From assembly GCF_002198115.1 (NCBI RefSeq), contig NZ_NGNR01000005.1, positions 1-64,000 on the forward strand: a stretch of DNA of 64,000 bases, in the 5' to 3' direction. Source of the DNA: Robiginitalea sediminis. GTDB taxonomy: Bacteria > Bacteroidota > Bacteroidia > Flavobacteriales > Flavobacteriaceae. The notes under the pieces were generated by a model. The model was not told the DNA's origin. It made no database searches and saw nothing but the letters and a program-made list of their open reading frames with translations. Shown piece after piece: positions 1 to 64,000 of this stretch (within the stretch, counting starts at the first letter, position 1; every line of letters begins with the position of its first letter). Both the position numbers and the translations under genes were made by a program.

Positions 1-45
1 AAGCATGGAAACAATCTGCGTTTCTGTGAATCTGCTCTTCTTCAT
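1..45 (-). mobile_element. IS3-family transposase OrfA, 5' end only
   Basis: Reverse-strand ATG at 45-43 opens a frame that runs off the left edge of the window and reads MKKSRFTETQIVSML. This is the characteristic opening of IS3-family (IS407/IS150-like) OrfA proteins, which begin with a helix-turn-helix that binds the terminal inverted repeats. Only 15 codons are visible, so the subgroup and the integrity of the element cannot be judged. The gene points away from the Rhs/immunity genes at 211-1459, and the bases between 46 and 210 should contain that end of the element. Recognition rests on the N-terminal motif alone. Confidence 0.75.
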
Positions 46-77
46 GATCTAAAAATAGTTGATTTTTAAACTGTCCG

Positions 78-131
78 AAAAACAGGGAAGCCTTCAAAAG
101 GGGTAAGTCTTCAAAAACAGGGAAGCCTTCA
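78..131. repeat. 19-bp direct repeat, 35-bp period
   Basis: AAAAACAGGGAAGCCTTCA occurs at 78-96 and again, identical, at 113-131. The repeat lies between the IS3 OrfA start and the immunity gene. On the minus strand each copy begins TGAAGG, and IS3-type ends often start with TG, so it may be part of an insertion-sequence end or a local duplication. No coding role is apparent. Confidence 0.7.
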
Positions 132-210
132 GAACCATCCCAGTGCTTAAATTTTGCCTTAAGAATAACCACAACCTTCGCTGTGGTTAATACCAATGAA
201 ATTGCTGATT

Positions 211-468
211 CTAATTGTAGAATTCCTTAGAAACCGAATCTATAATCCTCTCTATTCTTAATCCTGTTGGATTAACATTTTCATCTTCATCAAAGCCTTT
301 TTCTGCTAAAATATTTGAGAGTTCATCCAAAAGAGAATCTAGAGTTTCCTTATCAGCTTCGAGAGTAATTTGAAGATCATTATTATCAATATAGTTCAAG
401 CCATCAGGCAATGCTTCCATAACCTGCAGAATTAATTCAAAGTCTTTTTTACTCAGTGTGAACTTCAT
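211..468 (-). CDS. Small acidic protein, putative immunity protein
   Basis: The start is taken at the ATG at 468-466 (MKFTLSKKDF), because the longer frame from 504 overlaps the upstream gene; this gives 85 residues. The gene begins 4 bp after the stop of the Rhs-tip gene, the usual layout of a polymorphic toxin followed by its immunity gene. The protein is small, soluble and acidic (runs such as DKETLDSLLDEL and GFDEDEN) with no signal peptide or membrane segment. I do not recognise its family. The immunity role is inferred from position, size and charge. Base composition is AT-rich, like the Rhs fragment and unlike the rest of the window. Confidence 0.55.
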   Translation of the reverse strand: MKFTLSKKDFELILQVMEALPDGLNYIDNNDLQITLEADKETLDSLLDELSNILAEKGFDEDENVNPTGLRIERIIDSVSKEFYN

Positions 469-472
469 ACAA

Positions 473-1459
473 TTATTCAATTTGATTCGGATTATAGCTT
501 GCACCTGTTGCCTTTATATTTCTCCTCTGGGCTTTTCCACCGCCCTGAGGCCTACCTTGAGGCATACTGGTGCTAGAACGTGACTTACCGTAGGTGGTTA
601 TGATTTTACCATCGGAGTTCACAATTACCGTGGCATTCTGACCTTTATAACGAGTTCTACCACCGCTTTGCGATGTCTTAGATTTCGGATTGACAATGGC
701 ATCCGCCTTGGCTGCTGCACTAACCCCTCGGCCTCCATTTCTATTTATTGATTGGTTTAGACCGTGTTTTGTATGACCTGTAACACCGGCTTCGGATATT
801 TTTCCTTTTCCAGAACCAGTTTTTCCTTTAACGACCGTCAATATTCCAGCGGCGGCAATATTTTCAAAATCTTCTTGTGTCGCTTCACCCTCAATTACTC
901 TATCAGCCATTTCAGCGGTTTGACCAAGTCCTTCGCTCGTTAAGTCCCCCATATTAGCACCTTCCATGCCTGAGTTCCAGGTACCTGCTAAACTGTTCCA
1001 AGCAGACTTGACAACGTTTCCTAGAAAATTACCCTTGCCCTCATTTCTTTCGAAAGTAGGGAGCTCTATATTGTGCAATCCCAATGTTAAAACCTTCCCC
1101 TTCCCGCTAGGTGTATCGTTGAGATACCAAGGACAATCGGGACAATTCCCATCGGGATCAGTATAAAAAACGGGGTTGTTCCATGAGTATGCGTATGGTG
1201 ATTTATTTATTTGGTTGTCATGATCAGCTAGAGCATCTATCACACTCCATCTGGCCAAAGATGGATCATAGTTTCTCGCTCCAAAGTCATAGGTATCCAG
1301 ATCGAGGCTTTCATCATATTCTTTCCCACCAAACTTCCACCGCTGTGCCACGGAATTACCGCTGGAAGATACCGCAGAATTGTATCCTTTGTGCTGTAAC
1401 CCGAAGGGGTACGAGTTCCGGGAGGTCATCCTTCCTAAGGAGGGTGAATATAACGGCAT
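473..1459 (-). CDS. Orphan Rhs/YD-repeat C-terminal tip with toxin-like tail
   Basis: Up to 328 aa from ATG 1459, or 318 aa from ATG 1429. Residues about 15-105 match the Rhs-associated core: YPFGLQHKGYN, then GKEYDESLDLDTYDFGARNYDPSLARW and ending near YTDPDGN. In Rhs proteins this core sits just before the variable toxin. The last ~110 residues are a distinct domain with a KHGLNQSINR segment, a GGRTRYKGQNATVIV segment and a terminal ITTYGKSR segment. That order (early His, central basic strand, late T-x-Y) resembles BECR-fold RNase toxins, but the family assignment is inference. The several thousand codons of a full Rhs protein are missing: the first ten residues come from the neighbouring truncated gene in another frame. 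It may be a silent tip, a displaced cassette, or expressed from an internal ATG. Confidence 0.7.
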   Translation of the reverse strand: MPLYSPSLGRMTSRNSYPFGLQHKGYNSAVSSSGNSVAQRWKFGGKEYDESLDLDTYDFGARNYDPSLARWSVIDALADHDNQINKSPYAYSWNNPVFYTDPDGNCPDCPWYLNDTPSGKGKVLTLGLHNIELPTFERNEGKGNFLGNVVKSAWNSLAGTWNSGMEGANMGDLTSEGLGQTAEMADRVIEGEATQEDFENIAAAGILTVVKGKTGSGKGKISEAGVTGHTKHGLNQSINRNGGRGVSAAAKADAIVNPKSKTSQSGGRTRYKGQNATVIVNSDGKIITTYGKSRSSTSMPQGRPQGGGKAQRRNIKATGASYNPNQIE

Positions 1460-1556
1460 TGGAGAGGGTCACGGCCAATACAAAAATCAGGACGGTGTAT
1501 TGTGTCTTGAGGCTGTCCGGGAGGACAAGGGTGCGGGTCTGCGGGTTTATTTCCAT
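1436..1556 (-). pseudogene. Truncated small membrane protein
   Basis: An ATG at 1556-1554 starts MEINPQTRTLVLPDSL, followed by a hydrophobic segment (YTVLIFVLAVTLSNAVIFTLL, residues 20-40). After about residue 40 the frame enters Rhs-derived DNA and stops at 1356 in unrelated sequence. It begins 15 bp after the SdpI-family gene and was probably its operon partner. The intact part has the GC-rich composition of the chromosome, and the junction at about 1430-1440 coincides with the drop in GC. I infer disruption by arrival of the Rhs cassette. The original family is not recognisable from 40 residues. Confidence 0.6.
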
Positions 1557-1571
1557 AATGCGTATGACAAT

Positions 1572-1931
1572 TTAAGGGCCAAAGCGCTTGCGAAGCCCGG
1601 TCTGAACTTTCCAGAACAGGTAAACCACCCCGAGGACCAGGACCAGAATACCCAGATACAACTGCAGGAAGGAAGGGGGCCAGAACCACATGGCAGGCAG
1701 AGACAGTATAACCATGGCACCGCCAACCTGCATCCCGGCAACGGCACTCTCCCGCTGGGCAAAATCCCAGCGTTCCTGGCTCCGCATGGAAGCCGAGGTG
1801 CGGTACCCGTAAAACCAGTTTATTTCCCTGGGCGGTCTGCGTTTAAGCACGTATCCGGAAATAAGGAAGATGAGCCCCGAGAGCCCAACGGTAAGTGAAA
1901 ACGGATTCAGCAATGTCTCCATGGCCGCCAT
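1572..1931 (-). CDS. SdpI-family membrane protein
   Basis: 119 aa from ATG 1931 (a second ATG at 1922 would remove three residues). Three hydrophobic segments are visible at about 12-28, 68-85 and 88-108. The central NWFYGYRT...RWDFAQRES segment is the signature of SdpI/YhfL-like proteins. The family is named after the Bacillus immunity protein against the SdpC toxin, but most distant members have no proven immunity function. The neighbouring Rhs toxin tip is probably coincidental, since this gene is GC-rich and native-looking. It precedes the truncated membrane gene by 15 bp. Confidence 0.75.
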   Translation of the reverse strand: MAAMETLLNPFSLTVGLSGLIFLISGYVLKRRPPREINWFYGYRTSASMRSQERWDFAQRESAVAGMQVGGAMVILSLPAMWFWPPSFLQLYLGILVLVLGVVYLFWKVQTGLRKRFGP

Positions 1932-1945
1932 CTTCGGTTACGGGG

Positions 1946-2911
1946 TCAGGGCCCTACCTTGTAATATCCTTTATGCGGGATGGCAATCTGGTACTTTTTA
2001 CCCGAAGCGTTGTTCAGGTGGGGCTCCCGGAGCCAGGGATTGTGTCGCTTCAGGAGCTTGTAGTTGATCTCGTATTGCCGGGCAAAGGCAGCGAAATCCG
2101 CCACCGGGGTGTCCACTTCCACCTGGAAGGTGGGGACTTCGGTATAATAGTCTTCCTGTTCCAGCAAAAAACCGTACTTGGCCGGGTCCGAGAGGATTTC
2201 CTTTATGGCAAGGATTCGGAACACGTATCGCCCGGTCTCCTCCCCCAGCAGCAATTCGTAATAGCCGCCGGCCTTCTGAATCCCCATATACCGGTCTATT
2301 GAGCCGGTTCCCGTATTGTAGGCCGCGGCAGCCAGGGTCCAGCTACCGTACTTCTCTTTGTATTTCTTCAGGTAACGGCAGGCCACCTCGGTGGCCTTCT
2401 CCAAATGGTAGCGCTCGTCCACATTGTCGTTCACCTCCAGTCCGTATTCCCTTCCCGTGGCTTTCATGATCTGCCAGAACCCTGTAGCTCCGGCGGGTGA
2501 AACCACGTTCTGCAGCCCGCTTTCGGCCACAGCCAGGTATTTGAAATCGTCCGGGACCCCGTTCTTGGCCAGGATGGGTTCTATTACGGGAAAGTACTTG
2601 TGCGCCCGCTTCATCAGGAGCAGGGCATTAGATTGCCAGTAGGTATTTACCAGGAATTCCCGGTCTATGCGTTCCATGACCTCGGGGTCTTCCTGGGGGA
2701 CCGTCTCCCCTGCGAAATTCAGGTCTTGTGGGATATCGATGGCCGAGATCCGGTAGGACGGATTGACCCTCAGGTTGGAGGAGTCCGGGGCCTGGGCCAG
2801 GGGCGCTTCCGATTCAGGCTCCGGGTCCATTTGCAGCTGTACGGCAAAGACCAGGGTACTCAGGACACTCAAAACCCCGATCAGCATCAGGGCATTCTTC
2901 AGGAATCGCAT
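1946..2911 (-). CDS. Membrane-anchored lytic transglycosylase, MltD-like
   Basis: 321 aa from ATG 2911; upstream in-frame starts lie inside the neighbouring gene. It cleaves the glycan strand of peptidoglycan with formation of 1,6-anhydro-muropeptides. An N-terminal hydrophobic segment (residues 4-24) is a signal peptide or anchor. The SLT domain spans about 95-225, with the catalytic Glu130 in AVAESGL followed by SPAGATGFWQIM and the AAAYNTG motif. The C-terminal ~70 residues (EVPTFQVEVDTPVADFA and on) look like a degenerate LysM-type wall-binding region. It follows the alpha/beta hydrolase gene by 34 bp, and a TACCTTTG promoter element overlaps the end of that gene, so it may have its own promoter. 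Confidence 0.85.
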   Translation of the reverse strand: MRFLKNALMLIGVLSVLSTLVFAVQLQMDPEPESEAPLAQAPDSSNLRVNPSYRISAIDIPQDLNFAGETVPQEDPEVMERIDREFLVNTYWQSNALLLMKRAHKYFPVIEPILAKNGVPDDFKYLAVAESGLQNVVSPAGATGFWQIMKATGREYGLEVNDNVDERYHLEKATEVACRYLKKYKEKYGSWTLAAAAYNTGTGSIDRYMGIQKAGGYYELLLGEETGRYVFRILAIKEILSDPAKYGFLLEQEDYYTEVPTFQVEVDTPVADFAAFARQYEINYKLLKRHNPWLREPHLNNASGKKYQIAIPHKGYYKVGP

Positions 2912-2937
2912 TGGGATAGGGTTTAACGGTTTAACCT

Positions 2938-2970
2938 CAAAGGTATTAAATAGAACCCCGATCCTGCAAA
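2938..2970 (-). promoter_or_regulatory. Bacteroidetes-type promoter for the lytic transglycosylase
   Basis: On the minus strand TTTG (2970-2967) is followed after 21 nt by TACCTTTG (2945-2938), matching the TTTG / TAnnTTTG arrangement of Bacteroidetes housekeeping promoters. It lies about 27 nt upstream of the ATG at 2911 and overlaps the stop codon of the hydrolase gene. Confidence 0.5.
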
Positions 2971-3620
2971 ATAATTGCAGGCAGGTGCTCATTAAACCAG
3001 CGGAAGCGGTGGATGATCATGGTATGGGTGCCACCGGCCACCCGGATACAGGGTCCGATATGACCAATGGGGAAGACCGCGTCTGCGTCGCCATGAATAT
3101 GGACCAGGCCGGGTACCGGCTGGCTCCTTTCCCAGTGCACGATGGTATCCAGGGCCCAGTCCAGATAACGCTTGTCCCTGATGGAGAGGTAGCGCTCATA
3201 GAGTTCCAGCCTTTTGATAACCGTATCGCCGAACGCGTAACGCGCCAGGACTTCCACATTGGTCACCAGGCTGGTGGGCAGCAACTTATGGAGACGGGTA
3301 TGCCGGGCCACCAACAGCCGCCTGGGCATTTCGCCCTTATGCTTGATACTGGAAATGATGATGACCTTCCGGGCCCCAACCATTTCGGCCATCTCCTGGA
3401 CCAGATACCCCCCGAAGGAAACCCCGACCAGCACCGGGGCTTTGTGGGTTACCTTTTGGGCCATTTTCCGGGCATACGATTCGAGGGACATTCCGGGCTC
3501 CGGGAGAAACCATTCGAGGCGCACCACCTCAAACTGATCCGGGGGGAGGGAAAGGTGTTCGAAGATGTCTGGGCTTGCGGCCATGCCCGGCATCAGGTAA
3601 ACAGGAATTCTATCCGGCAT
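2946..3620 (-). CDS. Alpha/beta hydrolase
   Basis: 224 aa from ATG 3620 (MPDRIPVYLMPG); a TTG at 3632 is possible but less likely. Cytoplasmic alpha/beta-hydrolase fold with nucleophile Ser68 in GVSFGG, the acid probably Asp in HGDADAVFP (about 180), and His in GGTHTMI (about 200). The substrate cannot be read from the sequence. It is first in a likely two-gene unit with the lytic transglycosylase and is divergent from the GNAT gene at 3794. There is no signal peptide. Confidence 0.8.
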   Translation of the reverse strand: MPDRIPVYLMPGMAASPDIFEHLSLPPDQFEVVRLEWFLPEPGMSLESYARKMAQKVTHKAPVLVGVSFGGYLVQEMAEMVGARKVIIISSIKHKGEMPRRLLVARHTRLHKLLPTSLVTNVEVLARYAFGDTVIKRLELYERYLSIRDKRYLDWALDTIVHWERSQPVPGLVHIHGDADAVFPIGHIGPCIRVAGGTHTMIIHRFRWFNEHLPAIILQDRGSI

Positions 3621-3669
3621 CGGGTTATTCAAAACGCGCTAAACCTTAGGATTTTAGCATTTTTTTTAC

Positions 3670-3677
3670 TAATTTTG
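3670..3677 (+). promoter_or_regulatory. Possible -7 element for the GNAT gene
   Basis: TAATTTTG fits TAnnTTTG but lies about 115 bp before the ATG at 3794, and no TTTG is seen at the expected upstream spacing. Weak candidate. Confidence 0.25.
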
Positions 3678-3793
3678 AAAGCTGGCGGAATTCGAATTGG
3701 GAATTGTGTAACCCCTCAGCGAAAACCCCTGCAAATTACGTCCACACCCGGAACGTAATTTTTTTGTCTGATACCAAATTTAAATCAAACTAT

Positions 3794-4087
3794 ATGAACC
3801 AACTGGCAATTAAGGACAACAGTTTTCTGCGGCAATTCGAGACGCGCGTAGACGGGCATCTGGCCAAGATCGAATACTCCTCCCAGGAGCGCAAAGTATT
3901 TCTGACCAAACTGGTCATCCCCGCTGAAATCACAAAGGAAGGGTTCAAAGAAGAGTTTATCAAGGGCGTCCTCCACTTGATTCAGGAACAAAACCTTCGG
4001 GTGGTTCCCACCAGTCCTCAAATTGCCGGATTCCTGCGCAAAAACAGGCAATACAAAGAAATGCTCCCGGTGGGTATCCGAATCTGA
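3794..4087 (+). CDS. Small GNAT-like N-acetyltransferase (YjdJ type)
   Basis: 97 aa from ATG 3794. The pattern NSFLRQFETRVDGHLAKIEY, a strand ending in LTKLVIP, an amphipathic helix (FIKGVLHLIQEQNLRVVP) and a terminal PQIAGFLRKNRQY match the short Gcn5-related family of about 95 residues (Pfam PF14542). The usual gxGia acetyl-CoA loop is replaced by TKEGFKEEF, so acetyl-CoA binding may be altered. The substrate is unknown. It is monocistronic, with a hairpin terminator immediately downstream. Confidence 0.75.
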   Translation: MNQLAIKDNSFLRQFETRVDGHLAKIEYSSQERKVFLTKLVIPAEITKEGFKEEFIKGVLHLIQEQNLRVVPTSPQIAGFLRKNRQYKEMLPVGIRI

Positions 4088-4099
4088 GCGCTGCAATGC

Positions 4100-4134
4100 A
4101 AAAAACTATCCCGGCCTTAGTGCCGGGATTTTTT
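4100..4134. terminator. Bidirectional rho-independent terminator
   Basis: Perfect 8-bp arms ATCCCGGC (4108-4115) and GCCGGGAT (4122-4129) with a 6-nt loop. A T-run follows on the plus strand and A5-6 precedes on the other side. It sits between the convergent GNAT (+) and mtaB (-) genes and can serve both. Confidence 0.85.
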
Positions 4135-5461
4135 ATGCCGTTACGTCGGCCGAAGAAAAGGAAAAGCGCACCATCCCGTCCGGGTCGATACGGTCCAGGC
4201 GAATCCGGTGAACGGTCCCGGCCAGGGCGGGGTTCCACGGGGCCTTAACCTTGACATAATTCTCTGTGTAGCCCTGTATATAGCCTTTTCGGTTCTCGGC
4301 TTCCAACAGGACCGTCCGCTCGGTCCCGAGTTGGTCCTGGTAGAACTGCCGGCGTTTCTTTTCCGAAAGGCTGCGGAGCATCTGACTGCGGCGACGCCGC
4401 TGTTCCATAGCCACAACCCCATCCATTTCCGCTGCCGGGGTATCCGGGCGCTCCGAATAGGTGAAGACATGGAGGTAGGAGATATCCAGCCCGTGTAAAA
4501 AATCGTAGGTTTCCCGGAACAGGGCTTCGGTTTCCCCGGGGAAGCCCACAATGACATCCACCCCTATACAGGCATCCGGCATGGTGCGTCTGATGCGGTC
4601 TACCCGTTCCGCATAGAGTTCCCGCAGGTAGCGCCGGCGCATCCGCTTGAGGATCTCGTTGCTCCCGCTTTGGAGGGGGATGTGGAAATGGGGCACAAAA
4701 TGCTTGCTGCCCGCCACAAAATCGATGGTTTCGTTCTGCAGGAGGTTGGGTTCTATGGAGGATATCCGCACCCGTTCAATGCCGGGCACCTGGTCCAGTT
4801 CCCGTACGAGTTCCAGGAAAGTATGCTCGTGTTTCTTATTCCCGAATTCCCCTTTGCCGTAATCCCCGATGTTGACCCCGGTCAGAACAATTTCCCGTAT
4901 GCCCTGTGCCGCAATCTCTCGGGCCTGATCCAGGACTTGCCGGAGGGTGGCGCTTCGGGAGATTCCGCGGGCCAGGGGGATGGTACAATAGGTGCATTTG
5001 TAGTCGCAGCCATCCTGTACCTTTAAAAAGGCCCGGGTCCGGTCCCCGATGGCATAGCTGCCCACGTAGAAATCGGCCTGTTCGATCTCGCAGGAATGTA
5101 CCTGCCCGGCAGGCTTTTTGGAAAGGTCGCCCAGGTAATCCGGAAGATTAAATTTTTCGGAGGCCCCCAGGACCAGGTCCACCCCATGGATGGCCGCAAT
5201 TTCCTCGGGCTGCAATTGGGCATAACAGCCCACTATAGCGATAAACCCTTCCGGGTTGGCCCGGCGGGCCTGCCGTACGGCATGCCGGCAGCGCTTGTCT
5301 GCGTTGTCGGTAACCGAACAGGTATTGATTACGTACAAATCCGCTGCCTCCGGGAATTCCACCCGCGCAAAACCCACATCGGCCAGGCTGCGGGCAATGG
5401 TCGAGGTCTCGGCAAAGTTCAGTTTGCACCCCAGGGTATGGAAGGCTACCGTTTTGGACAT
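4133..5461 (-). CDS. mtaB: tRNA t6A37 methylthiotransferase MtaB
   Basis: 442 aa. Radical-SAM enzyme that converts t6A37 to ms2t6A37 in tRNAs decoding ANN codons. The N-terminal methylthiotransferase domain carries cluster ligands Cys12, Cys48 and Cys79. The radical-SAM cluster is C152-x3-C156-x2-C159 in GCDYKCTYC. A C-terminal TRAM-like RNA-binding region covers about 380-442. The combination HTLGCKLNFAE / INTCSVTDNADKRCRH / VGCYAQ distinguishes MtaB from MiaB and RimO. ATG at 5461; a TTTG-N18-TACCTTTG promoter lies just upstream. It overlaps the tail of the terminator shared with the GNAT gene. Confidence 0.92.
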   Translation of the reverse strand: MSKTVAFHTLGCKLNFAETSTIARSLADVGFARVEFPEAADLYVINTCSVTDNADKRCRHAVRQARRANPEGFIAIVGCYAQLQPEEIAAIHGVDLVLGASEKFNLPDYLGDLSKKPAGQVHSCEIEQADFYVGSYAIGDRTRAFLKVQDGCDYKCTYCTIPLARGISRSATLRQVLDQAREIAAQGIREIVLTGVNIGDYGKGEFGNKKHEHTFLELVRELDQVPGIERVRISSIEPNLLQNETIDFVAGSKHFVPHFHIPLQSGSNEILKRMRRRYLRELYAERVDRIRRTMPDACIGVDVIVGFPGETEALFRETYDFLHGLDISYLHVFTYSERPDTPAAEMDGVVAMEQRRRRSQMLRSLSEKKRRQFYQDQLGTERTVLLEAENRKGYIQGYTENYVKVKAPWNPALAGTVHRIRLDRIDPDGMVRFSFSSADVTA

Positions 5462-5485
5462 TTGTATTCTGGATTACAGGGGCCG

Positions 5486-5515
5486 CAAAGGTACGGAATT
5501 CCGGAAAGGCTCAAA
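5486..5515 (-). promoter_or_regulatory. Promoter for mtaB
   Basis: On the minus strand TTTG (5515-5512) is followed after 18 nt by TACCTTTG (5493-5486), 24 nt before the ATG at 5461. Good match to the Bacteroidetes TTTG / TAnnTTTG consensus. Confidence 0.6.
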
Positions 5516-5522
5516 ATGGGGC

Positions 5523-6698
5523 TCAGTAGTTGCGCCAGCGGGCGGTATCCTCAAAGACCTGCTGGAGGATTTTCGCATCCTCCTCGGTGAAAGACACCTC
5601 TCGCCGCGCCATCATAACCTTGGCCGCCTCGAAGGCACGAACCGGCTGGTAGGTGGTAAAACCCTTGGCCCCGCCCCAGCTGAAACTCGGCACAAAATTC
5701 CTGGGAAAGCCCGGGGTGTAAATGTTGCAATTGACCCCGATTACGGTTCCTGTATTGAACATGGTGTTGATGGCCGTTTTACTGTGGTCTCCCATCATCA
5801 GGCCGCAAAATTGAAGTCCGGTGTCCTCGAACCTTCCGGAGGCGTAATTCCAGAGTTTGACCTTGGCGTAGTTGTTTTTCAGGTTGGAGTTATTGGAATC
5901 TGCCCCGATGTTGCACCACTCCCCCAATACCGAATTCCCCAGGTACCCATCGTGCCCTTTGCTGGAATACCCGAAAATGACGGAATTGCTCACCTCCCCG
6001 CAAACTTTACCGTATGGGCCTACCGTGGTGGGTCCGTATATCTTGGCCCCCATTTTTACCACGGCCTTCTCACACAGGGCAAAGCCGCCCCGGATCATAT
6101 TCCCCTCCATGACCTCAGAATCCCGCCCCAGGTAAATGGGGCCTTCTGTAGCGTTCAGGATACTGAATTCCACCCGGGCCCCCGGTTCCAGGAAAATACG
6201 GTCTTCCCGGATCACCCGGTTGGATTCGGGGATGGGCTGGGAGGTCCGACCGCGGGTCAGACGCTGAAAATCGGCCTCGAGTTCCCGTGCGTTCTCAGAA
6301 AAAATCTCCCAGGTGTTGCGCAACTGGGTAAACCCCTGGGTATAGGCCTTCCTGGGGAGTTCCTCCGCCTCCAGGGGGGAAATGGGCTCCGGGTTCCGGT
6401 AGGCCAACAGCACCTCCCCGCCCCAGAGGGCCTCCCCGGGTTGCAGGGCATGGGTGGCTTCCACAAGGCCCGGTTCCGGGAACACGGAACCGCAAAGCAT
6501 CAGGTTGTCGGCCCCGGCATCCATGGGGAATTTACCACTCAGATACGCTTCCGTCATATAACTGACCGGGGTATTCAGCTCGTGTTCCCATTTCTCTGCA
6601 AGGGTCAGGATCCCCATCCGGATGGCCGCTACCGGGCGGGTAAAGGTAAAAGGCAACAAGGCTGTCCGACGGTCTCCGTCAAAGAGGATGTAGTGCAT
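5523..6698 (-). CDS. GlmU-like sugar nucleotidyltransferase / acyltransferase
   Basis: 391 aa from ATG 6698 (MHYILFDGDRR); the longer frame from 6716 overlaps the promoter. The N-terminal half begins with a nucleotidyltransferase-like strand and FTFTRPVAAIRMGI. The C-terminal half (about 190-370) is a left-handed beta-helix of hexapeptide repeats (for example GPIYLGRDSEVMEGNMIRG and IGADSNNSNLKNNY). This architecture matches the alternative GlmU family of Bacteroidetes thought to make UDP-GlcNAc for cell wall and LPS, but the classical GlmU pyrophosphorylase motif is degenerate, so the exact substrate is inferred. A TACCTTTG element lies 15 nt upstream. Confidence 0.8.
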   Translation of the reverse strand: MHYILFDGDRRTALLPFTFTRPVAAIRMGILTLAEKWEHELNTPVSYMTEAYLSGKFPMDAGADNLMLCGSVFPEPGLVEATHALQPGEALWGGEVLLAYRNPEPISPLEAEELPRKAYTQGFTQLRNTWEIFSENARELEADFQRLTRGRTSQPIPESNRVIREDRIFLEPGARVEFSILNATEGPIYLGRDSEVMEGNMIRGGFALCEKAVVKMGAKIYGPTTVGPYGKVCGEVSNSVIFGYSSKGHDGYLGNSVLGEWCNIGADSNNSNLKNNYAKVKLWNYASGRFEDTGLQFCGLMMGDHSKTAINTMFNTGTVIGVNCNIYTPGFPRNFVPSFSWGGAKGFTTYQPVRAFEAAKVMMARREVSFTEEDAKILQQVFEDTARWRNY

Positions 6699-6713
6699 GG
6701 CCGGTTTTTGATG

Positions 6714-6721
6714 CAAAGGTA
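6714..6721 (-). promoter_or_regulatory. -7 promoter element for the GlmU-like gene
   Basis: TACCTTTG on the minus strand, 15 nt before the ATG at 6698. No clear TTTG at the -33 position. Confidence 0.45.
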
Positions 6722-6782
6722 AAAAAAGGCAGGCAGCCGGGATTGCGCTTAAACGCCTTTCTGGCTCCGTGGTCGAAAAGGC

Positions 6783-6811
6783 AAAAAAAAAGCAGCGCCT
6801 GCAGCGCTGCT
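6783..6811 (-). terminator. Rho-independent terminator after rpmE2
   Basis: Perfect 8-bp arms AGCAGCGC (6791-6798) and GCGCTGCT (6804-6811), 5-nt loop, followed on the minus strand by eight or more T residues (A-run at 6783-6791 on plus). It ends transcription of the L31 gene. Confidence 0.88.
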
Positions 6812-6836
6812 TTCCTTGAGGGAGAATGTTCCCTTC

Positions 6837-7091
6837 TTATTTCTTTTCGAATTTCTTGTACTTGCTCTTAAACTTGTCGATACGACCAGCGGTATCCACG
6901 AGTTTGGCTTTCCCGGTATAAAACGGGTGGGAAGTACGCGAAATTTCCAGCTTAACCAACGGATATTCTACCCCGTCCACTTCAAGGGTTTCCTTGGTCT
7001 CTGCTGTAGACTTGGTGATAAAGACATCGTCGTTGGACATGTCCTTGAAGGCTACCAGCCTGTAATTATCGGGATGAATATCTTTTTTCAT
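6837..7091 (-). CDS. rpmE2: 50S ribosomal protein L31, type B
   Basis: 84 aa starting [17 protein letters not shown], with the [25 protein letters not shown] segment typical of L31. It lacks the CxxC zinc-binding cysteines of type A L31, so it is the zinc-independent type B form (about 80-90 aa). It binds the central protuberance of the large subunit and bridges to the small subunit. Single gene with its own promoter and a strong terminator; the leader contains a small hairpin at 7111-7126. Confidence 0.95.
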
Positions 7092-7110
7092 CGTATGCTG
7101 CGTTTGAATT

Positions 7111-7126
7111 CCTGAGATTTTTCAGG
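7111..7126 (-). promoter_or_regulatory. Leader hairpin upstream of rpmE2
   Basis: 5-bp arms CCTGA (7111-7115) and TCAGG (7122-7126) with a 6-nt loop, 20 bp before the L31 start and downstream of the -7 element. It could shape the mRNA leader or be chance. Confidence 0.3.
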
Positions 7127-7129
7127 CTG

Positions 7130-7137
7130 CAAATTTA
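7130..7137 (-). promoter_or_regulatory. -7 promoter element for rpmE2
   Basis: TAAATTTG on the minus strand (TAnnTTTG) within an AT-rich block, 38 nt before the L31 start. No exact TTTG at -33. Confidence 0.45.
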
Positions 7138-7261
7138 AATAAATTATTTTTAAATCCACGGAAAGCAACCCTTAAAATTCTCTGGTATTTTTTTTAACTT
7201 CCCTGTAACAAATGGGGCACATGTGCAACCCATAACCGACTGAACTTTAAAACAAACAGAA

Positions 7262-7777
7262 ATGGATTCAAACCAACCCAAAACCGGAAAGTACGCCTTA
7301 AACTACGGACTCATCCTCGGGGGCCTCAGTGTGGCCTTCCAGCTCATGCTCTTCTTTGCGGATGCGCATACCGCCCAGAGCTCCCTCAACAATGTTATCG
7401 GACTGGTCCTGGCTGTAGGAGTCACCTTCTGGGGCATCTCAGCCTTTAAAAAAGCCAATAACGGCCTGCTGTCCATAGGGCAAGGTCTTAAAATAGGCGC
7501 CGGGGTGGCGCTGATTTCCGGTATTATCGCCATTGTTTATCTGATTTTCCTCTCCAATGTCCTGGATCCGGAATTTGCCTCCAAGGTCATGGACCTGAGG
7601 ATGGCCGAAGCCGCCGAGCAACAAAACCTCACCTCGGAACAAATCCAGCAAGGCAAGGAGATGGGGCTTAAATTCTGGTGGATTTCCTACCCCATGATCC
7701 TCATCGTCAATGTCCTTATCGGGCTGGTCATCGGATTGGTCGGGGGGCTGATCTTCCGCAAGTCGGAGGCGGCCTGA
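7262..7777 (+). CDS. DUF4199 membrane protein
   Basis: 171 aa. Four hydrophobic segments (about 12-30, 42-60, 76-98, 138-162) and a short loop with a Gln/Glu-rich helix (AEAAEQQNLTSEQIQQGKEMG) between the third and fourth. This matches the DUF4199 family, common in Bacteroidetes and of unknown function. The glycosyltransferase gene starts 44 bp downstream on the same strand, so the two are probably co-transcribed, which suggests an envelope role. Confidence 0.75.
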   Translation: MDSNQPKTGKYALNYGLILGGLSVAFQLMLFFADAHTAQSSLNNVIGLVLAVGVTFWGISAFKKANNGLLSIGQGLKIGAGVALISGIIAIVYLIFLSNVLDPEFASKVMDLRMAEAAEQQNLTSEQIQQGKEMGLKFWWISYPMILIVNVLIGLVIGLVGGLIFRKSEAA

Positions 7778-7821
7778 TTGTTTCAGAAATTGTACATTTG
7801 GGCGGAACTCCAAGTACTGGT

Positions 7822-8796
7822 ATGCACCTGTCCATTGTCATCCCCTTACTGAACGAAGAGGAATCCCTGAAAGAACTCCACGATTGGATTGTGTCTGTGA
7901 TGCAATCCAATCGTTTTGTTTATGAAATCCTCTTTATTGACGACGGCAGTACCGATGGGAGCTGGGAGATAATCCAGGCCCTGGGCGCCGCCAACCCCCA
8001 GGTACGGGGCATCCGCTTTCTGAAGAATTTCGGGAAATCCCAGGCCCTTCATGCCGGCTTCCGTGCGGTTAGCGGGCAAATTGTGGTTACCATGGATGCC
8101 GACCTGCAGGACAACCCGGAGGAAATCCCGGAAATGGTCCGGAAAATTGAGGAGGATGGCTTCCAGATGGTCTCCGGGTGGAAGAAAAAGCGGTACGATT
8201 CGGTCCTGATGAAAAACCTCCCCTCCAAGCTTTTCAATTGGGCTGCCCGCAAGACCTCCGGCGTTAAACTCCACGATTTCAATTGCGGCCTCAAGGCCTT
8301 CCGCAGGGAGGTAATCGAACAAATCGAGGTATCCGGGGAAATGCACCGCTATATCCCGGTACTGGTCAAAAATGCCGGCTTCCGCTATATTGGCGAACAA
8401 GTGGTCCAACACCAGGCCCGGAAATACGGGAAGACGAAATTCGGGGCCGAGCGCTTTATCAACGGCCTGCTGGACCTGATCACCATCTGGTTTGTCTCGA
8501 AATTCGGCAAGCGCCCCATGCACCTGTTCGGGGCCCTTGGCGTACTGATGTTCATCATTGGGTTTGGCTTTTCCCTCTACCTGGGTATAGACAAACTCTT
8601 TATCAACCCCACGGGCCGCCTGCTCACCGAACGGCCCCAGTTCTTTATTGCCCTGGCCGCAATGATTATGGGGATTCAGTTCTTCCTGGCGGGCTTCCTC
8701 GGGGAGATGATCCTGCGCAGCCGCAAAGGGGGAAACCGGTACACGATCTGGGAACAGGTAAACCTCAGCGGATCAGGGCAAAATGCCCCTGAATAA
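7822..8796 (+). CDS. Family 2 glycosyltransferase, polyprenyl-phosphate sugar synthase type
   Basis: 324 aa from ATG 7822 (MHLSIVIPLLNEEESL). GT-A fold with UDP-sugar motif IDDGSTDGSW (39-48) and metal-binding DADLQDNPEE (92-100). Two C-terminal transmembrane segments (about 233-255 and 270-292). This layout is that of DPM1/ArnC/GtrB-like enzymes, which transfer a sugar from a nucleotide donor to an undecaprenyl-phosphate carrier at the inner membrane. The sugar is not determinable. Its last 32 bp overlap the 3' end of the convergent T9SS gene. Confidence 0.85.
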   Translation: MHLSIVIPLLNEEESLKELHDWIVSVMQSNRFVYEILFIDDGSTDGSWEIIQALGAANPQVRGIRFLKNFGKSQALHAGFRAVSGQIVVTMDADLQDNPEEIPEMVRKIEEDGFQMVSGWKKKRYDSVLMKNLPSKLFNWAARKTSGVKLHDFNCGLKAFRREVIEQIEVSGEMHRYIPVLVKNAGFRYIGEQVVQHQARKYGKTKFGAERFINGLLDLITIWFVSKFGKRPMHLFGALGVLMFIIGFGFSLYLGIDKLFINPTGRLLTERPQFFIALAAMIMGIQFFLAGFLGEMILRSRKGGNRYTIWEQVNLSGSGQNAPE

Positions 8797-11440
8797 CCCT
8801 GCCTTCAGGGAGTTGTAGGCGGTACCAGTAATCTGAGGACGGAAGGTCGCGCCCCGCCTTGCTCCCATCCCATCCGGGCCGGTCGGCGCCTAAGACAGTC
8901 ACCAGGTTGCCATATCGATCGAAAACTTCCAGCCTGTACCCGGCGTAGGCCTGCGGATCGTAGAGTTGCCACACATCGTTGTATCCATCCCCGTTGGGAC
9001 TGAAAAAAGCAGGTACCCCCCCGACCACAAGTTCCTGTCGGTACTCCTGGCAGCCGTCGGTAACCAACAGGTCGTACACCCCCGGCAAAACCCCGTCGAA
9101 GCGGGGGGAATCCTGAAAGGTGACCCCATCGTCCAGGGAATACCTCAGGGGGTCTGGGCCTGGCCGGGCGTCTACCTCCACGCGGTTTCTGGGTTGGAAA
9201 TCCGAGATAGCGACCTGGTCTACCTGGAACCGGTCGGGCTCGGAGACGGTAAACACCTGGGTCCAGGCACACGGGCCGCGAAAAAGCTGTACGGTGTAGG
9301 TCCCCGGGGCGTTTGCTAGGCGCTGAGGGGTGTCAGAGCCGTCATCCCACAGGTAGGCATCAAAACCTTCTGCCGCCGTAAGCAAGGCAGCCCCGTTACA
9401 AAGCTGCGCTTCGCCTTCCAGGTCTGCCTCCGGGGGCAGGATAAAATCCAGGTCCAGGATCCCGAGCTGCTCGCACCCCCCCTGCAGTTCCGTTCGGAAC
9501 CAGAACCTCGGCGCATCGAGCGGGCCCAGGAAATACGGCCCCGGCGCCAGGCGTCTGAGGTCCATCAGGGCGTCCTCCTCGGAGGCATAGACCCCCACTT
9601 CGGCAAGGGGGAACATCGCCTCCAGATAGGCGTAAAGCTGTACGGGATCGAACTCCACGGCCAGGGTGGGGGCCTTGTCCAGGCACACAGGTACCCGGAT
9701 GGCTTCCCCATAGGTTTCCTGCCACCGGGTTTCCAGGCGGACTTCAATGATGGCAGAGCAATCCGGGTTTTCGAAGGCACGGGCATACACCACCTGCCCG
9801 GGAACCGTATTGCGGAACCCCTCTGGCTCCAAATGGTTCTGGTTGGCCTCGGCGTCGGCCCGGGTCTCAAAGAAAAAAGCGCTTATGTCCGGATTGCCAT
9901 TGCGGAAGAGCTCGATGGCCTCCCGGAGGTTATAAGTGGCCAACCCGTCGTCCTGCCCGTCTATATCGCATTGCACCAGGGTTACTTCCGAAACCAGGTC
10001 CGGGCGCTGGGCGATCTCCACAAACTCCACAAAGTCGCGGGTGGCCCCGGTTTCATACTCCACTACCAACCGAACCTCAAACACCCCGTAGGTCGAGAAC
10101 TGGTGTTCCGGGTTCAGCAGGGTTGAGGTGTTGCTGCCCCCGCTGGCCGGGTCTCCAAAATCCCAGGTTACCGAACGGATCCCTACCGGTTCCGGGATTC
10201 GGAACTGGGTGGGAGCACCCTCGCAGAATTGTTCGATTTCCACAATGGTCTCAAAAAAAGACTGGATGTAGGGCGGCAGGCCATAGGAGGCATCCCTCCC
10301 CCCCAGGAGTACCTGAAAAGCCCTGAAATCGCAATTGATGCCCGCCTTGTCGGGGGACCGGATCACCGAAAGCGCCCCCCCGGGAATGGAATGGTATATC
10401 TTCTTGTCTATCCCCAGTTGCAAGGCACCTGAAACCCAACCGGGCAGGGTGCGCTCAAAGCGGTGAACTGTAAATACGGAAGCCGCAGGAGAAGGGGCAT
10501 CCAGGTCGAATTGGAGGATTTCCGGCTGCCCCAGGACCTTTTCCCCGGGGTTCTCGCCAGGGAGGATTTCAATGCTACTGGCGTAGAGCTTGGAGGAATC
10601 CGGCGAAAATTCCACCCCGTAATACAGGTGGGTGGCCGGCATAGGGATGGGGTTGGATAGGCGGCCTGTGGCCATGTCGAAGTCATAGAGCATCAGGACC
10701 CCTTGGTACCCCGGTTCCAGGACGGTGTGGGAAATGGCCACCCGGCTCCCGTCTGGCGCAATTTTAAGGGTTCCCCGGAAATTCTCCGGATCGTCTATAT
10801 CCGGGCCCAGCCTGGAGACTACCGGCTGGGGGTCCAATCCGCCTGCGTCTACCCGGTAGGCGTAGAACCGGTCCTGGTAATGCGTCAGGACCCAATAGAA
10901 ATCCCCCTGGAAATTCCGGATCCCGGTCACGTTTTCCGAGGCGCTTTCCAGCAGGTCCTGGTTTTTAACCACGACATCCCCAAGGCCGCCGGCGGCCTGC
11001 ATATCTATGATCGAATAGTTAAAGCCGTTGGTACTCCCCGCACCTGCATTCAGTCGGTAAACCAGGGCATCGTCCGGGGTGAATACATAATAGCGGCTGG
11101 GAGCGCCGGGCTGTGGGACCACCAGCGCCGCCTGGCTGGTGGAGAAACTGCTGCGCAGCTCCTCCCCGTTGGGCATGGGGACATGCCGCCGGTTCCAAAC
11201 GGTTTTTCCGTCGGTATAAAACAGCAGGTTACCCTGCCCGTCTGAAAAGCTCTCGCAGCCCTCGATGGTATTGAGCTGCCCATCCAGAAGCGGGACGGGG
11301 GAGCCCGAGCGGAAATCCAGGCCGGCATTGTTCCCGAAATACCAGATGGCTGCTTCCTTCTGCCCCAGGACCCCGTAAAAGGGGAGCAGCAAAAAGCCCA
11401 AAAGGAATAGCGCCGGAAGACGGGAAGCCTTTTTTTCCAT
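8765..11440 (-). CDS. Secreted PKD protein with type IX (type B) sorting domain
   Basis: 891 aa. Signal peptide at residues 1-26 (ends GVLGQ). Residues about 27-430 have repeated strand motifs with phrases such as WYFGNNAGLDFRSGSP and LLFYTDGKTVW, as in large flavobacterial surface proteins with a propeller-like region. A PKD-like domain lies at about 440-520 (VTWDFGDP). The last ~85 residues (FFSPNGDGYNDVW ... FDRYGN ... GWDGSKAGRDLPSSDYWY) are the type B gliding-motility-associated C-terminal domain that directs export by the type IX system. Probable surface or adhesin-like protein; no catalytic motif is seen. It is convergent with and overlaps the glycosyltransferase by 32 bp. Confidence 0.85.
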   Translation of the reverse strand: MEKKASRLPALFLLGFLLLPFYGVLGQKEAAIWYFGNNAGLDFRSGSPVPLLDGQLNTIEGCESFSDGQGNLLFYTDGKTVWNRRHVPMPNGEELRSSFSTSQAALVVPQPGAPSRYYVFTPDDALVYRLNAGAGSTNGFNYSIIDMQAAGGLGDVVVKNQDLLESASENVTGIRNFQGDFYWVLTHYQDRFYAYRVDAGGLDPQPVVSRLGPDIDDPENFRGTLKIAPDGSRVAISHTVLEPGYQGVLMLYDFDMATGRLSNPIPMPATHLYYGVEFSPDSSKLYASSIEILPGENPGEKVLGQPEILQFDLDAPSPAASVFTVHRFERTLPGWVSGALQLGIDKKIYHSIPGGALSVIRSPDKAGINCDFRAFQVLLGGRDASYGLPPYIQSFFETIVEIEQFCEGAPTQFRIPEPVGIRSVTWDFGDPASGGSNTSTLLNPEHQFSTYGVFEVRLVVEYETGATRDFVEFVEIAQRPDLVSEVTLVQCDIDGQDDGLATYNLREAIELFRNGNPDISAFFFETRADAEANQNHLEPEGFRNTVPGQVVYARAFENPDCSAIIEVRLETRWQETYGEAIRVPVCLDKAPTLAVEFDPVQLYAYLEAMFPLAEVGVYASEEDALMDLRRLAPGPYFLGPLDAPRFWFRTELQGGCEQLGILDLDFILPPEADLEGEAQLCNGAALLTAAEGFDAYLWDDGSDTPQRLANAPGTYTVQLFRGPCAWTQVFTVSEPDRFQVDQVAISDFQPRNRVEVDARPGPDPLRYSLDDGVTFQDSPRFDGVLPGVYDLLVTDGCQEYRQELVVGGVPAFFSPNGDGYNDVWQLYDPQAYAGYRLEVFDRYGNLVTVLGADRPGWDGSKAGRDLPSSDYWYRLQLPEGRVIQGHFALIR

Positions 11441-11538
11441 AGCTTCGAAAGATACTCAAAATAACGGGAAGGCCCTTCAGGCATCGACCTTCTACCTCAT
11501 TTTTGGATATCCCGGAATGCTATTTCGGGCAGGAAACG

Positions 11539-11546
11539 TACTTTTG
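11539..11546 (+). promoter_or_regulatory. -7 promoter element for the phosphosugar mutase
   Basis: TACTTTTG (TAnnTTTG) 17 nt before the ATG at 11564, in the 123-bp divergent region shared with the T9SS gene. No TTTG at the canonical -33 spacing. Confidence 0.45.
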
Positions 11547-11563
11547 CACAAAACGCACTGCCC

Positions 11564-13282
11564 ATGCCTTCCGATTCTGCTATCCTGGCTACCGCCAGAA
11601 CCTGGCTCAGCGACTTTTTCGACCCTGCCGTGAAACGGGAAATTCAGGACCTGATAGACCACAACCCGGACGAACTGAAAGACCGGTTTTACAAGAACCT
11701 GGAATTCGGGACCGGCGGGATGCGCGGTATAATGGGCACCGGGACCAACCGGATCAATAAATATACCCTGGGGAAAAGCACCCAGGGGCTAAGCCAGTAC
11801 CTGAAAAAGACCTATGGGGAAGACGGGCTTAAGGTGGTTATCGCCTACGATTGCCGCCACAACAGCCAGTCTCTGGCCAGTACCGTGGCAGAGGTTTTTT
11901 CCGCCAACGGCATCCGGGTGTACCTGTTTTCGGAACTCCGCACCACCCCGGAACTTTCCTTCGCCGTGCGCCACCTGGGGTGTCACGCGGGGGTGGTCCT
12001 CACCGCCTCCCACAACCCGCCTGAATACAACGGCTATAAGGTATACTGGACCGATGGCGGGCAGATTGTACCGCCCCACGACGGGGCCATCATAGATGAG
12101 ATCAACCGGTTAGATTACCCGGATATCCGCTTCAGCCCGAACCCGGAACTTATTACCCTCATAGATCAGGAGGTTGACGAGGCCTTTATAGCGGCCAGTG
12201 TGGCCAACGGGAGCATCGGGGCTCAGGGCAGGGATAATTTTTCCATTGTATTTACCTCCCTCCACGGTACCTCCATTACGGCCATCCCGGAAGTGCTCCG
12301 GCGGGCGGGGTATGCCAATGTAACGGTTATTGAGGAGCAGGCAGCGCCGGATGGTGCCTTCCCCACTGTAAAATCTCCGAATCCTGAAGAGCCGGAAGCC
12401 CTGGCTCTCGCCCTGGCCAAAGGGGAGGCTATTGGAGCCGACATGGTAGTAGGGACCGATCCGGACAGCGACCGGCTGGGGATCGCGGTACGCAACGAGG
12501 ACGGAAAGCTGGAATTGCTCAACGGGAACCAAACGATGGTCCTGATGACCCGATACCTGCTGGACCGCCAGAAGGCCCAAGGGTTTGCAGGAAACGAATT
12601 CGTGGCTTCCACCATCGTTTCCACCCCCATGATGCCGGCCATGGCTGCCGCCTACGGGGTGGAGTGCAAAACCTCCCTTACCGGTTTTAAATGGATTGCG
12701 AAGATGATCGTGGATTTCCCCAACCAACACTTCCTTGGGGGAGGGGAAGAAAGTTTCGGTTTTATGGTGGGCGATTTTGTCCGGGACAAGGACGCCGTGA
12801 CCTCTACCCTGCTCGCCTGCGAAATCGCTGCCTCGGCCAAGGCGGCCGGCAGCAGTTTCTACAAGGAACTTCTTCAGTGTTACGCAGACTTCGGCTGTTA
12901 CCGGGAGCGCCTGGTATCCCTGACCAAGAAAGGGATGGACGGGGCTGCGGAAATCGGCCGGATGATGACCGATTTCAAAGAGAACCCGGTAAAAGCCCTG
13001 GATGGCTCCCCCATTATCCGGATAGACGACTACGGGGATTCAGTGTCTCTGGATACCCGCACCGGCAATCGTACGCCCATAGACCTGCCCAAGAGCAATG
13101 TGCTGATCTACACCACCGAGGATGGTACGCGACTGGCAGCGAGGCCCAGCGGTACGGAACCCAAGATCAAGTTCTATGTGAGCGTGAATGCTCCTCTGGC
13201 CTCGCCGGCCGGATATGAGGCTGAAAAGGCGCGGCTGGAGGCTAAAATAGACCGCATCCTGGGCCAACTTAACCTGGATTGA
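11564..13282 (+). CDS. Phosphoglucomutase / phosphomannomutase family enzyme
   Basis: 572 aa, the length of the large bacterial alpha-D-phosphohexomutases. It interconverts hexose 1- and 6-phosphates through a phosphoserine. The catalytic Ser149 is in TASHNPPEYNG, the Mg-binding loop is DPDSDR at about 298-303, the sugar-binding loop is GGGEESFGF, and the phosphate-binding loop near the C-terminus is RPSGTEPKIKFY. Glucose versus mannose specificity cannot be told; it would feed UDP-sugars for envelope synthesis. The TGA stop shares its last base with the ATG of the ABC exporter, indicating translational coupling. Confidence 0.9.
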   Translation: MPSDSAILATARTWLSDFFDPAVKREIQDLIDHNPDELKDRFYKNLEFGTGGMRGIMGTGTNRINKYTLGKSTQGLSQYLKKTYGEDGLKVVIAYDCRHNSQSLASTVAEVFSANGIRVYLFSELRTTPELSFAVRHLGCHAGVVLTASHNPPEYNGYKVYWTDGGQIVPPHDGAIIDEINRLDYPDIRFSPNPELITLIDQEVDEAFIAASVANGSIGAQGRDNFSIVFTSLHGTSITAIPEVLRRAGYANVTVIEEQAAPDGAFPTVKSPNPEEPEALALALAKGEAIGADMVVGTDPDSDRLGIAVRNEDGKLELLNGNQTMVLMTRYLLDRQKAQGFAGNEFVASTIVSTPMMPAMAAAYGVECKTSLTGFKWIAKMIVDFPNQHFLGGGEESFGFMVGDFVRDKDAVTSTLLACEIAASAKAAGSSFYKELLQCYADFGCYRERLVSLTKKGMDGAAEIGRMMTDFKENPVKALDGSPIIRIDDYGDSVSLDTRTGNRTPIDLPKSNVLIYTTEDGTRLAARPSGTEPKIKFYVSVNAPLASPAGYEAEKARLEAKIDRILGQLNLD

Positions 13283-15108
13283 TGAAGTACTTCCGCAAAA
13301 TCCTGCGTTTTGCTGGCCCCTACCGCCGGTTTGGTGCCCTCAATATCCTGTTCAACATCCTCTATGCGCTGTTCAGTGCCCTCTCATTTGTGGCGCTGAT
13401 CCCAATGCTGGAGGTACTCTTCCAACAAACCGAGCCCATTACCCAACCCCCGGTATATTCCGGAATAGGGCAACTGGAATCCTATGTGAAAGACTCCCTG
13501 TATTTTAAGATGGGGGAAGTGGCCGCAGACGATAAAATGCTGGCCCTCTCGTGGGTCATCGGCCTGGTCCTGGTGCTGTTCCTGCTGAAGAATATCTTCA
13601 ACTACCTGGCCATGTACTTTATCACCTTCCTGCGCAACGGGGTGCTGAAGGACCTGCGCAACGCCCTGTACGAGAAAATTGTGGCCCTGCCTGTGTCCTT
13701 TTACACGGAAAAGCGCAAAGGGGACGTCATTGCCCGGATATCGTCGGATGTGCTGGAAATACAGCACTCCTTCCTTTCCATCCTGGAACTGATCGTACGG
13801 GAGCCCCTTACGATCCTGTTCACCATCCTGGCCATGTTCGTAATAAGCGTAAAACTCACCCTTTTCGTCTTTATTTTCATCCCGGTGGCGGGGTTCCTGA
13901 TCTCCCGCATCGGAAAATCCCTGAAAAAGAAATCGGACCGGGTACAGCGCGAACAGGGGGCCCTGCTTTCCATTGTGGAGGAAACCCTGGGCGGGCTTAA
14001 AGTCATTAAAGCCTTTAATGCCGAGGGGACCTTTACCCGGCATTTTAAAGCGTCCACCACCCGGTTTTTCCGGTTCTCCAACAGCCTGCTCAACCGTCAG
14101 AACCTGGCTTCCCCGGTTGGGGAATTCCTGGGGATCCTGGTCATTGGCGTGCTGTTGTGGTTCGGGGGGCGGATGGTACTGGTGGAAGGCAGCCTGGATG
14201 CCTCCTCCTTCATTGCCTATATGGGGCTGGCCTATAATATCCTGACCCCTGCCAAGGCCATAAGCAAGGCCTCCTACGGGGTAAAGAAGGGTAATGCAGC
14301 AGCAGACAGGGTCCTGGAGATCCTGGAAACGCCCAACCCCATCCTGGATCCGGAAGACGGGCGGGAACTGGGTGGGTTCGACAAGGAACTCCGCCTGGAG
14401 TCCGTGGGCTTCCGTTATGAGGAGGAACCCGTACTGAAAAACTTCAGCCTGACCATCCCCAAGGGGAAAACCGTGGCCCTGGTGGGCCAATCCGGCAGCG
14501 GAAAAAGCACCATAGCCAGCCTGGTAACGCGTTTCTACGATGTTACCGAAGGGCGGATCTCCATAGACGGACAGGACATCCGACAGGTCACCAAGGCTTC
14601 GTTGCGCCAGTTGCTTGGGCTGGTTACCCAGGACTCCATTTTGTTTAACGATACCGTGCGCAACAACATCCTTCTGGGCAACCCGGGGGCCACTGCCGAA
14701 GCGGTAGAAGGTGCAGCCCGGGTGGCAAACGCCCACGAATTCATCAGCGAACTCCCCCAGGGATACGACACGGTTATCGGCGATGGGGGAAACAAGCTCA
14801 GCGGGGGACAGAAACAACGCCTCAGTATTGCCCGGGCTGTGTTGAAAAACCCGCCTATCATGATCCTGGACGAAGCCACCTCCGCCCTGGATACCGAAAG
14901 CGAGCGCCTGGTGCAACAGGCCCTTGAAAACATGATGCAGGGGCGCACCTCCCTGGTCATCGCCCACCGTCTGAGTACCATCCAGAATGCCGACCTGATC
15001 GTCGTGATGCAGAAAGGAGAGATAGTGGAATCCGGTACACATGCGGAGTTGCTGGCCCACAAAGGGGCCTACCGCAAACTGGTGGAAATGCAGCAACTGG
15101 CCGGGTAA
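13282..15108 (+). CDS. MsbA-like ABC exporter
   Basis: 608 aa from ATG 13282 (a TTG at 13279 is the alternative). An N-terminal transmembrane domain with six helices (residues about 15-330) is fused to an ATPase domain: Walker A GQSGSGKST at about 401, signature LSGGQKQRL at about 506, Walker B IMILDEATSALD at about 526, and switch His in VIAHRL. Half-transporters of this type homodimerise and export lipids, lipid A cores or other amphiphiles across the inner membrane. Coupled by TGATG overlap to the phosphosugar mutase, which hints at a glycolipid substrate, but this is inference. The ECF sigma gene starts 59 bp downstream. Confidence 0.88.
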   Translation: MKYFRKILRFAGPYRRFGALNILFNILYALFSALSFVALIPMLEVLFQQTEPITQPPVYSGIGQLESYVKDSLYFKMGEVAADDKMLALSWVIGLVLVLFLLKNIFNYLAMYFITFLRNGVLKDLRNALYEKIVALPVSFYTEKRKGDVIARISSDVLEIQHSFLSILELIVREPLTILFTILAMFVISVKLTLFVFIFIPVAGFLISRIGKSLKKKSDRVQREQGALLSIVEETLGGLKVIKAFNAEGTFTRHFKASTTRFFRFSNSLLNRQNLASPVGEFLGILVIGVLLWFGGRMVLVEGSLDASSFIAYMGLAYNILTPAKAISKASYGVKKGNAAADRVLEILETPNPILDPEDGRELGGFDKELRLESVGFRYEEEPVLKNFSLTIPKGKTVALVGQSGSGKSTIASLVTRFYDVTEGRISIDGQDIRQVTKASLRQLLGLVTQDSILFNDTVRNNILLGNPGATAEAVEGAARVANAHEFISELPQGYDTVIGDGGNKLSGGQKQRLSIARAVLKNPPIMILDEATSALDTESERLVQQALENMMQGRTSLVIAHRLSTIQNADLIVVMQKGEIVESGTHAELLAHKGAYRKLVEMQQLAG

Positions 15109-15131
15109 ACGGACCGGTTGTCGAAACCCGG

Positions 15132-15160
15132 TTAAACCTTTTGAGGCGCCCCGGGTCTAA
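15132..15160 (+). promoter_or_regulatory. ECF-type promoter before the sigma factor gene
   Basis: TTAAACCTTTT (15132-15142), exactly 12 nt, then GTCTAA (15155-15160). The same pair with the same spacing recurs at 15745 and 53771. It lies just before the sigma gene, so it is a candidate autoregulated promoter. The expected start point, about 6-7 nt after GTCTAA, falls at or next to the ATG at 15168. Confidence 0.65.
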
Positions 15161-15167
15161 ACCCTCG

Positions 15168-15722
15168 ATGGATATGTCTAGCGAAGTCGTACTGATCGCG
15201 CAGCTGCAGGACCCCGCCACGCGGGATGCTGCCTTCCGCAAACTGGTGGTGCAGTACCAGGAGCGGCTGTATTGGCATATCCGGCGAATCGTATTGGTGC
15301 ACGACGATGCGGACGACGTACTTCAGAACACCTTTATCAAGGTTTTTAAGCACATCGGGCAATTCAAGGGGGACAGCCAGCTGTATTCCTGGATGTACCG
15401 GATTGCCACCAACGAAGCCCTTAGTTTTTTGCGTAAAAATGCCAAGATGCAGGCGGTAGACAGCGAGGCCATGCAGGACTATATGGTTTCCCGCCTCGAA
15501 GCAGACCCCTATTTTGATGGGGACTCCGCCCAGCGGGCGCTTCAGCGGGCCCTGGCCGAGCTCCCGGAAAAACAGCGGTTGGTTTTTAACCTTAAATATT
15601 TCGAGGAGATGAAGTACGAACAGATGTCCGAAGTCCTGGAAACATCGGTAGGCGCCCTGAAAGCCTCCTACCACCATGCTGTGAAAAAAATAGAGCACTA
15701 CCTGAAAACCGTAAATGCCTGA
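15168..15722 (+). CDS. ECF RNA polymerase sigma factor
   Basis: 184 aa from ATG 15168 (a second ATG at 15174). The sigma-2 region is about 18-90 and includes DDADDVLQNTFIKVFKHI and YSWMYRIATNEALSFLRK, the core-binding and -10 recognition helices. The sigma-4 region is about 125-180, with LPEKQRLVFNLKYFEEMKYEQMS and a helix-turn-helix for the -35 element. It heads a three-gene module with an anti-sigma-like membrane protein and a periplasmic sensor-like protein, and the first two genes carry the same bipartite promoter. Probable envelope-stress or metal-type regulator by context. Confidence 0.9.
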   Translation: MDMSSEVVLIAQLQDPATRDAAFRKLVVQYQERLYWHIRRIVLVHDDADDVLQNTFIKVFKHIGQFKGDSQLYSWMYRIATNEALSFLRKNAKMQAVDSEAMQDYMVSRLEADPYFDGDSAQRALQRALAELPEKQRLVFNLKYFEEMKYEQMSEVLETSVGALKASYHHAVKKIEHYLKTVNA

Positions 15723-15744
15723 TCTGCGTATAAAATATTGGATA

Positions 15745-15773
15745 TTAAACCTTTTAGATTAGCGATAGTCTAA
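15745..15773 (+). promoter_or_regulatory. ECF-type promoter before the anti-sigma-like gene
   Basis: TTAAACCTTTT (15745-15755), 12-nt spacer, GTCTAA (15768-15773). Identical hexamer and spacing to the promoter before the sigma gene. The ATG at 15781 is 7 nt after GTCTAA, so the transcript may be leaderless. Confidence 0.68.
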
Positions 15774-15780
15774 GACTGGG

Positions 15781-16287
15781 ATGAAAGCAAAAAAGGAACA
15801 TAGCGGATTTACCCTGCCGGAAGGTTACTTCGACGGGTTTGCGAACCGCCTGGAGAAACGCCTTCAGGAAGGCCCGGGGCTCGTCCTTCCGGAAAAGGAA
15901 GGTTTTGCCGTACCCGAAGGCTACTTTGAGGCCTTCCCGGACCGCCTTTCCCGCCGCCTTTCTGCCCCGAAAGGCAAGGTCCGGTCCCTGTGGTCCTATA
16001 CCTCCTGGGTTGCCGCAGCTGCTGCTGCCATAGCCCTCACCCTGGTCTTCTGGCCGGCGCAACAGACAGAGGCCCCGAGCTTTGAAGACCTGGCCGGCAT
16101 GGAAATTGAACAGTACCTGGAAAGCGGGTACGACGACCTTAGCGCCTATGAACTTGCCGAAAGCCTGCCCCTGGAGCACATTGCCGTGGGAACGCTGCTC
16201 GAATCGGTTCCGGGTGAAGAGCATATCCTCGATTACCTGGATCAAAACATGGAAGACGATGATGCATATTATTGGAACGAAGACTAG
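15781..16287 (+). CDS. Anti-sigma-like membrane protein with duplicated PEGYF motif
   Basis: 168 aa. The cytoplasmic N-terminus contains two copies of a 20-residue motif, at 9-28 and 41-60, each with GF..PEGYF..F..RL..RL (12 of 20 positions identical). One transmembrane segment follows at about 74-92, then an acidic periplasmic tail with many Asp and Glu. Short PEGYFD-type motifs before a single membrane span are common in Bacteroidetes genes that follow ECF sigma factors, and I infer an anti-sigma role. The next gene starts inside its 3' end (26-bp overlap). It has no canonical ZAS zinc motif. Confidence 0.65.
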   Translation: MKAKKEHSGFTLPEGYFDGFANRLEKRLQEGPGLVLPEKEGFAVPEGYFEAFPDRLSRRLSAPKGKVRSLWSYTSWVAAAAAAIALTLVFWPAQQTEAPSFEDLAGMEIEQYLESGYDDLSAYELAESLPLEHIAVGTLLESVPGEEHILDYLDQNMEDDDAYYWNED

Positions 16288-16735
16288 CCGGGGCTGGATC
16301 CTGGCCCTGATAACCCTGCTCCTGGCCGGTAGCCCCATCGTTACGGCCCAGGACGCGGAAAGCCGTGAAAAAATCAAAGCCCTGCAGGTGGCTTTCTTTA
16401 CTGAACGACTGGAACTCAGCCCGGCCGAGGCCAAGGTATTCTGGCCCCTGTACAACGAATATGAAAAAGAAAAGGAAGTACTTCGCAACCGAGAACGGGA
16501 GGAAATCCGCAACCGGATAGCTTCCGATAACGCCTTCAGCGAAGCCGAGGCTCAGGCCATTCTGGACCGCTACCTGCAACTGGAACGCGAACAGGAAGAC
16601 CTGGATAACCGCTTCTACCGCAAGCTGGCTTCCACACTCTCCGCCTCCAAAACCCTGAAATTGTTCCGGGCCGAACACGATTTCCGCCGCAGGCTGCTTC
16701 GGGAATACCGCAAACGGGGCGGACAAATGCCCTGA
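16262..16735 (+). CDS. Periplasmic sensor of ECF sigma factor, Spy/LTXXQ-like
   Basis: 157 aa from ATG 16262 (an adjacent ATG at 16259 is equally possible). Signal peptide at about 10-28 (ILALITLLLAGSPIVTAQ). The mature part is almost entirely helical and charged: ALQVAFFTERLELSPAEAKVFWPLYNEYEKEKEVLRNRERE, then more Glu/Arg-rich helix. The LELSPAEAKVFWPLYNEY segment resembles the LTxxQ-type helices of Spy/CpxP/CnrX-like proteins, often called sensor of ECF sigma in flavobacteria. Overlapping the anti-sigma-like gene, it probably modulates it. Its 3' end is 7 bp from the convergent Ycf48-like gene. Confidence 0.7.
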   Translation: MHIIGTKTSRGWILALITLLLAGSPIVTAQDAESREKIKALQVAFFTERLELSPAEAKVFWPLYNEYEKEKEVLRNREREEIRNRIASDNAFSEAEAQAILDRYLQLEREQEDLDNRFYRKLASTLSASKTLKLFRAEHDFRRRLLREYRKRGGQMP

Positions 16736-16742
16736 AACGGCC

Positions 16743-17777
16743 TCAGGGGGTTTTAAATACAAGGCGGGCTACCCGCTCCCTACCGGCGGCATAGGCCACC
16801 GAATCATTCAGAAACTTCAGGGTATAGAACCCCTCTTCGCTTAGCGTCTTCCAGGTGCTCCCCCCATCCTGCGAATAGTCTATGCCGGTGAACCCTACGG
16901 CCACCAGGTCCCGCCCCCCGGAACCCGGGACATAGCGCACACAACTCTTATACCCGGGCAGCGCCCCGTCTGCCATCAGGGCCCAGGACCTGCCACCATC
17001 CGAGGTTGCCACCTTATTTCCCGTGTTTCCGGCGGGTACCGTATAATCGCCCCCGAGGGCAAAACCGGTATCCGCATCGAAGAAGTCCAGGCTGTAAAGT
17101 CCCTGAGAAGGGGAACCTGCAAGGGCCGGGGTCTGGAAGACTTCCCAGGACTTCCCGCGGTCCGGCGAATACAAGATGCGCGCCCGGGAAGTAACAACCC
17201 AGCAATGCTCCCCCACGATGGCGATATTGGTATTGCTGGCCGCAAAGGCTCCCTCCCCTTCCAGGGCCGGGGGAAGCAGGCTGCACGGGACTTTCTCCCA
17301 ATCCTGGCCCCCATTTCGGGTCAGGATCATGCTCAGGCAACCGTCCATGGCATCGCCAACGGCGATGCCGTCTGTATCGTCCCAGAAGGCCATGGCATCG
17401 TAAAAGACCCCTTCGCCCTCCTCCCGGTAGACCAGTTCCATCTGCCCCTGGTCCCCCGTCTTGTAGAGCAGGGCCGGGGACCCCACCGAAAGCATGAAAA
17501 AATCCGAGGCGGTATGGGCTACCGCCCGGAATTCCGGGAAGGTACCCTGGTACTCCTGCCTGCGGGAAACCAGTTTGTGGGTAGCCAGGTCCATACTGGC
17601 AAAAAAACCATCGCTGCCCGCCATGGCCAGGGCCCCTGGCAGCAGGTCAAGTGCGCGGATGGAAACCGAATCCCGGTAAAGTTCATGGACCGAAACACGG
17701 GTATAGGCATGGGAGGTGGGGCGGTTACAGGCCGTAAAAGCCAGGAATACAGCGCCCAGGATCAGTAGGGTTCTCAC
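16743..17777 (-). CDS. Ycf48-like BNR/WD-type propeller lipoprotein
   Basis: 344 aa from a GTG start at 17777; no ATG is suitable. A lipoprotein signal ends LAFTAC (Cys16). Repeated bladed motifs with Asp-box character are visible (LTRNGGQDWEKV, YSPDRGKSWEV, TSDGGRSWAL, YSQDGGSTWKTL), fitting a seven-bladed propeller such as Ycf48/BNR proteins. No catalytic residues are seen; such proteins usually bind ligands or assist assembly at the cell surface. It is convergent with the sensor gene and divergent from rsmB. Confidence 0.72.
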   Translation of the reverse strand: MRTLLILGAVFLAFTACNRPTSHAYTRVSVHELYRDSVSIRALDLLPGALAMAGSDGFFASMDLATHKLVSRRQEYQGTFPEFRAVAHTASDFFMLSVGSPALLYKTGDQGQMELVYREEGEGVFYDAMAFWDDTDGIAVGDAMDGCLSMILTRNGGQDWEKVPCSLLPPALEGEGAFAASNTNIAIVGEHCWVVTSRARILYSPDRGKSWEVFQTPALAGSPSQGLYSLDFFDADTGFALGGDYTVPAGNTGNKVATSDGGRSWALMADGALPGYKSCVRYVPGSGGRDLVAVGFTGIDYSQDGGSTWKTLSEEGFYTLKFLNDSVAYAAGRERVARLVFKTP

Positions 17778-17822
17778 AGGGAAGGGTTTGGCCTAAAGAT
17801 ACCGTTATTTGAATCAAAACGA

Positions 17823-17830
17823 TACCTTTG
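17823..17830 (+). promoter_or_regulatory. -7 promoter element for rsmB
   Basis: TACCTTTG only 7 nt before the ATG at 17838. If used, the transcript would be essentially leaderless. There is no TTTG at canonical spacing. Confidence 0.4.
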
Positions 17831-17837
17831 CCGGGCC

Positions 17838-19052
17838 ATGCGATTTCACCAAAACCTTGTGGCCGCCGTCCTGGACGGGGCCGACCTGATCTTCAACCAG
17901 GGGCAGTATGCCGACAAAGTCATTGAAAAGCTCCTGAAGCGCGACCGCCGCTGGGGTAGCCGCGACCGCGGTTTTATTGCGGAGACCCTCTACGAAATGG
18001 TCCGCTACAAAAGGTTGTACGGGGAAATAGCGGGGGTTAAGCAGCCCTTTACCCGGGAAGACCTGACGCGCATGTTCGCAGTTTGGGCCGTGCTCAAGGG
18101 ACACCAGTTGCCACCCTGGCCCGCCTTTGCCGATACGCCCGTACGCAGAATCCGCGGCGCATATGACACCCTGAAAACCGACCGGAAAATCCGGGAATCC
18201 ATCCCCGACTGGCTGGACGCCCTGGGGGCAGAAGCCCTGGGGGAACCCTTATGGGAAGAAGAAATTCACGCCCTGAATGACCCGGCAGCCGTAGTGTTAC
18301 GCGTCAATACCCTCAAAACAAACCGGGATTCCCTGGCCCGGGCCCTGCAGGCAGAAGGCTTTGCCACCCAACCCGTGGAAGGGTACCCGGACGCCCTGCA
18401 ACTGGAATCCAGGGCCAATGTATTCCAATCCCAGGCCTTTCAGGACGGGTGGTTCGAGGTCCAGGACGCCTCTTCCCAAAAGGTAGCCCCCTTGCTGGAT
18501 GCCCGGCCGGGGATGCGCGTGGTAGACGGGTGCGCCGGTGCCGGCGGAAAGACCCTGCACCTGGCTGCCCAGATGGAAAACAAGGGGCAACTGCTGGCCC
18601 TGGACATTTACGTAAATAAGCTACAGGAACTCAAAAAGAGGGCGCGCAGGGCCGGGGCCTTCAATATCGAAACCCGGGAACTGGGCTCGGGTAAAACCCT
18701 CAAGCGCCTGGCGGGTTCCGCAGACCGGGTCCTGGTAGACGCCCCTTGTACAGGTCTGGGAGTGCTGAGGCGCAACCCGGACGCCAAGTGGAAAATTCGT
18801 CCGGAGTTCCTGCAGGAGGTTACCCAGACCCAGCAAAAACTGCTGACGCAGTACAGCCGGCTGCTTAAACCCGGCGGGAAACTGGTGTATGCCACCTGTT
18901 CCATCCTGCCTGCAGAGAATCAGGACCAGGTTGCGGCCTTTCTGGAATCTGAGGAGGGAAAAGGTTTCCGGTTGGTTTCGGAGGAATCGGTTTACGCCTC
19001 CCGATCCGGGTACGATGGCTTTTATATGGCCTTGCTGGAACGGGAAGGGTAA
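17838..19052 (+). CDS. RsmB/NOP-family RNA cytosine-C5 methyltransferase
   Basis: 404 aa. An N-terminal NusB-like region (about 1-140) is followed by a Rossmann methyltransferase. The SAM loop is VVDGCAGAGGKTLHLA (about 230-245). The two catalytic cysteines are in DAPCTGLG (about 304) and YATCSILPAEN (about 353), a pair that defines the m5C RNA methyltransferases (RsmB, NOP2). Likely target is 16S rRNA, position 967-equivalent, by homology; other RNA targets cannot be excluded. A single gene, divergent from the propeller lipoprotein. Confidence 0.88.
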   Translation: MRFHQNLVAAVLDGADLIFNQGQYADKVIEKLLKRDRRWGSRDRGFIAETLYEMVRYKRLYGEIAGVKQPFTREDLTRMFAVWAVLKGHQLPPWPAFADTPVRRIRGAYDTLKTDRKIRESIPDWLDALGAEALGEPLWEEEIHALNDPAAVVLRVNTLKTNRDSLARALQAEGFATQPVEGYPDALQLESRANVFQSQAFQDGWFEVQDASSQKVAPLLDARPGMRVVDGCAGAGGKTLHLAAQMENKGQLLALDIYVNKLQELKKRARRAGAFNIETRELGSGKTLKRLAGSADRVLVDAPCTGLGVLRRNPDAKWKIRPEFLQEVTQTQQKLLTQYSRLLKPGGKLVYATCSILPAENQDQVAAFLESEEGKGFRLVSEESVYASRSGYDGFYMALLEREG

Positions 19053-19111
19053 TCAACAATTCCACCCGGGGATTGTTAATTAATAGGGCTGCGGCGTGCC
19101 GTGAAAAATGG

Positions 19112-19119
19112 TACCTTTG
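19112..19119 (+). promoter_or_regulatory. -7 promoter element for purL
   Basis: TACCTTTG, 36 nt before the ATG at 19156. No -33 TTTG at the expected distance. Confidence 0.45.
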
Positions 19120-19155
19120 TGCCTTAATCAGCAAGGTCTAACTCACCCGAGGTTT

Positions 19156-22100
19156 ATGATTCATTTTTTCGGGGATTCCGATTCTCAAGTATATGCCCTG
19201 GAGCACGAGGGCACGCTCGGCTCGGAAGACATCCTCAAACTCACCTGGCTTTTCGGCAACCGTCCGAAAATCGATGCGGCGTCTGTTGACGCCTTTTTTG
19301 TTGGACCCCGCGCCGCCATGGTAACCCCGTGGAGCACCAACGCCACGGAAATCACCCAGAATATGGGAATTGAAGGCGTGGTACGGATCGAATCCTTCAG
19401 GCGGGTCTCCGAAGATTACCGGGATTTCGACCCCATGCTCAGTGAGAAATACCCCCGCCTGCACCAGGAGATCTTCCACATCGAACACGAACCCGACCCG
19501 ATACGGGAAATTACCGATATAGGCGGGTACAATGCCTCGGAAGGCCTCGCCCTGAGCGCGGAGGAAGTGCAGTACCTCGAACGCCTGAGCGAGCGGCTGG
19601 GGCGTCCGCTGACCGATTCGGAGGTCTTTGGATTCAGCCAGGTGAATTCGGAACACTGCCGGCATAAAATCTTTAACGGGACCTTTGTGATAGACCACAG
19701 GGAAATGCCGGACTCCCTGTTTGCGCTGATCAAAAAAACGGCGCGGGAAAACCCGAACGATATCGTATCGGCCTACAAAGACAACGTAGCTTTTGTGAAG
19801 GGCCCTCAGGTGGTGCAATTTGCACCCCGGTCTGCCGATAAGCCGGATTACTATCAGGAAACGGACTTTGAATCGGTCCTGTCCCTGAAGGCCGAAACCC
19901 ACAACTTCCCCACCACGGTGGAGCCCTTTAACGGTGCCGCAACGGGGTCCGGGGGGGAAATCCGGGACCGCCTGGCGGGCGGCAAAGGAGCCATCCCCCT
20001 GGCCGGGACAGCAGTCTATATGACTGCGTACTCCCGCCTGGAAGCCGGAAGGGCCTGGGAGCAGTTTGTGCCGGAGCGCCCCTGGCTGTACCAGACCCCT
20101 ATGGATATCCTCATTAAGGCCTCAAACGGGGCATCCGATTTTGGCAATAAATTCGGGCAGCCCCTTATCTGCGGATCGGTCTTTACCTTCGAACACGAGG
20201 AAGACAAGCAGGTGCAGGCCTTCGACAAGGTTATCATGCTGGCCGGAGGAATCGGGTATGGCAAGGCAGAACAGGCTAAAAAAGACACCCCCAGGACCGG
20301 AGACAGCATCCTGGTGATGGGCGGGGACAACTACCGCATTGGTATGGGGGGTGCAGCCGTTTCCAGCGCCGACACCGGTGCCTTCAGTACGGCCATAGAA
20401 CTCAATGCCGTTCAGCGCTCCAACCCGGAAATGCAGAAACGCGTCGCCAACGCCATCAGGGCCCTGGCAGAACGTGACCACAACCCCATTGTATCCATAC
20501 ACGACCATGGCGCCGGAGGGCACCTGAACTGTCTTTCGGAACTGGTGGAGGATACCGGAGGGGAAATCCGCCTGGACCGCCTTCCCGTAGGCGACCCAAC
20601 CCTGTCCGCAAAGGAAATTATCGGCAATGAATCCCAGGAGCGCATGGGGCTGGTGATGTCCCCGGAGGATGTAGACCTGCTGCGCCGGATTGCCGAGCGG
20701 GAGCGGGCGCCCCTGTACGAAGTGGGAACCGTAACCGGAGACCATCGGTTCAGTTTTGCCTCCGAGACGGAAAAACCGATGGATCTGGCCCTGGCCGACA
20801 TGTTCGGAAGTTCGCCCAAAACCATCATGGAAGACCGGCAGCTAAAGCGCCGCTATGCCGAGGCCGAATACGAACCGGCCCGCTTCCACCACTACCTGGA
20901 GGCCGTACTGCAGCTGGAAGCCGTGGCCTGCAAGGACTGGCTCACCAACAAGGTAGACCGCTGCGTAGGCGGAAGGGTAGCCAAGCAGCAATGCGCAGGA
21001 CCCCTGCAACTCCCGCTGAACAACTGCGGGGTTATGGCCCTGGATTTTAAAGGGAAAGAAGGCCTGGCCACCTCTATTGGCCACAGCCCGGTTTCGGCCC
21101 TTATCCACGCAGGGGCCGGCAGCCGTAACAGTATCGCTGAGGCCCTGACCAACCTGGTGTGGGCACCACTGGAAAAAGGCCTGCGCTGCGTATCCCTCTC
21201 GGCCAACTGGATGTGGCCATGCAACAACCCCGGGGAGGATGCGCGCCTCTACGAAGCGGTACAGGCCGCTTCGGATTTTGCCATTGCGCTGGGCATCAAC
21301 ATCCCGACCGGGAAGGATTCCCTGTCTATGAAACAGAAATACGCAGACCGGGATGTACTGGCCCCGGGAACCGTCATTATCTCGGCCGCCGGGCACTGTT
21401 CGGACCTGAAACAGGTGGTGGAGCCCGTGCTGAAGAAACAGGGTGGCCCGTTGTACTACCTGGGGTTGTCTTCGGACAGTTTCCAGCTGGGGGGGTCAAG
21501 CCTCGCCCAGGTCCTGGGCCGGGTAGGCCAGACCGCCCCGGATGTGAAGGACCCCGCCTATTTTGCAAAAGCTTTCAATACCCTTCAAGCGTCCATCCGC
21601 AAAGGGGAGATCCTGGCCGGGCACGATGTGGCATCGGGCGGGCTGGTGACTACCCTGCTCGAAATGTGTTTTGCAGACCTTGACCTGGGTGCGGACCTGG
21701 ACCTCAGCGACCTGGGGGAAACCGATACCCTCCGCCTGTTGTTCGCAGAAAATGCAGGAGTCGTGGTACAGGCCCGGGACGCCTCTGTTGAGAAAGCCTG
21801 GGAAGCGGCAGGTGTCCGCTTCTCCCGGATCGGGTCGGTGCAGCCCCAGGCAACCCTGAAGATCCGCAACCACCGCGAAAGCATGGCGTTGGATGTGGCA
21901 GCCCTGCGGGATACCTGGTATAAGACCTCTTATCTGCTGGACGAAAAACAGACTGCCAATGGGTTGGCACGCGCCCGTTTCGAAAATTATGCCCAGCAAC
22001 CCCTGGTCTACGAGTTCCCGAAAAAGTTCAAGGGGAAACTCCCTAAGGTGGGTGCCACCGGGTCCCGTCCTAAGGCTGCCATCCTCCGGGAAAAAGGAAG

Positions 22101-22809
22101 CAATTCGGAGCGGGAAATGGCCCATGCACTATTCCTGGCCGGCTTCGACGTGAAGGACGTCCACATGACGGACCTGATCAGCGGGCGGGAAACCCTCGAA
22201 GATATCCGCTTTGTGGGCGCCGTAGGCGGGTTCTCGAATTCCGACGTGCTGGGAAGCGCCAAGGGCTGGGCCGGCGCTTTTAAATACAATGAAAAAGCCA
22301 ACCGGGCCCTGCACCGTTTCTTTTCCCGCCCAGATACCCTATCGGTAGGGATTTGCAATGGCTGCCAGCTCTTTATGGAATTGGAACTCATCCACCCGGA
22401 CCACGAGGACCACGGCAAGATGACCTACAACGACTCCCATAAACACGAGAGCGCGTTTACCTCCGTGCGCATCGGGAAAAACCGTTCGGTTATGCTTTCC
22501 GGGCTGGAAGGGACTTCCCTTGGGGTCTGGATATCCCACGGAGAAGGCAAATTCCACCTTCCCTATGCATCGGAGCGCTACAACATCGTGGCCACCTATG
22601 GGTATGAAGGCTATCCATCCAACCCGAATGGCAGTGATTACGGGGCTGCCATGCTTTGCGATGACAGCGGCAGGCACCTGGTGACCATGCCGCATATAGA
22701 GCGCTCTATCTTTCCCTGGAACTGGGCGCATTACCCGGACCGGGACGATGCCGTATCCCCTTGGCTCCAGGCCTTTGTAAACGCCCGGGAGTGGATTGAA
22801 AGCCATTAA
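19156..22809 (+). CDS. purL: Phosphoribosylformylglycinamidine synthase, single-chain
   Basis: 1217 aa from ATG 19156 (MIHFFGDSDS); longer in-frame starts fall in the promoter. Fourth step of de novo purine synthesis: FGAR + ATP + Gln gives FGAM. It is the large fused form, with N-terminal linker and AIRS-like ATPase domains (LKAETHNFPTTVEPFNGAATGSGGEIRD; DHGAGGHLNCLSE) and a C-terminal class I glutaminase (catalytic Cys at about 1067 in GICNGC, HGEGKFHLP with the His). Bacteroidetes use this form instead of separate PurL, PurQ and PurS. The VOC gene follows by 12 bp. Confidence 0.95.
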   Translation: MIHFFGDSDSQVYALEHEGTLGSEDILKLTWLFGNRPKIDAASVDAFFVGPRAAMVTPWSTNATEITQNMGIEGVVRIESFRRVSEDYRDFDPMLSEKYPRLHQEIFHIEHEPDPIREITDIGGYNASEGLALSAEEVQYLERLSERLGRPLTDSEVFGFSQVNSEHCRHKIFNGTFVIDHREMPDSLFALIKKTARENPNDIVSAYKDNVAFVKGPQVVQFAPRSADKPDYYQETDFESVLSLKAETHNFPTTVEPFNGAATGSGGEIRDRLAGGKGAIPLAGTAVYMTAYSRLEAGRAWEQFVPERPWLYQTPMDILIKASNGASDFGNKFGQPLICGSVFTFEHEEDKQVQAFDKVIMLAGGIGYGKAEQAKKDTPRTGDSILVMGGDNYRIGMGGAAVSSADTGAFSTAIELNAVQRSNPEMQKRVANAIRALAERDHNPIVSIHDHGAGGHLNCLSELVEDTGGEIRLDRLPVGDPTLSAKEIIGNESQERMGLVMSPEDVDLLRRIAERERAPLYEVGTVTGDHRFSFASETEKPMDLALADMFGSSPKTIMEDRQLKRRYAEAEYEPARFHHYLEAVLQLEAVACKDWLTNKVDRCVGGRVAKQQCAGPLQLPLNNCGVMALDFKGKEGLATSIGHSPVSALIHAGAGSRNSIAEALTNLVWAPLEKGLRCVSLSANWMWPCNNPGEDARLYEAVQAASDFAIALGINIPTGKDSLSMKQKYADRDVLAPGTVIISAAGHCSDLKQVVEPVLKKQGGPLYYLGLSSDSFQLGGSSLAQVLGRVGQTAPDVKDPAYFAKAFNTLQASIRKGEILAGHDVASGGLVTTLLEMCFADLDLGADLDLSDLGETDTLRLLFAENAGVVVQARDASVEKAWEAAGVRFSRIGSVQPQATLKIRNHRESMALDVAALRDTWYKTSYLLDEKQTANGLARARFENYAQQPLVYEFPKKFKGKLPKVGATGSRPKAAILREKGSNSEREMAHALFLAGFDVKDVHMTDLISGRETLEDIRFVGAVGGFSNSDVLGSAKGWAGAFKYNEKANRALHRFFSRPDTLSVGICNGCQLFMELELIHPDHEDHGKMTYNDSHKHESAFTSVRIGKNRSVMLSGLEGTSLGVWISHGEGKFHLPYASERYNIVATYGYEGYPSNPNGSDYGAAMLCDDSGRHLVTMPHIERSIFPWNWAHYPDRDDAVSPWLQAFVNAREWIESH

Positions 22810-22821
22810 TTCCAAGGCCTT

Positions 22822-23229
22822 ATGGAGAAGCCGCCTTTCAAGATCGATTTCCTGGACCACGTGGCCATACGGGTAGCCGATCTTGAGGTATCCGCCGCAT
22901 GGTACCAGGAAGTCCTGGGGTTGGAGCGGTATGATGTACCCGAATGGGGTGCCTTTCCCATTTTCCTGCTGGCCGGGACCTCCGGGGTAGCGCTTTTTCC
23001 CAGGGACCGAGAGGGTAACCTGCAACCCCCGGGGATCCGTATAGACCATTTTGCCTTCCAGGTGGGGCCGGATGCCTTCGATGCAGCGGTCGCCCATTAC
23101 CGCGGACTGGGCCTGGACTTTTCGGTTCAGGACCATATCCACTTCCGATCCCTTTACACCCAGGACCCGGACGGGCATACCGTCGAGCTGACCGCCCTGC
23201 AGGTACCGCCGGAACAATTCTATCGCTAA
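22822..23229 (+). CDS. VOC-superfamily (glyoxalase-like) protein
   Basis: 135 aa. Two beta-alpha-beta-beta-beta modules: LDHVAIRVADLEVSAAWYQEVLGLE at the N-terminus and IDHFAFQVGPDAFDAAV in the second half, ending in DPDGHTVELTAL. Candidate metal ligands are His13, His of IDHFAF and Glu of VELTAL. Short glyoxalase/bleomycin-type proteins of this kind have varied functions and the substrate cannot be predicted. It lies 12 bp downstream of purL on the same strand and may be co-transcribed. Confidence 0.8.
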   Translation: MEKPPFKIDFLDHVAIRVADLEVSAAWYQEVLGLERYDVPEWGAFPIFLLAGTSGVALFPRDREGNLQPPGIRIDHFAFQVGPDAFDAAVAHYRGLGLDFSVQDHIHFRSLYTQDPDGHTVELTALQVPPEQFYR

Positions 23230-23307
23230 ACCGGGGATTAGGTGTACGATCGGATTTCCTACCTTTAGGGAAACACGCCGCCTTCTGCGGCCACTAAAAC
23301 CAACCCT

Positions 23308-25371
23308 ATGCAACCCTGCCGCCTCCTGCGGGCCTTTGTCATGCTTTTGATGATGCCCGCTGCCCTCCACGCGCAACCCAGCCTGGAATCCCTCCTTACC
23401 GGACCTTATGTAGAAAGTATCATGGGCTCCGAAAACGGGGATGCCCTGGCCTGGGTAACCAACCGCAACGGGGTGCGGAATATCGGCTATACCGATTTGA
23501 AATCCGGCGAAATAAAGACACTTACCCGCTTTTCTGCGGACGATGGCCTGGGAATTTCCCTGGCCGGGATCACAGAAGACTTCCTGCTCTTTCACAGGGG
23601 CAACGGGAACAACCGGGAGGGGTACCCCGCTAACCCTGCGAGCCTCCCCAACACCCCGGAAGTGCAACTCCTGCGCCTGCACCTGAAGGACCTCCGACTG
23701 GACACCCTGGCCGCTACGGGCAACAGTACCCTGGGGCCCGGAGGGAAGGCACTGCTTTACTCCAGTGGCAACCGGGTATACCAGATCCCGGATATAGGCC
23801 ATGAAAACCCAAAGGCTGAAGTCCTGTTCGAAGTGCGAAGCGGGGCAGGGAGCCTGGCATTTTCGCCAGATGGCGGCAGGATTGCATTTGTCAGCCCGAG
23901 GAAGGACCACAGTTTTATCGGCTACTTCGACCGGGAGAACAAGAGCGTCCATTGGGTTGCCCCTGGTCTTTCGATAGACAGCCACCCGGCCTGGTCCCCG
24001 GACGGGAATAGCATCGCTTTTATCCGGAGTCCCGGAAATGGAAAGGACCAGTTGCGCAACCTGATGGGCGGCAATCCCTTTGAAGTCTGGGTGGCCGACC
24101 TGGCTTCCGGCAAGGCGCGCAGTATCTGGGCATCTCCATCGGACGATGGGGGCTTTGCCCAATACTACCCCAATGCACCGCTGAGGTGGCCGCAGAAAGG
24201 GAGGATCCTTTTTTACTCCGAGCACGAAGGATGGCTCCATATCTATGCCGTAAACCCCGATGGTTCGGGCCTTACCGACCTTACCCCGGGGGCTTGCGAG
24301 GTAGAAAACAGTACCCTGAGCAAAGACCTCAAGAGCCTCTACTACACCAGCAATTGCACCGACCTGAACCGGAGGCATATCTGGGCCACCAAGCTTGATA
24401 CAGGGGCCTCAGAAATCCTGACAGACCGGAGCGGGATCCAGACCCACCCAGTAGCCCTGGCCAACGGGGCTCTGGCCTTCAGGGAAGGCCGCTTTAATGC
24501 GCCTACCACCGCCGTGCTGCAGAAGGGAAACAACCGGAAAATCCTGGAACCCTTGCCGGGGGATTTCCCTAAGGCACAGCTGCAGGAGCCCCAGGCTGTA
24601 ACCTTTACTTCCCAGGACGGGCTTACCATCCACGGACAGTTGTTCCTGCCCCCCAACCCGGGTAAGAAGAAACACCCAGCGGTGATCTTTATGCACGGCG
24701 GGCCTATCCGGCAAATGCTGCTGGGGTACCACTACAGCGGCTATTACGCCAATGCCTACAGCATGAACCAATTCATGGCGGCCCGAGGCTACGTGGTCCT
24801 CTCGGTCAACTTCCGGGCTGGGATCGGGTATGGCAGGGATTTCAGGAGGGCGGACCAACAAGGCCCCCGCGGGGCATCGGAATACCGGGATATCTTGGCG
24901 GGCGCGGCCTACCTCCAGGCGCACCCTGCGGTAGATGCCAACCGCATAGGGCTGTGGGGCGGTTCCTACGGCGGGTACCTGACTGCGATGGGTCTGGCCA
25001 GGAACTCCGACCTTTTTAAAGCCGGGGTAGACCTCCACGGGGTCCACGACTGGGCCTGGAGGGGCAGGGACTTCTCACCCGGAGGCGGGTGGGGCCTGGG
25101 GTCGGCAGATATGAATAAGGCCTATCATTCCTCCCCGATCTCCGAGTTACAGTACTGGAAGTCGCCTGTCTTAATCATTAGCGGGGATGACGACCGGAAT
25201 GTGATGATCGGGCAGTCTATAGACCTGAAGAACCGGCTGGATGCCCTGGGGGTGTATAGCGAGGTACTGGTATTTCCGGATGAAGTTCACGGGTTTCTGC
25301 GCACGGAGAGCTGGCTGCGGGCCTATCTGGCTGCAGCAGACTTTTTCGACCGGTTTCTGAAAGCGGATTAG
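23308..25371 (+). CDS. S9-family prolyl oligopeptidase-type peptidase, secreted
   Basis: 687 aa with an N-terminal signal peptide (about 1-24, ending ALHAQ). Residues about 30-420 form a WD/TolB-like propeller (SLAFSPDGGRIAFVS, HPAWSPDGNSIAFI). The C-terminal hydrolase domain has nucleophile Ser553 in GGSYGGYLT, Asp at about 627 (SGDDDRNV) and His at about 661 (DEVHGF). It is predicted to release dipeptides or cleave small peptides in the periplasm. The 78-bp gap upstream shows no strong promoter, though TACCTTTA at 23260 is close to the -7 consensus. A C-rich tract follows the stop. Confidence 0.88.
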   Translation: MQPCRLLRAFVMLLMMPAALHAQPSLESLLTGPYVESIMGSENGDALAWVTNRNGVRNIGYTDLKSGEIKTLTRFSADDGLGISLAGITEDFLLFHRGNGNNREGYPANPASLPNTPEVQLLRLHLKDLRLDTLAATGNSTLGPGGKALLYSSGNRVYQIPDIGHENPKAEVLFEVRSGAGSLAFSPDGGRIAFVSPRKDHSFIGYFDRENKSVHWVAPGLSIDSHPAWSPDGNSIAFIRSPGNGKDQLRNLMGGNPFEVWVADLASGKARSIWASPSDDGGFAQYYPNAPLRWPQKGRILFYSEHEGWLHIYAVNPDGSGLTDLTPGACEVENSTLSKDLKSLYYTSNCTDLNRRHIWATKLDTGASEILTDRSGIQTHPVALANGALAFREGRFNAPTTAVLQKGNNRKILEPLPGDFPKAQLQEPQAVTFTSQDGLTIHGQLFLPPNPGKKKHPAVIFMHGGPIRQMLLGYHYSGYYANAYSMNQFMAARGYVVLSVNFRAGIGYGRDFRRADQQGPRGASEYRDILAGAAYLQAHPAVDANRIGLWGGSYGGYLTAMGLARNSDLFKAGVDLHGVHDWAWRGRDFSPGGGWGLGSADMNKAYHSSPISELQYWKSPVLIISGDDDRNVMIGQSIDLKNRLDALGVYSEVLVFPDEVHGFLRTESWLRAYLAAADFFDRFLKAD

Positions 25372-25384
25372 GCTTGGGGTGGGT

Positions 25385-25402
25385 CCCCCCTCCCCCCCGC
25401 CC
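25385..25402. repeat. C-rich tract (C6-T-C7-G-C3)
   Basis: Long C tracts 14 bp after the S9 peptidase stop. A closely similar tract (C6-T-C6-A-C3-G) is at 37056-37073, and a G-rich reverse counterpart is at 58691-58704. The G-rich strand could form a quadruplex. Confidence 0.5.
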
Positions 25403-25557
25403 GAAACCAAAATACCGCCGCGGCCTGAAACCGCCTTGCGAGCACAAATACGGCCGGTGTCAAATACTAAATTCGTAAAAAAACAGGGGTAGGATTGATA
25501 ATCTTTTTATAAACCACCCCCTTTTGTTATTTTGCGCATACCCTAGAGTAATCCAAT

Positions 25558-27339
25558 ATGCAAAACATTACCCGTCTTTTCGACATCCCCCGATACCAGG
25601 CCCAACACTGCAGGCTGGACGCGGCCATGGTAACCAAATACGACGGAGAGTGGAAGTCCGTATCCTCCGAGCAATACCTGGAACAGGCAGACCGGATGAG
25701 TCGTGCCCTGCTCCGCCTCGGGGTCCAGGCCAACGATAAAATTGCGATGATCTCCATGACCAACCGCACGGAATGGAGTGTTACCGATACCGGCATCCTG
25801 CAGGTCGGGGCCCAAAACGTGCCCATATACCCCACTATTTCGGAGGAAGACTACGCCTATATCCTGAACCACTCCGAATCGGTGTACTGTTTTGTTTCCT
25901 GCCAGGAAGTGTACGACAAGGTGATGGCTGTTAAGGATCAGGTGCCCAGCCTGAAGGAAGTCTACAGCTTCGACGAAATTCCCGGCTGCCGCAACTGGAA
26001 GGAACTCCTGAAGGACGGGGAAGACACCGGAAACCAGGAAGCCTTTGAAGCGCGCAGGGCAGCGGTAACCCCGGAAGACCTGGCCACCCTTATTTATACC
26101 TCGGGGACTACCGGCAGGCCCAAAGGGGTGATGCTTACCCACAACAATGTGGTGAGCAATGTGCTGGCCAGTAAGGAACGGGTCCCCTTCGAATATGGAG
26201 GTACGGCCCTGAGCTTCCTCCCGGTCTGCCACATTTTCGAGCGGATGATCCTGTATCTCTACCAATACTGCGGCATCAGCGTGTATTTTGCGGAAAGCCT
26301 GGAAACCATAAGCGATAACCTGAAGGAGGTAAAACCCAATGTCATGACGGTGGTGCCGAGGCTTCTGGAAAAGGTATACGACCGCATCATTGCCAAAGGG
26401 GCCGCCCTGAGCGGGGTCAAGAAAGCCCTGTTTTTCTGGGCCGTAAAACTGGGGCTGCAATACGAACCCTACGGGGCCAACGGCTGGTGGTATGAAACCC
26501 GCCTGAAACTGGCCCGTAAACTGATCTTCAGCAAATGGCACGAAGGCCTGGGCGGTAACCTGGAAACGATGGTTTCCGGTAGTGCGGCCCTGCAAAGCCG
26601 TCTGGCCCGGGTTTTCGCGGCGGCGGGTATCCCGGTTATGGAGGGGTACGGGCTTACGGAAACCTCTCCCGTGATCTCCGTGAACGACCAGCGCAACCGC
26701 GGCTGGAAAATCGGCTCGGTAGGGAAAGTCATTAAAGGTGTGGATGTGGTAATAGCCGAAGATGGGGAAATCCTGTGCAAGGGCCCCAACGTGATGGTGG
26801 GCTACTACAAAGACCCGGAGAAAACCGCGGAGGTCATCCAAAACGGTTATTTCCATACGGGGGATATCGGGGAACTGGATCATGAAGGCTTCCTGCGCAT
26901 CACAGACCGCAAAAAAGAGATGTTCAAAACCTCCGGTGGGAAATACGTAGCACCCCAGCTGCTTGAAAACCGCCTGAAGCAATCCCGCTTTATCGAGCAG
27001 GTCATGGTCCTTGGAGAGGGCGAAAAAATGCCGGCGGCGCTTATCCAGCCCAACTTCGAATTCCTTTTTGAATGGGCCAAGCGCCACGAGATCCCGGCGG
27101 GTTCTCCCGCCGAAATGATCCGTGACCCGAGGGTGGTAGAGCGTATCTCAGAAGAGGTGAACCAGGCCAACGAGCAGTTCGGGAAATGGGAAAAGATCAA
27201 GCAATTCCGGCTCACGCCTGATATCTGGTCGGTAGACGGCGGGCACCTCACCCCGACCATGAAACTGAGGCGGAAAATCATCCGCTCCCTGTATAAGGAT
27301 CTGTATGAAGATATTTACGGGCATTACGAAGAGCGGTAA
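25558..27339 (+). CDS. Long-chain acyl-CoA synthetase
   Basis: 593 aa. The AMP-binding motif LIYTSGTTGRPKGVMLTHNN begins near residue 178, EGYGLTETSP lies at about 365, the adenylate loop YFHTGDIGELDHEGFLRITDRKKE is at about 430-455, and a C-terminal lysine-containing segment follows. These are features of long-chain fatty acid CoA ligases (LC-FACS clade), which activate free fatty acids for beta-oxidation. It lies directly upstream of the MarR and fadNAE-like genes but has its own terminator, so it belongs to the pathway rather than the operon. Soluble or membrane-associated; no signal peptide. Confidence 0.88.
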   Translation: MQNITRLFDIPRYQAQHCRLDAAMVTKYDGEWKSVSSEQYLEQADRMSRALLRLGVQANDKIAMISMTNRTEWSVTDTGILQVGAQNVPIYPTISEEDYAYILNHSESVYCFVSCQEVYDKVMAVKDQVPSLKEVYSFDEIPGCRNWKELLKDGEDTGNQEAFEARRAAVTPEDLATLIYTSGTTGRPKGVMLTHNNVVSNVLASKERVPFEYGGTALSFLPVCHIFERMILYLYQYCGISVYFAESLETISDNLKEVKPNVMTVVPRLLEKVYDRIIAKGAALSGVKKALFFWAVKLGLQYEPYGANGWWYETRLKLARKLIFSKWHEGLGGNLETMVSGSAALQSRLARVFAAAGIPVMEGYGLTETSPVISVNDQRNRGWKIGSVGKVIKGVDVVIAEDGEILCKGPNVMVGYYKDPEKTAEVIQNGYFHTGDIGELDHEGFLRITDRKKEMFKTSGGKYVAPQLLENRLKQSRFIEQVMVLGEGEKMPAALIQPNFEFLFEWAKRHEIPAGSPAEMIRDPRVVERISEEVNQANEQFGKWEKIKQFRLTPDIWSVDGGHLTPTMKLRRKIIRSLYKDLYEDIYGHYEER

Positions 27340-27347
27340 ACCTGAAC

Positions 27348-27378
27348 GCCCCGGGACGAACCCCGGGGCTTTTTTTTC
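27348..27378 (+). terminator. Rho-independent terminator after the acyl-CoA synthetase
   Basis: 8-bp GC arms GCCCCGGG (27348-27355) and CCCGGGGC (27362-27369) with a 6-nt loop and a T8 run from 27370. It isolates the synthetase from the MarR operon. Confidence 0.88.
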
Positions 27379-27380
27379 TT

Positions 27381-27404
27381 ATTTATTATGCACGCATAAT
27401 AAAT
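27381..27404. promoter_or_regulatory. Palindromic operator upstream of the MarR gene
   Basis: Perfect 11-bp inverted repeat, ATTTATTATGC (27381-27391) and GCATAATAAAT (27394-27404), 2-nt spacer AC. It covers the -33 region of the TATATTTG promoter for the MarR gene, as expected for a repressor site. Binding by the adjacent MarR protein is inferred. Confidence 0.7.
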
Positions 27405-27409
27405 TTTTA

Positions 27410-27417
27410 TATATTTG
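27410..27417 (+). promoter_or_regulatory. -7 promoter element for the MarR / fatty-acid operon
   Basis: TATATTTG (TAnnTTTG) 20 nt before the ATG at 27438 and just downstream of the palindromic operator. Confidence 0.55.
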
Positions 27418-27437
27418 GGATCAGCGTTAAGCCCCCT

Positions 27438-27905
27438 ATGAAAGAAATAACCATCGATTATGCCCTGAGGGCCACCTGGCAGGCCGTAGCCCGCATGTAC
27501 AATGAGGAGGCCAAGACCTTCGATGGCACCATGGCTATAGGGTTCTGCCTGCTGAGCATCGACCCTAAAAAAGGGACACCTTCAACAGCCCTGGGCCCTA
27601 AAATGGGCATGGAAGCCACCAGCCTTTCGCGTATCCTGAAGAGCATGGAACAGAAAGGGCTTATCGAGAGACGGCCCAACCCGGAAGATGGCCGAGGAGT
27701 TCTGATCCACCTGACAGCCTTTGGTTTACAGATGCGGGAAGACTCCAAACGGGTAGTCCTCCGGTTTAACGAAGTGGTGGGGCGCCATGTCAGCGCGGCA
27801 GATTTAGCCGCCTTTTTCAGAGTGACCCAGACCATTACCCACCTGATTGCCGAAAAGAAGATCTACACCAATAAGGCGGATGCCCCGGTATCCCCCTCCC
27901 AATAA
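27438..27905 (+). CDS. MarR-family transcriptional regulator
   Basis: 155 aa winged-helix protein. The recognition region is MGMEATSLSRILKSMEQKGLIERRPNPEDGRGVLIHLTAFG (about 54-94), with the MarR wing (DGRGV) clear. It probably binds as a dimer to the 11-bp palindrome just upstream and autoregulates. Genes for beta-oxidation follow (18-bp gap), so a fatty acid or acyl-CoA effector is plausible, but no ligand residues can be read. Confidence 0.88.
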   Translation: MKEITIDYALRATWQAVARMYNEEAKTFDGTMAIGFCLLSIDPKKGTPSTALGPKMGMEATSLSRILKSMEQKGLIERRPNPEDGRGVLIHLTAFGLQMREDSKRVVLRFNEVVGRHVSAADLAAFFRVTQTITHLIAEKKIYTNKADAPVSPSQ

Positions 27906-27923
27906 TACCAATGCAATAAGACT

Positions 27924-30329
27924 ATGAACAGACATATCCAACAGGTAGCGGTTATCGGATCCGGAATAATGGGTAGTGGCATTGCCTGTCACTTCGCCAA
28001 TATTGGAGTGCGGGTACTGCTGCTGGACATCGTGCCCAGGGAACTGACCGATGCCGAAAAAGCCAAAGGGCTTACCCTGGAAGACAAGAGGGTCCGCAAC
28101 CGGCTGGTAGACGAATCCCTTGCTAAAGCCCTGAAAAGCAAACCCTCCCCCATCTACCACCAGGACTTTGCCCGGCGGATCGAAACCGGGAACCTGGAGG
28201 ATGACATCCACCGCGTAGCCGAAGCCGACTGGATCATAGAGGTGGTGGTCGAGCGCCTGGATATTAAGAAACAGGTTTTTGAAAAGCTGGACGCACACCG
28301 CAAACCGGGGACCCTGATTACCTCCAATACCTCCGGGATCCCCATCCGCTTTATGGCCGAGGGCCGAAGTGCCGATTTCCGGGCACACTTCTGCGGCACC
28401 CACTTTTTCAACCCGGCCCGTTACCTGAAACTCTTCGAAATCATTCCGGGCCCGGATACCCAGCCGGAGATCCTGGAATTCCTCAGGGAGTACGGGGAGC
28501 GCTTCCTGGGAAAGACTTCGGTGGTGGCCCAGGATACCCCGGCCTTTATCGGGAACCGCATCGGGATTTTCAGCATTATGAGCCTCTTCCATGCGGTTAA
28601 GGAAATGGACCTGACTGTGGAGGAAGTAGATAAACTCACCGGCCCGGTTATCGGGCGGCCCAAGTCTGCCACCTTCCGCACGGTGGACGTGGTAGGGCTG
28701 GATACCCTGGTACACGTAGCCAACGGTATCCGGGAAAACTGCCCCGATGACGAGCGTCACAGTTTGTTCCAATTACCCGACTTTATCAGCAGCCTTATGG
28801 AAAATGGCTGGCTGGGAAGCAAGTCCGGGCAGGGGTTTTATAAGAAAGTAAAGAAAGACGATGGCTCCAGCGAAATCCTGAGCCTGGACCTGGGTACCCT
28901 GGAGTACCGCTCCAAAAAACGGGCCCAGTTTGCCACCCTGGAGCAAACCAAAACCATCGACAATGTCATTGACCGTTTTGCGGTACTAACTGCGGGCAAG
29001 GACAAGGCAGGTGCCTTCTACCGGCAGAGTTTCGGGGCCCTGTTTGCCTATGTCTCCCACCGTATCCCGGAAATCACCGACGCCCTGTATAAGATAGACG
29101 ATGCCATGAAAGCCGGTTTTGGCTGGGAACACGGGCCATTCCAGATCTGGGATGCGGTGGGCCTGGACAAGGGGATTGCCATGGCGGAGGAAGCCGGGCA
29201 ACAGGTGGCACCCTGGGTCGGCGAAATGAAGGCTGCCGGGGCGGCATCCTTCTACCAGGTACGCGATGGAGCCACCTATTTCTACGACATCCCGGAGAAG
29301 TCCCACCAGAAAGTACCCGGACAGGAGGCTTTTATCATCCTGGACAACATCCGCAAATCCAACGAGGTCTTCAAAAACAGCGGGGTGGTGGTCGAGGACC
29401 TGGGAGACGGCATCCTCAATATCGAGTTCCGCTCCAAGATGAACACCATTGGCGGGGATGTACTTGCCGGCCTGAACAAGGCTGTAGACCTGGCAGAGGC
29501 GAACCACCGCGGCCTGGTGGTGGGCAACCAGGCGGCCAACTTTTCAGTAGGCGCCAATATCGGCATGATCTTTATGATGGCCGTGGAACAAGAGTACGAC
29601 GAGTTGAATATGGCCATCAAGTATTTCCAGGATACCATGATGCGGATGCGCTATTCCTCCATCCCCGTTGTGGCAGCCCCGCACGGGATGTGCCTGGGCG
29701 GCGGATGCGAGCTGAGCCTGCACGCCGATATGGTGGTGGCCGCGGCCGAAACCTATATTGGCCTGGTGGAGTTCGGCGTTGGGGTAATCCCCGGAGGGGG
29801 CGGTTCCAAGGAAATGGCCCTGAGGGCCTCGGACAGCTTCCGCAAGAACGACGTGGAGCTCAATGTCCTGCGGGAATATTTCCTCACCATCGGGATGGCC
29901 AAGGTATCCACCTCGGCCTATGAGGCCTTCGATACCGGCATCCTGCAAAAGGGAAAAGATATCGTGGTGGTGAATAAAGACCGACAGCTGGCCACAGCAA
30001 AAGCCTATGCTGCCCTAATGGCGGACCGGGGCTACACCCGGCCGGTGGAACGCACGGACGTAAAAGTCCTCGGCAAACAAGCCCTGGGGATGTTCCTGGT
30101 GGGTACGGATTCCATGCATGCCGGGCACTACATTTCCGAGCACGACAAGAAAATAGCCAACAAACTGGCCTGGGTTATGGCCGGGGGCGACCTCTCGGAA
30201 GCCAGCTATGTAAGTGAGCAGTACCTGCTGGAACTGGAACGCGAAGCCTTCCTATCCCTCTGTACCGAGCGCAAAACCCTGGAGCGGATCCAGCACATGT
30301 TAAAAGTGGGCAAACCACTCAGAAACTAA
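27924..30329 (+). CDS. fadN: 3-hydroxyacyl-CoA dehydrogenase / enoyl-CoA hydratase, FadN type
   Basis: 801 aa bifunctional enzyme. The dehydrogenase domain comes first: NAD-binding GSGIMGSG at 12-19, then AHFCGTHFFNPARYLKLFEI and a C-terminal dehydrogenase region up to about 470. The enoyl-CoA hydratase (crotonase) domain is second, at about 490-700, with the oxyanion segment PHGMCLGGGCELSLHAD. The order (dehydrogenase before hydratase) is that of Bacillus FadN, opposite to E. coli FadB. It hydrates enoyl-CoA and oxidises the 3-hydroxyacyl-CoA. Followed by the thiolase (54-bp gap) and the acyl-CoA dehydrogenase: a fadNAE-type operon. Confidence 0.88.
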   Translation: MNRHIQQVAVIGSGIMGSGIACHFANIGVRVLLLDIVPRELTDAEKAKGLTLEDKRVRNRLVDESLAKALKSKPSPIYHQDFARRIETGNLEDDIHRVAEADWIIEVVVERLDIKKQVFEKLDAHRKPGTLITSNTSGIPIRFMAEGRSADFRAHFCGTHFFNPARYLKLFEIIPGPDTQPEILEFLREYGERFLGKTSVVAQDTPAFIGNRIGIFSIMSLFHAVKEMDLTVEEVDKLTGPVIGRPKSATFRTVDVVGLDTLVHVANGIRENCPDDERHSLFQLPDFISSLMENGWLGSKSGQGFYKKVKKDDGSSEILSLDLGTLEYRSKKRAQFATLEQTKTIDNVIDRFAVLTAGKDKAGAFYRQSFGALFAYVSHRIPEITDALYKIDDAMKAGFGWEHGPFQIWDAVGLDKGIAMAEEAGQQVAPWVGEMKAAGAASFYQVRDGATYFYDIPEKSHQKVPGQEAFIILDNIRKSNEVFKNSGVVVEDLGDGILNIEFRSKMNTIGGDVLAGLNKAVDLAEANHRGLVVGNQAANFSVGANIGMIFMMAVEQEYDELNMAIKYFQDTMMRMRYSSIPVVAAPHGMCLGGGCELSLHADMVVAAAETYIGLVEFGVGVIPGGGGSKEMALRASDSFRKNDVELNVLREYFLTIGMAKVSTSAYEAFDTGILQKGKDIVVVNKDRQLATAKAYAALMADRGYTRPVERTDVKVLGKQALGMFLVGTDSMHAGHYISEHDKKIANKLAWVMAGGDLSEASYVSEQYLLELEREAFLSLCTERKTLERIQHMLKVGKPLRN

Positions 30330-30383
30330 GAAAATGAACATGTGCCGATTTGAAAATTTGAAAATGGTAAAAGGAAACAAAGC

Positions 30384-31571
30384 ATGAGAACAGCCTATAT
30401 CGTAAAAGCATACCGCACTGCCGTAGGTAAGGCGCCAAGGGGTACCTTCCGGTTTAAACGCCCGGATGAACTGGCCGCGGAAACCATCGCCTACCTCATG
30501 GAACAGGTCCCTGCCCTGGAAAAATCCAGGATAGACGACGTGATTGTGGGCAATGCGATGCCCGAAGCCGAACAGGGCCTCAATATGGCCCGATTAATCT
30601 CCCTTATGGGGCTTGGAATTGAGGATGTGCCAGGGGTAACGGTGAACCGCTACTGCGCCTCCGGCCTGGAGACCATTGCGATGGCTTCGGCCAAGATACA
30701 GGCCGGGATGGCCGATTGTATCATCGCCGGGGGAGCGGAAAGTATGAGCTACATCCCCATGGGTGGATACAAACCTGTACCCGACTACGGGCTGGCCAAG
30801 GCCGGGCATGAGGACTATTACTGGGGCATGGGGCTTACGGCTGAGGCTGTGGCCCAGCAATACAAGGTCTCCCGAGAAGACCAGGACGCCTTTGCCTATG
30901 CGTCCCACCAGAAGGCTCTGAAAGCACAGGCCGAAAACAAGTTCCAATCGCAGATTGTCCCCATTACCGTAGAGCACACCTATGTAAAAAACGGGAAGAA
31001 GACCACAGAATCCTACACGGTCTCGGCAGATGAGGGACCACGGGCCGATACCAACCTGGAAGCCCTCGGGCGCCTGCGTCCGGTTTTTGCCGCGGGGGGT
31101 AGTGTTACGGCAGGGAACGCCTCCCAGATGAGTGACGGGGCGGCCTTTGCCCTGGTCATGAGCGAGGAACTGGTGAAAGAACTCAACCTGGAGCCCGTGG
31201 CCCGGCTGGTGAACTACGCCGCAGTAGGGGTGGAACCCCGCATTATGGGTATCGGGCCTGTAAAGGCCATCCCGAAAGCCCTGAAACTGGCTGGCCTCCA
31301 GCAAAAGGACGTAGGGCTCATTGAACTCAACGAGGCCTTTGCTTCCCAATCCCTGGCCGTTATCCGGGAACTGGGCCTGGACCCTGAAATTGTAAACGTA
31401 AACGGCGGGGCCATAGCCCTGGGTCACCCCCTGGGGTGTACCGGAGCCAAACTCTCCGTCCAACTCTTCGACGAAATGCGCCAGCGCAAGATGTCCGGCA
31501 AATACGGCATGGTAACCATGTGCGTGGGCACCGGGCAGGGCGCCGCAGGGATTTACGAATTCCTGGCCTGA
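30384..31571 (+). CDS. fadA: Acetyl-CoA acyltransferase (3-ketoacyl-CoA thiolase)
   Basis: 395 aa. Nucleophilic Cys91 in [15 protein letters not shown], the [18 protein letters not shown] motif with catalytic His, and the terminal [10 protein letters not shown] with the second Cys. It cleaves 3-ketoacyl-CoA with CoA to acetyl-CoA and a shortened acyl-CoA, the last step of beta-oxidation. AAAGGAAAC just upstream gives a purine-rich ribosome-binding site. Neighbours fix the pathway. Biosynthetic thiolase activity is the alternative but is less likely here. Confidence 0.9.
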
Positions 31572-31600
31572 TACATTTAAAGAAAATTGAACGACACACC

Positions 31601-33412
31601 ATGAGCACAGAAACCAAAGAGAAAGAACTCCTGCGCGGCGGGCAGTTCATTGTAAAGGAAACGCCCTGCGAGGAGGTCTTCACCCTGGAAGATCTCAGCG
31701 AGGAACAGCGCATGATGCGCGAGAGCACCAAGGAATTTGTAGACCGCGAACTCTGGGCCCATTGGGAGCGGTTTGAACAAAAAGACTACGCCTATACCCA
31801 GGAGTGCATGCAAAAGGCCGGGGAAATGGGCTTTCTCAGTATTGCCGTCCCGGAAGCCTATGGGGGCATGGGGATGGGCTTTGTGGATACCATGCTGGTG
31901 TGCGACTACATCTCCGGGGCCACAGGCTCCTTCAGTACCGCCTTCGGGGCCCATACGGGTATCGGGACTCTTCCCATTACCCTGTACGGAACCGAGGAGC
32001 AAAAACAGAAATACGTGCCTAAACTGGCCAGCGGCGAATGGTTCGGGGCCTACTGCCTTACCGAACCGGGGGCCGGTTCTGATGCCAACTCCGGAAAAAC
32101 CAAAGCCGTTCTCTCCGAAGACGGGACCCACTACAAGATTTCCGGCCAGAAAATGTGGATTTCCAATGCCGGATTCTGCAACCTGTTCATCGTATTCGCC
32201 CGGATAGAAGACGACAAGTACATTACCGGGTTTATTGTGGAAAACGACCCGGAAAACGGGATCAGCCTCGGGGAGGAAGAGAAGAAACTCGGGATCCACT
32301 CCTCCTCTACCCGCCAGGTCTTCTTCAACGAGACCAAGGTGCCGGTAGAAAACATGCTCTCCGAGCGCGGCAATGGCTTTAAAATTGCCATGAACGCCCT
32401 GAACGTGGGTCGGATTAAACTCGCGGCTGCGTGCCTGGAGGCCCAACGCCGGGTGACCAACGAAGCCGTCACCTATGCCAAGGAACGCCAGCAGTTCAAG
32501 ACCCCCATTATCAACTTCGGGGCCATCAAAGCCAAGATTGCGACCATGGCTACCAATGCCTATGTGGGGGAGTCTGCCTCCTACCGGGCTGCCAAAAATA
32601 TCGAAGACCGGATTGCCTTACGCGTAGCCGCGGGCAACAGCCATCCGGAGGCGGAACTCAAGGGCGTTGAGGAATACGCCATTGAATGCTCCATCCTGAA
32701 GGTTGCCGTTTCGGAAGACGTGCAGCAAACCACCGATGAGGGGATTCAGATCTTCGGGGGGATGGGCTTTAGTGCAGATACTCCTATGGAATCGGCCTGG
32801 AGAGATGCCCGTATCGCACGGATCTATGAAGGTACGAATGAAATCAACCGCATGCTTTCCGTGGGCATGCTCATCAAGAAAGCGATGAAGGGCCATGTGG
32901 ACCTGCTGGGACCGGCCACAGCCGTGGGCGAGGAACTTATGGGTATCCCATCCTTCGACACCCCCGATTTTTCTGCCCTCCTTTCTGAGGAAAAAGATCT
33001 GGTGGCCCGCCTGAAAAAAGTCTTCCTGATGGTAGCCGGTAAGGCCGTGCAAACCTACGGTACCGACCTGGAGCAGCACCAGCAACTCCTGATGGCGGCA
33101 GCAGACATCCTCATCCAGATCTATATGGCCGAATCTGCGGTACTGCGCGCCGAGAAGAATGCCAAGCGCTTTGGGGAAGAAGCCCAGAAAACGCAAATCG
33201 CCATGGCGCGCCTGAACCTGTATGAGGCCACAGAGATCACTATCAGCAAAGCCAAGGAGGCCATCCTTTCCTTTGCCGAAGGCGACGAGCAGCGGATGAT
33301 GCTGATGGGTCTCAAACGCTTTACCAAATACCACAACCCACCCAAGGTTGGGGCCCTGCGCGAGCAAATTGCCGACGCGGTGGCCGAAGCCGGCGGGTAC
33401 ACCTTTGACTAA
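31601..33412 (+). CDS. fadE: Acyl-CoA dehydrogenase, FadE type
   Basis: 603 aa from ATG 31601 (MSTETKEKEL); the longer frame from 31436 lies inside the thiolase. It is larger than the 380-residue typical acyl-CoA dehydrogenases, like Bacillus FadE. The FAD-binding and active-site region includes CLTEPGAGSDANSGKTKA (about 150-168) and ISGQKMWISNAG. A middle segment, QIFGGMGFSADTPMESAWRDARIARIYEGTNEINR (about 382-416), contains the catalytic Glu. The C-terminal ~150 residues are a helical extension. It performs the first oxidation of fatty acyl-CoA. Last gene of the operon; a strong terminator follows. Confidence 0.9.
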   Translation: MSTETKEKELLRGGQFIVKETPCEEVFTLEDLSEEQRMMRESTKEFVDRELWAHWERFEQKDYAYTQECMQKAGEMGFLSIAVPEAYGGMGMGFVDTMLVCDYISGATGSFSTAFGAHTGIGTLPITLYGTEEQKQKYVPKLASGEWFGAYCLTEPGAGSDANSGKTKAVLSEDGTHYKISGQKMWISNAGFCNLFIVFARIEDDKYITGFIVENDPENGISLGEEEKKLGIHSSSTRQVFFNETKVPVENMLSERGNGFKIAMNALNVGRIKLAAACLEAQRRVTNEAVTYAKERQQFKTPIINFGAIKAKIATMATNAYVGESASYRAAKNIEDRIALRVAAGNSHPEAELKGVEEYAIECSILKVAVSEDVQQTTDEGIQIFGGMGFSADTPMESAWRDARIARIYEGTNEINRMLSVGMLIKKAMKGHVDLLGPATAVGEELMGIPSFDTPDFSALLSEEKDLVARLKKVFLMVAGKAVQTYGTDLEQHQQLLMAAADILIQIYMAESAVLRAEKNAKRFGEEAQKTQIAMARLNLYEATEITISKAKEAILSFAEGDEQRMMLMGLKRFTKYHNPPKVGALREQIADAVAEAGGYTFD

Positions 33413-33445
33413 TTCAGATGCACTACTGGAAACAGAAGTGAGAAG

Positions 33446-33472
33446 CCGCCTCCCCCACGGGAGGCGGTTTTC
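33446..33472 (+). terminator. Rho-independent terminator after fadE
   Basis: Perfect 9-bp arms CCGCCTCCC (33446-33454) and GGGAGGCGG (33459-33467), loop CCAC, followed by TTTT. It ends the fatty-acid operon. Confidence 0.85.
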
Positions 33473-33518
33473 GTTTATACGTCTTGCCCGGCAGCGGCAT
33501 AGCGCCTACATTTAGGCC

Positions 33519-34958
33519 ATGGCAGAAGACATCCTCAAAACGGCTTACGACCCGGCCCGGTTCCGCGAGGCGGGGCATGCCCTTATAGACCAACTGGCCC
33601 GTTACCTGCAGGAGGCCAGGAAAGGTCAAGTGCCTGTGTTGCACTACCAGCATCCCGATAAGGAATGGGATCTGTGGCAGGCGTACCTGGAAAAGGGAGA
33701 CCCTAAGGACCTGTTTGAACGTATCCTGGAACGCACCACCAAGGTCCAGCACCCCAGGTATATGGGGCACCAGGTAGCCCCTCCCATCCCCCTGGCTTCC
33801 CTGGCGGCTTTGGTGGGGGGCGTTCTGAATAACGGGATGGCCATATACGAAATGGGGATGGCCCCTACCGCCATGGAGCGGCTGCTTACAGACTGGTTGT
33901 GCCGGAAGGCTGGTTTTGGGCCGGAGGCACGGGGCTTTCTGACCAGTGGAGGTACCCTGGCAAACCTGACCGCCTTGCTTGCGGCACGTCGTTCGCGCGG
34001 CCGGGAGGACGTCTGGAATAAAGGATACACGTCCAAACAGGCCGTCCTGGTAAGCGAGGCCGCCCATTACTGCATTGACCGCGCAGCGCGGATTATGGGG
34101 ATGGGCGCTGAGGGGGTCATCCAGATCCCTGTGGACACCAATTACCGCATGGACCCCGCGTATTTGCAGCAGGCCTATGACCAGGCCATTAAAAAAGGCC
34201 TGGAGCCCATTGCGCTGGTCGGAAGCGCCCCCTGTACGGCAACCGGCAGTTACGACCCACTGGAACCGCTGGCTGCCTTCTGCAGGCAGCACAACCTCTG
34301 GTTCCATATAGACGGGGCCCATGGCGGGGCCGCCATCCTTTCGGAACGCTATAAACACCTGATGGATGGGGTGGCCGGGGCCGATTCCCTGGTGATCGAC
34401 GGCCATAAAATGATGGGCATGCCCGTTCTGACCACTGCCCTGCTCTTCCGCAATGGAGCCGATTCGTACAATACCTTCTCCCAGCAAGCCGATTACCTCC
34501 TCTCGGAAAGCGAGGAGGAAGATTGGTACAATGGGGCCAAACGCACGTTTGAATGCACCAAATTAACAGGCATATTCAGTTGGTTCGCAGTGTGGAAGAC
34601 GTATGGGGAAGAGCTCTTTACCGCCTACCTGGAGCGCCAATACGACCTGGCCCGCGAAGCTTCGGAACTGATCCGAAGCAGGCCCGGATGGGAACTGGCC
34701 TGCCTGCCCCAATCCAATATCCTGTGCTTCCGCTACCTGGCCCCCGGGATGGACGATACCACAGCGGACCAGCTCAATGGAGCCATCCGCCAACACCTTC
34801 TGGAAGCGGGCACGTACTACATAGTTCAGACCCGTGTATCGGGCCGGTCCTACCTGAGGACCAGCCTGATGAACCCCTTAACCGGGATCTCGGATATCCG
34901 TTCCCTTCTGGATCATATTGAGGGGATAGCGAAGGCTATTCCCCTGTCAGGAAACTGA
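33519..34958 (+). CDS. PLP-dependent group II amino-acid decarboxylase family protein
   Basis: 479 aa. Cofactor-binding landmarks are SGGTLANLTALLAARR (about 146-162), HIDGAHGGAAILS and the Schiff-base lysine at about 297 in DGHKMMGMP. The fold and motifs match the glutamate/aromatic-L-amino-acid decarboxylase group. The substrate (for example aspartate or an aromatic acid) is not evident. The 3' end overlaps the convergent M49 peptidase by 23 bp. A TACATTTA sequence at about 33507 is close to the -7 consensus. Confidence 0.8.
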   Translation: MAEDILKTAYDPARFREAGHALIDQLARYLQEARKGQVPVLHYQHPDKEWDLWQAYLEKGDPKDLFERILERTTKVQHPRYMGHQVAPPIPLASLAALVGGVLNNGMAIYEMGMAPTAMERLLTDWLCRKAGFGPEARGFLTSGGTLANLTALLAARRSRGREDVWNKGYTSKQAVLVSEAAHYCIDRAARIMGMGAEGVIQIPVDTNYRMDPAYLQQAYDQAIKKGLEPIALVGSAPCTATGSYDPLEPLAAFCRQHNLWFHIDGAHGGAAILSERYKHLMDGVAGADSLVIDGHKMMGMPVLTTALLFRNGADSYNTFSQQADYLLSESEEEDWYNGAKRTFECTKLTGIFSWFAVWKTYGEELFTAYLERQYDLAREASELIRSRPGWELACLPQSNILCFRYLAPGMDDTTADQLNGAIRQHLLEAGTYYIVQTRVSGRSYLRTSLMNPLTGISDIRSLLDHIEGIAKAIPLSGN

Positions 34959-36966
34959 AACGCGCCGCGTAATCGAGCATCTGGGCTTCGAACGATGCTG
35001 GCTGGGTCAGGACCACGTCGGTAACCTCCCCGGTGGCGGGGTCGGTAACCAACTCATAAACCGGGTTCACAAATCCGCTGTAAGGTGCCGAGGTAAACCG
35101 GGCATTGCGCTCCAGTACCTGGGCATGCAGTTGTTGGTCTACCTTTACCCCATAACCTTCCACCAACTCTTGGGCGGCCGTATAATCGCCCTCGGACTTG
35201 ATGCGCTGGGTTTCCCGGAGCAGGTTCCCGAAGAGTTCCCTGAGGCGGTCGTAGTCGCGGATTTCAAAATAGGTCTTCCCATCGCGCTCCACCTTTTCGA
35301 TTACCCCTTCCGGCTGGCCTTTCTCGAACACCCAGGCGGAAACCCACTGGCGGTTTACCATGTGGTCCTCCTCGATGTCATCCCCGAGTTCGATCCGGAT
35401 GAGCTGGGTCATCAACCCGTTGCGGATATAGCCGTCATAGGCGGCCATGCCCACCTTGCGGTAGTCGTCCACCAGGCCCAGTTCCTGCAATTTGGGATCC
35501 ATCAGGTAGTACAGGGCCACCAGGTCTGCCCGGCCTTCCTCAATGGTAGAGCGGTAATTCTTCAACGTTTCCTTGGGTTGGCCAACCCCGGGGTTGATCT
35601 GGCCCGAAGCATGCCCCACCACCTCGTGCAGGGCGGTATGCAGTTTATCCCCAAGTTCCCCATAGGCCATTTCCAATTCCACCTCGGTGGAATCGTGGGC
35701 AAATTCCCTCAGGCGGCCGGTACCCCCGGCCTGGTTGTAGGCATCGATGATGTTGCCCAGGGAAACGGACTTGCTGCCGTGTTCTACCCGGATCCAGTTG
35801 TTGTTGGGCAGGTTTACCCCAATAGGTGTGCTGGGGGAGGCATCCCCGGCTTCCCCGGCAACGATGACGGTTTTATAGGAAACCCCAACCACGTTGTCTT
35901 TTTTGTGCTCCTCCATCAGGGGGCTCTGATCTTCGAACCATTGGGCGTTTTCGGATAGTACCGCCATCTGGCGGCTCATTTCGAAATCTTTGATCTGGAC
36001 AATGGTCTCATAGGATCCCTTGTACCCTTTCGGGTCGTTGTACACCTCTATGAACCCGTTAATCCAGTCGATATTCCCCTCGGTGGAATTCACCCAGGCA
36101 ATGGCGTATTCGTCCCAGGTATCCAGGCTCCCGGTGCGGTAATAGTCGATAAGCAACTCCAGAGTCCGGGCCTGCTGGGGGTTCTCCGCAACCCCACGGG
36201 CCTTTTCCAGCCAGCCGATAATCTCGGCAATGGCAGGGCCGTAGAGGCCGTCCACCTTGTATACCTGCTCGGTGAGTTTCCCGCCTTCGCGGACCAGGCG
36301 CGTATTGAGGCCGATTTCAATCGGGCGGCCTTCAGGACCTTTGTCCGCAGCGCTGTAATAGGCCTCCACCTCCGCATCGGTAATATCCGGGCCGTAGAAG
36401 TTCACAGCCGATGCCAGGGTATTGTCTGTCCCTTTTTTCTTGTTGACCTTCTTGCTGTCTGCCTCGTTAAAGATGACCTCAAAGGCCTCGCCCTCGAGCA
36501 CTGCGCCCGTTGCTGTCAAGACCTCCCGAAGGTATTCCGGGGAGAAGCCGGCCGGGATTTTATCGTTGGAATAATGGTGGTGGATACCATTGGAGAACCA
36601 CACCCGTTTCAGGTAGGTCTCAAAGGCTTCCCACTGGGGGTCCTGGCGATCTCCCTCGTATTGGGTATAAACCTGTTCCAGGGCCTTGCGGATGGCCAGG
36701 TTATGGCGGTAGTTCTGGTCCCACATGATATCGCGCCCGGATAGGCCGGCCTGGACCAGATAGTACACCAATTGTTTTTCCTTCAGGGTGAGTTCCTCGA
36801 ACCCGGGGACGCGGTAACGCAGGATCCGCAGGTCTGCAAACTGGTCTACAACGTATTCGAAGGACGTCTCGGCGTCCGTTGCAATGGCTTCTGTCTGGGG
36901 TTCCTGCCGGCAGGATGCCAGGAGGGCAAGCCCGAGAACCAGGCTCGCAAAACGAAGGTTTTTCAT
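34936..36966 (-). CDS. M49-family (dipeptidyl-peptidase III) metallopeptidase lipoprotein
   Basis: 676 aa. A lipoprotein signal ends LLASC (Cys19). The zinc site HEVVGH starts at about residue 447 (His447, Glu448, His452) and the second motif EEGRAD is at about 475, matching the HEXXGH/EExRAD pair of DPP III. Such enzymes remove dipeptides from oligopeptides. These Bacteroidetes proteins are sometimes labelled dihydrofolate reductase, but no DHFR motif is present. Outer-membrane or periplasmic by its lipobox. Convergent overlap with the decarboxylase gene. Confidence 0.88.
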   Translation of the reverse strand: MKNLRFASLVLGLALLASCRQEPQTEAIATDAETSFEYVVDQFADLRILRYRVPGFEELTLKEKQLVYYLVQAGLSGRDIMWDQNYRHNLAIRKALEQVYTQYEGDRQDPQWEAFETYLKRVWFSNGIHHHYSNDKIPAGFSPEYLREVLTATGAVLEGEAFEVIFNEADSKKVNKKKGTDNTLASAVNFYGPDITDAEVEAYYSAADKGPEGRPIEIGLNTRLVREGGKLTEQVYKVDGLYGPAIAEIIGWLEKARGVAENPQQARTLELLIDYYRTGSLDTWDEYAIAWVNSTEGNIDWINGFIEVYNDPKGYKGSYETIVQIKDFEMSRQMAVLSENAQWFEDQSPLMEEHKKDNVVGVSYKTVIVAGEAGDASPSTPIGVNLPNNNWIRVEHGSKSVSLGNIIDAYNQAGGTGRLREFAHDSTEVELEMAYGELGDKLHTALHEVVGHASGQINPGVGQPKETLKNYRSTIEEGRADLVALYYLMDPKLQELGLVDDYRKVGMAAYDGYIRNGLMTQLIRIELGDDIEEDHMVNRQWVSAWVFEKGQPEGVIEKVERDGKTYFEIRDYDRLRELFGNLLRETQRIKSEGDYTAAQELVEGYGVKVDQQLHAQVLERNARFTSAPYSGFVNPVYELVTDPATGEVTDVVLTQPASFEAQMLDYAARFSFLTGE

Positions 36967-37245
36967 GGTTTAAAAATCGGTTTTGGTTAACCTAATAAAG
37001 GTACGGAATTACGGGGGAAACGGGAAGGAAAACCCGGGGATTCGAAAGGGGGCCGCCCCCCTCCCCCCACCCGATAAATTAACCACGCGCGGTGCATAAT
37101 ACCAGCAGTACGGCACTAAGGGAAAAAGGCCCATCGATCAGCCCTACGCTTCGGCAGCACCACGACCCACACAGGGTATTATTTTGCCGAGGATTAACCG
37201 GAATGCTTCTGAAGTCAGGCCCCACGGCAGGTACCTGGCCACTTC
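36967..37245. other. 279-bp intergenic region with C-rich tract
   Basis: No convincing gene. It lies upstream of the M49 peptidase and downstream of the GH15 gene, both on the minus strand. It contains a C-rich tract at 37056-37073 and a near-consensus minus-strand TACCTTTA at about 36994-37001 that could be the peptidase promoter. Confidence 0.5.
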
Positions 37246-39048
37246 TTAGTTCTTCATGGACTCCAGCATCTTCTCCGTGCGGTCTTTCTGGGAAAAGTTT
37301 ACGGCGCATTCTATAAGGGCCAGGTGGGAATAGGCCTGAGGGAAGTTGCCCAGCAGCCGTTTGCTCTTAAAATCGATATCCTCGCTGAACAGGCCCAGGT
37401 GGTTGCTGTAGGAAAGGAGCTGTTCAAAGAGTTCCCGCGCCCGTTCTTCCTCCCCGATCTTGAACAGGGAGTTGATGAACCAGAAGGTACAGATGGTGAA
37501 CGAAGATGTGGGCAGGCCAAAATCATCCTCGTTTTTATACCGATACAGCAGTCCGTCGTTGCTCAGTTCCTTCTCAATGGCCCTGACGGTACTCACAAAG
37601 CGCGGGTCCCTGGCATGGATAAACCCATAGCTTTCCATGAGCAGGACGGAGGCATCCATGTGGGGGGAACCATAGGATTGGGTAAAGGCCTGTACCTCAT
37701 CGTTCCAGGCATTGGCCAGGATATCGTTCTTGATTTCCTGCTCCAGGGCCGTCCACCGCTCCAGCTTCCGGTATTTGTTGAAGATCCGGGCAATTTTGAT
37801 AGCCCGGTCGATGGCCACCCAGCAGAGGACTTTGGAGAAGGTGAAGTGCCGGTCCTCGGTTCGGAATTCCCAGATGCCCTTGTCGGGCTCCTTCCAGTGT
37901 TTCTGGACGATCCAGACAATGCCCTTGGTGATGCCCCAGAGTTCCTCCCCATGTTCGATGTCATTGGGAAACCGCACCAGCTGGGTATAAACCACATCCA
38001 TCAGGATGCCGTAGATGTCGTTCTGGCGTTGTTTGTAGGCGGCATTCCCCACCCGGACCGGCTTGGATCCCTTATACCCTTCAAGGTGGTCCAGGGTATA
38101 CTCACTCAGCTTTTTTTCCTTGTTGATGCCGTACATGATTTGCAGCTTCTCGTCCTTATCCGGAATCAGGTCTACAATGAACTGCAGGTACCGGCGGGCC
38201 ACGTTCTTGTGCCCGAGTTCCGAGACGACCTTCACGACCATGGAGGCATCGCGGATCCAGCAGAAGCGGTAGTCCCAGTTGCGCACCTCCCCAATGGTCT
38301 CAGGCAGGGAGGTGGTGGCTGCGGCCAGCACGGCCCCGGAGCGCTCGTAGCTCAGGAGCTTGAGGGTTATGGCCGAACGGTGGATCCATTTGTTGTACGC
38401 CTTGTAGTCCGGTGTCCGGCTACTCCAGTTAAGCCAGTATACCTTGGTGCGCTCCATCTCGGTATACATCCTTTTGGTGGTGGGCTTGTAGAGTTTCTCG
38501 TTATAGGTGACCAGGAAAAAACCATGCTTCTTCAGTACGATCTCCCGGCCCTCCATAACAGCGTTTTTGTTGAAGGAGGTGTAGAGGAAAACCGTATCGT
38601 ACTGCCTGCCCTGGTTGAGGCTTACCACAAACCCGTGCTTCACGTAGTTTTCGGTAACCCCCTGGGCATACTCCAACCGGGGGTCGTACCCGACCCGGAA
38701 GACGGGTTCTCCCTGCACCAGACGGATATACCGCACAATCTCGGGCGGGGCATGGTAGCTGCCGTTGGGTTTGCGATACCTGGGCATAAAATCCCGGACT
38801 TCGAAGGTATCCTTCCCGTTGCAATAACGGGTGATGAGCAGGGCCGTATCCCGCTTGTACCGCTGGGTTATAGTGTAGGAATCATCGGTGAGGATTTCGA
38901 AACGCCCGCCGTTTTTCTCATCCAGCAGACGCGCAAAGACTGAGGAGGAGTCGAACTCCGGCAGGCAGCACCAGTCCAGGGAGCCGTTTTTCGAGATCAG
39001 CGCCGCAGACCGGCAGTTTCCAATTATTCCGTAATCCAGGTTGTCCAT
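37246..39048 (-). CDS. Glycoside hydrolase family 15 (glucoamylase/trehalase-type)
   Basis: 600 aa from ATG 39048 (MDNLDYGIIGNCRSAALISKNG). The N-terminal beta-sandwich starts with the phrase NGSLDWCCLPEFDSSSVFARLLD typical of GH15. The catalytic (alpha/alpha)6 barrel contains TTSLPETIGEVRNWDYRFCWIRDAS (about 245-270), the first active-site cluster, and a late GEEDI-type acid region. Relatives cleave alpha-glucosides, and some (mycobacterial type) are trehalases. Because it is divergent from trehalose-6-phosphate synthase/phosphatase, trehalose or a related alpha-glucoside is the likely substrate. Cytoplasmic; no signal peptide. Confidence 0.82.
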   Translation of the reverse strand: MDNLDYGIIGNCRSAALISKNGSLDWCCLPEFDSSSVFARLLDEKNGGRFEILTDDSYTITQRYKRDTALLITRYCNGKDTFEVRDFMPRYRKPNGSYHAPPEIVRYIRLVQGEPVFRVGYDPRLEYAQGVTENYVKHGFVVSLNQGRQYDTVFLYTSFNKNAVMEGREIVLKKHGFFLVTYNEKLYKPTTKRMYTEMERTKVYWLNWSSRTPDYKAYNKWIHRSAITLKLLSYERSGAVLAAATTSLPETIGEVRNWDYRFCWIRDASMVVKVVSELGHKNVARRYLQFIVDLIPDKDEKLQIMYGINKEKKLSEYTLDHLEGYKGSKPVRVGNAAYKQRQNDIYGILMDVVYTQLVRFPNDIEHGEELWGITKGIVWIVQKHWKEPDKGIWEFRTEDRHFTFSKVLCWVAIDRAIKIARIFNKYRKLERWTALEQEIKNDILANAWNDEVQAFTQSYGSPHMDASVLLMESYGFIHARDPRFVSTVRAIEKELSNDGLLYRYKNEDDFGLPTSSFTICTFWFINSLFKIGEEERARELFEQLLSYSNHLGLFSEDIDFKSKRLLGNFPQAYSHLALIECAVNFSQKDRTEKMLESMKN

Positions 39049-39152
39049 AGGGTGCGTTTTCTTTAAAAATGCGGCTTTTCTTGGGTAAACCGCCACAATT
39101 TGACGAAATTTAGAGAAAAAGGAACCAAAACTCCATCAAAATCGCGCATTCC

Positions 39153-41363
39153 ATGCCCAAAACTATCATAATCTCAAACCGACTACCCGTACAATTGCAA
39201 ATCAGCAATGGAAAGCTGGAAGCTACCCCTTCTGTAGGAGGGCTGGCAACCGGCATGAAGTCGGTCCACTCCGATGGGGAAAGTCTCTGGATCGGGTGGA
39301 GCGGACTTACGCGGGAGGAGATTCCGGACGGGCTGGAACCCGAAATCGACTCTGCCCTGGCCGGGCATGGCTGCCGCAAGGTCTCCCTCACCCACCAGCA
39401 GGTGGAGGGGTTCTACTTTGGCTTCAGCAACCGGACGATCTGGCCCCTGTACCACTACTTCACCGAATATGCGGAATTTGAACTGGCCAATTGGGAAACC
39501 TATGTGGAGGTAAACCGCAAATTTGCCGAGGCAATCCTGGAAGAGGCCGGGCCGGAAGACCTGGTGTGGGTACACGACTACCAGCTGATGCTGGTCCCCC
39601 AGATGCTGCGCGAAAGACAGCCGGGCCTCACCATTGGGTTTTTTCTGCATATCCCCTTCCCCTCCTATGAGATTTTCCGGACCCTCCCCTGGAGGCGTGA
39701 GATCCTGCAAGGGTTGCTGGGGTCGGACCTGATCGGGTTCCACACCTACGACTACGAGCGGCACTTCCTCAGTTCGGTGCGCCGCCTGCTGGGTCTGGAG
39801 GTGAGCTTTAACGAAATTTACCTGGAAGGGCGGGCAGTGAAGGTCGATTCCTTCCCCATGGGGATCGATTACGCCAAATTCCACCAGGCCGCACAGGACC
39901 ATAACCGCCTGGGGAAAGGAAAGGAATCCGACCTGCAACGACGCCTGAACGAGCACAAGGCCTCCACTCCCAATGCCAAGTATTTCCTCTCCATAGACAG
40001 GCTGGACTACACCAAGGGGATTGCCCAGCGACTGAAAGCCTTCGAGTATTTCCTGAAGAAATACCCCCAGTACAGGGAGAAGGTGCGCCTGATCATCCTC
40101 GCAGTGCCCTCCCGTTCCAAGGTCCCCCAATACCAGCGCCTGAAAAAGGAGATCGACGAACTGGTCGGCCGCATCAATGGGGAGTGGTCTACGGTGAGCT
40201 GGACCCCGATCTGGTACTTCTACCGCTCTCTGCCTTTCGAAAGCCTGATAGATTTGTACACTTCCTGCGATATTGCCTGGCTAACCCCCATCCGCGACGG
40301 GATGAACCTGGTGGCCAAGGAGTATATCGCCACGCGAACCGACCAAAGCGGGGTCCTGATCCTCAGCGAGATGGCGGGGTCTGCCAATGAGATGCACGAG
40401 GCCTTACTGATCAACCCCAACAATTTCGAGCAGATTGCCGAAGCCTTATACCAGGCCATCAACATGCCCCTGGAGGAGCAGCGCGCCCGCAACGCCCCCA
40501 TGCAGAAACGGCTGGAACGCTATAATGTGGAGAAATGGGCGAATGATTTTGTGGATTCCCTGAAAACCCAGAAGAGCACCGATTTCTCCCACGTAGCCCT
40601 GAAACTTAGTGTGGACAAGACCGAGGACCTGATGCGCGCCTACCGGGAGGCCGGCAGCCGGATTTTGTTCCTGGACTACGACGGCACCCTGGCAGGCTTC
40701 CGAACCGATCCGCAAAAGGCAACCCCGGACGAGGAACTCTACGCCCTCCTGGATGAATTGGCCCAACAGAGCCGCACGGATTTCTTCCTGATCAGCGGGA
40801 GGGACAAAGACACCTTCGGCCGGTGGTTTTCGGACCGGAGGTATTCCATGATTGTGGAGCACGGGGTGTGGATTTCGGAGAAAGGAAGGGAATTCAGCAT
40901 GCTGGAAAATGTCAAAAACACCTGGATGGATAAGATACGGCCCGTCCTGGAATCCTTTGTGGACCGGACCCCCGGCAGTTTTATCGAGGACAAGAACTAT
41001 TCCCTGGCCTGGCATTACCGCAATACCGACCCGGATTTCGGGCAAAAACGGGCCTCCGAGCTGAACACCGTGCTGACCTCCCTGATCGCCAACGACGATT
41101 TAAGCGTACTCAATGGGAACAAAGTCATGGAAATCAAAAGCAGCAATGTAAACAAGGGCCGTGCGGCCATGCGGATGATCGGCCGCAAACCCTACGACTT
41201 CGTTTTTGCCATCGGGGACGACTGGACAGACGAATTCATGTTCCAGGAACTGCCCGAAACGGCCGTGACGGTAAAGGTCGGCCGGATGAAAACCCATGCA
41301 AAATACTATGTGGACGGCATAGGGGCCGTGCGGGAGCTGCTCCGGCGATTCGCTGAAATCTGA
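39153..41363 (+). CDS. Bifunctional trehalose-6-phosphate synthase / phosphatase
   Basis: 736 aa. The N-terminal GT20 synthase domain (about 1-465) starts [11 protein letters not shown] and has [16 protein letters not shown] and [11 protein letters not shown]; it makes trehalose 6-phosphate from UDP-glucose and glucose 6-phosphate. The C-terminal HAD phosphatase domain (about 485-736) has nucleophile Asp508 in [10 protein letters not shown] and [10 protein letters not shown] and removes the phosphate. The fusion OtsA-OtsB occurs in several Bacteroidetes. It is divergently transcribed from the GH15 gene (104 bp between starts), suggesting shared control of a trehalose cycle, probably for osmotic protection. 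Confidence 0.92.
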
Positions 41364-41414
41364 ACCGTTTTTACGCCTTGGATAACCCATGGGAAAGTGC
41401 TACTTTAACCTTCT

Positions 41415-42317
41415 ATGAGCCCGTTGTCCGGCATCCTGCCCTATACCCGCAGTATATTCCTGGCCACAATCCTGTTTTCAGGGAGTCTGGGGCACCTGTG
41501 GGCACAACCCGATACCGAGGTGTTCCTGGCCCGGCTGGCCCGGGAAGACGGGCGCTATGTCCTGCAGGAGGCCACCAATATCAGCGGGAATCCCGGGTAC
41601 GACAACCAGCCCTTTTTCCTGGCGGACAGCCCGGAACTCTTATACGCCCGCACCCGCAACGGACAGACCGATATCGCACGGTATAACTTCATTACCGGCA
41701 GCCTGCAATGGCTTTCAGACACCCCCGGGGGCGGTGAATATTCGCCCATGCCCATACCGGACTCCGATGCCGTTGCGGCCATCCGGCTCGACACCACCGG
41801 CCTGCAACGCCTCTACCGCTACCAGAATGGCGGGCAGCAGGTGGTTATGGAAGAGCTGAAGATTGGCTACCAGGTGTGGACCGGCCCCGACCTTCTGGTA
41901 TGCACGGTCTTGCGGGAGGACGGCATGGACCTGGTGGTCGCGCGGCCTTCGGACCAAAGCGCCTATACCTACCAGAAAGGCGTAGGCAGGAGTCTCGCCC
42001 GGATCCCGGGAAGCCCCCTGGTGAGTTATAGTAGTGTGGAAGACGGGCAGACCTGGCTCAGATCCATGGACCCGAATTCCGGGGCTACGGAGCGGATTGT
42101 CCCCCTGCCGGAAGGGGTACAGGATATCGCATGGCTGCCGGACGGGTCCCTGATCTGCGGGGGCACCAATGAATTGCTGCGCCTGCGGCCCGGTACCGAT
42201 TCCACCTGGCAACCCTGGCACCGCTTTGGCGGGGAGGTGGGACGCATCACCCGCCTGGCCGTTCGCGAGAACGGGGGATACCTGGCCATGGTCGCCCAAA
42301 AACCGGAAGCCCCATGA
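41415..42317 (+). CDS. Secreted TolB-like beta-propeller protein
   Basis: 300 aa. Signal peptide at about 1-31 (ending HLWAQ). Repeated strand motifs such as PGYDNQPFFLADSPELLYARTRNGQTDIARYNF are TolB/WD40-like blades, five or so in number. No catalytic residues. The function is unknown; such proteins often bind ligands or partners in the periplasm. First gene of a five-gene run; its stop overlaps the ATG of the TMEM175-like gene by 4 bp (ATGA). Confidence 0.7.
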   Translation: MSPLSGILPYTRSIFLATILFSGSLGHLWAQPDTEVFLARLAREDGRYVLQEATNISGNPGYDNQPFFLADSPELLYARTRNGQTDIARYNFITGSLQWLSDTPGGGEYSPMPIPDSDAVAAIRLDTTGLQRLYRYQNGGQQVVMEELKIGYQVWTGPDLLVCTVLREDGMDLVVARPSDQSAYTYQKGVGRSLARIPGSPLVSYSSVEDGQTWLRSMDPNSGATERIVPLPEGVQDIAWLPDGSLICGGTNELLRLRPGTDSTWQPWHRFGGEVGRITRLAVRENGGYLAMVAQKPEAP

Positions 42318-42940
42318 ATGTGCCTCACCACGGCAGCCGCCTGCAGGCCTTCAGCGACGGCGTCTTCGCTTTTGCCGCCACCCTTATGGTCGTGAGTTTC
42401 GACCTGAACAGCGGGGTCCGGGTACTGCTTTCCCAGTGGGCAGACCTGGTGGCCTTCGGGGTAAGCTTTTTTGTACTGGTTGCCCTTTGGGTGGTCCATT
42501 ATAACTATTTCCGGCGCTCCGGCTATGTGGATTACTGGATCATTACCTTTAACAGCCTTCTGCTCTTTGTAGTGCTGTACTATGTCTTCCCCCTGAAATC
42601 CCTGGTCAAATCCTGGCTTGGGGAGGAGGGCCTTACCCGGCAGGGCCTGGCGGACCTTTTCCAGCTGTACAGCATAGGCTTTGCCTTGATTTTCCTCTGC
42701 TACAGCCTGATGTACTTCAGGGCCTTTAAGAAAGAACGCGGGCTGGACCGCGGTATGACCCTGCTGTTCTATGCCCGGCATTTTTTTATCTATGTGCTGA
42801 TGGGACTGGCATCTGTTTTGCTTTCCTTTCTCGGCGCAGGGCTGGAGTACGGGCTTCCCGGCTTTGTGTATGCCCTCCTGGGTCCCCTATGCTATGCGCA
42901 CTCCAAATGGTTTGAACGAAAATTTACCCCCATAGATTAA
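42314..42940 (+). CDS. TMEM175-family (DUF1211) membrane protein
   Basis: 208 aa. It begins with the family motif QAFSDGVFAFAATLMVV (about residues 12-28), the pore-lining first helix. Five to six hydrophobic segments follow. Bacterial relatives of about 200 residues form tetrameric potassium-leak channels. Function here is by family. Coupled by a 4-bp overlap to the propeller gene and by a TAATG overlap to the M28 peptidase. Confidence 0.82.
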   Translation: MNVPHHGSRLQAFSDGVFAFAATLMVVSFDLNSGVRVLLSQWADLVAFGVSFFVLVALWVVHYNYFRRSGYVDYWIITFNSLLLFVVLYYVFPLKSLVKSWLGEEGLTRQGLADLFQLYSIGFALIFLCYSLMYFRAFKKERGLDRGMTLLFYARHFFIYVLMGLASVLLSFLGAGLEYGLPGFVYALLGPLCYAHSKWFERKFTPID

Positions 42941-44271
42941 TGAAAAATACCTTTTTTACACTCTGTCTTTTTGCGGCCACCACCCTGGGCGCACAAACCG
43001 ATACCCGCTTGTACGATATCATAGATGCCGTCTCGGTGGAGCGGCTGCAGGCCGATATCGGAACCCTGGCCGGATTTGGTACCCGCCACACCCTTAGCGA
43101 CACCGTGTCGCAAACCCGGGGTATTGGCGCGGCCCGGCGCTGGATCAAAGCGGAATTCGACCGGATATCTGCCTCCTGCGGCGGGTGCCTGGAGGTTTTC
43201 TACCAGCGCAACCTGGTCAAGGCCGGGGAAAACAACCGCATCCCCAGGGATGTCTGGGTGGTGAACGTGGTGGCCATTCAAAGGGGTACCCGTTACCCGG
43301 ACCGCTATGTGATGATGAGCGGGGATATCGACTCCCGGGTGAGCGATGCCAACGATTTCACCTCCGATTCCCCGGGGGCAAATGACAATGCCAGCGGGAT
43401 GGCCGGGGTATTGGAAGCCGCCCGCGTGCTTTCCCGGCACAAATTTCCGGGAAGCATCGTATATGCGGGGCTGTCCGGGGAAGAACAGGGGCTCTTCGGG
43501 GGGCGCGGCCTTGCGGCCTATGCCCAGGAACAAGGCTGGAACCTTGTCGGGGTCCTGAACAACGATATGATCGGGAACACCCGCGGGGTAGACGGGGTGG
43601 TCTCCAACCGGGATTTCCGGATTTTCTCCGAACCCGTACCCCCAACGGAAACCGAAAGGGAACGGCGCGCACGACGGTTTTACGGAGGGGAGGTCGATGG
43701 TATTTCCCGCCAGTTGGCGCGGTATATCTACCGGACCACCCGGACCTACATGCCGGAGATGAACCCCATGCTGATCTATCGCCTGGACCGTTTCGGAAGG
43801 GGCGGTCACCACAGGCCCTTTAACGACCTGGGGTTTGCCGGGGTCCGGATTATGGAAGCCCATGAGAACTATACCCAGCAACACCAGGATATCCGCGTGG
43901 AAGACGGCATCCGCTATGGGGACCTGCTGGAATATGTGGATTTCGGATATACGGCCAAACTAACCGCTGTCAACGCCATTGCCCTGGCCAGCCTGGCCTC
44001 GGGTCCTCCGGCTCCTGAGAAGGTGGAAATCGGAGGGGTGGTGGAACCGGCTGCCCGGTTGCGGTGGGAGGCCGTTCCCGGTGCCGTGGGTTACAAGGTG
44101 TACTGGAGGGATACCACCTCCCCCACCTGGGACCATTTCCGCTACGTAACCGGCGCTACGGAAACCACCCTGGAAGGGATCGTTATCGATAATTTCTTCT
44201 TTGGGGTAGCAGCCGTAGGCGCCGACGGGCACGAAAGTCCGGTACGCTTTCCTACAGGCGTTTTCCGGTAA
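42940..44271 (+). CDS. M28-family metallopeptidase with C-terminal Fn3-like domain
   Basis: 443 aa. Signal peptide at about 1-18 (ending TTLGAQ). The peptidase core covers about 40-345. The bridging Asp is in GANDNASG, the Glu pair in GEEQGLFGG, the Asp in LNNDMIG and the last His in GHHRPFNDLGFAGVR. The first ligand, normally His in GHxDS, is Asp here (GDIDSR, about 128-133), an unusual substitution. The C-terminal ~85 residues (APEKVEIGGVVEP ... AVGYKVYWRD) look like an Fn3-type module. Predicted secreted aminopeptidase, but the altered metal site weakens the activity call. It starts with its A on the stop of the TMEM175 gene. Confidence 0.8.
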   Translation: MKNTFFTLCLFAATTLGAQTDTRLYDIIDAVSVERLQADIGTLAGFGTRHTLSDTVSQTRGIGAARRWIKAEFDRISASCGGCLEVFYQRNLVKAGENNRIPRDVWVVNVVAIQRGTRYPDRYVMMSGDIDSRVSDANDFTSDSPGANDNASGMAGVLEAARVLSRHKFPGSIVYAGLSGEEQGLFGGRGLAAYAQEQGWNLVGVLNNDMIGNTRGVDGVVSNRDFRIFSEPVPPTETERERRARRFYGGEVDGISRQLARYIYRTTRTYMPEMNPMLIYRLDRFGRGGHHRPFNDLGFAGVRIMEAHENYTQQHQDIRVEDGIRYGDLLEYVDFGYTAKLTAVNAIALASLASGPPAPEKVEIGGVVEPAARLRWEAVPGAVGYKVYWRDTTSPTWDHFRYVTGATETTLEGIVIDNFFFGVAAVGADGHESPVRFPTGVFR

Positions 44272-44295
44272 TTCATCAAATGCTAATACAATTCT

Positions 44296-45927
44296 ATGAC
44301 TCGCAGAACGCTTTATTCCCTGGCCCTTTGCTTCCTGGCCGGGCTTCACCTTACGGCCCAGGAGGGGTTCACCCGACAGGATACCCTGCGCGGGAGCATT
44401 ACCCCGGAACGCAGCTGGTGGGACCTCACCTATTATGACCTGAGTCTGGAAGTGGACCCGAGCGCCCGGTTTATCTCGGGCAGCAACACCATCGGGTACA
44501 CCGTACTGGAACCCGCCAGGCGGATGCAGGTAGACCTCCAAGCCCCGTTAGTGCTGGAAGCGGCCTGGCAGGACGGGCAACCCCTGGAGGTGCAGCACGA
44601 GGGGAATGCCCACTTCATCGCCCTGGCCTCCGACCAGCAGCCGGGCTCCTACCGGGAGGTGGTGGTCCGGTACTCGGGTACGCCCCGGGAGGCGGTACGC
44701 GCACCCTGGGACGGGGGCTTTTCCTGGAAGCAGGACAGCAAGGGGCTGCCTTTTGTGGCCACCTCCTGCCAGGGGCTGGGCGCCAGTGCCTGGTGGCCCA
44801 ATAAAGACCATATGTACGACGAGGTAGACTCCATGGCCATCCGGGTAACCGTCCCTAAACCTCTTTTTGAAGTCTCCAACGGGCGGTTGCTTAGGATCGA
44901 GGAAGGGGACAGCACGCGGACCTTCCACTGGTTTGTCTCCAACCCCATCAACAACTACGGGGTAAATGTGAACATCGGGGATTATGTGCATTTCGGGGAG
45001 ACCTACGCCGGGGAAAAGGGGCCGCTGGATCTGGATTACTACGTCCTGCGGGAAAACCTGGAAAAAGCCCGGGAACAGTTCAAACAAACAACCCTGATGC
45101 TGGAGGCCTTTGAACACTGGTTTGGCCCCTATCCGTTTTACGAGGACAGCTTTAAACTGGTGGAAGTCCCCTACCTGGGGATGGAACACCAGAGCTCGGT
45201 GACTTACGGCAACGGGTACCAGAACGGGTACCGGGGGTACGACCTCTCCGGAAGCGGCTGGGGCCTGAAGTTCGATTTTATTATCATCCACGAAGCGGGC
45301 CATGAGTGGTTTGCCAACAACATTACCTATCGGGACGCTGCAGATATGTGGATCCACGAGGGCTTTACCGCCTACAGCGAAAACCTCTACCTGGATTACC
45401 ACTTTGGCAACCAGGCCGCCTCGGAATACGTTATCGGGACGCGCCGCAATATCCAGAACGACCGCCCGGTGATCGGGACCTATGGGGTGAACCAGGAAGG
45501 CTCCGGGGATATGTACTACAAAGGGGCCAACATGCTGCATACCTTACGGCAATTGCTAGAGGACGATGGGCTCTGGCGCAGCATCCTCAGGGGGCTCAAT
45601 ACCGATTTCTACCATCAGACGGTTACCACCCAGCAGATAGAAAACTACCTCAGCGAGAAGACCGGAAAAGACCTCTCGTCCTTTTTTGACCAGTACCTGC
45701 GCACGGTTCTGATCCCCAACCTGGAGTACCGCAGGGAAGGGGGAAAACTTCATTTCCGGTATACAGACACCGTGGAGGGTTTTGATATGCCCATCCGGGT
45801 TTTTGTGGACGGGCAGTCCCAATGGCTATTCCCCTCCTCCCAATGGAAAACCGAAGCCCTGGCTGAAGGGGCCTCCCTGGAATTCGATCCGAACTTCTAC
45901 ATCACTACTACAGCAGTAACCCCCTGA
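44296..45927 (+). CDS. M1-family metallopeptidase
   Basis: 543 aa. Signal peptide at about 1-21 (ending LTAQ). The zinc site is HEAGH at His332-Glu333-His336 and the third ligand Glu355 in HEGFTAYSE. The substrate-anchoring GMEHQSSVTYGN region precedes it by about 30 residues, in place of the classical GAMEN. It is shorter than full-length M1 enzymes (850 aa) because the C-terminal helical domain is small or missing. Predicted periplasmic or extracellular aminopeptidase. It lies 24 bp after the M28 gene, in the same direction. Confidence 0.88.
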   Translation: MTRRTLYSLALCFLAGLHLTAQEGFTRQDTLRGSITPERSWWDLTYYDLSLEVDPSARFISGSNTIGYTVLEPARRMQVDLQAPLVLEAAWQDGQPLEVQHEGNAHFIALASDQQPGSYREVVVRYSGTPREAVRAPWDGGFSWKQDSKGLPFVATSCQGLGASAWWPNKDHMYDEVDSMAIRVTVPKPLFEVSNGRLLRIEEGDSTRTFHWFVSNPINNYGVNVNIGDYVHFGETYAGEKGPLDLDYYVLRENLEKAREQFKQTTLMLEAFEHWFGPYPFYEDSFKLVEVPYLGMEHQSSVTYGNGYQNGYRGYDLSGSGWGLKFDFIIIHEAGHEWFANNITYRDAADMWIHEGFTAYSENLYLDYHFGNQAASEYVIGTRRNIQNDRPVIGTYGVNQEGSGDMYYKGANMLHTLRQLLEDDGLWRSILRGLNTDFYHQTVTTQQIENYLSEKTGKDLSSFFDQYLRTVLIPNLEYRREGGKLHFRYTDTVEGFDMPIRVFVDGQSQWLFPSSQWKTEALAEGASLEFDPNFYITTTAVTP

Positions 45928-45944
45928 CCTGAACCCCCTGTAAG

Positions 45945-47204
45945 ATGAAAAAAACACACCTCCTTCCGATAGTGGCACTGATGGCCCTTTCGTGCCGAAC
46001 AGAAACACCCCCCGAGAGCCCCCGGGTAATGGCACCCCAAGCCCTGGGTCGTGTGGATTCCCTCCTGCAGGCCACCGTGGCCAGCGGGCAAGTGGCAGGG
46101 ATTTCCGCCCTCATCTTCGAAAAAGGGGAAGAGGCCTATTTCGGGGCCTATGGCTATGCCAACCGGGCCGACAGCATCCCGATGGCCCGAAACACTATCG
46201 TGCAGATCTATTCCATGACCAAACCCCTTACCGGCACTGCCCTGATGACCCTTTACGAAGACGGGGCCTTTGCCCTGGACGACCCGCTTGCCCAATATGC
46301 CCCGGAATTCGCAGCGATGAAGGTGTACACCGGGATAGACAGCGAAGGACGGATGCAAACCGAGCCGGCTCGCAGCCCTATCACCATCCGCGACCTCACC
46401 CGCCATACCGCAGGCTTTCCCAACCGTCCGGACATCCCGGGCCTGAGCGAGGCCCTGGCTGAGGCGGCCCCCCTGGACCGGGGGAAAACCCTGGAGGAGA
46501 TGGCCGCGGCTTTTGCGTCCATCCCGCTTTGGTTCCACCCGGGTACCCAATGGGAATACGGCCCCAGCGTGGATATGCAGGCCTTCCTGACCGAGCGCCT
46601 CTCCGGGATACCCTTTGATGACTACCTGCGCCGGCAGGTCCTGGACCCCCTGGGCATGACCCATACCCGGAGGATAGTCCCGGAAAACGACCGCAACCGG
46701 TTCTCGGCCATGTACCGCCTGGAGGAGGACGGAGCGCTGACCCAGTTGCCGGACAGCCTTTCCAAAATTGAACATTTCCAGGCCTGGCCCCTGCAGCGGG
46801 GCGGGTGGGGCCTTTCCTCCACCCTGGACGACTATATGCGTTTTGCCCGGATGCTCCTGGGTAAGGGCAGCCTGGACGGGGTACAGGTACTCCGGCCCGA
46901 AACCGTGGCCCTTATGGCCACCAACCACCTTCCGGACAGCGTACAGGAGCGTTCCTGGCTGCCGAGCAAGGGGCAGGTGGGCTTCGGGATTGACTTTGCC
47001 GTGCGGGTGGCACCCCCGGCCTCGGCCTCCGAAAACAACGGGGTAGTTGGGGAATTCTTCTGGGATGGGGCCGCCAGTACGCTGTTCTGGGTAGACCCGG
47101 CCAACGACCTGGCAGCGGTGCTCTTCGTCCAACTCTTCCCCTACGACCCCATAGGGTTGCACAAGAATTTCCGGGATGCCGTATACGGGCCTATACCGGA
47201 ATAG
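45945..47204 (+). CDS. Serine hydrolase (beta-lactamase class C family) lipoprotein
   Basis: 419 aa. A lipoprotein signal ends MALSC (Cys17). The nucleophile Ser90 and Lys93 are in IYSMTKPLTG (SxxK). The second motif, YGPSVDMQ (about 205), stands in for YxN. A third segment is GFGIDF. This is the fold of class C beta-lactamases, EstB esterases and D-amino-peptidases; the sequence does not choose among them. Last gene of the run that starts at 41415; the M1 gene ends 17 bp upstream. Confidence 0.82.
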   Translation: MKKTHLLPIVALMALSCRTETPPESPRVMAPQALGRVDSLLQATVASGQVAGISALIFEKGEEAYFGAYGYANRADSIPMARNTIVQIYSMTKPLTGTALMTLYEDGAFALDDPLAQYAPEFAAMKVYTGIDSEGRMQTEPARSPITIRDLTRHTAGFPNRPDIPGLSEALAEAAPLDRGKTLEEMAAAFASIPLWFHPGTQWEYGPSVDMQAFLTERLSGIPFDDYLRRQVLDPLGMTHTRRIVPENDRNRFSAMYRLEEDGALTQLPDSLSKIEHFQAWPLQRGGWGLSSTLDDYMRFARMLLGKGSLDGVQVLRPETVALMATNHLPDSVQERSWLPSKGQVGFGIDFAVRVAPPASASENNGVVGEFFWDGAASTLFWVDPANDLAAVLFVQLFPYDPIGLHKNFRDAVYGPIPE

Positions 47205-47223
47205 TCTTTACAACTACTAAAAC

Positions 47224-47252
47224 AAAAAAGGGGCGCCGGTGGCACCCCTTTT
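47224..47252. terminator. Bidirectional terminator
   Basis: Arms GGGGCGCC (47230-47237) and GGCACCCC (47241-47248), one mismatch, with A6 before and T4 after. It lies between the convergent serine hydrolase (+) and ThuA protein (-) genes. Confidence 0.65.
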
Positions 47253-47274
47253 CTATGCTTCGGTTTTTGTTTTC

Positions 47275-50200
47275 CTACTGGAACTGGATGCCCACCAGAG
47301 CTACCAACCCGGGATCTTCGCTCTCGTGCCGCTTGTAGGTCAGGTACAGGGTCTGCCGGCCCTGCTGGGGCTTGGAGAAGACCACGGGGATACCTGTCCC
47401 CTGCCCGGCCTGGGGCGTCGTTAAAGCCCCCGAGCCAATGACCTCCCCTTCCGGGCTGCCCAGGCGGATCTCAAAATCGGCCCCTGCGGTGGGTGGGGCT
47501 TGCCAGCCTGCCATCAGCAAGAGCATATTAACCCCTGTAAGGTCGTAGTTTTCCAGTTTCAGGTACCCTTCCCCCGCATTGAGCAGGGCCAGGTCCATGG
47601 CCCCGAAGGACATGGCCTGCATCCCTTCCATCTCCATATCGTCTTTGGGGGAAATACTATTCCCTGTCATCGCGATGGAGGCTGCGCCGGTAAGGGCTTT
47701 TATGCCGTTGGAACCCTGGTCGGTATAGGTGGCCGTCAGGATCATGGTGTTGGCTGCCTGGGAAGCATCCGGAAGTATGGTTCCCGAAGGCGGGAGCGAT
47801 GGCGCCCGCTCGCGGGTATCGGCCAGGGAGAGAATGTAGGTGGCGATTTGCCGCGCTTCCTCCGTGCTGACATCGGGGTGGGCGGGCATCACCACTTCGC
47901 CCCAGACCCCGCTGCCGCCCTGCTGGATCTTCTCCGTCAGGTAGCGGATATTGGTGTTGCGGCGGCCTTCCTGGTATTTTTCGGAGACCTGCATATAGGG
48001 CGGGCCAATGGAAGCCTCCTGCTCCTTGTGGCAGGACTTGCAGTCCAGGCTCTGGGTAAGCGCCTTCCCGGTAATGGCCGCAGTGGCCTGCAGGTGCCCG
48101 AAGTTGCGGGAACTGTCGTCCATCCCTTCCCGGTAATCGACCGAAATGTAGTAGCTGCCCTCTTCCAGGGCCACTTCCTGCCCTTCGTCCATGACAGACA
48201 CGTTGTATTTCACAGGAACGCCGGGGATAAAGAACGACTCGTTGCCGCCTTCCAGGGAGATGCGGACCTCGGGCCTGCTGTTGCCCACGAAAAAGGTCTC
48301 CCGGGCTGCTTCGGAAATCATCCCGTCGGCATCCATGGCCTGGGCTGTAAGTTCGAATTCCCCGGTCTGCTGGAAGGTGTATTCCAGGGAGGGGGTGTCG
48401 GTGACCACGCTGTCGGCCTCGCCTATCCGCCAGAGATAGCGCATAGCATCCCCTTCCAGGTCCTCGGCCTTGAGGGTTGCGTTAATGGTAAGGGGGGCCT
48501 GCCCGGAGGTCAGGTCCACTTCCAGGCCCTCGAGCATGGGCGGGCGGTTGCCCCCGTTAAACTCGATATAGCTCAGCCCGCTGTTGTCGTTTTTGGTAAA
48601 CCAGCCGGTCCCGTATTCCAAGAGGTAGATACGCCCGGACGGGGCCACCTCCATATCTATGAGGTTGTACAGTTTGATATCTTCTGCAAAGGGCTCCATC
48701 TTGTTGAAGGTCCCGTCCTCAAAGAGGTGTACCGCCTTCATCCAGCCGCGCATCCAGTCGTAGACCAGGACCTTGCCGTCGTAATAGTCCGGCAGGGATC
48801 CTTCCCCGTTGTAAAGGTCTTTGTAATAGGCCGGGCCTGCCATGGCATTACGCCCTCCCGAGGCTACCTGGGGAAATTCCGCACTGGCCTCGTAGTGGTA
48901 GTACACCATAGCGGGCTGGGCGGGCGGGAGTTCCCGAAGCCCCGTGTTGTTGCGGGAATCGTTGATGGGTCGTTCCGGGTCGAAAGCCTCCCCGCTCTGT
49001 CCGGTGGCATAGTCGTAGTCCACATACGGCTTGTTGTTGGCGATAAACAGCGGCCACCCAAAGTTGCCGGCCTGCCGCGCCTGGTTGATTTCGTCGTACC
49101 CCCTCGGGCCGCGGGTTTGGAGGCTGTCGGCCCGGGAGTCCGGCCCTACATCGCCCCAGTAGACGTAGCCGTTTTTAGGGTCTACCGAAATCCGGTACGG
49201 GTTGCGGTGGCCCATAGTATAGATTTCCGGGCGGGCACCTTCGGTACCCACCGGGAAGAGGTTGCCTTCCGGGATATCGTAGGAGCCGTCCTCGTTTACG
49301 CGGATACGGAGGATTTTTCCCCTCAGGTCGTTCGTGTTACCGGAGGAACGACGGGCATCATACTGCTCGCTTCCGGGCAGGTCGTTCAGGGGGGCAAACC
49401 CGCTGTTCACATACGGTACGTCTGCCTGGTTAAAAGGGGTGGAATTATCCCCGGTGGAAAGGTAAAGCAGGCCGTCGCCCCCGAAGGCAATGGAGCCCCC
49501 GGTATGACAACAGATCTCCCGGTCACTTTTCACGTCGAGGATGACCTGTTCGCTATCCAGGTCGAAGATGCCGTTTTCGAATTTAAAACGCGAAAGGCGG
49601 TTGACCTCTTCATCGCCCGTGGGCGCATAATACACATAGATCCAGTGGTTGTTGGCGTAATCCGGGTCCTTCTGAAGGCCCATTACCCCTTCTTCCGCAT
49701 TGACTCCGGGGGTATGCAGGGTCTTGTGGTAGACATCCAGAAAGGCCACTTGTCTCAACTCGCCGGTGGCCTGCTCATAGAACATGATTTCCCCCCGGCG
49801 CTGAGAAATGAGGATATCCTCCCCCGGGAGGATGGCCATTTCGGTGGGCTCGAAGAACTCGCCCTGGATGAGTTGTACCTTGGCAAAGCGGTTGGCCTCC
49901 GGCGGGATCTGGGAATGCGCCCTGGCGTAATCCAGCTCCAGATTCTCCCCGATGGCATACTGGATGCCCCCCAGCAGGTGCTTCAGGTACAAGTCCTCGG
50001 AAAAGCTGGCATCGGTATGCCCCAGGGCGGTGTAAAAGGCGCGGCCCCCGTCGTACTCGTGGTACCAGGCCATGGGGTGGTAATCCCCGTTCTCCCCGCC
50101 TTCGTACGTGCTTTCATCTATGGTAAGCAGCACATTCACCTCCGGGTTCATGTTCTTGAAATTGTACATCTCATCGGTGCGGTGCCATACGGAATCCTGG

Positions 50201-50676
50201 AAAAAGGAAGTGGCCGGGTGGTTCATATCCTCCACGATAAAATCGGCCTCCGGTGTGCCTGCAGGGTGACTCTGGAAATAAGCCCCTGCTAACTTGCCGT
50301 ACCAGCCCCAATCGTATTCGGTGTCGGTGGCGGCGTGGATTCCCACATAGCCACCCCCAGCCTGGATGTAACGCTCAAAGGCAGCCTCCTGGGCCGCATT
50401 GAGGACATCCCCCGTGGTGGAGAGAAAAATCACGGCGCTGTACTGCCTCAAATTCTCTTCGGTAAAGCGGTCTGCATTTTCGGTTGTATCTACCTCGAAC
50501 CCGTTTTGGGCCCCCAGCCCCTTAATGGCTTCTATTCCGGCCGGGATGGAGGCATGGCGGAATGCCATGGTTTTACTGAACACCAGAACCTTGGGCGGTC
50601 CGGGGCGCTTCTTGTCACAAGAAACAGCAAAGGCCCCAACCAGGAGGGCCAACAGGACAATTCGAATGGCTTTCAT
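47275..50676 (-). CDS. Multidomain ThuA / PQQ sugar dehydrogenase / cytochrome c lipoprotein
   Basis: 1133 aa. A lipoprotein signal ends FAVSC (Cys20). Domains in order: a ThuA-like trehalose-utilisation/amidase-type domain (about 28-245; KVLVFSKTMAFRHASIPAG, VGIHAATDTEYDWGWYG); a soluble glucose dehydrogenase (PQQ) propeller (about 265-690; AFGGDGLLYLSTGD, RGYDEINQ); a PKD domain (about 705-790); a c-type cytochrome domain with CKSCH at about 879; and a C-terminal CBM6-like region (about 985-1133). The heme domain could accept electrons from the dehydrogenase. Likely oxidises a sugar or polyol at the cell surface; the exact substrate is unknown. The gene is divergent from the YdeI-like gene. 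Confidence 0.88.
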   Translation of the reverse strand: MKAIRIVLLALLVGAFAVSCDKKRPGPPKVLVFSKTMAFRHASIPAGIEAIKGLGAQNGFEVDTTENADRFTEENLRQYSAVIFLSTTGDVLNAAQEAAFERYIQAGGGYVGIHAATDTEYDWGWYGKLAGAYFQSHPAGTPEADFIVEDMNHPATSFFQDSVWHRTDEMYNFKNMNPEVNVLLTIDESTYEGGENGDYHPMAWYHEYDGGRAFYTALGHTDASFSEDLYLKHLLGGIQYAIGENLELDYARAHSQIPPEANRFAKVQLIQGEFFEPTEMAILPGEDILISQRRGEIMFYEQATGELRQVAFLDVYHKTLHTPGVNAEEGVMGLQKDPDYANNHWIYVYYAPTGDEEVNRLSRFKFENGIFDLDSEQVILDVKSDREICCHTGGSIAFGGDGLLYLSTGDNSTPFNQADVPYVNSGFAPLNDLPGSEQYDARRSSGNTNDLRGKILRIRVNEDGSYDIPEGNLFPVGTEGARPEIYTMGHRNPYRISVDPKNGYVYWGDVGPDSRADSLQTRGPRGYDEINQARQAGNFGWPLFIANNKPYVDYDYATGQSGEAFDPERPINDSRNNTGLRELPPAQPAMVYYHYEASAEFPQVASGGRNAMAGPAYYKDLYNGEGSLPDYYDGKVLVYDWMRGWMKAVHLFEDGTFNKMEPFAEDIKLYNLIDMEVAPSGRIYLLEYGTGWFTKNDNSGLSYIEFNGGNRPPMLEGLEVDLTSGQAPLTINATLKAEDLEGDAMRYLWRIGEADSVVTDTPSLEYTFQQTGEFELTAQAMDADGMISEAARETFFVGNSRPEVRISLEGGNESFFIPGVPVKYNVSVMDEGQEVALEEGSYYISVDYREGMDDSSRNFGHLQATAAITGKALTQSLDCKSCHKEQEASIGPPYMQVSEKYQEGRRNTNIRYLTEKIQQGGSGVWGEVVMPAHPDVSTEEARQIATYILSLADTRERAPSLPPSGTILPDASQAANTMILTATYTDQGSNGIKALTGAASIAMTGNSISPKDDMEMEGMQAMSFGAMDLALLNAGEGYLKLENYDLTGVNMLLLMAGWQAPPTAGADFEIRLGSPEGEVIGSGALTTPQAGQGTGIPVVFSKPQQGRQTLYLTYKRHESEDPGLVALVGIQFQ

Positions 50677-50798
50677 CTAAGGAAATCGTTTGCGTTTGTT
50701 TGTTCGGAAGTGCTAAATGTACAATTTACACGTATTCCGCTCCAAATTCCCCGGAACTTTATCGTAATTTTAAGAGTCCCCGTTTTATTTGAAACAAA

Positions 50799-51368
50799 TT
50801 GGATCTGGAAACCCTTTATTTTTCGCATGCCGACCCCTGGAGGGGATGGCTGGAGCAATACCATGAGCAGCGCTCCGGGGTGTACCTGATCTTCTACAAA
50901 ATAGACCACCCCAAGCCCAGTATGCGCTGGGAAGAGGCCGTGCAGGAAGCCCTGTGTTTCGGGTGGATCGATTCTACGGTGAAAAGCCTGGGCGGGGGCA
51001 AGCGGCAGCAGTATTTCTGCCCGCGGAAACCGGGAAGCGCCTGGAGCCGGGTCAACAAGCGGTATATCGCGAAGCTGGAGCAAGCCGGACGGATGCACCC
51101 CAGCGGGCTGGCCCGGGTGCAGGAGGCCCGGCAGGACGGTTCCTGGACGGCCCTGGACGGGGTCGAAAACGGCGATATCCCCCCCGACCTCCTGGCTGCC
51201 TTTAAACCGTATCCCGAGGCCCTGGCCTTCTTTCAGTCCCTGAGCCGGACCTATATGAAAAGCTACCTGTACTGGCTCTTCCAGGCCAAGCGGCAGCAGA
51301 CCCGGGACAAACGCATCGGGGAAATCATCGCCTGCTGCCGGGCAGGCCAGAAATCGCGTAACCCATGA
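50799..51368 (+). CDS. YdeI/OmpD-associated family protein
   Basis: 189 aa from a TTG start at 50799; there is no nearby ATG in frame. LYFSHADPWRGWLEQYHEQRSGVYLIFYKIDHPKPSMRWEEAVQEALCFGWIDSTVKSLG and YWLFQAKRQQTRDKRIGEIIACC are hallmarks of the YdeI/OmpD-associated (DUF1905-like) family, for which bacteriocin protection has been suggested in a few cases. Function is unproven. Its stop overlaps the ATG of the amidohydrolase by 4 bp. Confidence 0.7.
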   Translation: MDLETLYFSHADPWRGWLEQYHEQRSGVYLIFYKIDHPKPSMRWEEAVQEALCFGWIDSTVKSLGGGKRQQYFCPRKPGSAWSRVNKRYIAKLEQAGRMHPSGLARVQEARQDGSWTALDGVENGDIPPDLLAAFKPYPEALAFFQSLSRTYMKSYLYWLFQAKRQQTRDKRIGEIIACCRAGQKSRNP

Positions 51369-52756
51369 AGCACGTAACCTTCTTTTCCGTTTGCTGTCTG
51401 GTCCTCCTGCTGGGGGGATGCCAAGGCGGCCCAAGCCCCGAACAAGCAGGCGGGGACCTGCTAATCCGCAATGTCCACCTGGTGGATGTGGAAAATGGCC
51501 GCATCCTGGAAGGGCAGCAGGTGGTCATAGACAGCGGCCGCATCTCGCGGATTGAACCGCTTGCTGCAGATACTTCTGGCTATGGAAACATCATCGATGG
51601 CGGGGGCGGCTACCTCATGCCCGGGCTAACCGAAATGCACGCCCATATCCCTTCCCCCCCGGCAGACCCCCAATGGATACAGGACGCCCTGTTTTTATAC
51701 ATGGCCGGCGGGGTAACCACCATCCGGGGTATGCTGGGCCACCCGGCCCACCTGGAACTCCGGGAGGCAGCGGAATCCGGTGCGGCCAACAGCCCCAGAA
51801 TCATCACCTCCAGCCCGTCCCTGAACGGCAATACCGTGCCCACACCAGAAGCGGCCCGCACCCTGGTGAGCCAATACGCAGCCGAGGGGTATGATTTCCT
51901 GAAAATCCACCCGGGTATCCCCAGGGTAGCCTTCGACACCCTGGTTGCCACAGCCCGGGAGGCCGGGATCCCCTTTGCCGGGCACGTGCCGGTGGCGGTG
52001 GGGATCCGCCATGCCCTGGAGAGTGGTTATGCCACCATAGACCATGTAGACGGCTACCTGGAAGGGTTGGTCCCGGAATCTGACGGCGTAGCCCCGGACC
52101 AGAACGGGTTTTTCGGTTTTAACTTCACCGACCTGGCCGACACCACAAACCTGGCCGGCCTGGTGGCCCTTACCCGGGAGAAGCAGGTCTGGGTGGTCCC
52201 CACCCAAAGCTTGTTTGAACGCTGGTTTGCCCCCACCGATGCCGACAGCCTGCTGGCCCAGCCCGAAATGCGCTACATGCCACAGGCCATAAAGGACGGG
52301 TGGGCGAGTACCAAGGCCCAGTATATGGAAAGCCCGCAGTGGGACCCACAAAAGTGGGAGCGCTTCGACCGGCTTCGGCTGCAGCTCATCTACCGCTTGT
52401 ACCGGGACGGATACGGGTTGCTGCTCGGGTCCGACGCCCCCCAGGTATTTAACGTACCAGGCTTCTCCCTCCACCATGAAATAGCCGGGATGCAGCGCGC
52501 AGGCATCCCCCATGCGGAAATCCTGCGCATGGGCACCCTCTACCCCGCCCGGTTCTTTGGCCTGGAAGGTGAAATAGGCACCCTGGAGGCCGGCAAACAG
52601 GCCGAGTGCATTCTGCTTGGTTCCAATCCGCTGGAAGACCCCGGCGCGATCAGGGACCTGAGGGGCGTGATGCGCCAGGGCCGGTGGATGGATGCCCATG
52701 AACTTGAAGAAAACCTGGAGGCAATCGCCCGGCGATATGCACAGAATAGTCCGTAA
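51365..52756 (+). CDS. Amidohydrolase-family (M38-like) lipoprotein
   Basis: 463 aa. A lipoprotein signal ends LLGGC (Cys19). The metal site starts with HAH in EMHAHIPSP (about 92-94). It continues with the lysine-containing FLKIHPGIP, AGHVPVA, TIDHVDGY and the terminal Asp in GSDAPQVFNVPG. The family includes imidazolonepropionase-like and prolidase-like enzymes, and the substrate cannot be determined. Likely outer-membrane-anchored facing the periplasm. It couples to the YdeI gene by ATGA overlap. Confidence 0.82.
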   Translation: MKHVTFFSVCCLVLLLGGCQGGPSPEQAGGDLLIRNVHLVDVENGRILEGQQVVIDSGRISRIEPLAADTSGYGNIIDGGGGYLMPGLTEMHAHIPSPPADPQWIQDALFLYMAGGVTTIRGMLGHPAHLELREAAESGAANSPRIITSSPSLNGNTVPTPEAARTLVSQYAAEGYDFLKIHPGIPRVAFDTLVATAREAGIPFAGHVPVAVGIRHALESGYATIDHVDGYLEGLVPESDGVAPDQNGFFGFNFTDLADTTNLAGLVALTREKQVWVVPTQSLFERWFAPTDADSLLAQPEMRYMPQAIKDGWASTKAQYMESPQWDPQKWERFDRLRLQLIYRLYRDGYGLLLGSDAPQVFNVPGFSLHHEIAGMQRAGIPHAEILRMGTLYPARFFGLEGEIGTLEAGKQAECILLGSNPLEDPGAIRDLRGVMRQGRWMDAHELEENLEAIARRYAQNSP

Positions 52757-52791
52757 CAGTTCTCCCCCTTCCCCTCACTACCTTTTTACCG

Positions 52792-53763
52792 ATGAAACGA
52801 AAGACTTTTATTCAACAGACAGCCCTCGGAGCCCTGGCCTCCATGACCCTGCCCCGCCTTTTGGCGGCAGACCCCGTAAAAAGCAGCCCTTTGGGGCGGA
52901 TCGAAAACATCGGAATCCAGCTTTTTTCCATTCCCAAATGGCTGGAAGAGGCCCCGCAGCAAACCCTGGAGCGGCTTGCTGCCATGGGGTATGACGAAAT
53001 AGAACTCTACGGCCCCTACCCGTTTACCGTGGAAGCCGTAAAAGCGCAATGGGAAAGCCTGGCCCCTGCCCTGGGGTTCTCAGCAAGTGGGTTCTTCGGG
53101 CAGGACCCCAAGGACTTCAAGGTCTGGGCCAACCAGGCCGGGCTGCGCATCCCCTCTATGCATACGGACCTGGATACCCTGGAAACCCGGATGACAGAGT
53201 TGGGCGCTGCCGCCCAGAAAATGGGGGCATCCTATGTGGTGCTTCCGGCTATCCCCGAGGCGCGCCGCCAAACCCTGGACGACTATAAACGGATGGCCGA
53301 CACCTTTAACGCCATCGGGGCCGAGGCACGGCGGCATGGGGTCCGGTTTGGCTACCACAACCACGGGTATGGCCTGCAACCCATGGAGGGCACCATCCCC
53401 TTCGAATGGCTGGTTGAGCACACAGACCCCGAGAACGTCTTTTTGGAAATGGATATTTTCTGGACGGTGGCAGGGAAGGCAGACCCCTTGGAATACCTTA
53501 AAAAATACGCGGGCCGCTACCGGATGCTCCACCTGAAAGACATGAAGGCCCTGCAACACTTTGCAGGAGACGGCGGCACCCCCCAGGAGTGGATGGCCCT
53601 TTTCCCCAATATGGCTCCGGCAGGCACCGGGGTGCTGGACCTGGAGGGCATTGTGGAAACCGCCCTGGCGACCGGGGTGGAACACTATTTTGTGGAACAG
53701 GATATGGCCCCCAACCCGGAAGCCGAACTCCCCCTGAGCCACGACTACCTGGACCAATTGTAG
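52792..53763 (+). CDS. Sugar phosphate isomerase/epimerase family protein
   Basis: 323 aa, TIM-barrel of the AP endonuclease 2/xylose isomerase-like superfamily. The N-terminus MKRKTFIQQTALGALASMTLPRLLA resembles a twin-arginine-like or Sec signal, so it is probably periplasmic. Candidate metal or catalytic residues include His in HTDLDT, the Glu and His of RFGYHNHGYG, Asp in MDIFW, the LKDMK segment and a final Glu in FVEQDM. The reaction is unknown. It follows the amidohydrolase by 35 bp, in the same direction. Confidence 0.78.
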   Translation: MKRKTFIQQTALGALASMTLPRLLAADPVKSSPLGRIENIGIQLFSIPKWLEEAPQQTLERLAAMGYDEIELYGPYPFTVEAVKAQWESLAPALGFSASGFFGQDPKDFKVWANQAGLRIPSMHTDLDTLETRMTELGAAAQKMGASYVVLPAIPEARRQTLDDYKRMADTFNAIGAEARRHGVRFGYHNHGYGLQPMEGTIPFEWLVEHTDPENVFLEMDIFWTVAGKADPLEYLKKYAGRYRMLHLKDMKALQHFAGDGGTPQEWMALFPNMAPAGTGVLDLEGIVETALATGVEHYFVEQDMAPNPEAELPLSHDYLDQL

Positions 53764-53770
53764 CCCTGCG

Positions 53771-53799
53771 TTAAACCTTTTCTTGCCGCGGGCGTCTCA
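53771..53799 (+). promoter_or_regulatory. ECF-type promoter before the GH3 operon
   Basis: TTAAACCTTTT (53771-53781), 12-nt spacer, GTCTCA (53794-53799). The -35-like half is identical to those at 15132 and 15745; the -10-like half differs at one position from GTCTAA. It begins 8 bp after the end of the isomerase gene and precedes the TTG start at 53844. Confidence 0.6.
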
Positions 53800-53843
53800 A
53801 GGATACGCCCGTAGCTTCCCAACCCCCAAGAAGCAAAACACTT

Positions 53844-54077
53844 TTGAAACGAAAAGATCTTATCGGAAAAGGCATCGCCTCGGCAGGGGCGGTTGCCGCC
53901 TTTTATGCTGCCCTGGGCCTGCGTAGCATTCCGGAAGGGCATGTGCCCGCCCCCAAACCCACAGAATGGCGTATTCCCGCCCAGCCGGACTCCCAGACCG
54001 GGGAGGGGAACACTTTGCCACCCGGCGCCACAGGGGACAGCCAAAATGAAAACAACGAACCAATTCCCGAACCATGA
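53844..54077 (+). CDS. Small membrane-anchored, proline-rich protein
   Basis: 77 aa from TTG 53844; no in-frame ATG exists. KRKDLIGKGIASAGAVAAFYAALGL is a signal or anchor sequence (helix at about 8-27). The rest is a flexible Pro/Glu/Asn-rich tail. I do not recognise a family. The stop overlaps the GH3 start by 4 bp (ATGA), so it is the first gene of a GH3 / DUF5916 operon behind the third ECF-type promoter. It might be a short anchored partner of the following enzymes, but there is no direct evidence. Confidence 0.55.
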   Translation: MKRKDLIGKGIASAGAVAAFYAALGLRSIPEGHVPAPKPTEWRIPAQPDSQTGEGNTLPPGATGDSQNENNEPIPEP

Positions 54078-56413
54078 AAAAAGTTACAATTCAATTCAGT
54101 TCCCTGCTGCTCACCGGCCTGGCCCTTGTCTTGCTCAGCAGTTGCGGGCCTAAATGGGAGGAAACCGCCAAAGCGGATTTTACTTTGGTGACCAACCCCT
54201 GCGGCCAGAACCTGGGATACTCCCCGGCATCCGGCATCCAATTGCTAACGGTAGACCGCCTGGCATTCAAGGATCTTAACCGCAACGGGGCCCTGGACCC
54301 CTATGAGGACTGGAGGCTCCCGGCCCGGGAGCGGGCCACGGACCTGGCCGCGCGAATGTCCATAGAACAGATTGCCGGACTGATGCTCTACAGCGCCCAC
54401 CAGCGCCTGCCCGGAGGCGGGTTCCGCGGGGCAGACACCTACGGGGGAAAATCCTTTGAAGAGAGCGGGGTCCTGGCATCGGACCTGACCGACCAACAAA
54501 AAAAGTTCCTGACCGAAGACAACCTGCGCCATGTCCTGCTGACCTCCGTGGAAAGCCCTGCCGTGGCTGCCCGGTGGAACAACAACGCCCAGGCCCTGGT
54601 TGAAGGTCTGGGGTTGGGCATCCCGGCCAACAACAGTACCGACCCTCGGCACGAGGCGGAATCGGACGAGGAATTTACCCTGGGGGCCGGAGGCGCCATC
54701 TCGCGATGGCCCAATGCCATAGGGCTGGCCGCCAGCTTCGACCCGCAACTGGTCCGGGAATTCGGGCGGATTGCCTCTATAGAGTACCGGGCTCTGGGTA
54801 TGGCCACAGCCCTCTCCCCCCAGGTAGACCTGGCCACCGACCCGCGGTGGTACCGCTTTAGCGGCACCTTCGGGGAAACCCCTGAAATGGCCACCGATAT
54901 GGCCCGCGCCTACGTGGATGGCTTCCAGACTTCCAGCGCAGAAAAACAAACCGGACAGGGCTGGGGATACGAATCGGTCAATGCCATGGTAAAACACTGG
55001 CCCGGAGGCGGCTCCGGGGAAGGCGGGCGCGACGCCCACTACGGCTTCGGAAAGTTTGCCGTTTTCCCGGGCAACAACCTGGCCATGCACATGATCCCCT
55101 TCACCGAAGGGGCCTTTAAATTGGAAGGGGGTACCGGCCGCGCTGCAGCCGTGATGCCCTATTACACTATCTCCACTGGGCAGGACCCCGGGGGCGACAA
55201 TGTGGGCAATGCTTTCAGCAAGTATTTCATCACCGATCAACTTAGGGGAAAATACGGATATGACGGCGTGGTATGTACCGATTGGGGGGTTACACGCCCG
55301 GAGGAGGGAATGGCCGCCTTTGGCCGCACCCCCTGGGGTGTAGAACACCTTTCAGAAGCCGAGCGCCACTACAGGGTATTAATGGCAGGAGGTGACCAGT
55401 TTGGTGGCAACAACGCAGCAGGACCCGTGCTGGAAGCCTACCAAATGGGCGTGGCCGAACACGGGGAGGACTTTATGAAGGAGCGCTTCCAAACCTCGGC
55501 CCGCAGATTGCTGACCAATATTTTCCAGGTGGGCCTTTTTGAAAACCCCTATCTGGACGTATCCGAAACCGAAGCCATTGTGGGCAACCCGGAGTTTATG
55601 CAGGCCGGTTTCGAGGCCCAGCAGCGCTCCGTAGTCCTCTTGAAAAACCAGGGGGATGTCCTGCCCCTGGCCCAAAACACCAAGGTATACATCCCACAGC
55701 GGTATGTACCGCCCTCCCGGAGCTTTTTCGGTCAGGAAATCCCCGGCCGGTGGGAAGACCCCATCAAACCGGAACTGGCCTCGAAGTATTTTGAGGTGAC
55801 CGGCACCCCCGAAGATGCAGATGTGGCCATTGTAGTAATAACCAGCCCCATCAACGGGCGCACGGCAGGGTACAGTGCGGAAGATGCCGAAGCAGGCGGC
55901 AACGGGTTTTTCCCGATTTCCCTCCAATACGGCCCTTATACCGCAACAGAAGCCCGGGATCCCTCCCTGGCAGGCGATGCCCGGGAAGGGGACGTACTGA
56001 ACCGTTCCTACAAGGGCAAAAGCACCACCGCCCACAACCATACCGACCTGAAACTCATCCAGGATACGCGCAAGGCCATGGGCAACAAACCCATGCTGGT
56101 AATCCTGAAACTATCGAACCCTACCGTGGTGTCCGAATTTGAGGCGGACATCCAGGGCCTGGTGGTCAATTTCGACGTCTCCGACCAGGCCGTCCTGGAT
56201 ATCCTCGGCGGGAAGGTAGCCCCCTCTGGACTCCTCCCCTTGCAAATGCCGGCCAATATGGCCACGGTGGAAAAACAATTTGAGGACGTGCCCTTAGACA
56301 TGGACCCCCACGTGGACACGGAGGGGAATACCTATGATTTTGGATTTGGCATGAACTGGGAAGGCCCCATTTCCGATGACCGGACGGCGGCCTATGCCCG
56401 AAAAAGCGACTAA
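54074..56413 (+). CDS. Glycoside hydrolase family 3 lipoprotein
   Basis: 779 aa. A lipoprotein signal ends VLLSSC (Cys17). The N-terminal (beta/alpha)8 barrel contains the nucleophile Asp403 in VVCTDWGVTR and the earlier KHWPGGGSGEGGRD. The C-terminal (alpha/beta)6 domain follows (about 500-770; SVVLLKNQGDVLPLA and on). GH3 enzymes are beta-glucosidases, xylosidases or N-acetylglucosaminidases; the sequence does not decide. The outer-membrane position suggests extracellular glycan degradation. Coupled to the small protein upstream; the DUF5916 gene starts 6 bp downstream. Confidence 0.88.
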   Translation: MKKVTIQFSSLLLTGLALVLLSSCGPKWEETAKADFTLVTNPCGQNLGYSPASGIQLLTVDRLAFKDLNRNGALDPYEDWRLPARERATDLAARMSIEQIAGLMLYSAHQRLPGGGFRGADTYGGKSFEESGVLASDLTDQQKKFLTEDNLRHVLLTSVESPAVAARWNNNAQALVEGLGLGIPANNSTDPRHEAESDEEFTLGAGGAISRWPNAIGLAASFDPQLVREFGRIASIEYRALGMATALSPQVDLATDPRWYRFSGTFGETPEMATDMARAYVDGFQTSSAEKQTGQGWGYESVNAMVKHWPGGGSGEGGRDAHYGFGKFAVFPGNNLAMHMIPFTEGAFKLEGGTGRAAAVMPYYTISTGQDPGGDNVGNAFSKYFITDQLRGKYGYDGVVCTDWGVTRPEEGMAAFGRTPWGVEHLSEAERHYRVLMAGGDQFGGNNAAGPVLEAYQMGVAEHGEDFMKERFQTSARRLLTNIFQVGLFENPYLDVSETEAIVGNPEFMQAGFEAQQRSVVLLKNQGDVLPLAQNTKVYIPQRYVPPSRSFFGQEIPGRWEDPIKPELASKYFEVTGTPEDADVAIVVITSPINGRTAGYSAEDAEAGGNGFFPISLQYGPYTATEARDPSLAGDAREGDVLNRSYKGKSTTAHNHTDLKLIQDTRKAMGNKPMLVILKLSNPTVVSEFEADIQGLVVNFDVSDQAVLDILGGKVAPSGLLPLQMPANMATVEKQFEDVPLDMDPHVDTEGNTYDFGFGMNWEGPISDDRTAAYARKSD

Positions 56414-56419
56414 CCCGTT

Positions 56420-58645
56420 ATGCTCCTGAGAAGAACCATCCCGGCCCTTGCGGGGATGCTGCTTTGCACGGGCCTGCTGCAAGGGCAATCCCAACCCGGG
56501 GACATGCGCGAATCCCACCAGCTGCGCATCCGCCGGGCCTCCTCCCCCATTGTCATGGATGGGTTGCTGGGGGAAGCCGCCTGGGAGGAAGCCGACGTAG
56601 CCACGGATTTCTGGCAGAAGTACCCCACCGACGGGATCCCGGCCGGGAAGAAAACGGAGGTACGCCTGACTTACGACGACCGATTCCTCTACCTCTCGGC
56701 GGTCTGTTACGATACGGGGGAGTATGTGGTGCAGACCCTGAAACGCGACAGCCGCTTTTTTGACGGGGATGCCTTTGCCCTGGTTTTGGACCCGGTGAAC
56801 CGGCGCACCAACGGCTTCCTCTTCGGGGTGAGCCCGTACAACGTGCAATCTGAGGACCTGCTGAGCCAGAACAGCTTTGGCCAGCTGAATTTCAGCTGGG
56901 ACAACCGCTGGTATTCCGAAGTGACTCGCCTGGACGACCGGTGGATTGTGGAAATGGCCATCCCGTTCAAAACCCTGCGCTTTGAGGCGGGGCTGCAAAC
57001 CTGGGGCATCAACTTCTTCCGCAATGACCTGAAGGAAAACAAATACCACAGCTGGACCCCCTTGCCCGTGAATTTCGACCTCACGGATTTGGGCTATACC
57101 GGGGCCCTGCAATGGGATGCCCCACCCCAGAAAACCGGGACCAATGTCTCGGTAATCCCCTATATCCGCACCTCCCTCTACAAAGACAAGGAAGTGGCAG
57201 ACCCGGCCACCGACACCGAATTCGACGCGGGGGTGGATGCCAAACTGGCCCTTACCTCCTCCCTGAACCTGGATTTGACCGTAAACCCGGACTTCTCCCA
57301 GGTAGATGTGGATGTGCAACAGACCAACCTGACCCGCTTCAGTTTGAATTTCCCCGAACGCAGGCCGTTTTTCCTGGAAAACAACGATCTGTTCACCAGC
57401 TTCGGGACACCCCCGGCCCGGCCTATTTTTACCCGGCGGATGGGGCTGGACGAAGACCGGATGCCCGTGCCCATCGTCTTCGGGGCCCGCCTGAGCGGAA
57501 ACCTGGGCAAACGCCTGCGGGTGGGGCTGCTGAACCTGCAAACCAAGGCCGAGGAAGGCCGCAACGGGCAGAACTACACCATTGCCACCTTTAACCAGAG
57601 CGTCCTGAAACGCTCCCTGATCAAAGGCTATGTGACCAACCGGCAGGCCGTGGTTAAGGGCGAGGGCCTGGACTATGACGATTACGGCCGCAATGCCGGG
57701 GTCGAATTCAATTTCCTGAACCTGCCCGGCACCTGGAATGTCTTTGGCGGGCTACACCTTTCGGACAAACCGGAGATTGGCCTGGGTACCTTCCGCAACC
57801 TGGCCCTGCAGCACAGCGGGCGCAACCTCTCCTTTTTTGTGGATTATTTCGGGATTGATACGGATTACTATGCCGACATCGGGTTTATCCCCAGGCTGGA
57901 CAACTACGATGCAGCCAACGACACCATCGTACACCTGGGGTACGAACACCTTTTCTCCCGGGTGGGCTATACCTGGCGCCCTGCCGGCGACCGGGCCGTA
58001 ATAGCCCACGGGTTTGCCCTCCGCAACGTAATGGACTGGCAACCGGACCTGACCTTTAACGAGAGGAGCAGCTCCGCCAGTTACCAGGTGCAATTCCGCA
58101 ATACCAGCCAGGTGGCTCTGGCCGTGGAGGACAATGACACCCGCCTGCTCTTTGCCACCCGCTTTACCGACGCCGAGCCCCTGCCCCCGGGTAAATATGT
58201 GTACCGGAATATTTCCATGGGGTACAACTCCGATGCCCGGAAAGCCTTTGCCGTGGAGGGCGAAGCCCAACTCGGGGATTTCTATAACGGCTCCCTGAAC
58301 CGCTTCAGCGGTGGGTTTACCTACCGCGTGCAGCCCTGGGGGAGCTTCAGCCTGACGGTTGAGCAGAATTACCTGCGCCTTCCCGAGCCGTATGGGGATG
58401 CAGACCTGACGCTGATCAACCAGCGCAGCGAGGTGAATTTTTCCAACAAGCTCTTCTGGACCACCTTCCTGCAATACAACACCCAGGCCGACAACTTTAA
58501 CATCAACAGCAGGCTCCAATGGCGGTTTGCGCCCATGTCTGATCTGTTTCTGGTGTATACGGACAACTACCTGAGTTCGCCATTCCTGCAGGTGAACCGC
58601 AACCGGGGGGTGGTGCTCAAACTCAATTACTGGCTTACGTTCTAG
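56420..58645 (+). CDS. DUF5916 protein with N-terminal CBM9-like domain
   Basis: 741 aa. Signal peptide at about 1-24 (ending LLQGQ). An N-terminal carbohydrate-binding-module-9-like domain is at about 30-220 (IVMDGLLGEAAWEEADVATDFWQKYPTDG ... YLSAVCYDTGEYV). The remaining ~500 residues alternate beta strands of a predicted outer-membrane barrel, ending in an aromatic residue (YWLTF). This is the CBM9 + DUF5916 architecture common in Bacteroidetes. Likely binds or transports glycan products of the preceding GH3 enzyme, which is inference from context. Confidence 0.8.
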   Translation: MLLRRTIPALAGMLLCTGLLQGQSQPGDMRESHQLRIRRASSPIVMDGLLGEAAWEEADVATDFWQKYPTDGIPAGKKTEVRLTYDDRFLYLSAVCYDTGEYVVQTLKRDSRFFDGDAFALVLDPVNRRTNGFLFGVSPYNVQSEDLLSQNSFGQLNFSWDNRWYSEVTRLDDRWIVEMAIPFKTLRFEAGLQTWGINFFRNDLKENKYHSWTPLPVNFDLTDLGYTGALQWDAPPQKTGTNVSVIPYIRTSLYKDKEVADPATDTEFDAGVDAKLALTSSLNLDLTVNPDFSQVDVDVQQTNLTRFSLNFPERRPFFLENNDLFTSFGTPPARPIFTRRMGLDEDRMPVPIVFGARLSGNLGKRLRVGLLNLQTKAEEGRNGQNYTIATFNQSVLKRSLIKGYVTNRQAVVKGEGLDYDDYGRNAGVEFNFLNLPGTWNVFGGLHLSDKPEIGLGTFRNLALQHSGRNLSFFVDYFGIDTDYYADIGFIPRLDNYDAANDTIVHLGYEHLFSRVGYTWRPAGDRAVIAHGFALRNVMDWQPDLTFNERSSSASYQVQFRNTSQVALAVEDNDTRLLFATRFTDAEPLPPGKYVYRNISMGYNSDARKAFAVEGEAQLGDFYNGSLNRFSGGFTYRVQPWGSFSLTVEQNYLRLPEPYGDADLTLINQRSEVNFSNKLFWTTFLQYNTQADNFNINSRLQWRFAPMSDLFLVYTDNYLSSPFLQVNRNRGVVLKLNYWLTF

Positions 58646-58690
58646 ACGCGTTTGCAAGGCAGGTGCAGGGCAGTTGGGTATCTTTTGCCT

Positions 58691-58704
58691 GGGGGTGGGG
58701 GGCG
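58691..58704. repeat. G-rich tract
   Basis: GGGGG-T-GGGGGG-CG. It resembles in reverse the C tracts at 25385 and 37056. Intergenic, 76 bp before the amidohydrolase start at 58780. Confidence 0.4.
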
Positions 58705-58779
58705 TATAGCCCCAAAGGTATACCCCGAGAAAAACGCGACATTCTTCGTATTTTGGCAGGACACCATACCTCCCAACCC

Positions 58780-60033
58780 ATGAAAACCAAACTGCTCCCG
58801 CTGCTGGCCCTGCTGCCCACCTTTGCCTTATGCCAAACCGTCCTCCGTCCAGACCGGGTCTTCGACGGGGTGGATATGCAACAGGGCTGGGTGGTGGCCG
58901 TGGAAGACTCCCTGATTACCTACGCCGGACCCGCGCAGGGGTACCGCATCCCCAGGGGGGCAGCGGTCCTGGACCTGGGCGGCCATACCCTGATGCCGGG
59001 CCTGATCGAAGGGCATTCCCACCTGCTGCTGCACCCCTACAACGAAACGGACTGGAATGACCAGGTCCTGAAGGAATCTGTGGCCGAGCGGGCCATCCGG
59101 GGGGCGGTACATGCCCGGAAAAGCCTTATGGCAGGGGTCACCACCATGCGCGACCTGGGCAGCGAGGGGGCGGGGTATGCAGACGTGGCCCTTAAACACA
59201 CGATAGAAGCAGGGATTATCCCCGGGCCCAGGCTGCTCGCGGCCGGACCGGCCATAGTCGCCACCGGGGCGTATGGGCCCAAAGGATTCCACGAAGGAGT
59301 GGAGGTCCCCCTCGGCGCCATCCCCGCTAGCGGGGTATCCGGCGTAATCGCGGAAACGCGCAGGCAAATGGGCGGGGGTGCAGACCTGATCAAAATCTAC
59401 GCAGACTACCGTTGGACCCCGGGAGCGCCCTCCCAGCCAACCTTTTTGCAGGAAGAACTCGATGCCATGGTAGCCGCTGCTACTTCGGCCGGTTCCTACG
59501 CCGTAGCCCATGCCAGTACCCCGGAAGGGATGCGGCGGGCCGTGATGGCCGGGGTGGAAACCATTGAACATGGCGATGGAGGTACCCCGGAAGTATTTGC
59601 CCTGATGGCAGAGAAAGGGGTGGTCCTCTACCCTACCCTGGCTGCCGGGGATGCCATAGAGCGCTACAGGGGGTGGGACGGGAAAACCGATACCGAACGT
59701 ATCGCAAAGAAAAAATCCAGTTTCCGGCAAGCCCTCGCCTCCGGGGTCACCATTGGGTTTGGGGGCGATGTGGGGGTGTACCCCCATGGGGAAAACTACC
59801 GGGAACTGGAGCTGATGGCAGCTTACGGGATGCCGCCCATTGAAGTCTTACGCGCTGCCACTTCGGTCAATGCCAGAACCTTCCACCTACCAGCCCTGGG
59901 GCATGTCAAAGCGGGTTTTCTGGCCGACCTGATCGCCGTGCCCGGCAACCCGGCCTCCGATATTGGAAAACTACGGGAGGTTACTTTGGTGATGCTCAAC
60001 GGGAAGGTAGTCCGCCAGGACCCGAATCCGTAA
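58780..60033 (+). CDS. Amidohydrolase-family protein, secreted
   Basis: 417 aa from ATG 58780 (MKTKLLPLLALLPTF); the longer frame from 58663 runs through the intergenic G-tract. Signal peptide at about 1-19 (ending ALCQ). Metal-binding HSH in EGHSHLLLHPYNETDW, followed by the His of HASTPEGMRRAVMAGVETIEHGDGG and the Asp in GGDVGVYPHGE. Imidazolonepropionase-like type. The reaction is unknown. Convergent with the DUF819 gene (5 bp apart). Paralogue-like to the amidohydrolase at 51365, though only one carries a lipobox. Confidence 0.82.
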   Translation: MKTKLLPLLALLPTFALCQTVLRPDRVFDGVDMQQGWVVAVEDSLITYAGPAQGYRIPRGAAVLDLGGHTLMPGLIEGHSHLLLHPYNETDWNDQVLKESVAERAIRGAVHARKSLMAGVTTMRDLGSEGAGYADVALKHTIEAGIIPGPRLLAAGPAIVATGAYGPKGFHEGVEVPLGAIPASGVSGVIAETRRQMGGGADLIKIYADYRWTPGAPSQPTFLQEELDAMVAAATSAGSYAVAHASTPEGMRRAVMAGVETIEHGDGGTPEVFALMAEKGVVLYPTLAAGDAIERYRGWDGKTDTERIAKKKSSFRQALASGVTIGFGGDVGVYPHGENYRELELMAAYGMPPIEVLRAATSVNARTFHLPALGHVKAGFLADLIAVPGNPASDIGKLREVTLVMLNGKVVRQDPNP

Positions 60034-60038
60034 GGGCC

Positions 60039-61196
60039 TTAGATAAGCCCTGCAACTAAAAACCCCAGGTAAGTCCCCAGGGCATTGCCCACCGACCCGA
60101 TGATGATGGCAGGCAGGATAAGGGAATCCCGCCCGAAATTCTTGGCCAGGGCCATGGCGCTGGTGCCCCCGCCTATGTTGGCCTGGGAGGCGATGGCCGC
60201 CAGTTCCCAGTCGTAGCCCAACAAGGCCGCCACCCCGAAAACGATGATACCGTGCAGCAGCACGGCAATGAGCACCACCCCCAGCAGCAGCAAGGCCAGC
60301 TGCCCGGCTTCCACCAGCCCGCCTATATCGCAGAAGGCGCCCACCACGGCCAGGAAGAGGTAAATGGCCCACCCTCCCAGGAACATATTGCCCCGGAAAC
60401 GGTGGATGGCCGGCACCTGGGCCAGGACCAGGGCCAGGGTAGTTAATACAATCATAAAGGGTACGGGGAGTCCGGCCCCCGCCAGGAGTTCGGTGGCCCA
60501 CTCGGCCAGCAGCAATGCCCCTCCGGCCAGGGCCACCCACAGGGAAAAACTCCCGAGGGTAAAGTGCTCCTGCTCATCGGCGTGGATGGCTTCTTCGGCC
60601 CCGGTTGGGGCATCAGGGGTCTGTGGGGCTGCCTTTCGGCGGGCAATCCGGTTAAGAAGTACCGGCAGGGTTATGGTGGCAAAGAACCAAAGGGTAGTCA
60701 GGACATTGTCTGCCGCTACCGAGCTGCCGTACACCAGGCCGTTTTCCATGACATCGTAATGCAGGGCCACCGCATTGAAGTTGATGCTGCCTCCGGTATA
60801 GGTGCCGGTGAACATCCCCGCCAGGGGGGCGTAAAGCCCTTCGTACAGGGGGCTGTCCCCAATAAGCCACATGGCGGAGACCACCCCCGCCACGGTTCCC
60901 AGGCTTCCAGCCAGGAAAAGGACCAGAATTGGGATTCCGGTACGGCGCAATTGCATCAGGTTGGCATCGAGCAGCAAAAGGAACAGGGCCGCCGGGGCCA
61001 CCACCTCAAAGATGGCATCGTAGGTCGGGTTCCCCTGGGTGGGAATCAGGCCCAAATTGGAAAAAACCGCCCCGAAAATTATCGCCAGCAGGGCAATACC
61101 AAACGACTTGAACGGTTCCCGCTTGCTCAGGCGGTACGAGAGGTACAGCACCAGGGAGAGGGCGGTAATCAGGTATATGGGGTTTTCTACAGGCAA
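60039..61196 (-). CDS. DUF819-family membrane protein
   Basis: 385 aa from TTG 61196; no ATG is available before the first helix. About ten hydrophobic segments and the GGTSAMALAKNFG segment fit the DUF819 family, integral membrane proteins of unknown transport role. An acidic cytoplasmic-looking loop with EEAIHADEQEH lies in the middle. The frame is the same as the preceding S10 gene after its TAG stop, and the two genes are only 12 bp apart, so they form an operon. A readthrough fusion is possible but unlikely. Confidence 0.75.
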   Translation of the reverse strand: MPVENPIYLITALSLVLYLSYRLSKREPFKSFGIALLAIIFGAVFSNLGLIPTQGNPTYDAIFEVVAPAALFLLLLDANLMQLRRTGIPILVLFLAGSLGTVAGVVSAMWLIGDSPLYEGLYAPLAGMFTGTYTGGSINFNAVALHYDVMENGLVYGSSVAADNVLTTLWFFATITLPVLLNRIARRKAAPQTPDAPTGAEEAIHADEQEHFTLGSFSLWVALAGGALLLAEWATELLAGAGLPVPFMIVLTTLALVLAQVPAIHRFRGNMFLGGWAIYLFLAVVGAFCDIGGLVEAGQLALLLLGVVLIAVLLHGIIVFGVAALLGYDWELAAIASQANIGGGTSAMALAKNFGRDSLILPAIIIGSVGNALGTYLGFLVAGLI

Positions 61197-61208
61197 AGCA
61201 GCTCTGGT

Positions 61209-62711
61209 CTAATCCATGGTTTGCATGATAAACGCATCCACGTCCGCTTTAAACTGCGCCATAGAGGGCGGGTGGGTATACATCATATGCCCGGCCTCGT
61301 AGTATTTCATGATGATATTCTCCTGCAATTCGGGTTTTAAGCCCATATGGCTGATGGAATGCTCCACCCCGTAAAAGACTGTGGCCAGGTCGTAGTACCC
61401 GTTGAGGATCAGGATCTTCAGGTTGGGGTTTCGGTTCATGGCCGTGGTCATATCCGGGAGGGTACTCACCGCTACCTGGGCGTTCCAGGCCGTATTGCCC
61501 TGGTGGTTCCAATCCCATTTAAACCCATCGCGCAGGCCCGTAGAAGTCACGTAGGTCATATCGCGGTCCACCCCCAGGTCGTTGTAGAGGTAATCTTTAA
61601 AGGCGGCGATATAGGGGGGCGATATAGCGTCGCTCTGGGGGTCTGTAAAAGCGTACTGGGCCAGCGGGTCTTCATTGACACCCGTAAAACGGGAATCCAG
61701 GCGGCCCACCGTTTCCCCGGCATTGCGGAGCAGTTCCTGGAAGAACTCCCCGTTGGTCACCCGCAGGTTGGCCTTCAGCCAGAAGTCTGCGCTGAGACCG
61801 CTGTAGGCAGCCAGTCGGGCAGCCATAGTCTGTTTCTGGGCGGGGCTCAATCGGTCTCCCTTCAGCAGGGCCGGAGCGTATTCCTCCTCGTTAAACTGGC
61901 GGACCTCATCCAGGAACGCCTCCAGGCTTGGGTTTTTATTGGGCAGGCGGTTATGGTACCAGGCTGTGGCGGCATAGGTCGGGAAGTGGATCAGGTAGGC
62001 CACGTCGTCTCCCGGGCCAAAGAGCAGGTGCTGCAGCTCGAAAACCGCAGAGACCATTATCACCCCGTTCATGGCAATCCCCCGGTCCTGAAGCCAGTTG
62101 ACCAGCCCGGCGTTGCGGAAGGTGCCGTAGCTCTCCCCCAGCAGGTAGCGCGGGTGGTTCATCCGGCCTTCCCGGATCAGGAACTGCTCTATAAAGAGTC
62201 CTATGCTACGGATATCCTGGTCTACCCCCCAGAAGTCCTTGAACTCGGATTTTCCCACGGGTTTGCTGAAGCCGACCCCAACGGGGTCTATCATGACCAG
62301 GTCTGCCTTTTCCAGAATGGAATACTCGTTGTTGACCACCCGGTAAGGCGCAGGCCCGGTATACCCAGGGTCATCCACCACAATGCGTTTGGGCCCGAGG
62401 ATCCCGAAATGCAACCAGAAACTGGCCGAAAGCGGCCCGCCGTTAAAGGCGAAGACAATGGGCCTGTTTCCCGCCCCGGCACGCTTGTAGTAGGTAAAGC
62501 CGAAATGCGCAATGGGCGTATCGTTCTGGTCGCGCAGCAGGTGGGTCCCCACCTCGGTCTGGAAACTGTACTTCTGCCCGCCAAAGGTCGCTGTCTGGGT
62601 GCTTTTAAAGGTTTTGGCCTCGGGGATGGGAGCGTCCGCTTTAGGGGCCTCCTGGGCCAGGTTACCGGCAGCCATAAAGAGGGCTACCCACAGGGAAAAA
62701 CGGGATTTCAT
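61209..62711 (-). CDS. S10-family serine carboxypeptidase-like protein
   Basis: 500 aa. Signal peptide at about 1-20 (ending NLAQ). Nucleophile Ser194 in LLGESYGTFRN, Asp in ILNGYYDLATVF and His in AGHMMYTH near the C-terminus complete the catalytic triad. Earlier landmark: FNGGPLSASFW (oxyanion region). A secreted carboxypeptidase or acyltransferase of this family is expected to remove C-terminal residues. First gene of a two-gene unit with the DUF819 protein. Confidence 0.87.
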   Translation of the reverse strand: MKSRFSLWVALFMAAGNLAQEAPKADAPIPEAKTFKSTQTATFGGQKYSFQTEVGTHLLRDQNDTPIAHFGFTYYKRAGAGNRPIVFAFNGGPLSASFWLHFGILGPKRIVVDDPGYTGPAPYRVVNNEYSILEKADLVMIDPVGVGFSKPVGKSEFKDFWGVDQDIRSIGLFIEQFLIREGRMNHPRYLLGESYGTFRNAGLVNWLQDRGIAMNGVIMVSAVFELQHLLFGPGDDVAYLIHFPTYAATAWYHNRLPNKNPSLEAFLDEVRQFNEEEYAPALLKGDRLSPAQKQTMAARLAAYSGLSADFWLKANLRVTNGEFFQELLRNAGETVGRLDSRFTGVNEDPLAQYAFTDPQSDAISPPYIAAFKDYLYNDLGVDRDMTYVTSTGLRDGFKWDWNHQGNTAWNAQVAVSTLPDMTTAMNRNPNLKILILNGYYDLATVFYGVEHSISHMGLKPELQENIIMKYYEAGHMMYTHPPSMAQFKADVDAFIMQTMD

Positions 62712-62872
62712 AGGTGTGTCGTTGGTTTCCCCGGAAGATACGGTTTCGTCCGGGAATACCCAAGCCTGCCCGGGTGGGTAAATCCTAAGCGATGAACGGG
62801 AGTTGCAGGGAAAACGGCGATATTATACACCGGGGAGGGGCGGGTGTACTCCACCGGCAAAGAGCCATGGAA

Positions 62873-63430
62873 TTACTGTGCGCCCAGCTCCAACTGACGG
62901 CCTTCCCTGGCCGCCTTCTGGTCCATGCGGGTACCAATGGCAATGCCAAAGGCCATCCCCATGGGAATACCCGTCCCCAGAAAAGCCATATTGCCCAGGC
63001 TTACGCCCAGGGCCGTACCAATGGGAATCCCGATTGCGGACATCCCCAGGCCTATCCACAGGTTGCGGTAGTAATTGGGCGGGACAAGTTGCAGCTGCGA
63101 AGCCAGCAGGTTCAGGATGCGCCGGTACGTACGGGAGGTTTGCTTCGGAAACTCCGGGGCATCACTGGCCACGGCATTGAGCTGCTGCACCAGGTCGCGC
63201 AGCTTATCGGGCAGGGTCAGGCCCAGGTCACGTCCGTCCAGTTGTGCCATCAGGTGCTGGAGTTGGGAATAGGACTTTTGGGCTTTGGAGCCTGCTGCCA
63301 GTTCGGGGCGGGAAAGGAGTTCGGGTATCAAGAGGTTTTCTTTATAGGTCCCGAAAAACGCCGTTCTGTTACACCATACGTCCCGTATAATACTATAACT
63401 ATATAGGATAACTATGTTATAAACTAACAT
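62873..63430 (-). CDS. Glycine-zipper membrane protein, uncharacterised
   Basis: At most 185 aa from ATG 63430; the first ~33 residues come from an AT-rich stretch, so a TTG at 63331 is a plausible shorter start. Residues about 35-120 are charged and helical (ELAAGSKAQKSYSQLQHLMAQLDG). Two glycine-rich hydrophobic segments follow (IGLGMSAIGIPIGTALGVSLGN; GTGIPMGMAFGIAIGT), the glycine-zipper pattern of small membrane proteins. Function is unknown. Confidence 0.6.
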   Translation of the reverse strand: MLVYNIVILYSYSIIRDVWCNRTAFFGTYKENLLIPELLSRPELAAGSKAQKSYSQLQHLMAQLDGRDLGLTLPDKLRDLVQQLNAVASDAPEFPKQTSRTYRRILNLLASQLQLVPPNYYRNLWIGLGMSAIGIPIGTALGVSLGNMAFLGTGIPMGMAFGIAIGTRMDQKAAREGRQLELGAQ

Positions 63431-63431
63431 A
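63413..63431. repeat. 7-bp inverted repeat in the AT-rich divergent region
   Basis: TATGTTA (63413-63419) and TAACATA (63425-63431) with a 5-nt spacer, between the divergent genes at 63430 (-) and 63512 (+). It could be an operator or chance in AT-rich sequence. Confidence 0.3.
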
Positions 63432-63511
63432 AGTCATTGATTTAATTTGTTTTGTTTCTCAATTTGTGAGTTGTTTATTTCCTGAAGTTCCACCCGAGGA
63501 ATTTTTATATT

Positions 63512-64000
63512 ATGGCTCAGTATTGCCTGGAATGCAAAAAAAAGGTTGCGGACGGTTTCGCGGCCTTTTCTATTGCCCAATTTGGGGTTCCCCTTTGCCT
63601 GAAACACCAGAGGTGGTTGTTGGTTGTGGAAAATCGATACGACCCGGCCTACCTGAGGTTGTATTTTGAACTGCACGACCGGGATATTGGGTCCCAAATT
63701 CAGCGGGTGCCTGGCTCTCACGAAATCGAAATCTTTATCCAGGATCCGCCCACCCGGGTGCATCTGGACACCGCCATCCAATATCCGGTGGTCCGGGAAG
63801 CATTCAATATCACCCGGCGGGATTATTTCAGCCACCTTAACGAGCCCGACTACCCCGTAGTCCTGGCGCACAGCCTAATGGAAAGTCCGGAACACACCCG
63901 CAATACCGTGGATTTTCTAATCGTACTGCTGGGGATTAATGCGGAACTCTCGCATGGCAGGGATGTGCGGTACACCTACCGCTCCGTCGAGGAGCGCATC
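63512..64000 (+). CDS. Uncharacterised protein with N-terminal Cys/His cluster, partial
   Basis: Frame open from ATG 63512 to the right edge of the window, 163 codons visible, no stop. It begins MAQYCLECKKKVADG and continues FGVPLCLKHQRWLLVV; the pattern C-x2-C, about 20 residues, then C-x2-H suggests a zinc site. After that come FELHDRD, IEIFIQDPPTRVHLD, VVREAFNITRRDYFSHL and FLIVLLGIN. The amino-acid composition is protein-like, while the antisense frame (63434-63871, minus) is not. I do not recognise the family. Confidence 0.6.
   Translation, partial: MAQYCLECKKKVADGFAAFSIAQFGVPLCLKHQRWLLVVENRYDPAYLRLYFELHDRDIGSQIQRVPGSHEIEIFIQDPPTRVHLDTAIQYPVVREAFNITRRDYFSHLNEPDYPVVLAHSLMESPEHTRNTVDFLIVLLGINAELSHGRDVRYTYRSVEERI

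Follow-up and report, generated by a model that had tools for sequence, protein, structure and literature searches.

Two copies of the same two-box motif lie in the 64,000-nt stretch of DNA from the marine bacterium Robiginitalea sediminis analyzed here (the window), one upstream of an ECF sigma factor gene and one upstream of the gene that follows it, and the question that this locus raises is whether that sigma factor uses both sites as its promoters. A sequence-only reading of the window had placed the pair before the ECF gene and its partner, and we found both copies, TTAAACCTTTT-N12-GTCTAA, exactly at those positions (P1 and P2, Table 1), P2 lying between the stop codon of the ECF gene (15720-15722) and the ATG of the next gene at 15781. 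The same reading had described both the boxes and the spacer as identical. The 11-nt and 6-nt boxes are indeed the same, and so is the gap of 12 nt; the two gaps differ in sequence (gaggcgccccgg versus agattagcgata) and share their length only. The distance between the two identical 17-base cores is 613 bp. As had been supposed, such an arrangement is unlikely to arise by chance: the relaxed pattern TTAAACCTTTT-N11-13-GTCTNA has three matches in the window and none in 100 dinucleotide shuffles, and the exact matches in the 3.3-Mb genome are the three of the window, with none in the reversed control. We conclude that the motif pair is real and very probably functional, and that it belongs to a known kind of system with some fresh detail.

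Table 1. Features of the sigma operon and candidate further targets, with positions in the window. Scores of at least 12 refer to the upstream region.
Feature	Position	Strand	Evidence and remarks
Predicted promoter P1, TTAAACCTTTT-N12-GTCTAA	15132..15160	+	Upstream of the ECF gene in 100/107 distinct loci
ECF sigma factor gene	15174..15722 (alternative ATG 15168)	+	Pfam Sigma70_r2 1.1e-13, Sigma70_r4_2 4e-15; TIGR02937 sigma70-ECF above cut-off
Predicted promoter P2, TTAAACCTTTT-N12-GTCTAA	15745..15773	+	Site in 101/108 distinct loci
Probable anti-sigma factor, 168 aa	15781..16287	+	Place and topology; no family above cut-off
Secreted Spy/CpxP/CnrX-like all-helical protein, 158 aa	16259..16735	+	AF2, Foldseek, homologue profiles
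Third match, TTAAACCTTTT-N12-GTCTCA	53771..53799	+	44 nt before the TTG of a 77-codon frame, 274 nt before the GH3 gene
Glycoside hydrolase family 3 (GH3) gene	54074..56413	+	Pfam PF00933 9.9e-28; weak candidate target
MFP (RND pump adaptor) gene			Score >=12: 9/9 genus, 4/11 others
Small secreted protein without Pfam family			Score >=12: 9/9 genus, 2/4 others
YceI gene			Score >=12: 3/3 genus, 0/4 others; weak candidate
PepSY-like gene			Score >=12: 4/5 genus, 1/5 others; weak candidate
Esterase gene			Score >=12: 4/6 genus; no match outside the genus at E 1e-60; weak candidate

The protein encoded between the two sites has the domain composition of the ECF group (group 4), namely sigma2 and sigma4 only (Pfam region 2 at residues 26-92 and region 4 at residues 123-175 of 184 aa), and an alignment of relatives makes the ATG at 15174 a likelier start than the ATG at 15168. 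AAC precedes GTC by 20 nt in both copies of the motif, which is also the AAC-to-GTC distance in the E. coli RpoE consensus with its GTC at -10. Passages of PMC8103513 give AAC at -35, CGT at -10 and autoregulation as hallmarks of ECF systems, and state that RpoE needs the C at -10. The -10 box of the window copies is GTC, preceded by G in one copy and by A in the other (GGTC, AGTC), so that the strict CGT form is absent from both. If the C of GTC is taken as -10, the predicted +1 of P1 falls at 15167, and the same count would put the +1 of P2 at 15780, directly adjacent to the ATG with which the next gene begins.

Conservation of the two sites was analyzed in two sets of loci. The first set was drawn from 40 genomes, 38 of which gave a match, and comprised the 30 best loci; the 13 of these on the minus strand were turned before scoring. 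A site matching at least 13 of 17 positions at spacing 12 was present near 24 of the 30 ECF genes and 24 of the 30 next genes, against 1.8% and 1.4%, respectively, in shuffles; of 597 other windows taken from these loci, 4 had such a site. The second set, the best 80 of 571 candidates, consists mostly of close relatives and reaches Mariniphaga and a Prolixibacteraceae bacterium (L117 and L126); in it the site was found at 76 of 79 ECF genes and 76 of 80 next genes, counts that still include L065 and L124, which repeat L011 and L024. With these repeats dropped, which was done only for the counts of distinct loci, a weight matrix at a score of 12 gave the numbers for P1 and P2 in Table 1, with both sites present in 94 of the 107 distinct loci listed and one or the other absent in 13. 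Even where the listed loci had supplied nothing to the matrix, it found a site at 76 of 80 ECF genes and 77 of 81 next genes. The concrete recognition sequence offered by the sequence-only reading needs correction. AAAC is invariant in all 47 sites picked at 13 of 17 or better, the T-run and the last bases vary, and TTAAAC(C/T)(T-rich)-N12-(G/A)TCTWA describes the putative recognition sequence better. Two genomes deserve a remark of their own. A MAG recorded as Rhizobium sp. Q54 (L144) carries a sigma operon resembling that of Flavobacterium and is probably mislabelled or contaminated, and G008 is the only one of the 10 genus genomes searched in which no close orthologue of the sigma factor was found (best E 3.6e-15), which may reflect its completeness of 74%.

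The position of P2 relative to the start codon of the next gene adds a point that the earlier reading did not have. In the window the P2 box ends 7 nt before the ATG, which would place the A of AUG at +2. This gap is 5-9 nt in 86 of the 96 listed loci with a site and a found anti-sigma gene, a count obtained with a finder that took ATG starts only, which favours short ATG distances, and that required a P-x-x-Y-F-like motif; in the distant loci L116, L117 and L126 the distance is 19, 1 and 18 nt, outside that range. The P1 box in the window ends 7 or 13 nt before the sigma start, depending on which ATG is used, and in 68 of the 76 loci with a site in the second set (best 80 of 571) there is no in-frame ATG between the box and the start of the match but only TTG or GTG, mostly 14-29 nt from the P1 box. 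Since P2 mostly ends 5-9 nt before its ATG and the sigma starts seem to lie farther from P1, the anti-sigma mRNA from P2 is probably near-leaderless and the sigma mRNA leadered. Leaderless mRNAs are scarce in this family: they make up 5.5% in F. psychrophilum (PMC9723704), and in F. johnsoniae 87% of the leaders are longer than 10 nt (PMC6847099). The P2-to-ATG spacing and the predicted near-leaderless anti-sigma mRNA are what the present analysis adds to the sequence-only reading.

The 168-aa protein encoded downstream of P2 is probably an anti-sigma factor, an assignment based on its place and topology. In its first part a predicted helix follows each of two P-x-x-Y-F stretches; then come a TM-like stretch near residues 74-93, which recurs in 100 of 104 homologues, and a C-terminal part. 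Profile search assigned it to no Pfam family, and the only NCBIfam match was NF052375 antisigma, at an E-value of 0.061 and 13.3 bits against a cut-off of 100; one of 71 homologues matches this profile, at 3.8e-05. The AF2 model is weak (pLDDT 77.5, pTM 0.27; helices at 20-30, 48-61 and 74-90), and fold comparison with it returned no structure match. The start of the third gene overlaps the anti-sigma gene by 29 nt, stop codon included. Its product is modeled by AF2 as an all-helical protein with a pLDDT of 92, and the signature FW-x-x-(Y/F/H/L) is present in 99 of the 101 third ORFs found.

The reach of this promoter type beyond the operon was then considered. The sequence-only reading had proposed a genome-wide search for enrichment of the motif upstream of genes, and in its raw form this expectation fails: 10 genomes of the genus contain 37 matches with at most 2 mismatches, 16 of them in the operon, so that 21 lie beyond it versus 26 in the reversed control, and the genome of R. 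sediminis itself, at up to 3 mismatches and with the operon included, has 8 matches versus 9 in the control, that is, no enrichment. Because the raw count outside the operon is no higher than in the control, the regulon would be small, and further likely targets appear only when orthologous upstream regions are compared. For this comparison the score threshold of 12 was set after the background had been determined (maximum 11.1 in 4000 random 250-nt windows of genus loci). When 4000 random windows are taken from loci outside the genus, 42 score at least 13, so single matches there mean less. The profile scan of the genus scored the best 150 of 429-1210 candidates per genome, and the upstream comparison was made without L192 and L217 (both G008, partial matches) and L245 (contig edge).

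Two families stand out in this comparison (Table 1), and we consider that, on the upstream sequences, the same sigma factor probably also acts on the promoters of two further units, an RND efflux operon and the gene for a small secreted protein. Some positives are not independent, as the family had been found through them; this holds for 3 of the 9 secreted-protein positives, 8 of the 9 for MFP, 2 of the 3 for YceI, 2 of the 4 for PepSY and 2 of the 4 for the esterase. When these discovery rows are removed, the site remains in 6/6, 1/1, 1/1, 2/3 and 2/4 cases, respectively, and one of the two remaining PepSY positives (G005) is also in the 10-genome match list, though the family was chosen otherwise. 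Among 128 upstream windows of ORFs of at least 200 aa at genus loci, repeats L065 and L124 included, 14 reach 12; 13 of these belong to the MFP and esterase genes and the last (L176) had itself been fetched as a match. That locus, in G005, has TTAAACCTTGG-N12-ATCTTA upstream of a gene that reads by eye like an outer-membrane efflux lipoprotein. For the secreted protein, AAAC and TCTAA are kept in 9 of 9 genomes with a mean spacer agreement of 4.9 of 9, and the ATG follows the box by 11 nt in all nine; the 20 nt before the box are conserved as well (mean 7.3 of 9), and the box is thus not the sole conserved stretch. The MFP gene of R. sediminis matches HlyD_3, and in G004 the gene after MFP matches ACR_tran. 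The conservation of the MFP site is less clean because it is overlapped by an inverted repeat and by a box resembling the TAnnTTTG element of the main sigma factor; the spacer is conserved too, and the conservation may have another cause. One relative (L216) has TTAAACCTTTT-N12-GTCCAA with neither the TAnnTTTG-like box nor the dyad. The overlap of the ECF-like site with the main-sigma-like box and the inverted repeat (AAACT-N7-AGTTT as recognized by eye) before the RND adaptor gene is alike across the genus (L201-L204, L210 and L212-L215; C1:80839-80870 in R. sediminis) and perhaps reflects two layers of control.

The remaining families are weaker. The third match of the window and the GH3 gene downstream of it have a counterpart in G007 (L039), where a like site (TTAAACCTTTA, GTCAAA) precedes a GH3 gene, and the GH3 site is known from these two genomes (G000 and G007). 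In L222-L224 (G005, G002 and G004), about 35 kb separate the sigma operon from a YceI gene that carries a site. A small protein at L007 and L163 was dropped as a target, its site being present in 2 of 8 genus genomes, which are the discovery genomes only (0 of 6 in the rest), and in 0 of 5 others.

From the sites, their conservation, the gene order and the domains, all read directly from the DNA, we infer recognition by this sigma factor, anti-sigma activity, start points, signal and feedback as follows. Both sites would be promoters recognized by the product of the ECF gene that lies between them, and the sigma, anti-sigma and Spy-like genes would form a feedback operon, a reading to which we give a probability of about 0.82. 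An envelope signal, sensed perhaps by the Spy/CnrX-like protein or by the C-terminal part of the anti-sigma factor, would free the sigma factor from its membrane-bound inhibitor. Transcription from P1 would then yield the sigma/anti-sigma/Spy-like mRNA as positive feedback, and P2, inside the operon, would yield extra anti-sigma/Spy-like mRNA, providing negative feedback together with a periplasmic chaperone or sensor. The P2 transcript would start at or a few nt from the anti-sigma AUG and give a near-leaderless inhibitor mRNA, the sigma factor being translated from a short leader, and efflux and secreted proteins would follow the release of the sigma factor. Since the layout recurs in about 100 related loci, we probably see here a commonplace envelope-stress circuit of these bacteria.

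Other explanations of the two sites were weighed against this one. They could belong to another ECF sigma factor, one that activates the operon from outside. One ECF promoter can resemble another, 16 ECF matches at E <=0.1 (the operon's own gene included) occur in the genome, and parts of PMC9723704 suggest that ECF regulons of a flavobacterium partly overlap. However, no like site was found upstream of the 15 other ECF genes, where the best score is 5.7 versus 29.5 for the operon sites, and the pair travels with the operon through the 94 loci that have both; we regard control from outside as unlikely. The absence of a like site before the 15 other genes supports the specificity of the promoter for this operon, and together with the promoter geometry and the 94 of 107 loci it sustains the proposal of the sequence-only reading that the promoter is an autoregulatory ECF promoter. 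That the boxes are instead operators of a DNA-binding regulator, with no promoter, might be argued from the -35-like box TTAAACCTTTT, which extends beyond the AAC that forms the core of ECF -35 boxes, but the fixed 20-nt distance from AAC to GTC is that of ECF promoters, P2 stands directly before an ATG, and no dyad across the boxes is visible by eye, which makes this reading very improbable. An origin of the copies by local duplication or from a mobile repeat would account for two identical 17-base cores 613 bp apart; as the spacers and flanks differ and both sites are present separately in many genera, we find it scarcely credible.

A further alternative concerns the signal rather than the sites, namely that the third protein binds metal and the circuit, as in CnrYXH, controls metal efflux. 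The best Foldseek match of the third protein is CnrX (probability 0.98, TMt 0.61), Spy ranking lower with a probability of 0.35, and the RND pump adaptor gene carries a site; among 67 homologues, 11 match Metal_resist at E <=0.01. Nevertheless, the E-value of the CnrX match is only 0.25, LTXXQ (CpxP/Spy) fits about as many of the homologues (10 of 67, best 8.8e-05), the third protein of the window itself matches neither LTXXQ nor Metal_resist, and in the alignment of the 67 homologues none of the columns with an occupancy above 70% exceeds 30% His or Cys. A metal sensor thus seems doubtful, and the feedback operon under its own sigma factor, responding to the envelope, is the reading that we retain. 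Its extension to the phylum is tentative, and we offer it as a conjecture somewhat more likely to be wrong than right: a Bacteroidota-wide ECF circuit in which an internal autoregulated promoter would give a leaderless AUG anti-sigma mRNA, the sigma mRNA being leadered and starting at UUG or GUG in most relatives, so that the inhibitor would be over-produced in each burst of sigma activity, and which, equipped with a CnrX-like sensor of something other than metal, would drive periplasmic chaperones as well as an RND efflux pump.

For many of the ECF sigma factors of Bacteroidota no promoter is known, and a motif tied to one widely conserved sigma factor would let its regulon be read from genomes. 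The spacing of P2 also opens the testable question of whether leaderless translation keeps the anti-sigma factor in excess, in a group with few leaderless mRNAs.

No statement of this motif was seen among the open-literature matches listed, those for its letters included; it may be in print in subscription papers, supplements or ECF-classification logos. The E. coli RpoE/RseA operon is not known to include a Spy gene, and RseA belongs to another anti-sigma family than the candidate described here. RpoE is autoregulated, as is predicted for the sigma factor of the window. The SM6 promoters of Flavobacterium psychrophilum, also from Flavobacteriaceae, are of the ECF type, and one of them precedes an ECF/anti-sigma pair; their description, in the portions consulted, centres on a CGT box and on targets of type IX secretion, and the comparison is one of descriptions only (PMC9723704). 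A paper on a Riemerella sigma factor was set aside, its accessible part having no visible tie to the sigma factor of the window (PMC6557517). Dma/Das and EcfO/Reo of Bacteroidales are likewise ECF/anti-sigma pairs of Bacteroidota tied to the state of the envelope, but their anti-sigma factors, as presented in excerpts, span the inner and outer membranes, whereas that of the window has 168 aa and one TM-like stretch (PMC13088901, PMC13114119).

When sequence profiles of the two partner proteins were compared with solved chains, neither CnrX nor CnrY was retrieved, and in contrast to CnrYXH the family of the window has no conserved His or Cys column. The Cnr system has an RND pump as a target, as is probable here, and the gene order of CnrYXH differs from that of the window operon. 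Sections of PMC4598750 describe CnrYXH of Cupriavidus metallidurans as likewise made up of an ECF sigma factor, an anti-sigma factor and the periplasmic CnrX, to which the third protein is likened, and report two cytoplasmic helices of the anti-sigma factor in a crystal, whereas the two short N-terminal helices here are only predicted, with a pTM of 0.27. The closest described operon is CirY/CirZ-Spy of Phocaeicola vulgatus, likened by its gene order, in which sigma, anti-sigma and Spy-like genes follow one another as they do here, the Spy-like gene there being co-transcribed (PMC13114119). The passages of that source give neither a promoter sequence nor an internal promoter, both of which are predicted for the window operon, and they report that loss of CirZ most raises cirY, spy and the two genes just downstream (PMC13114119).
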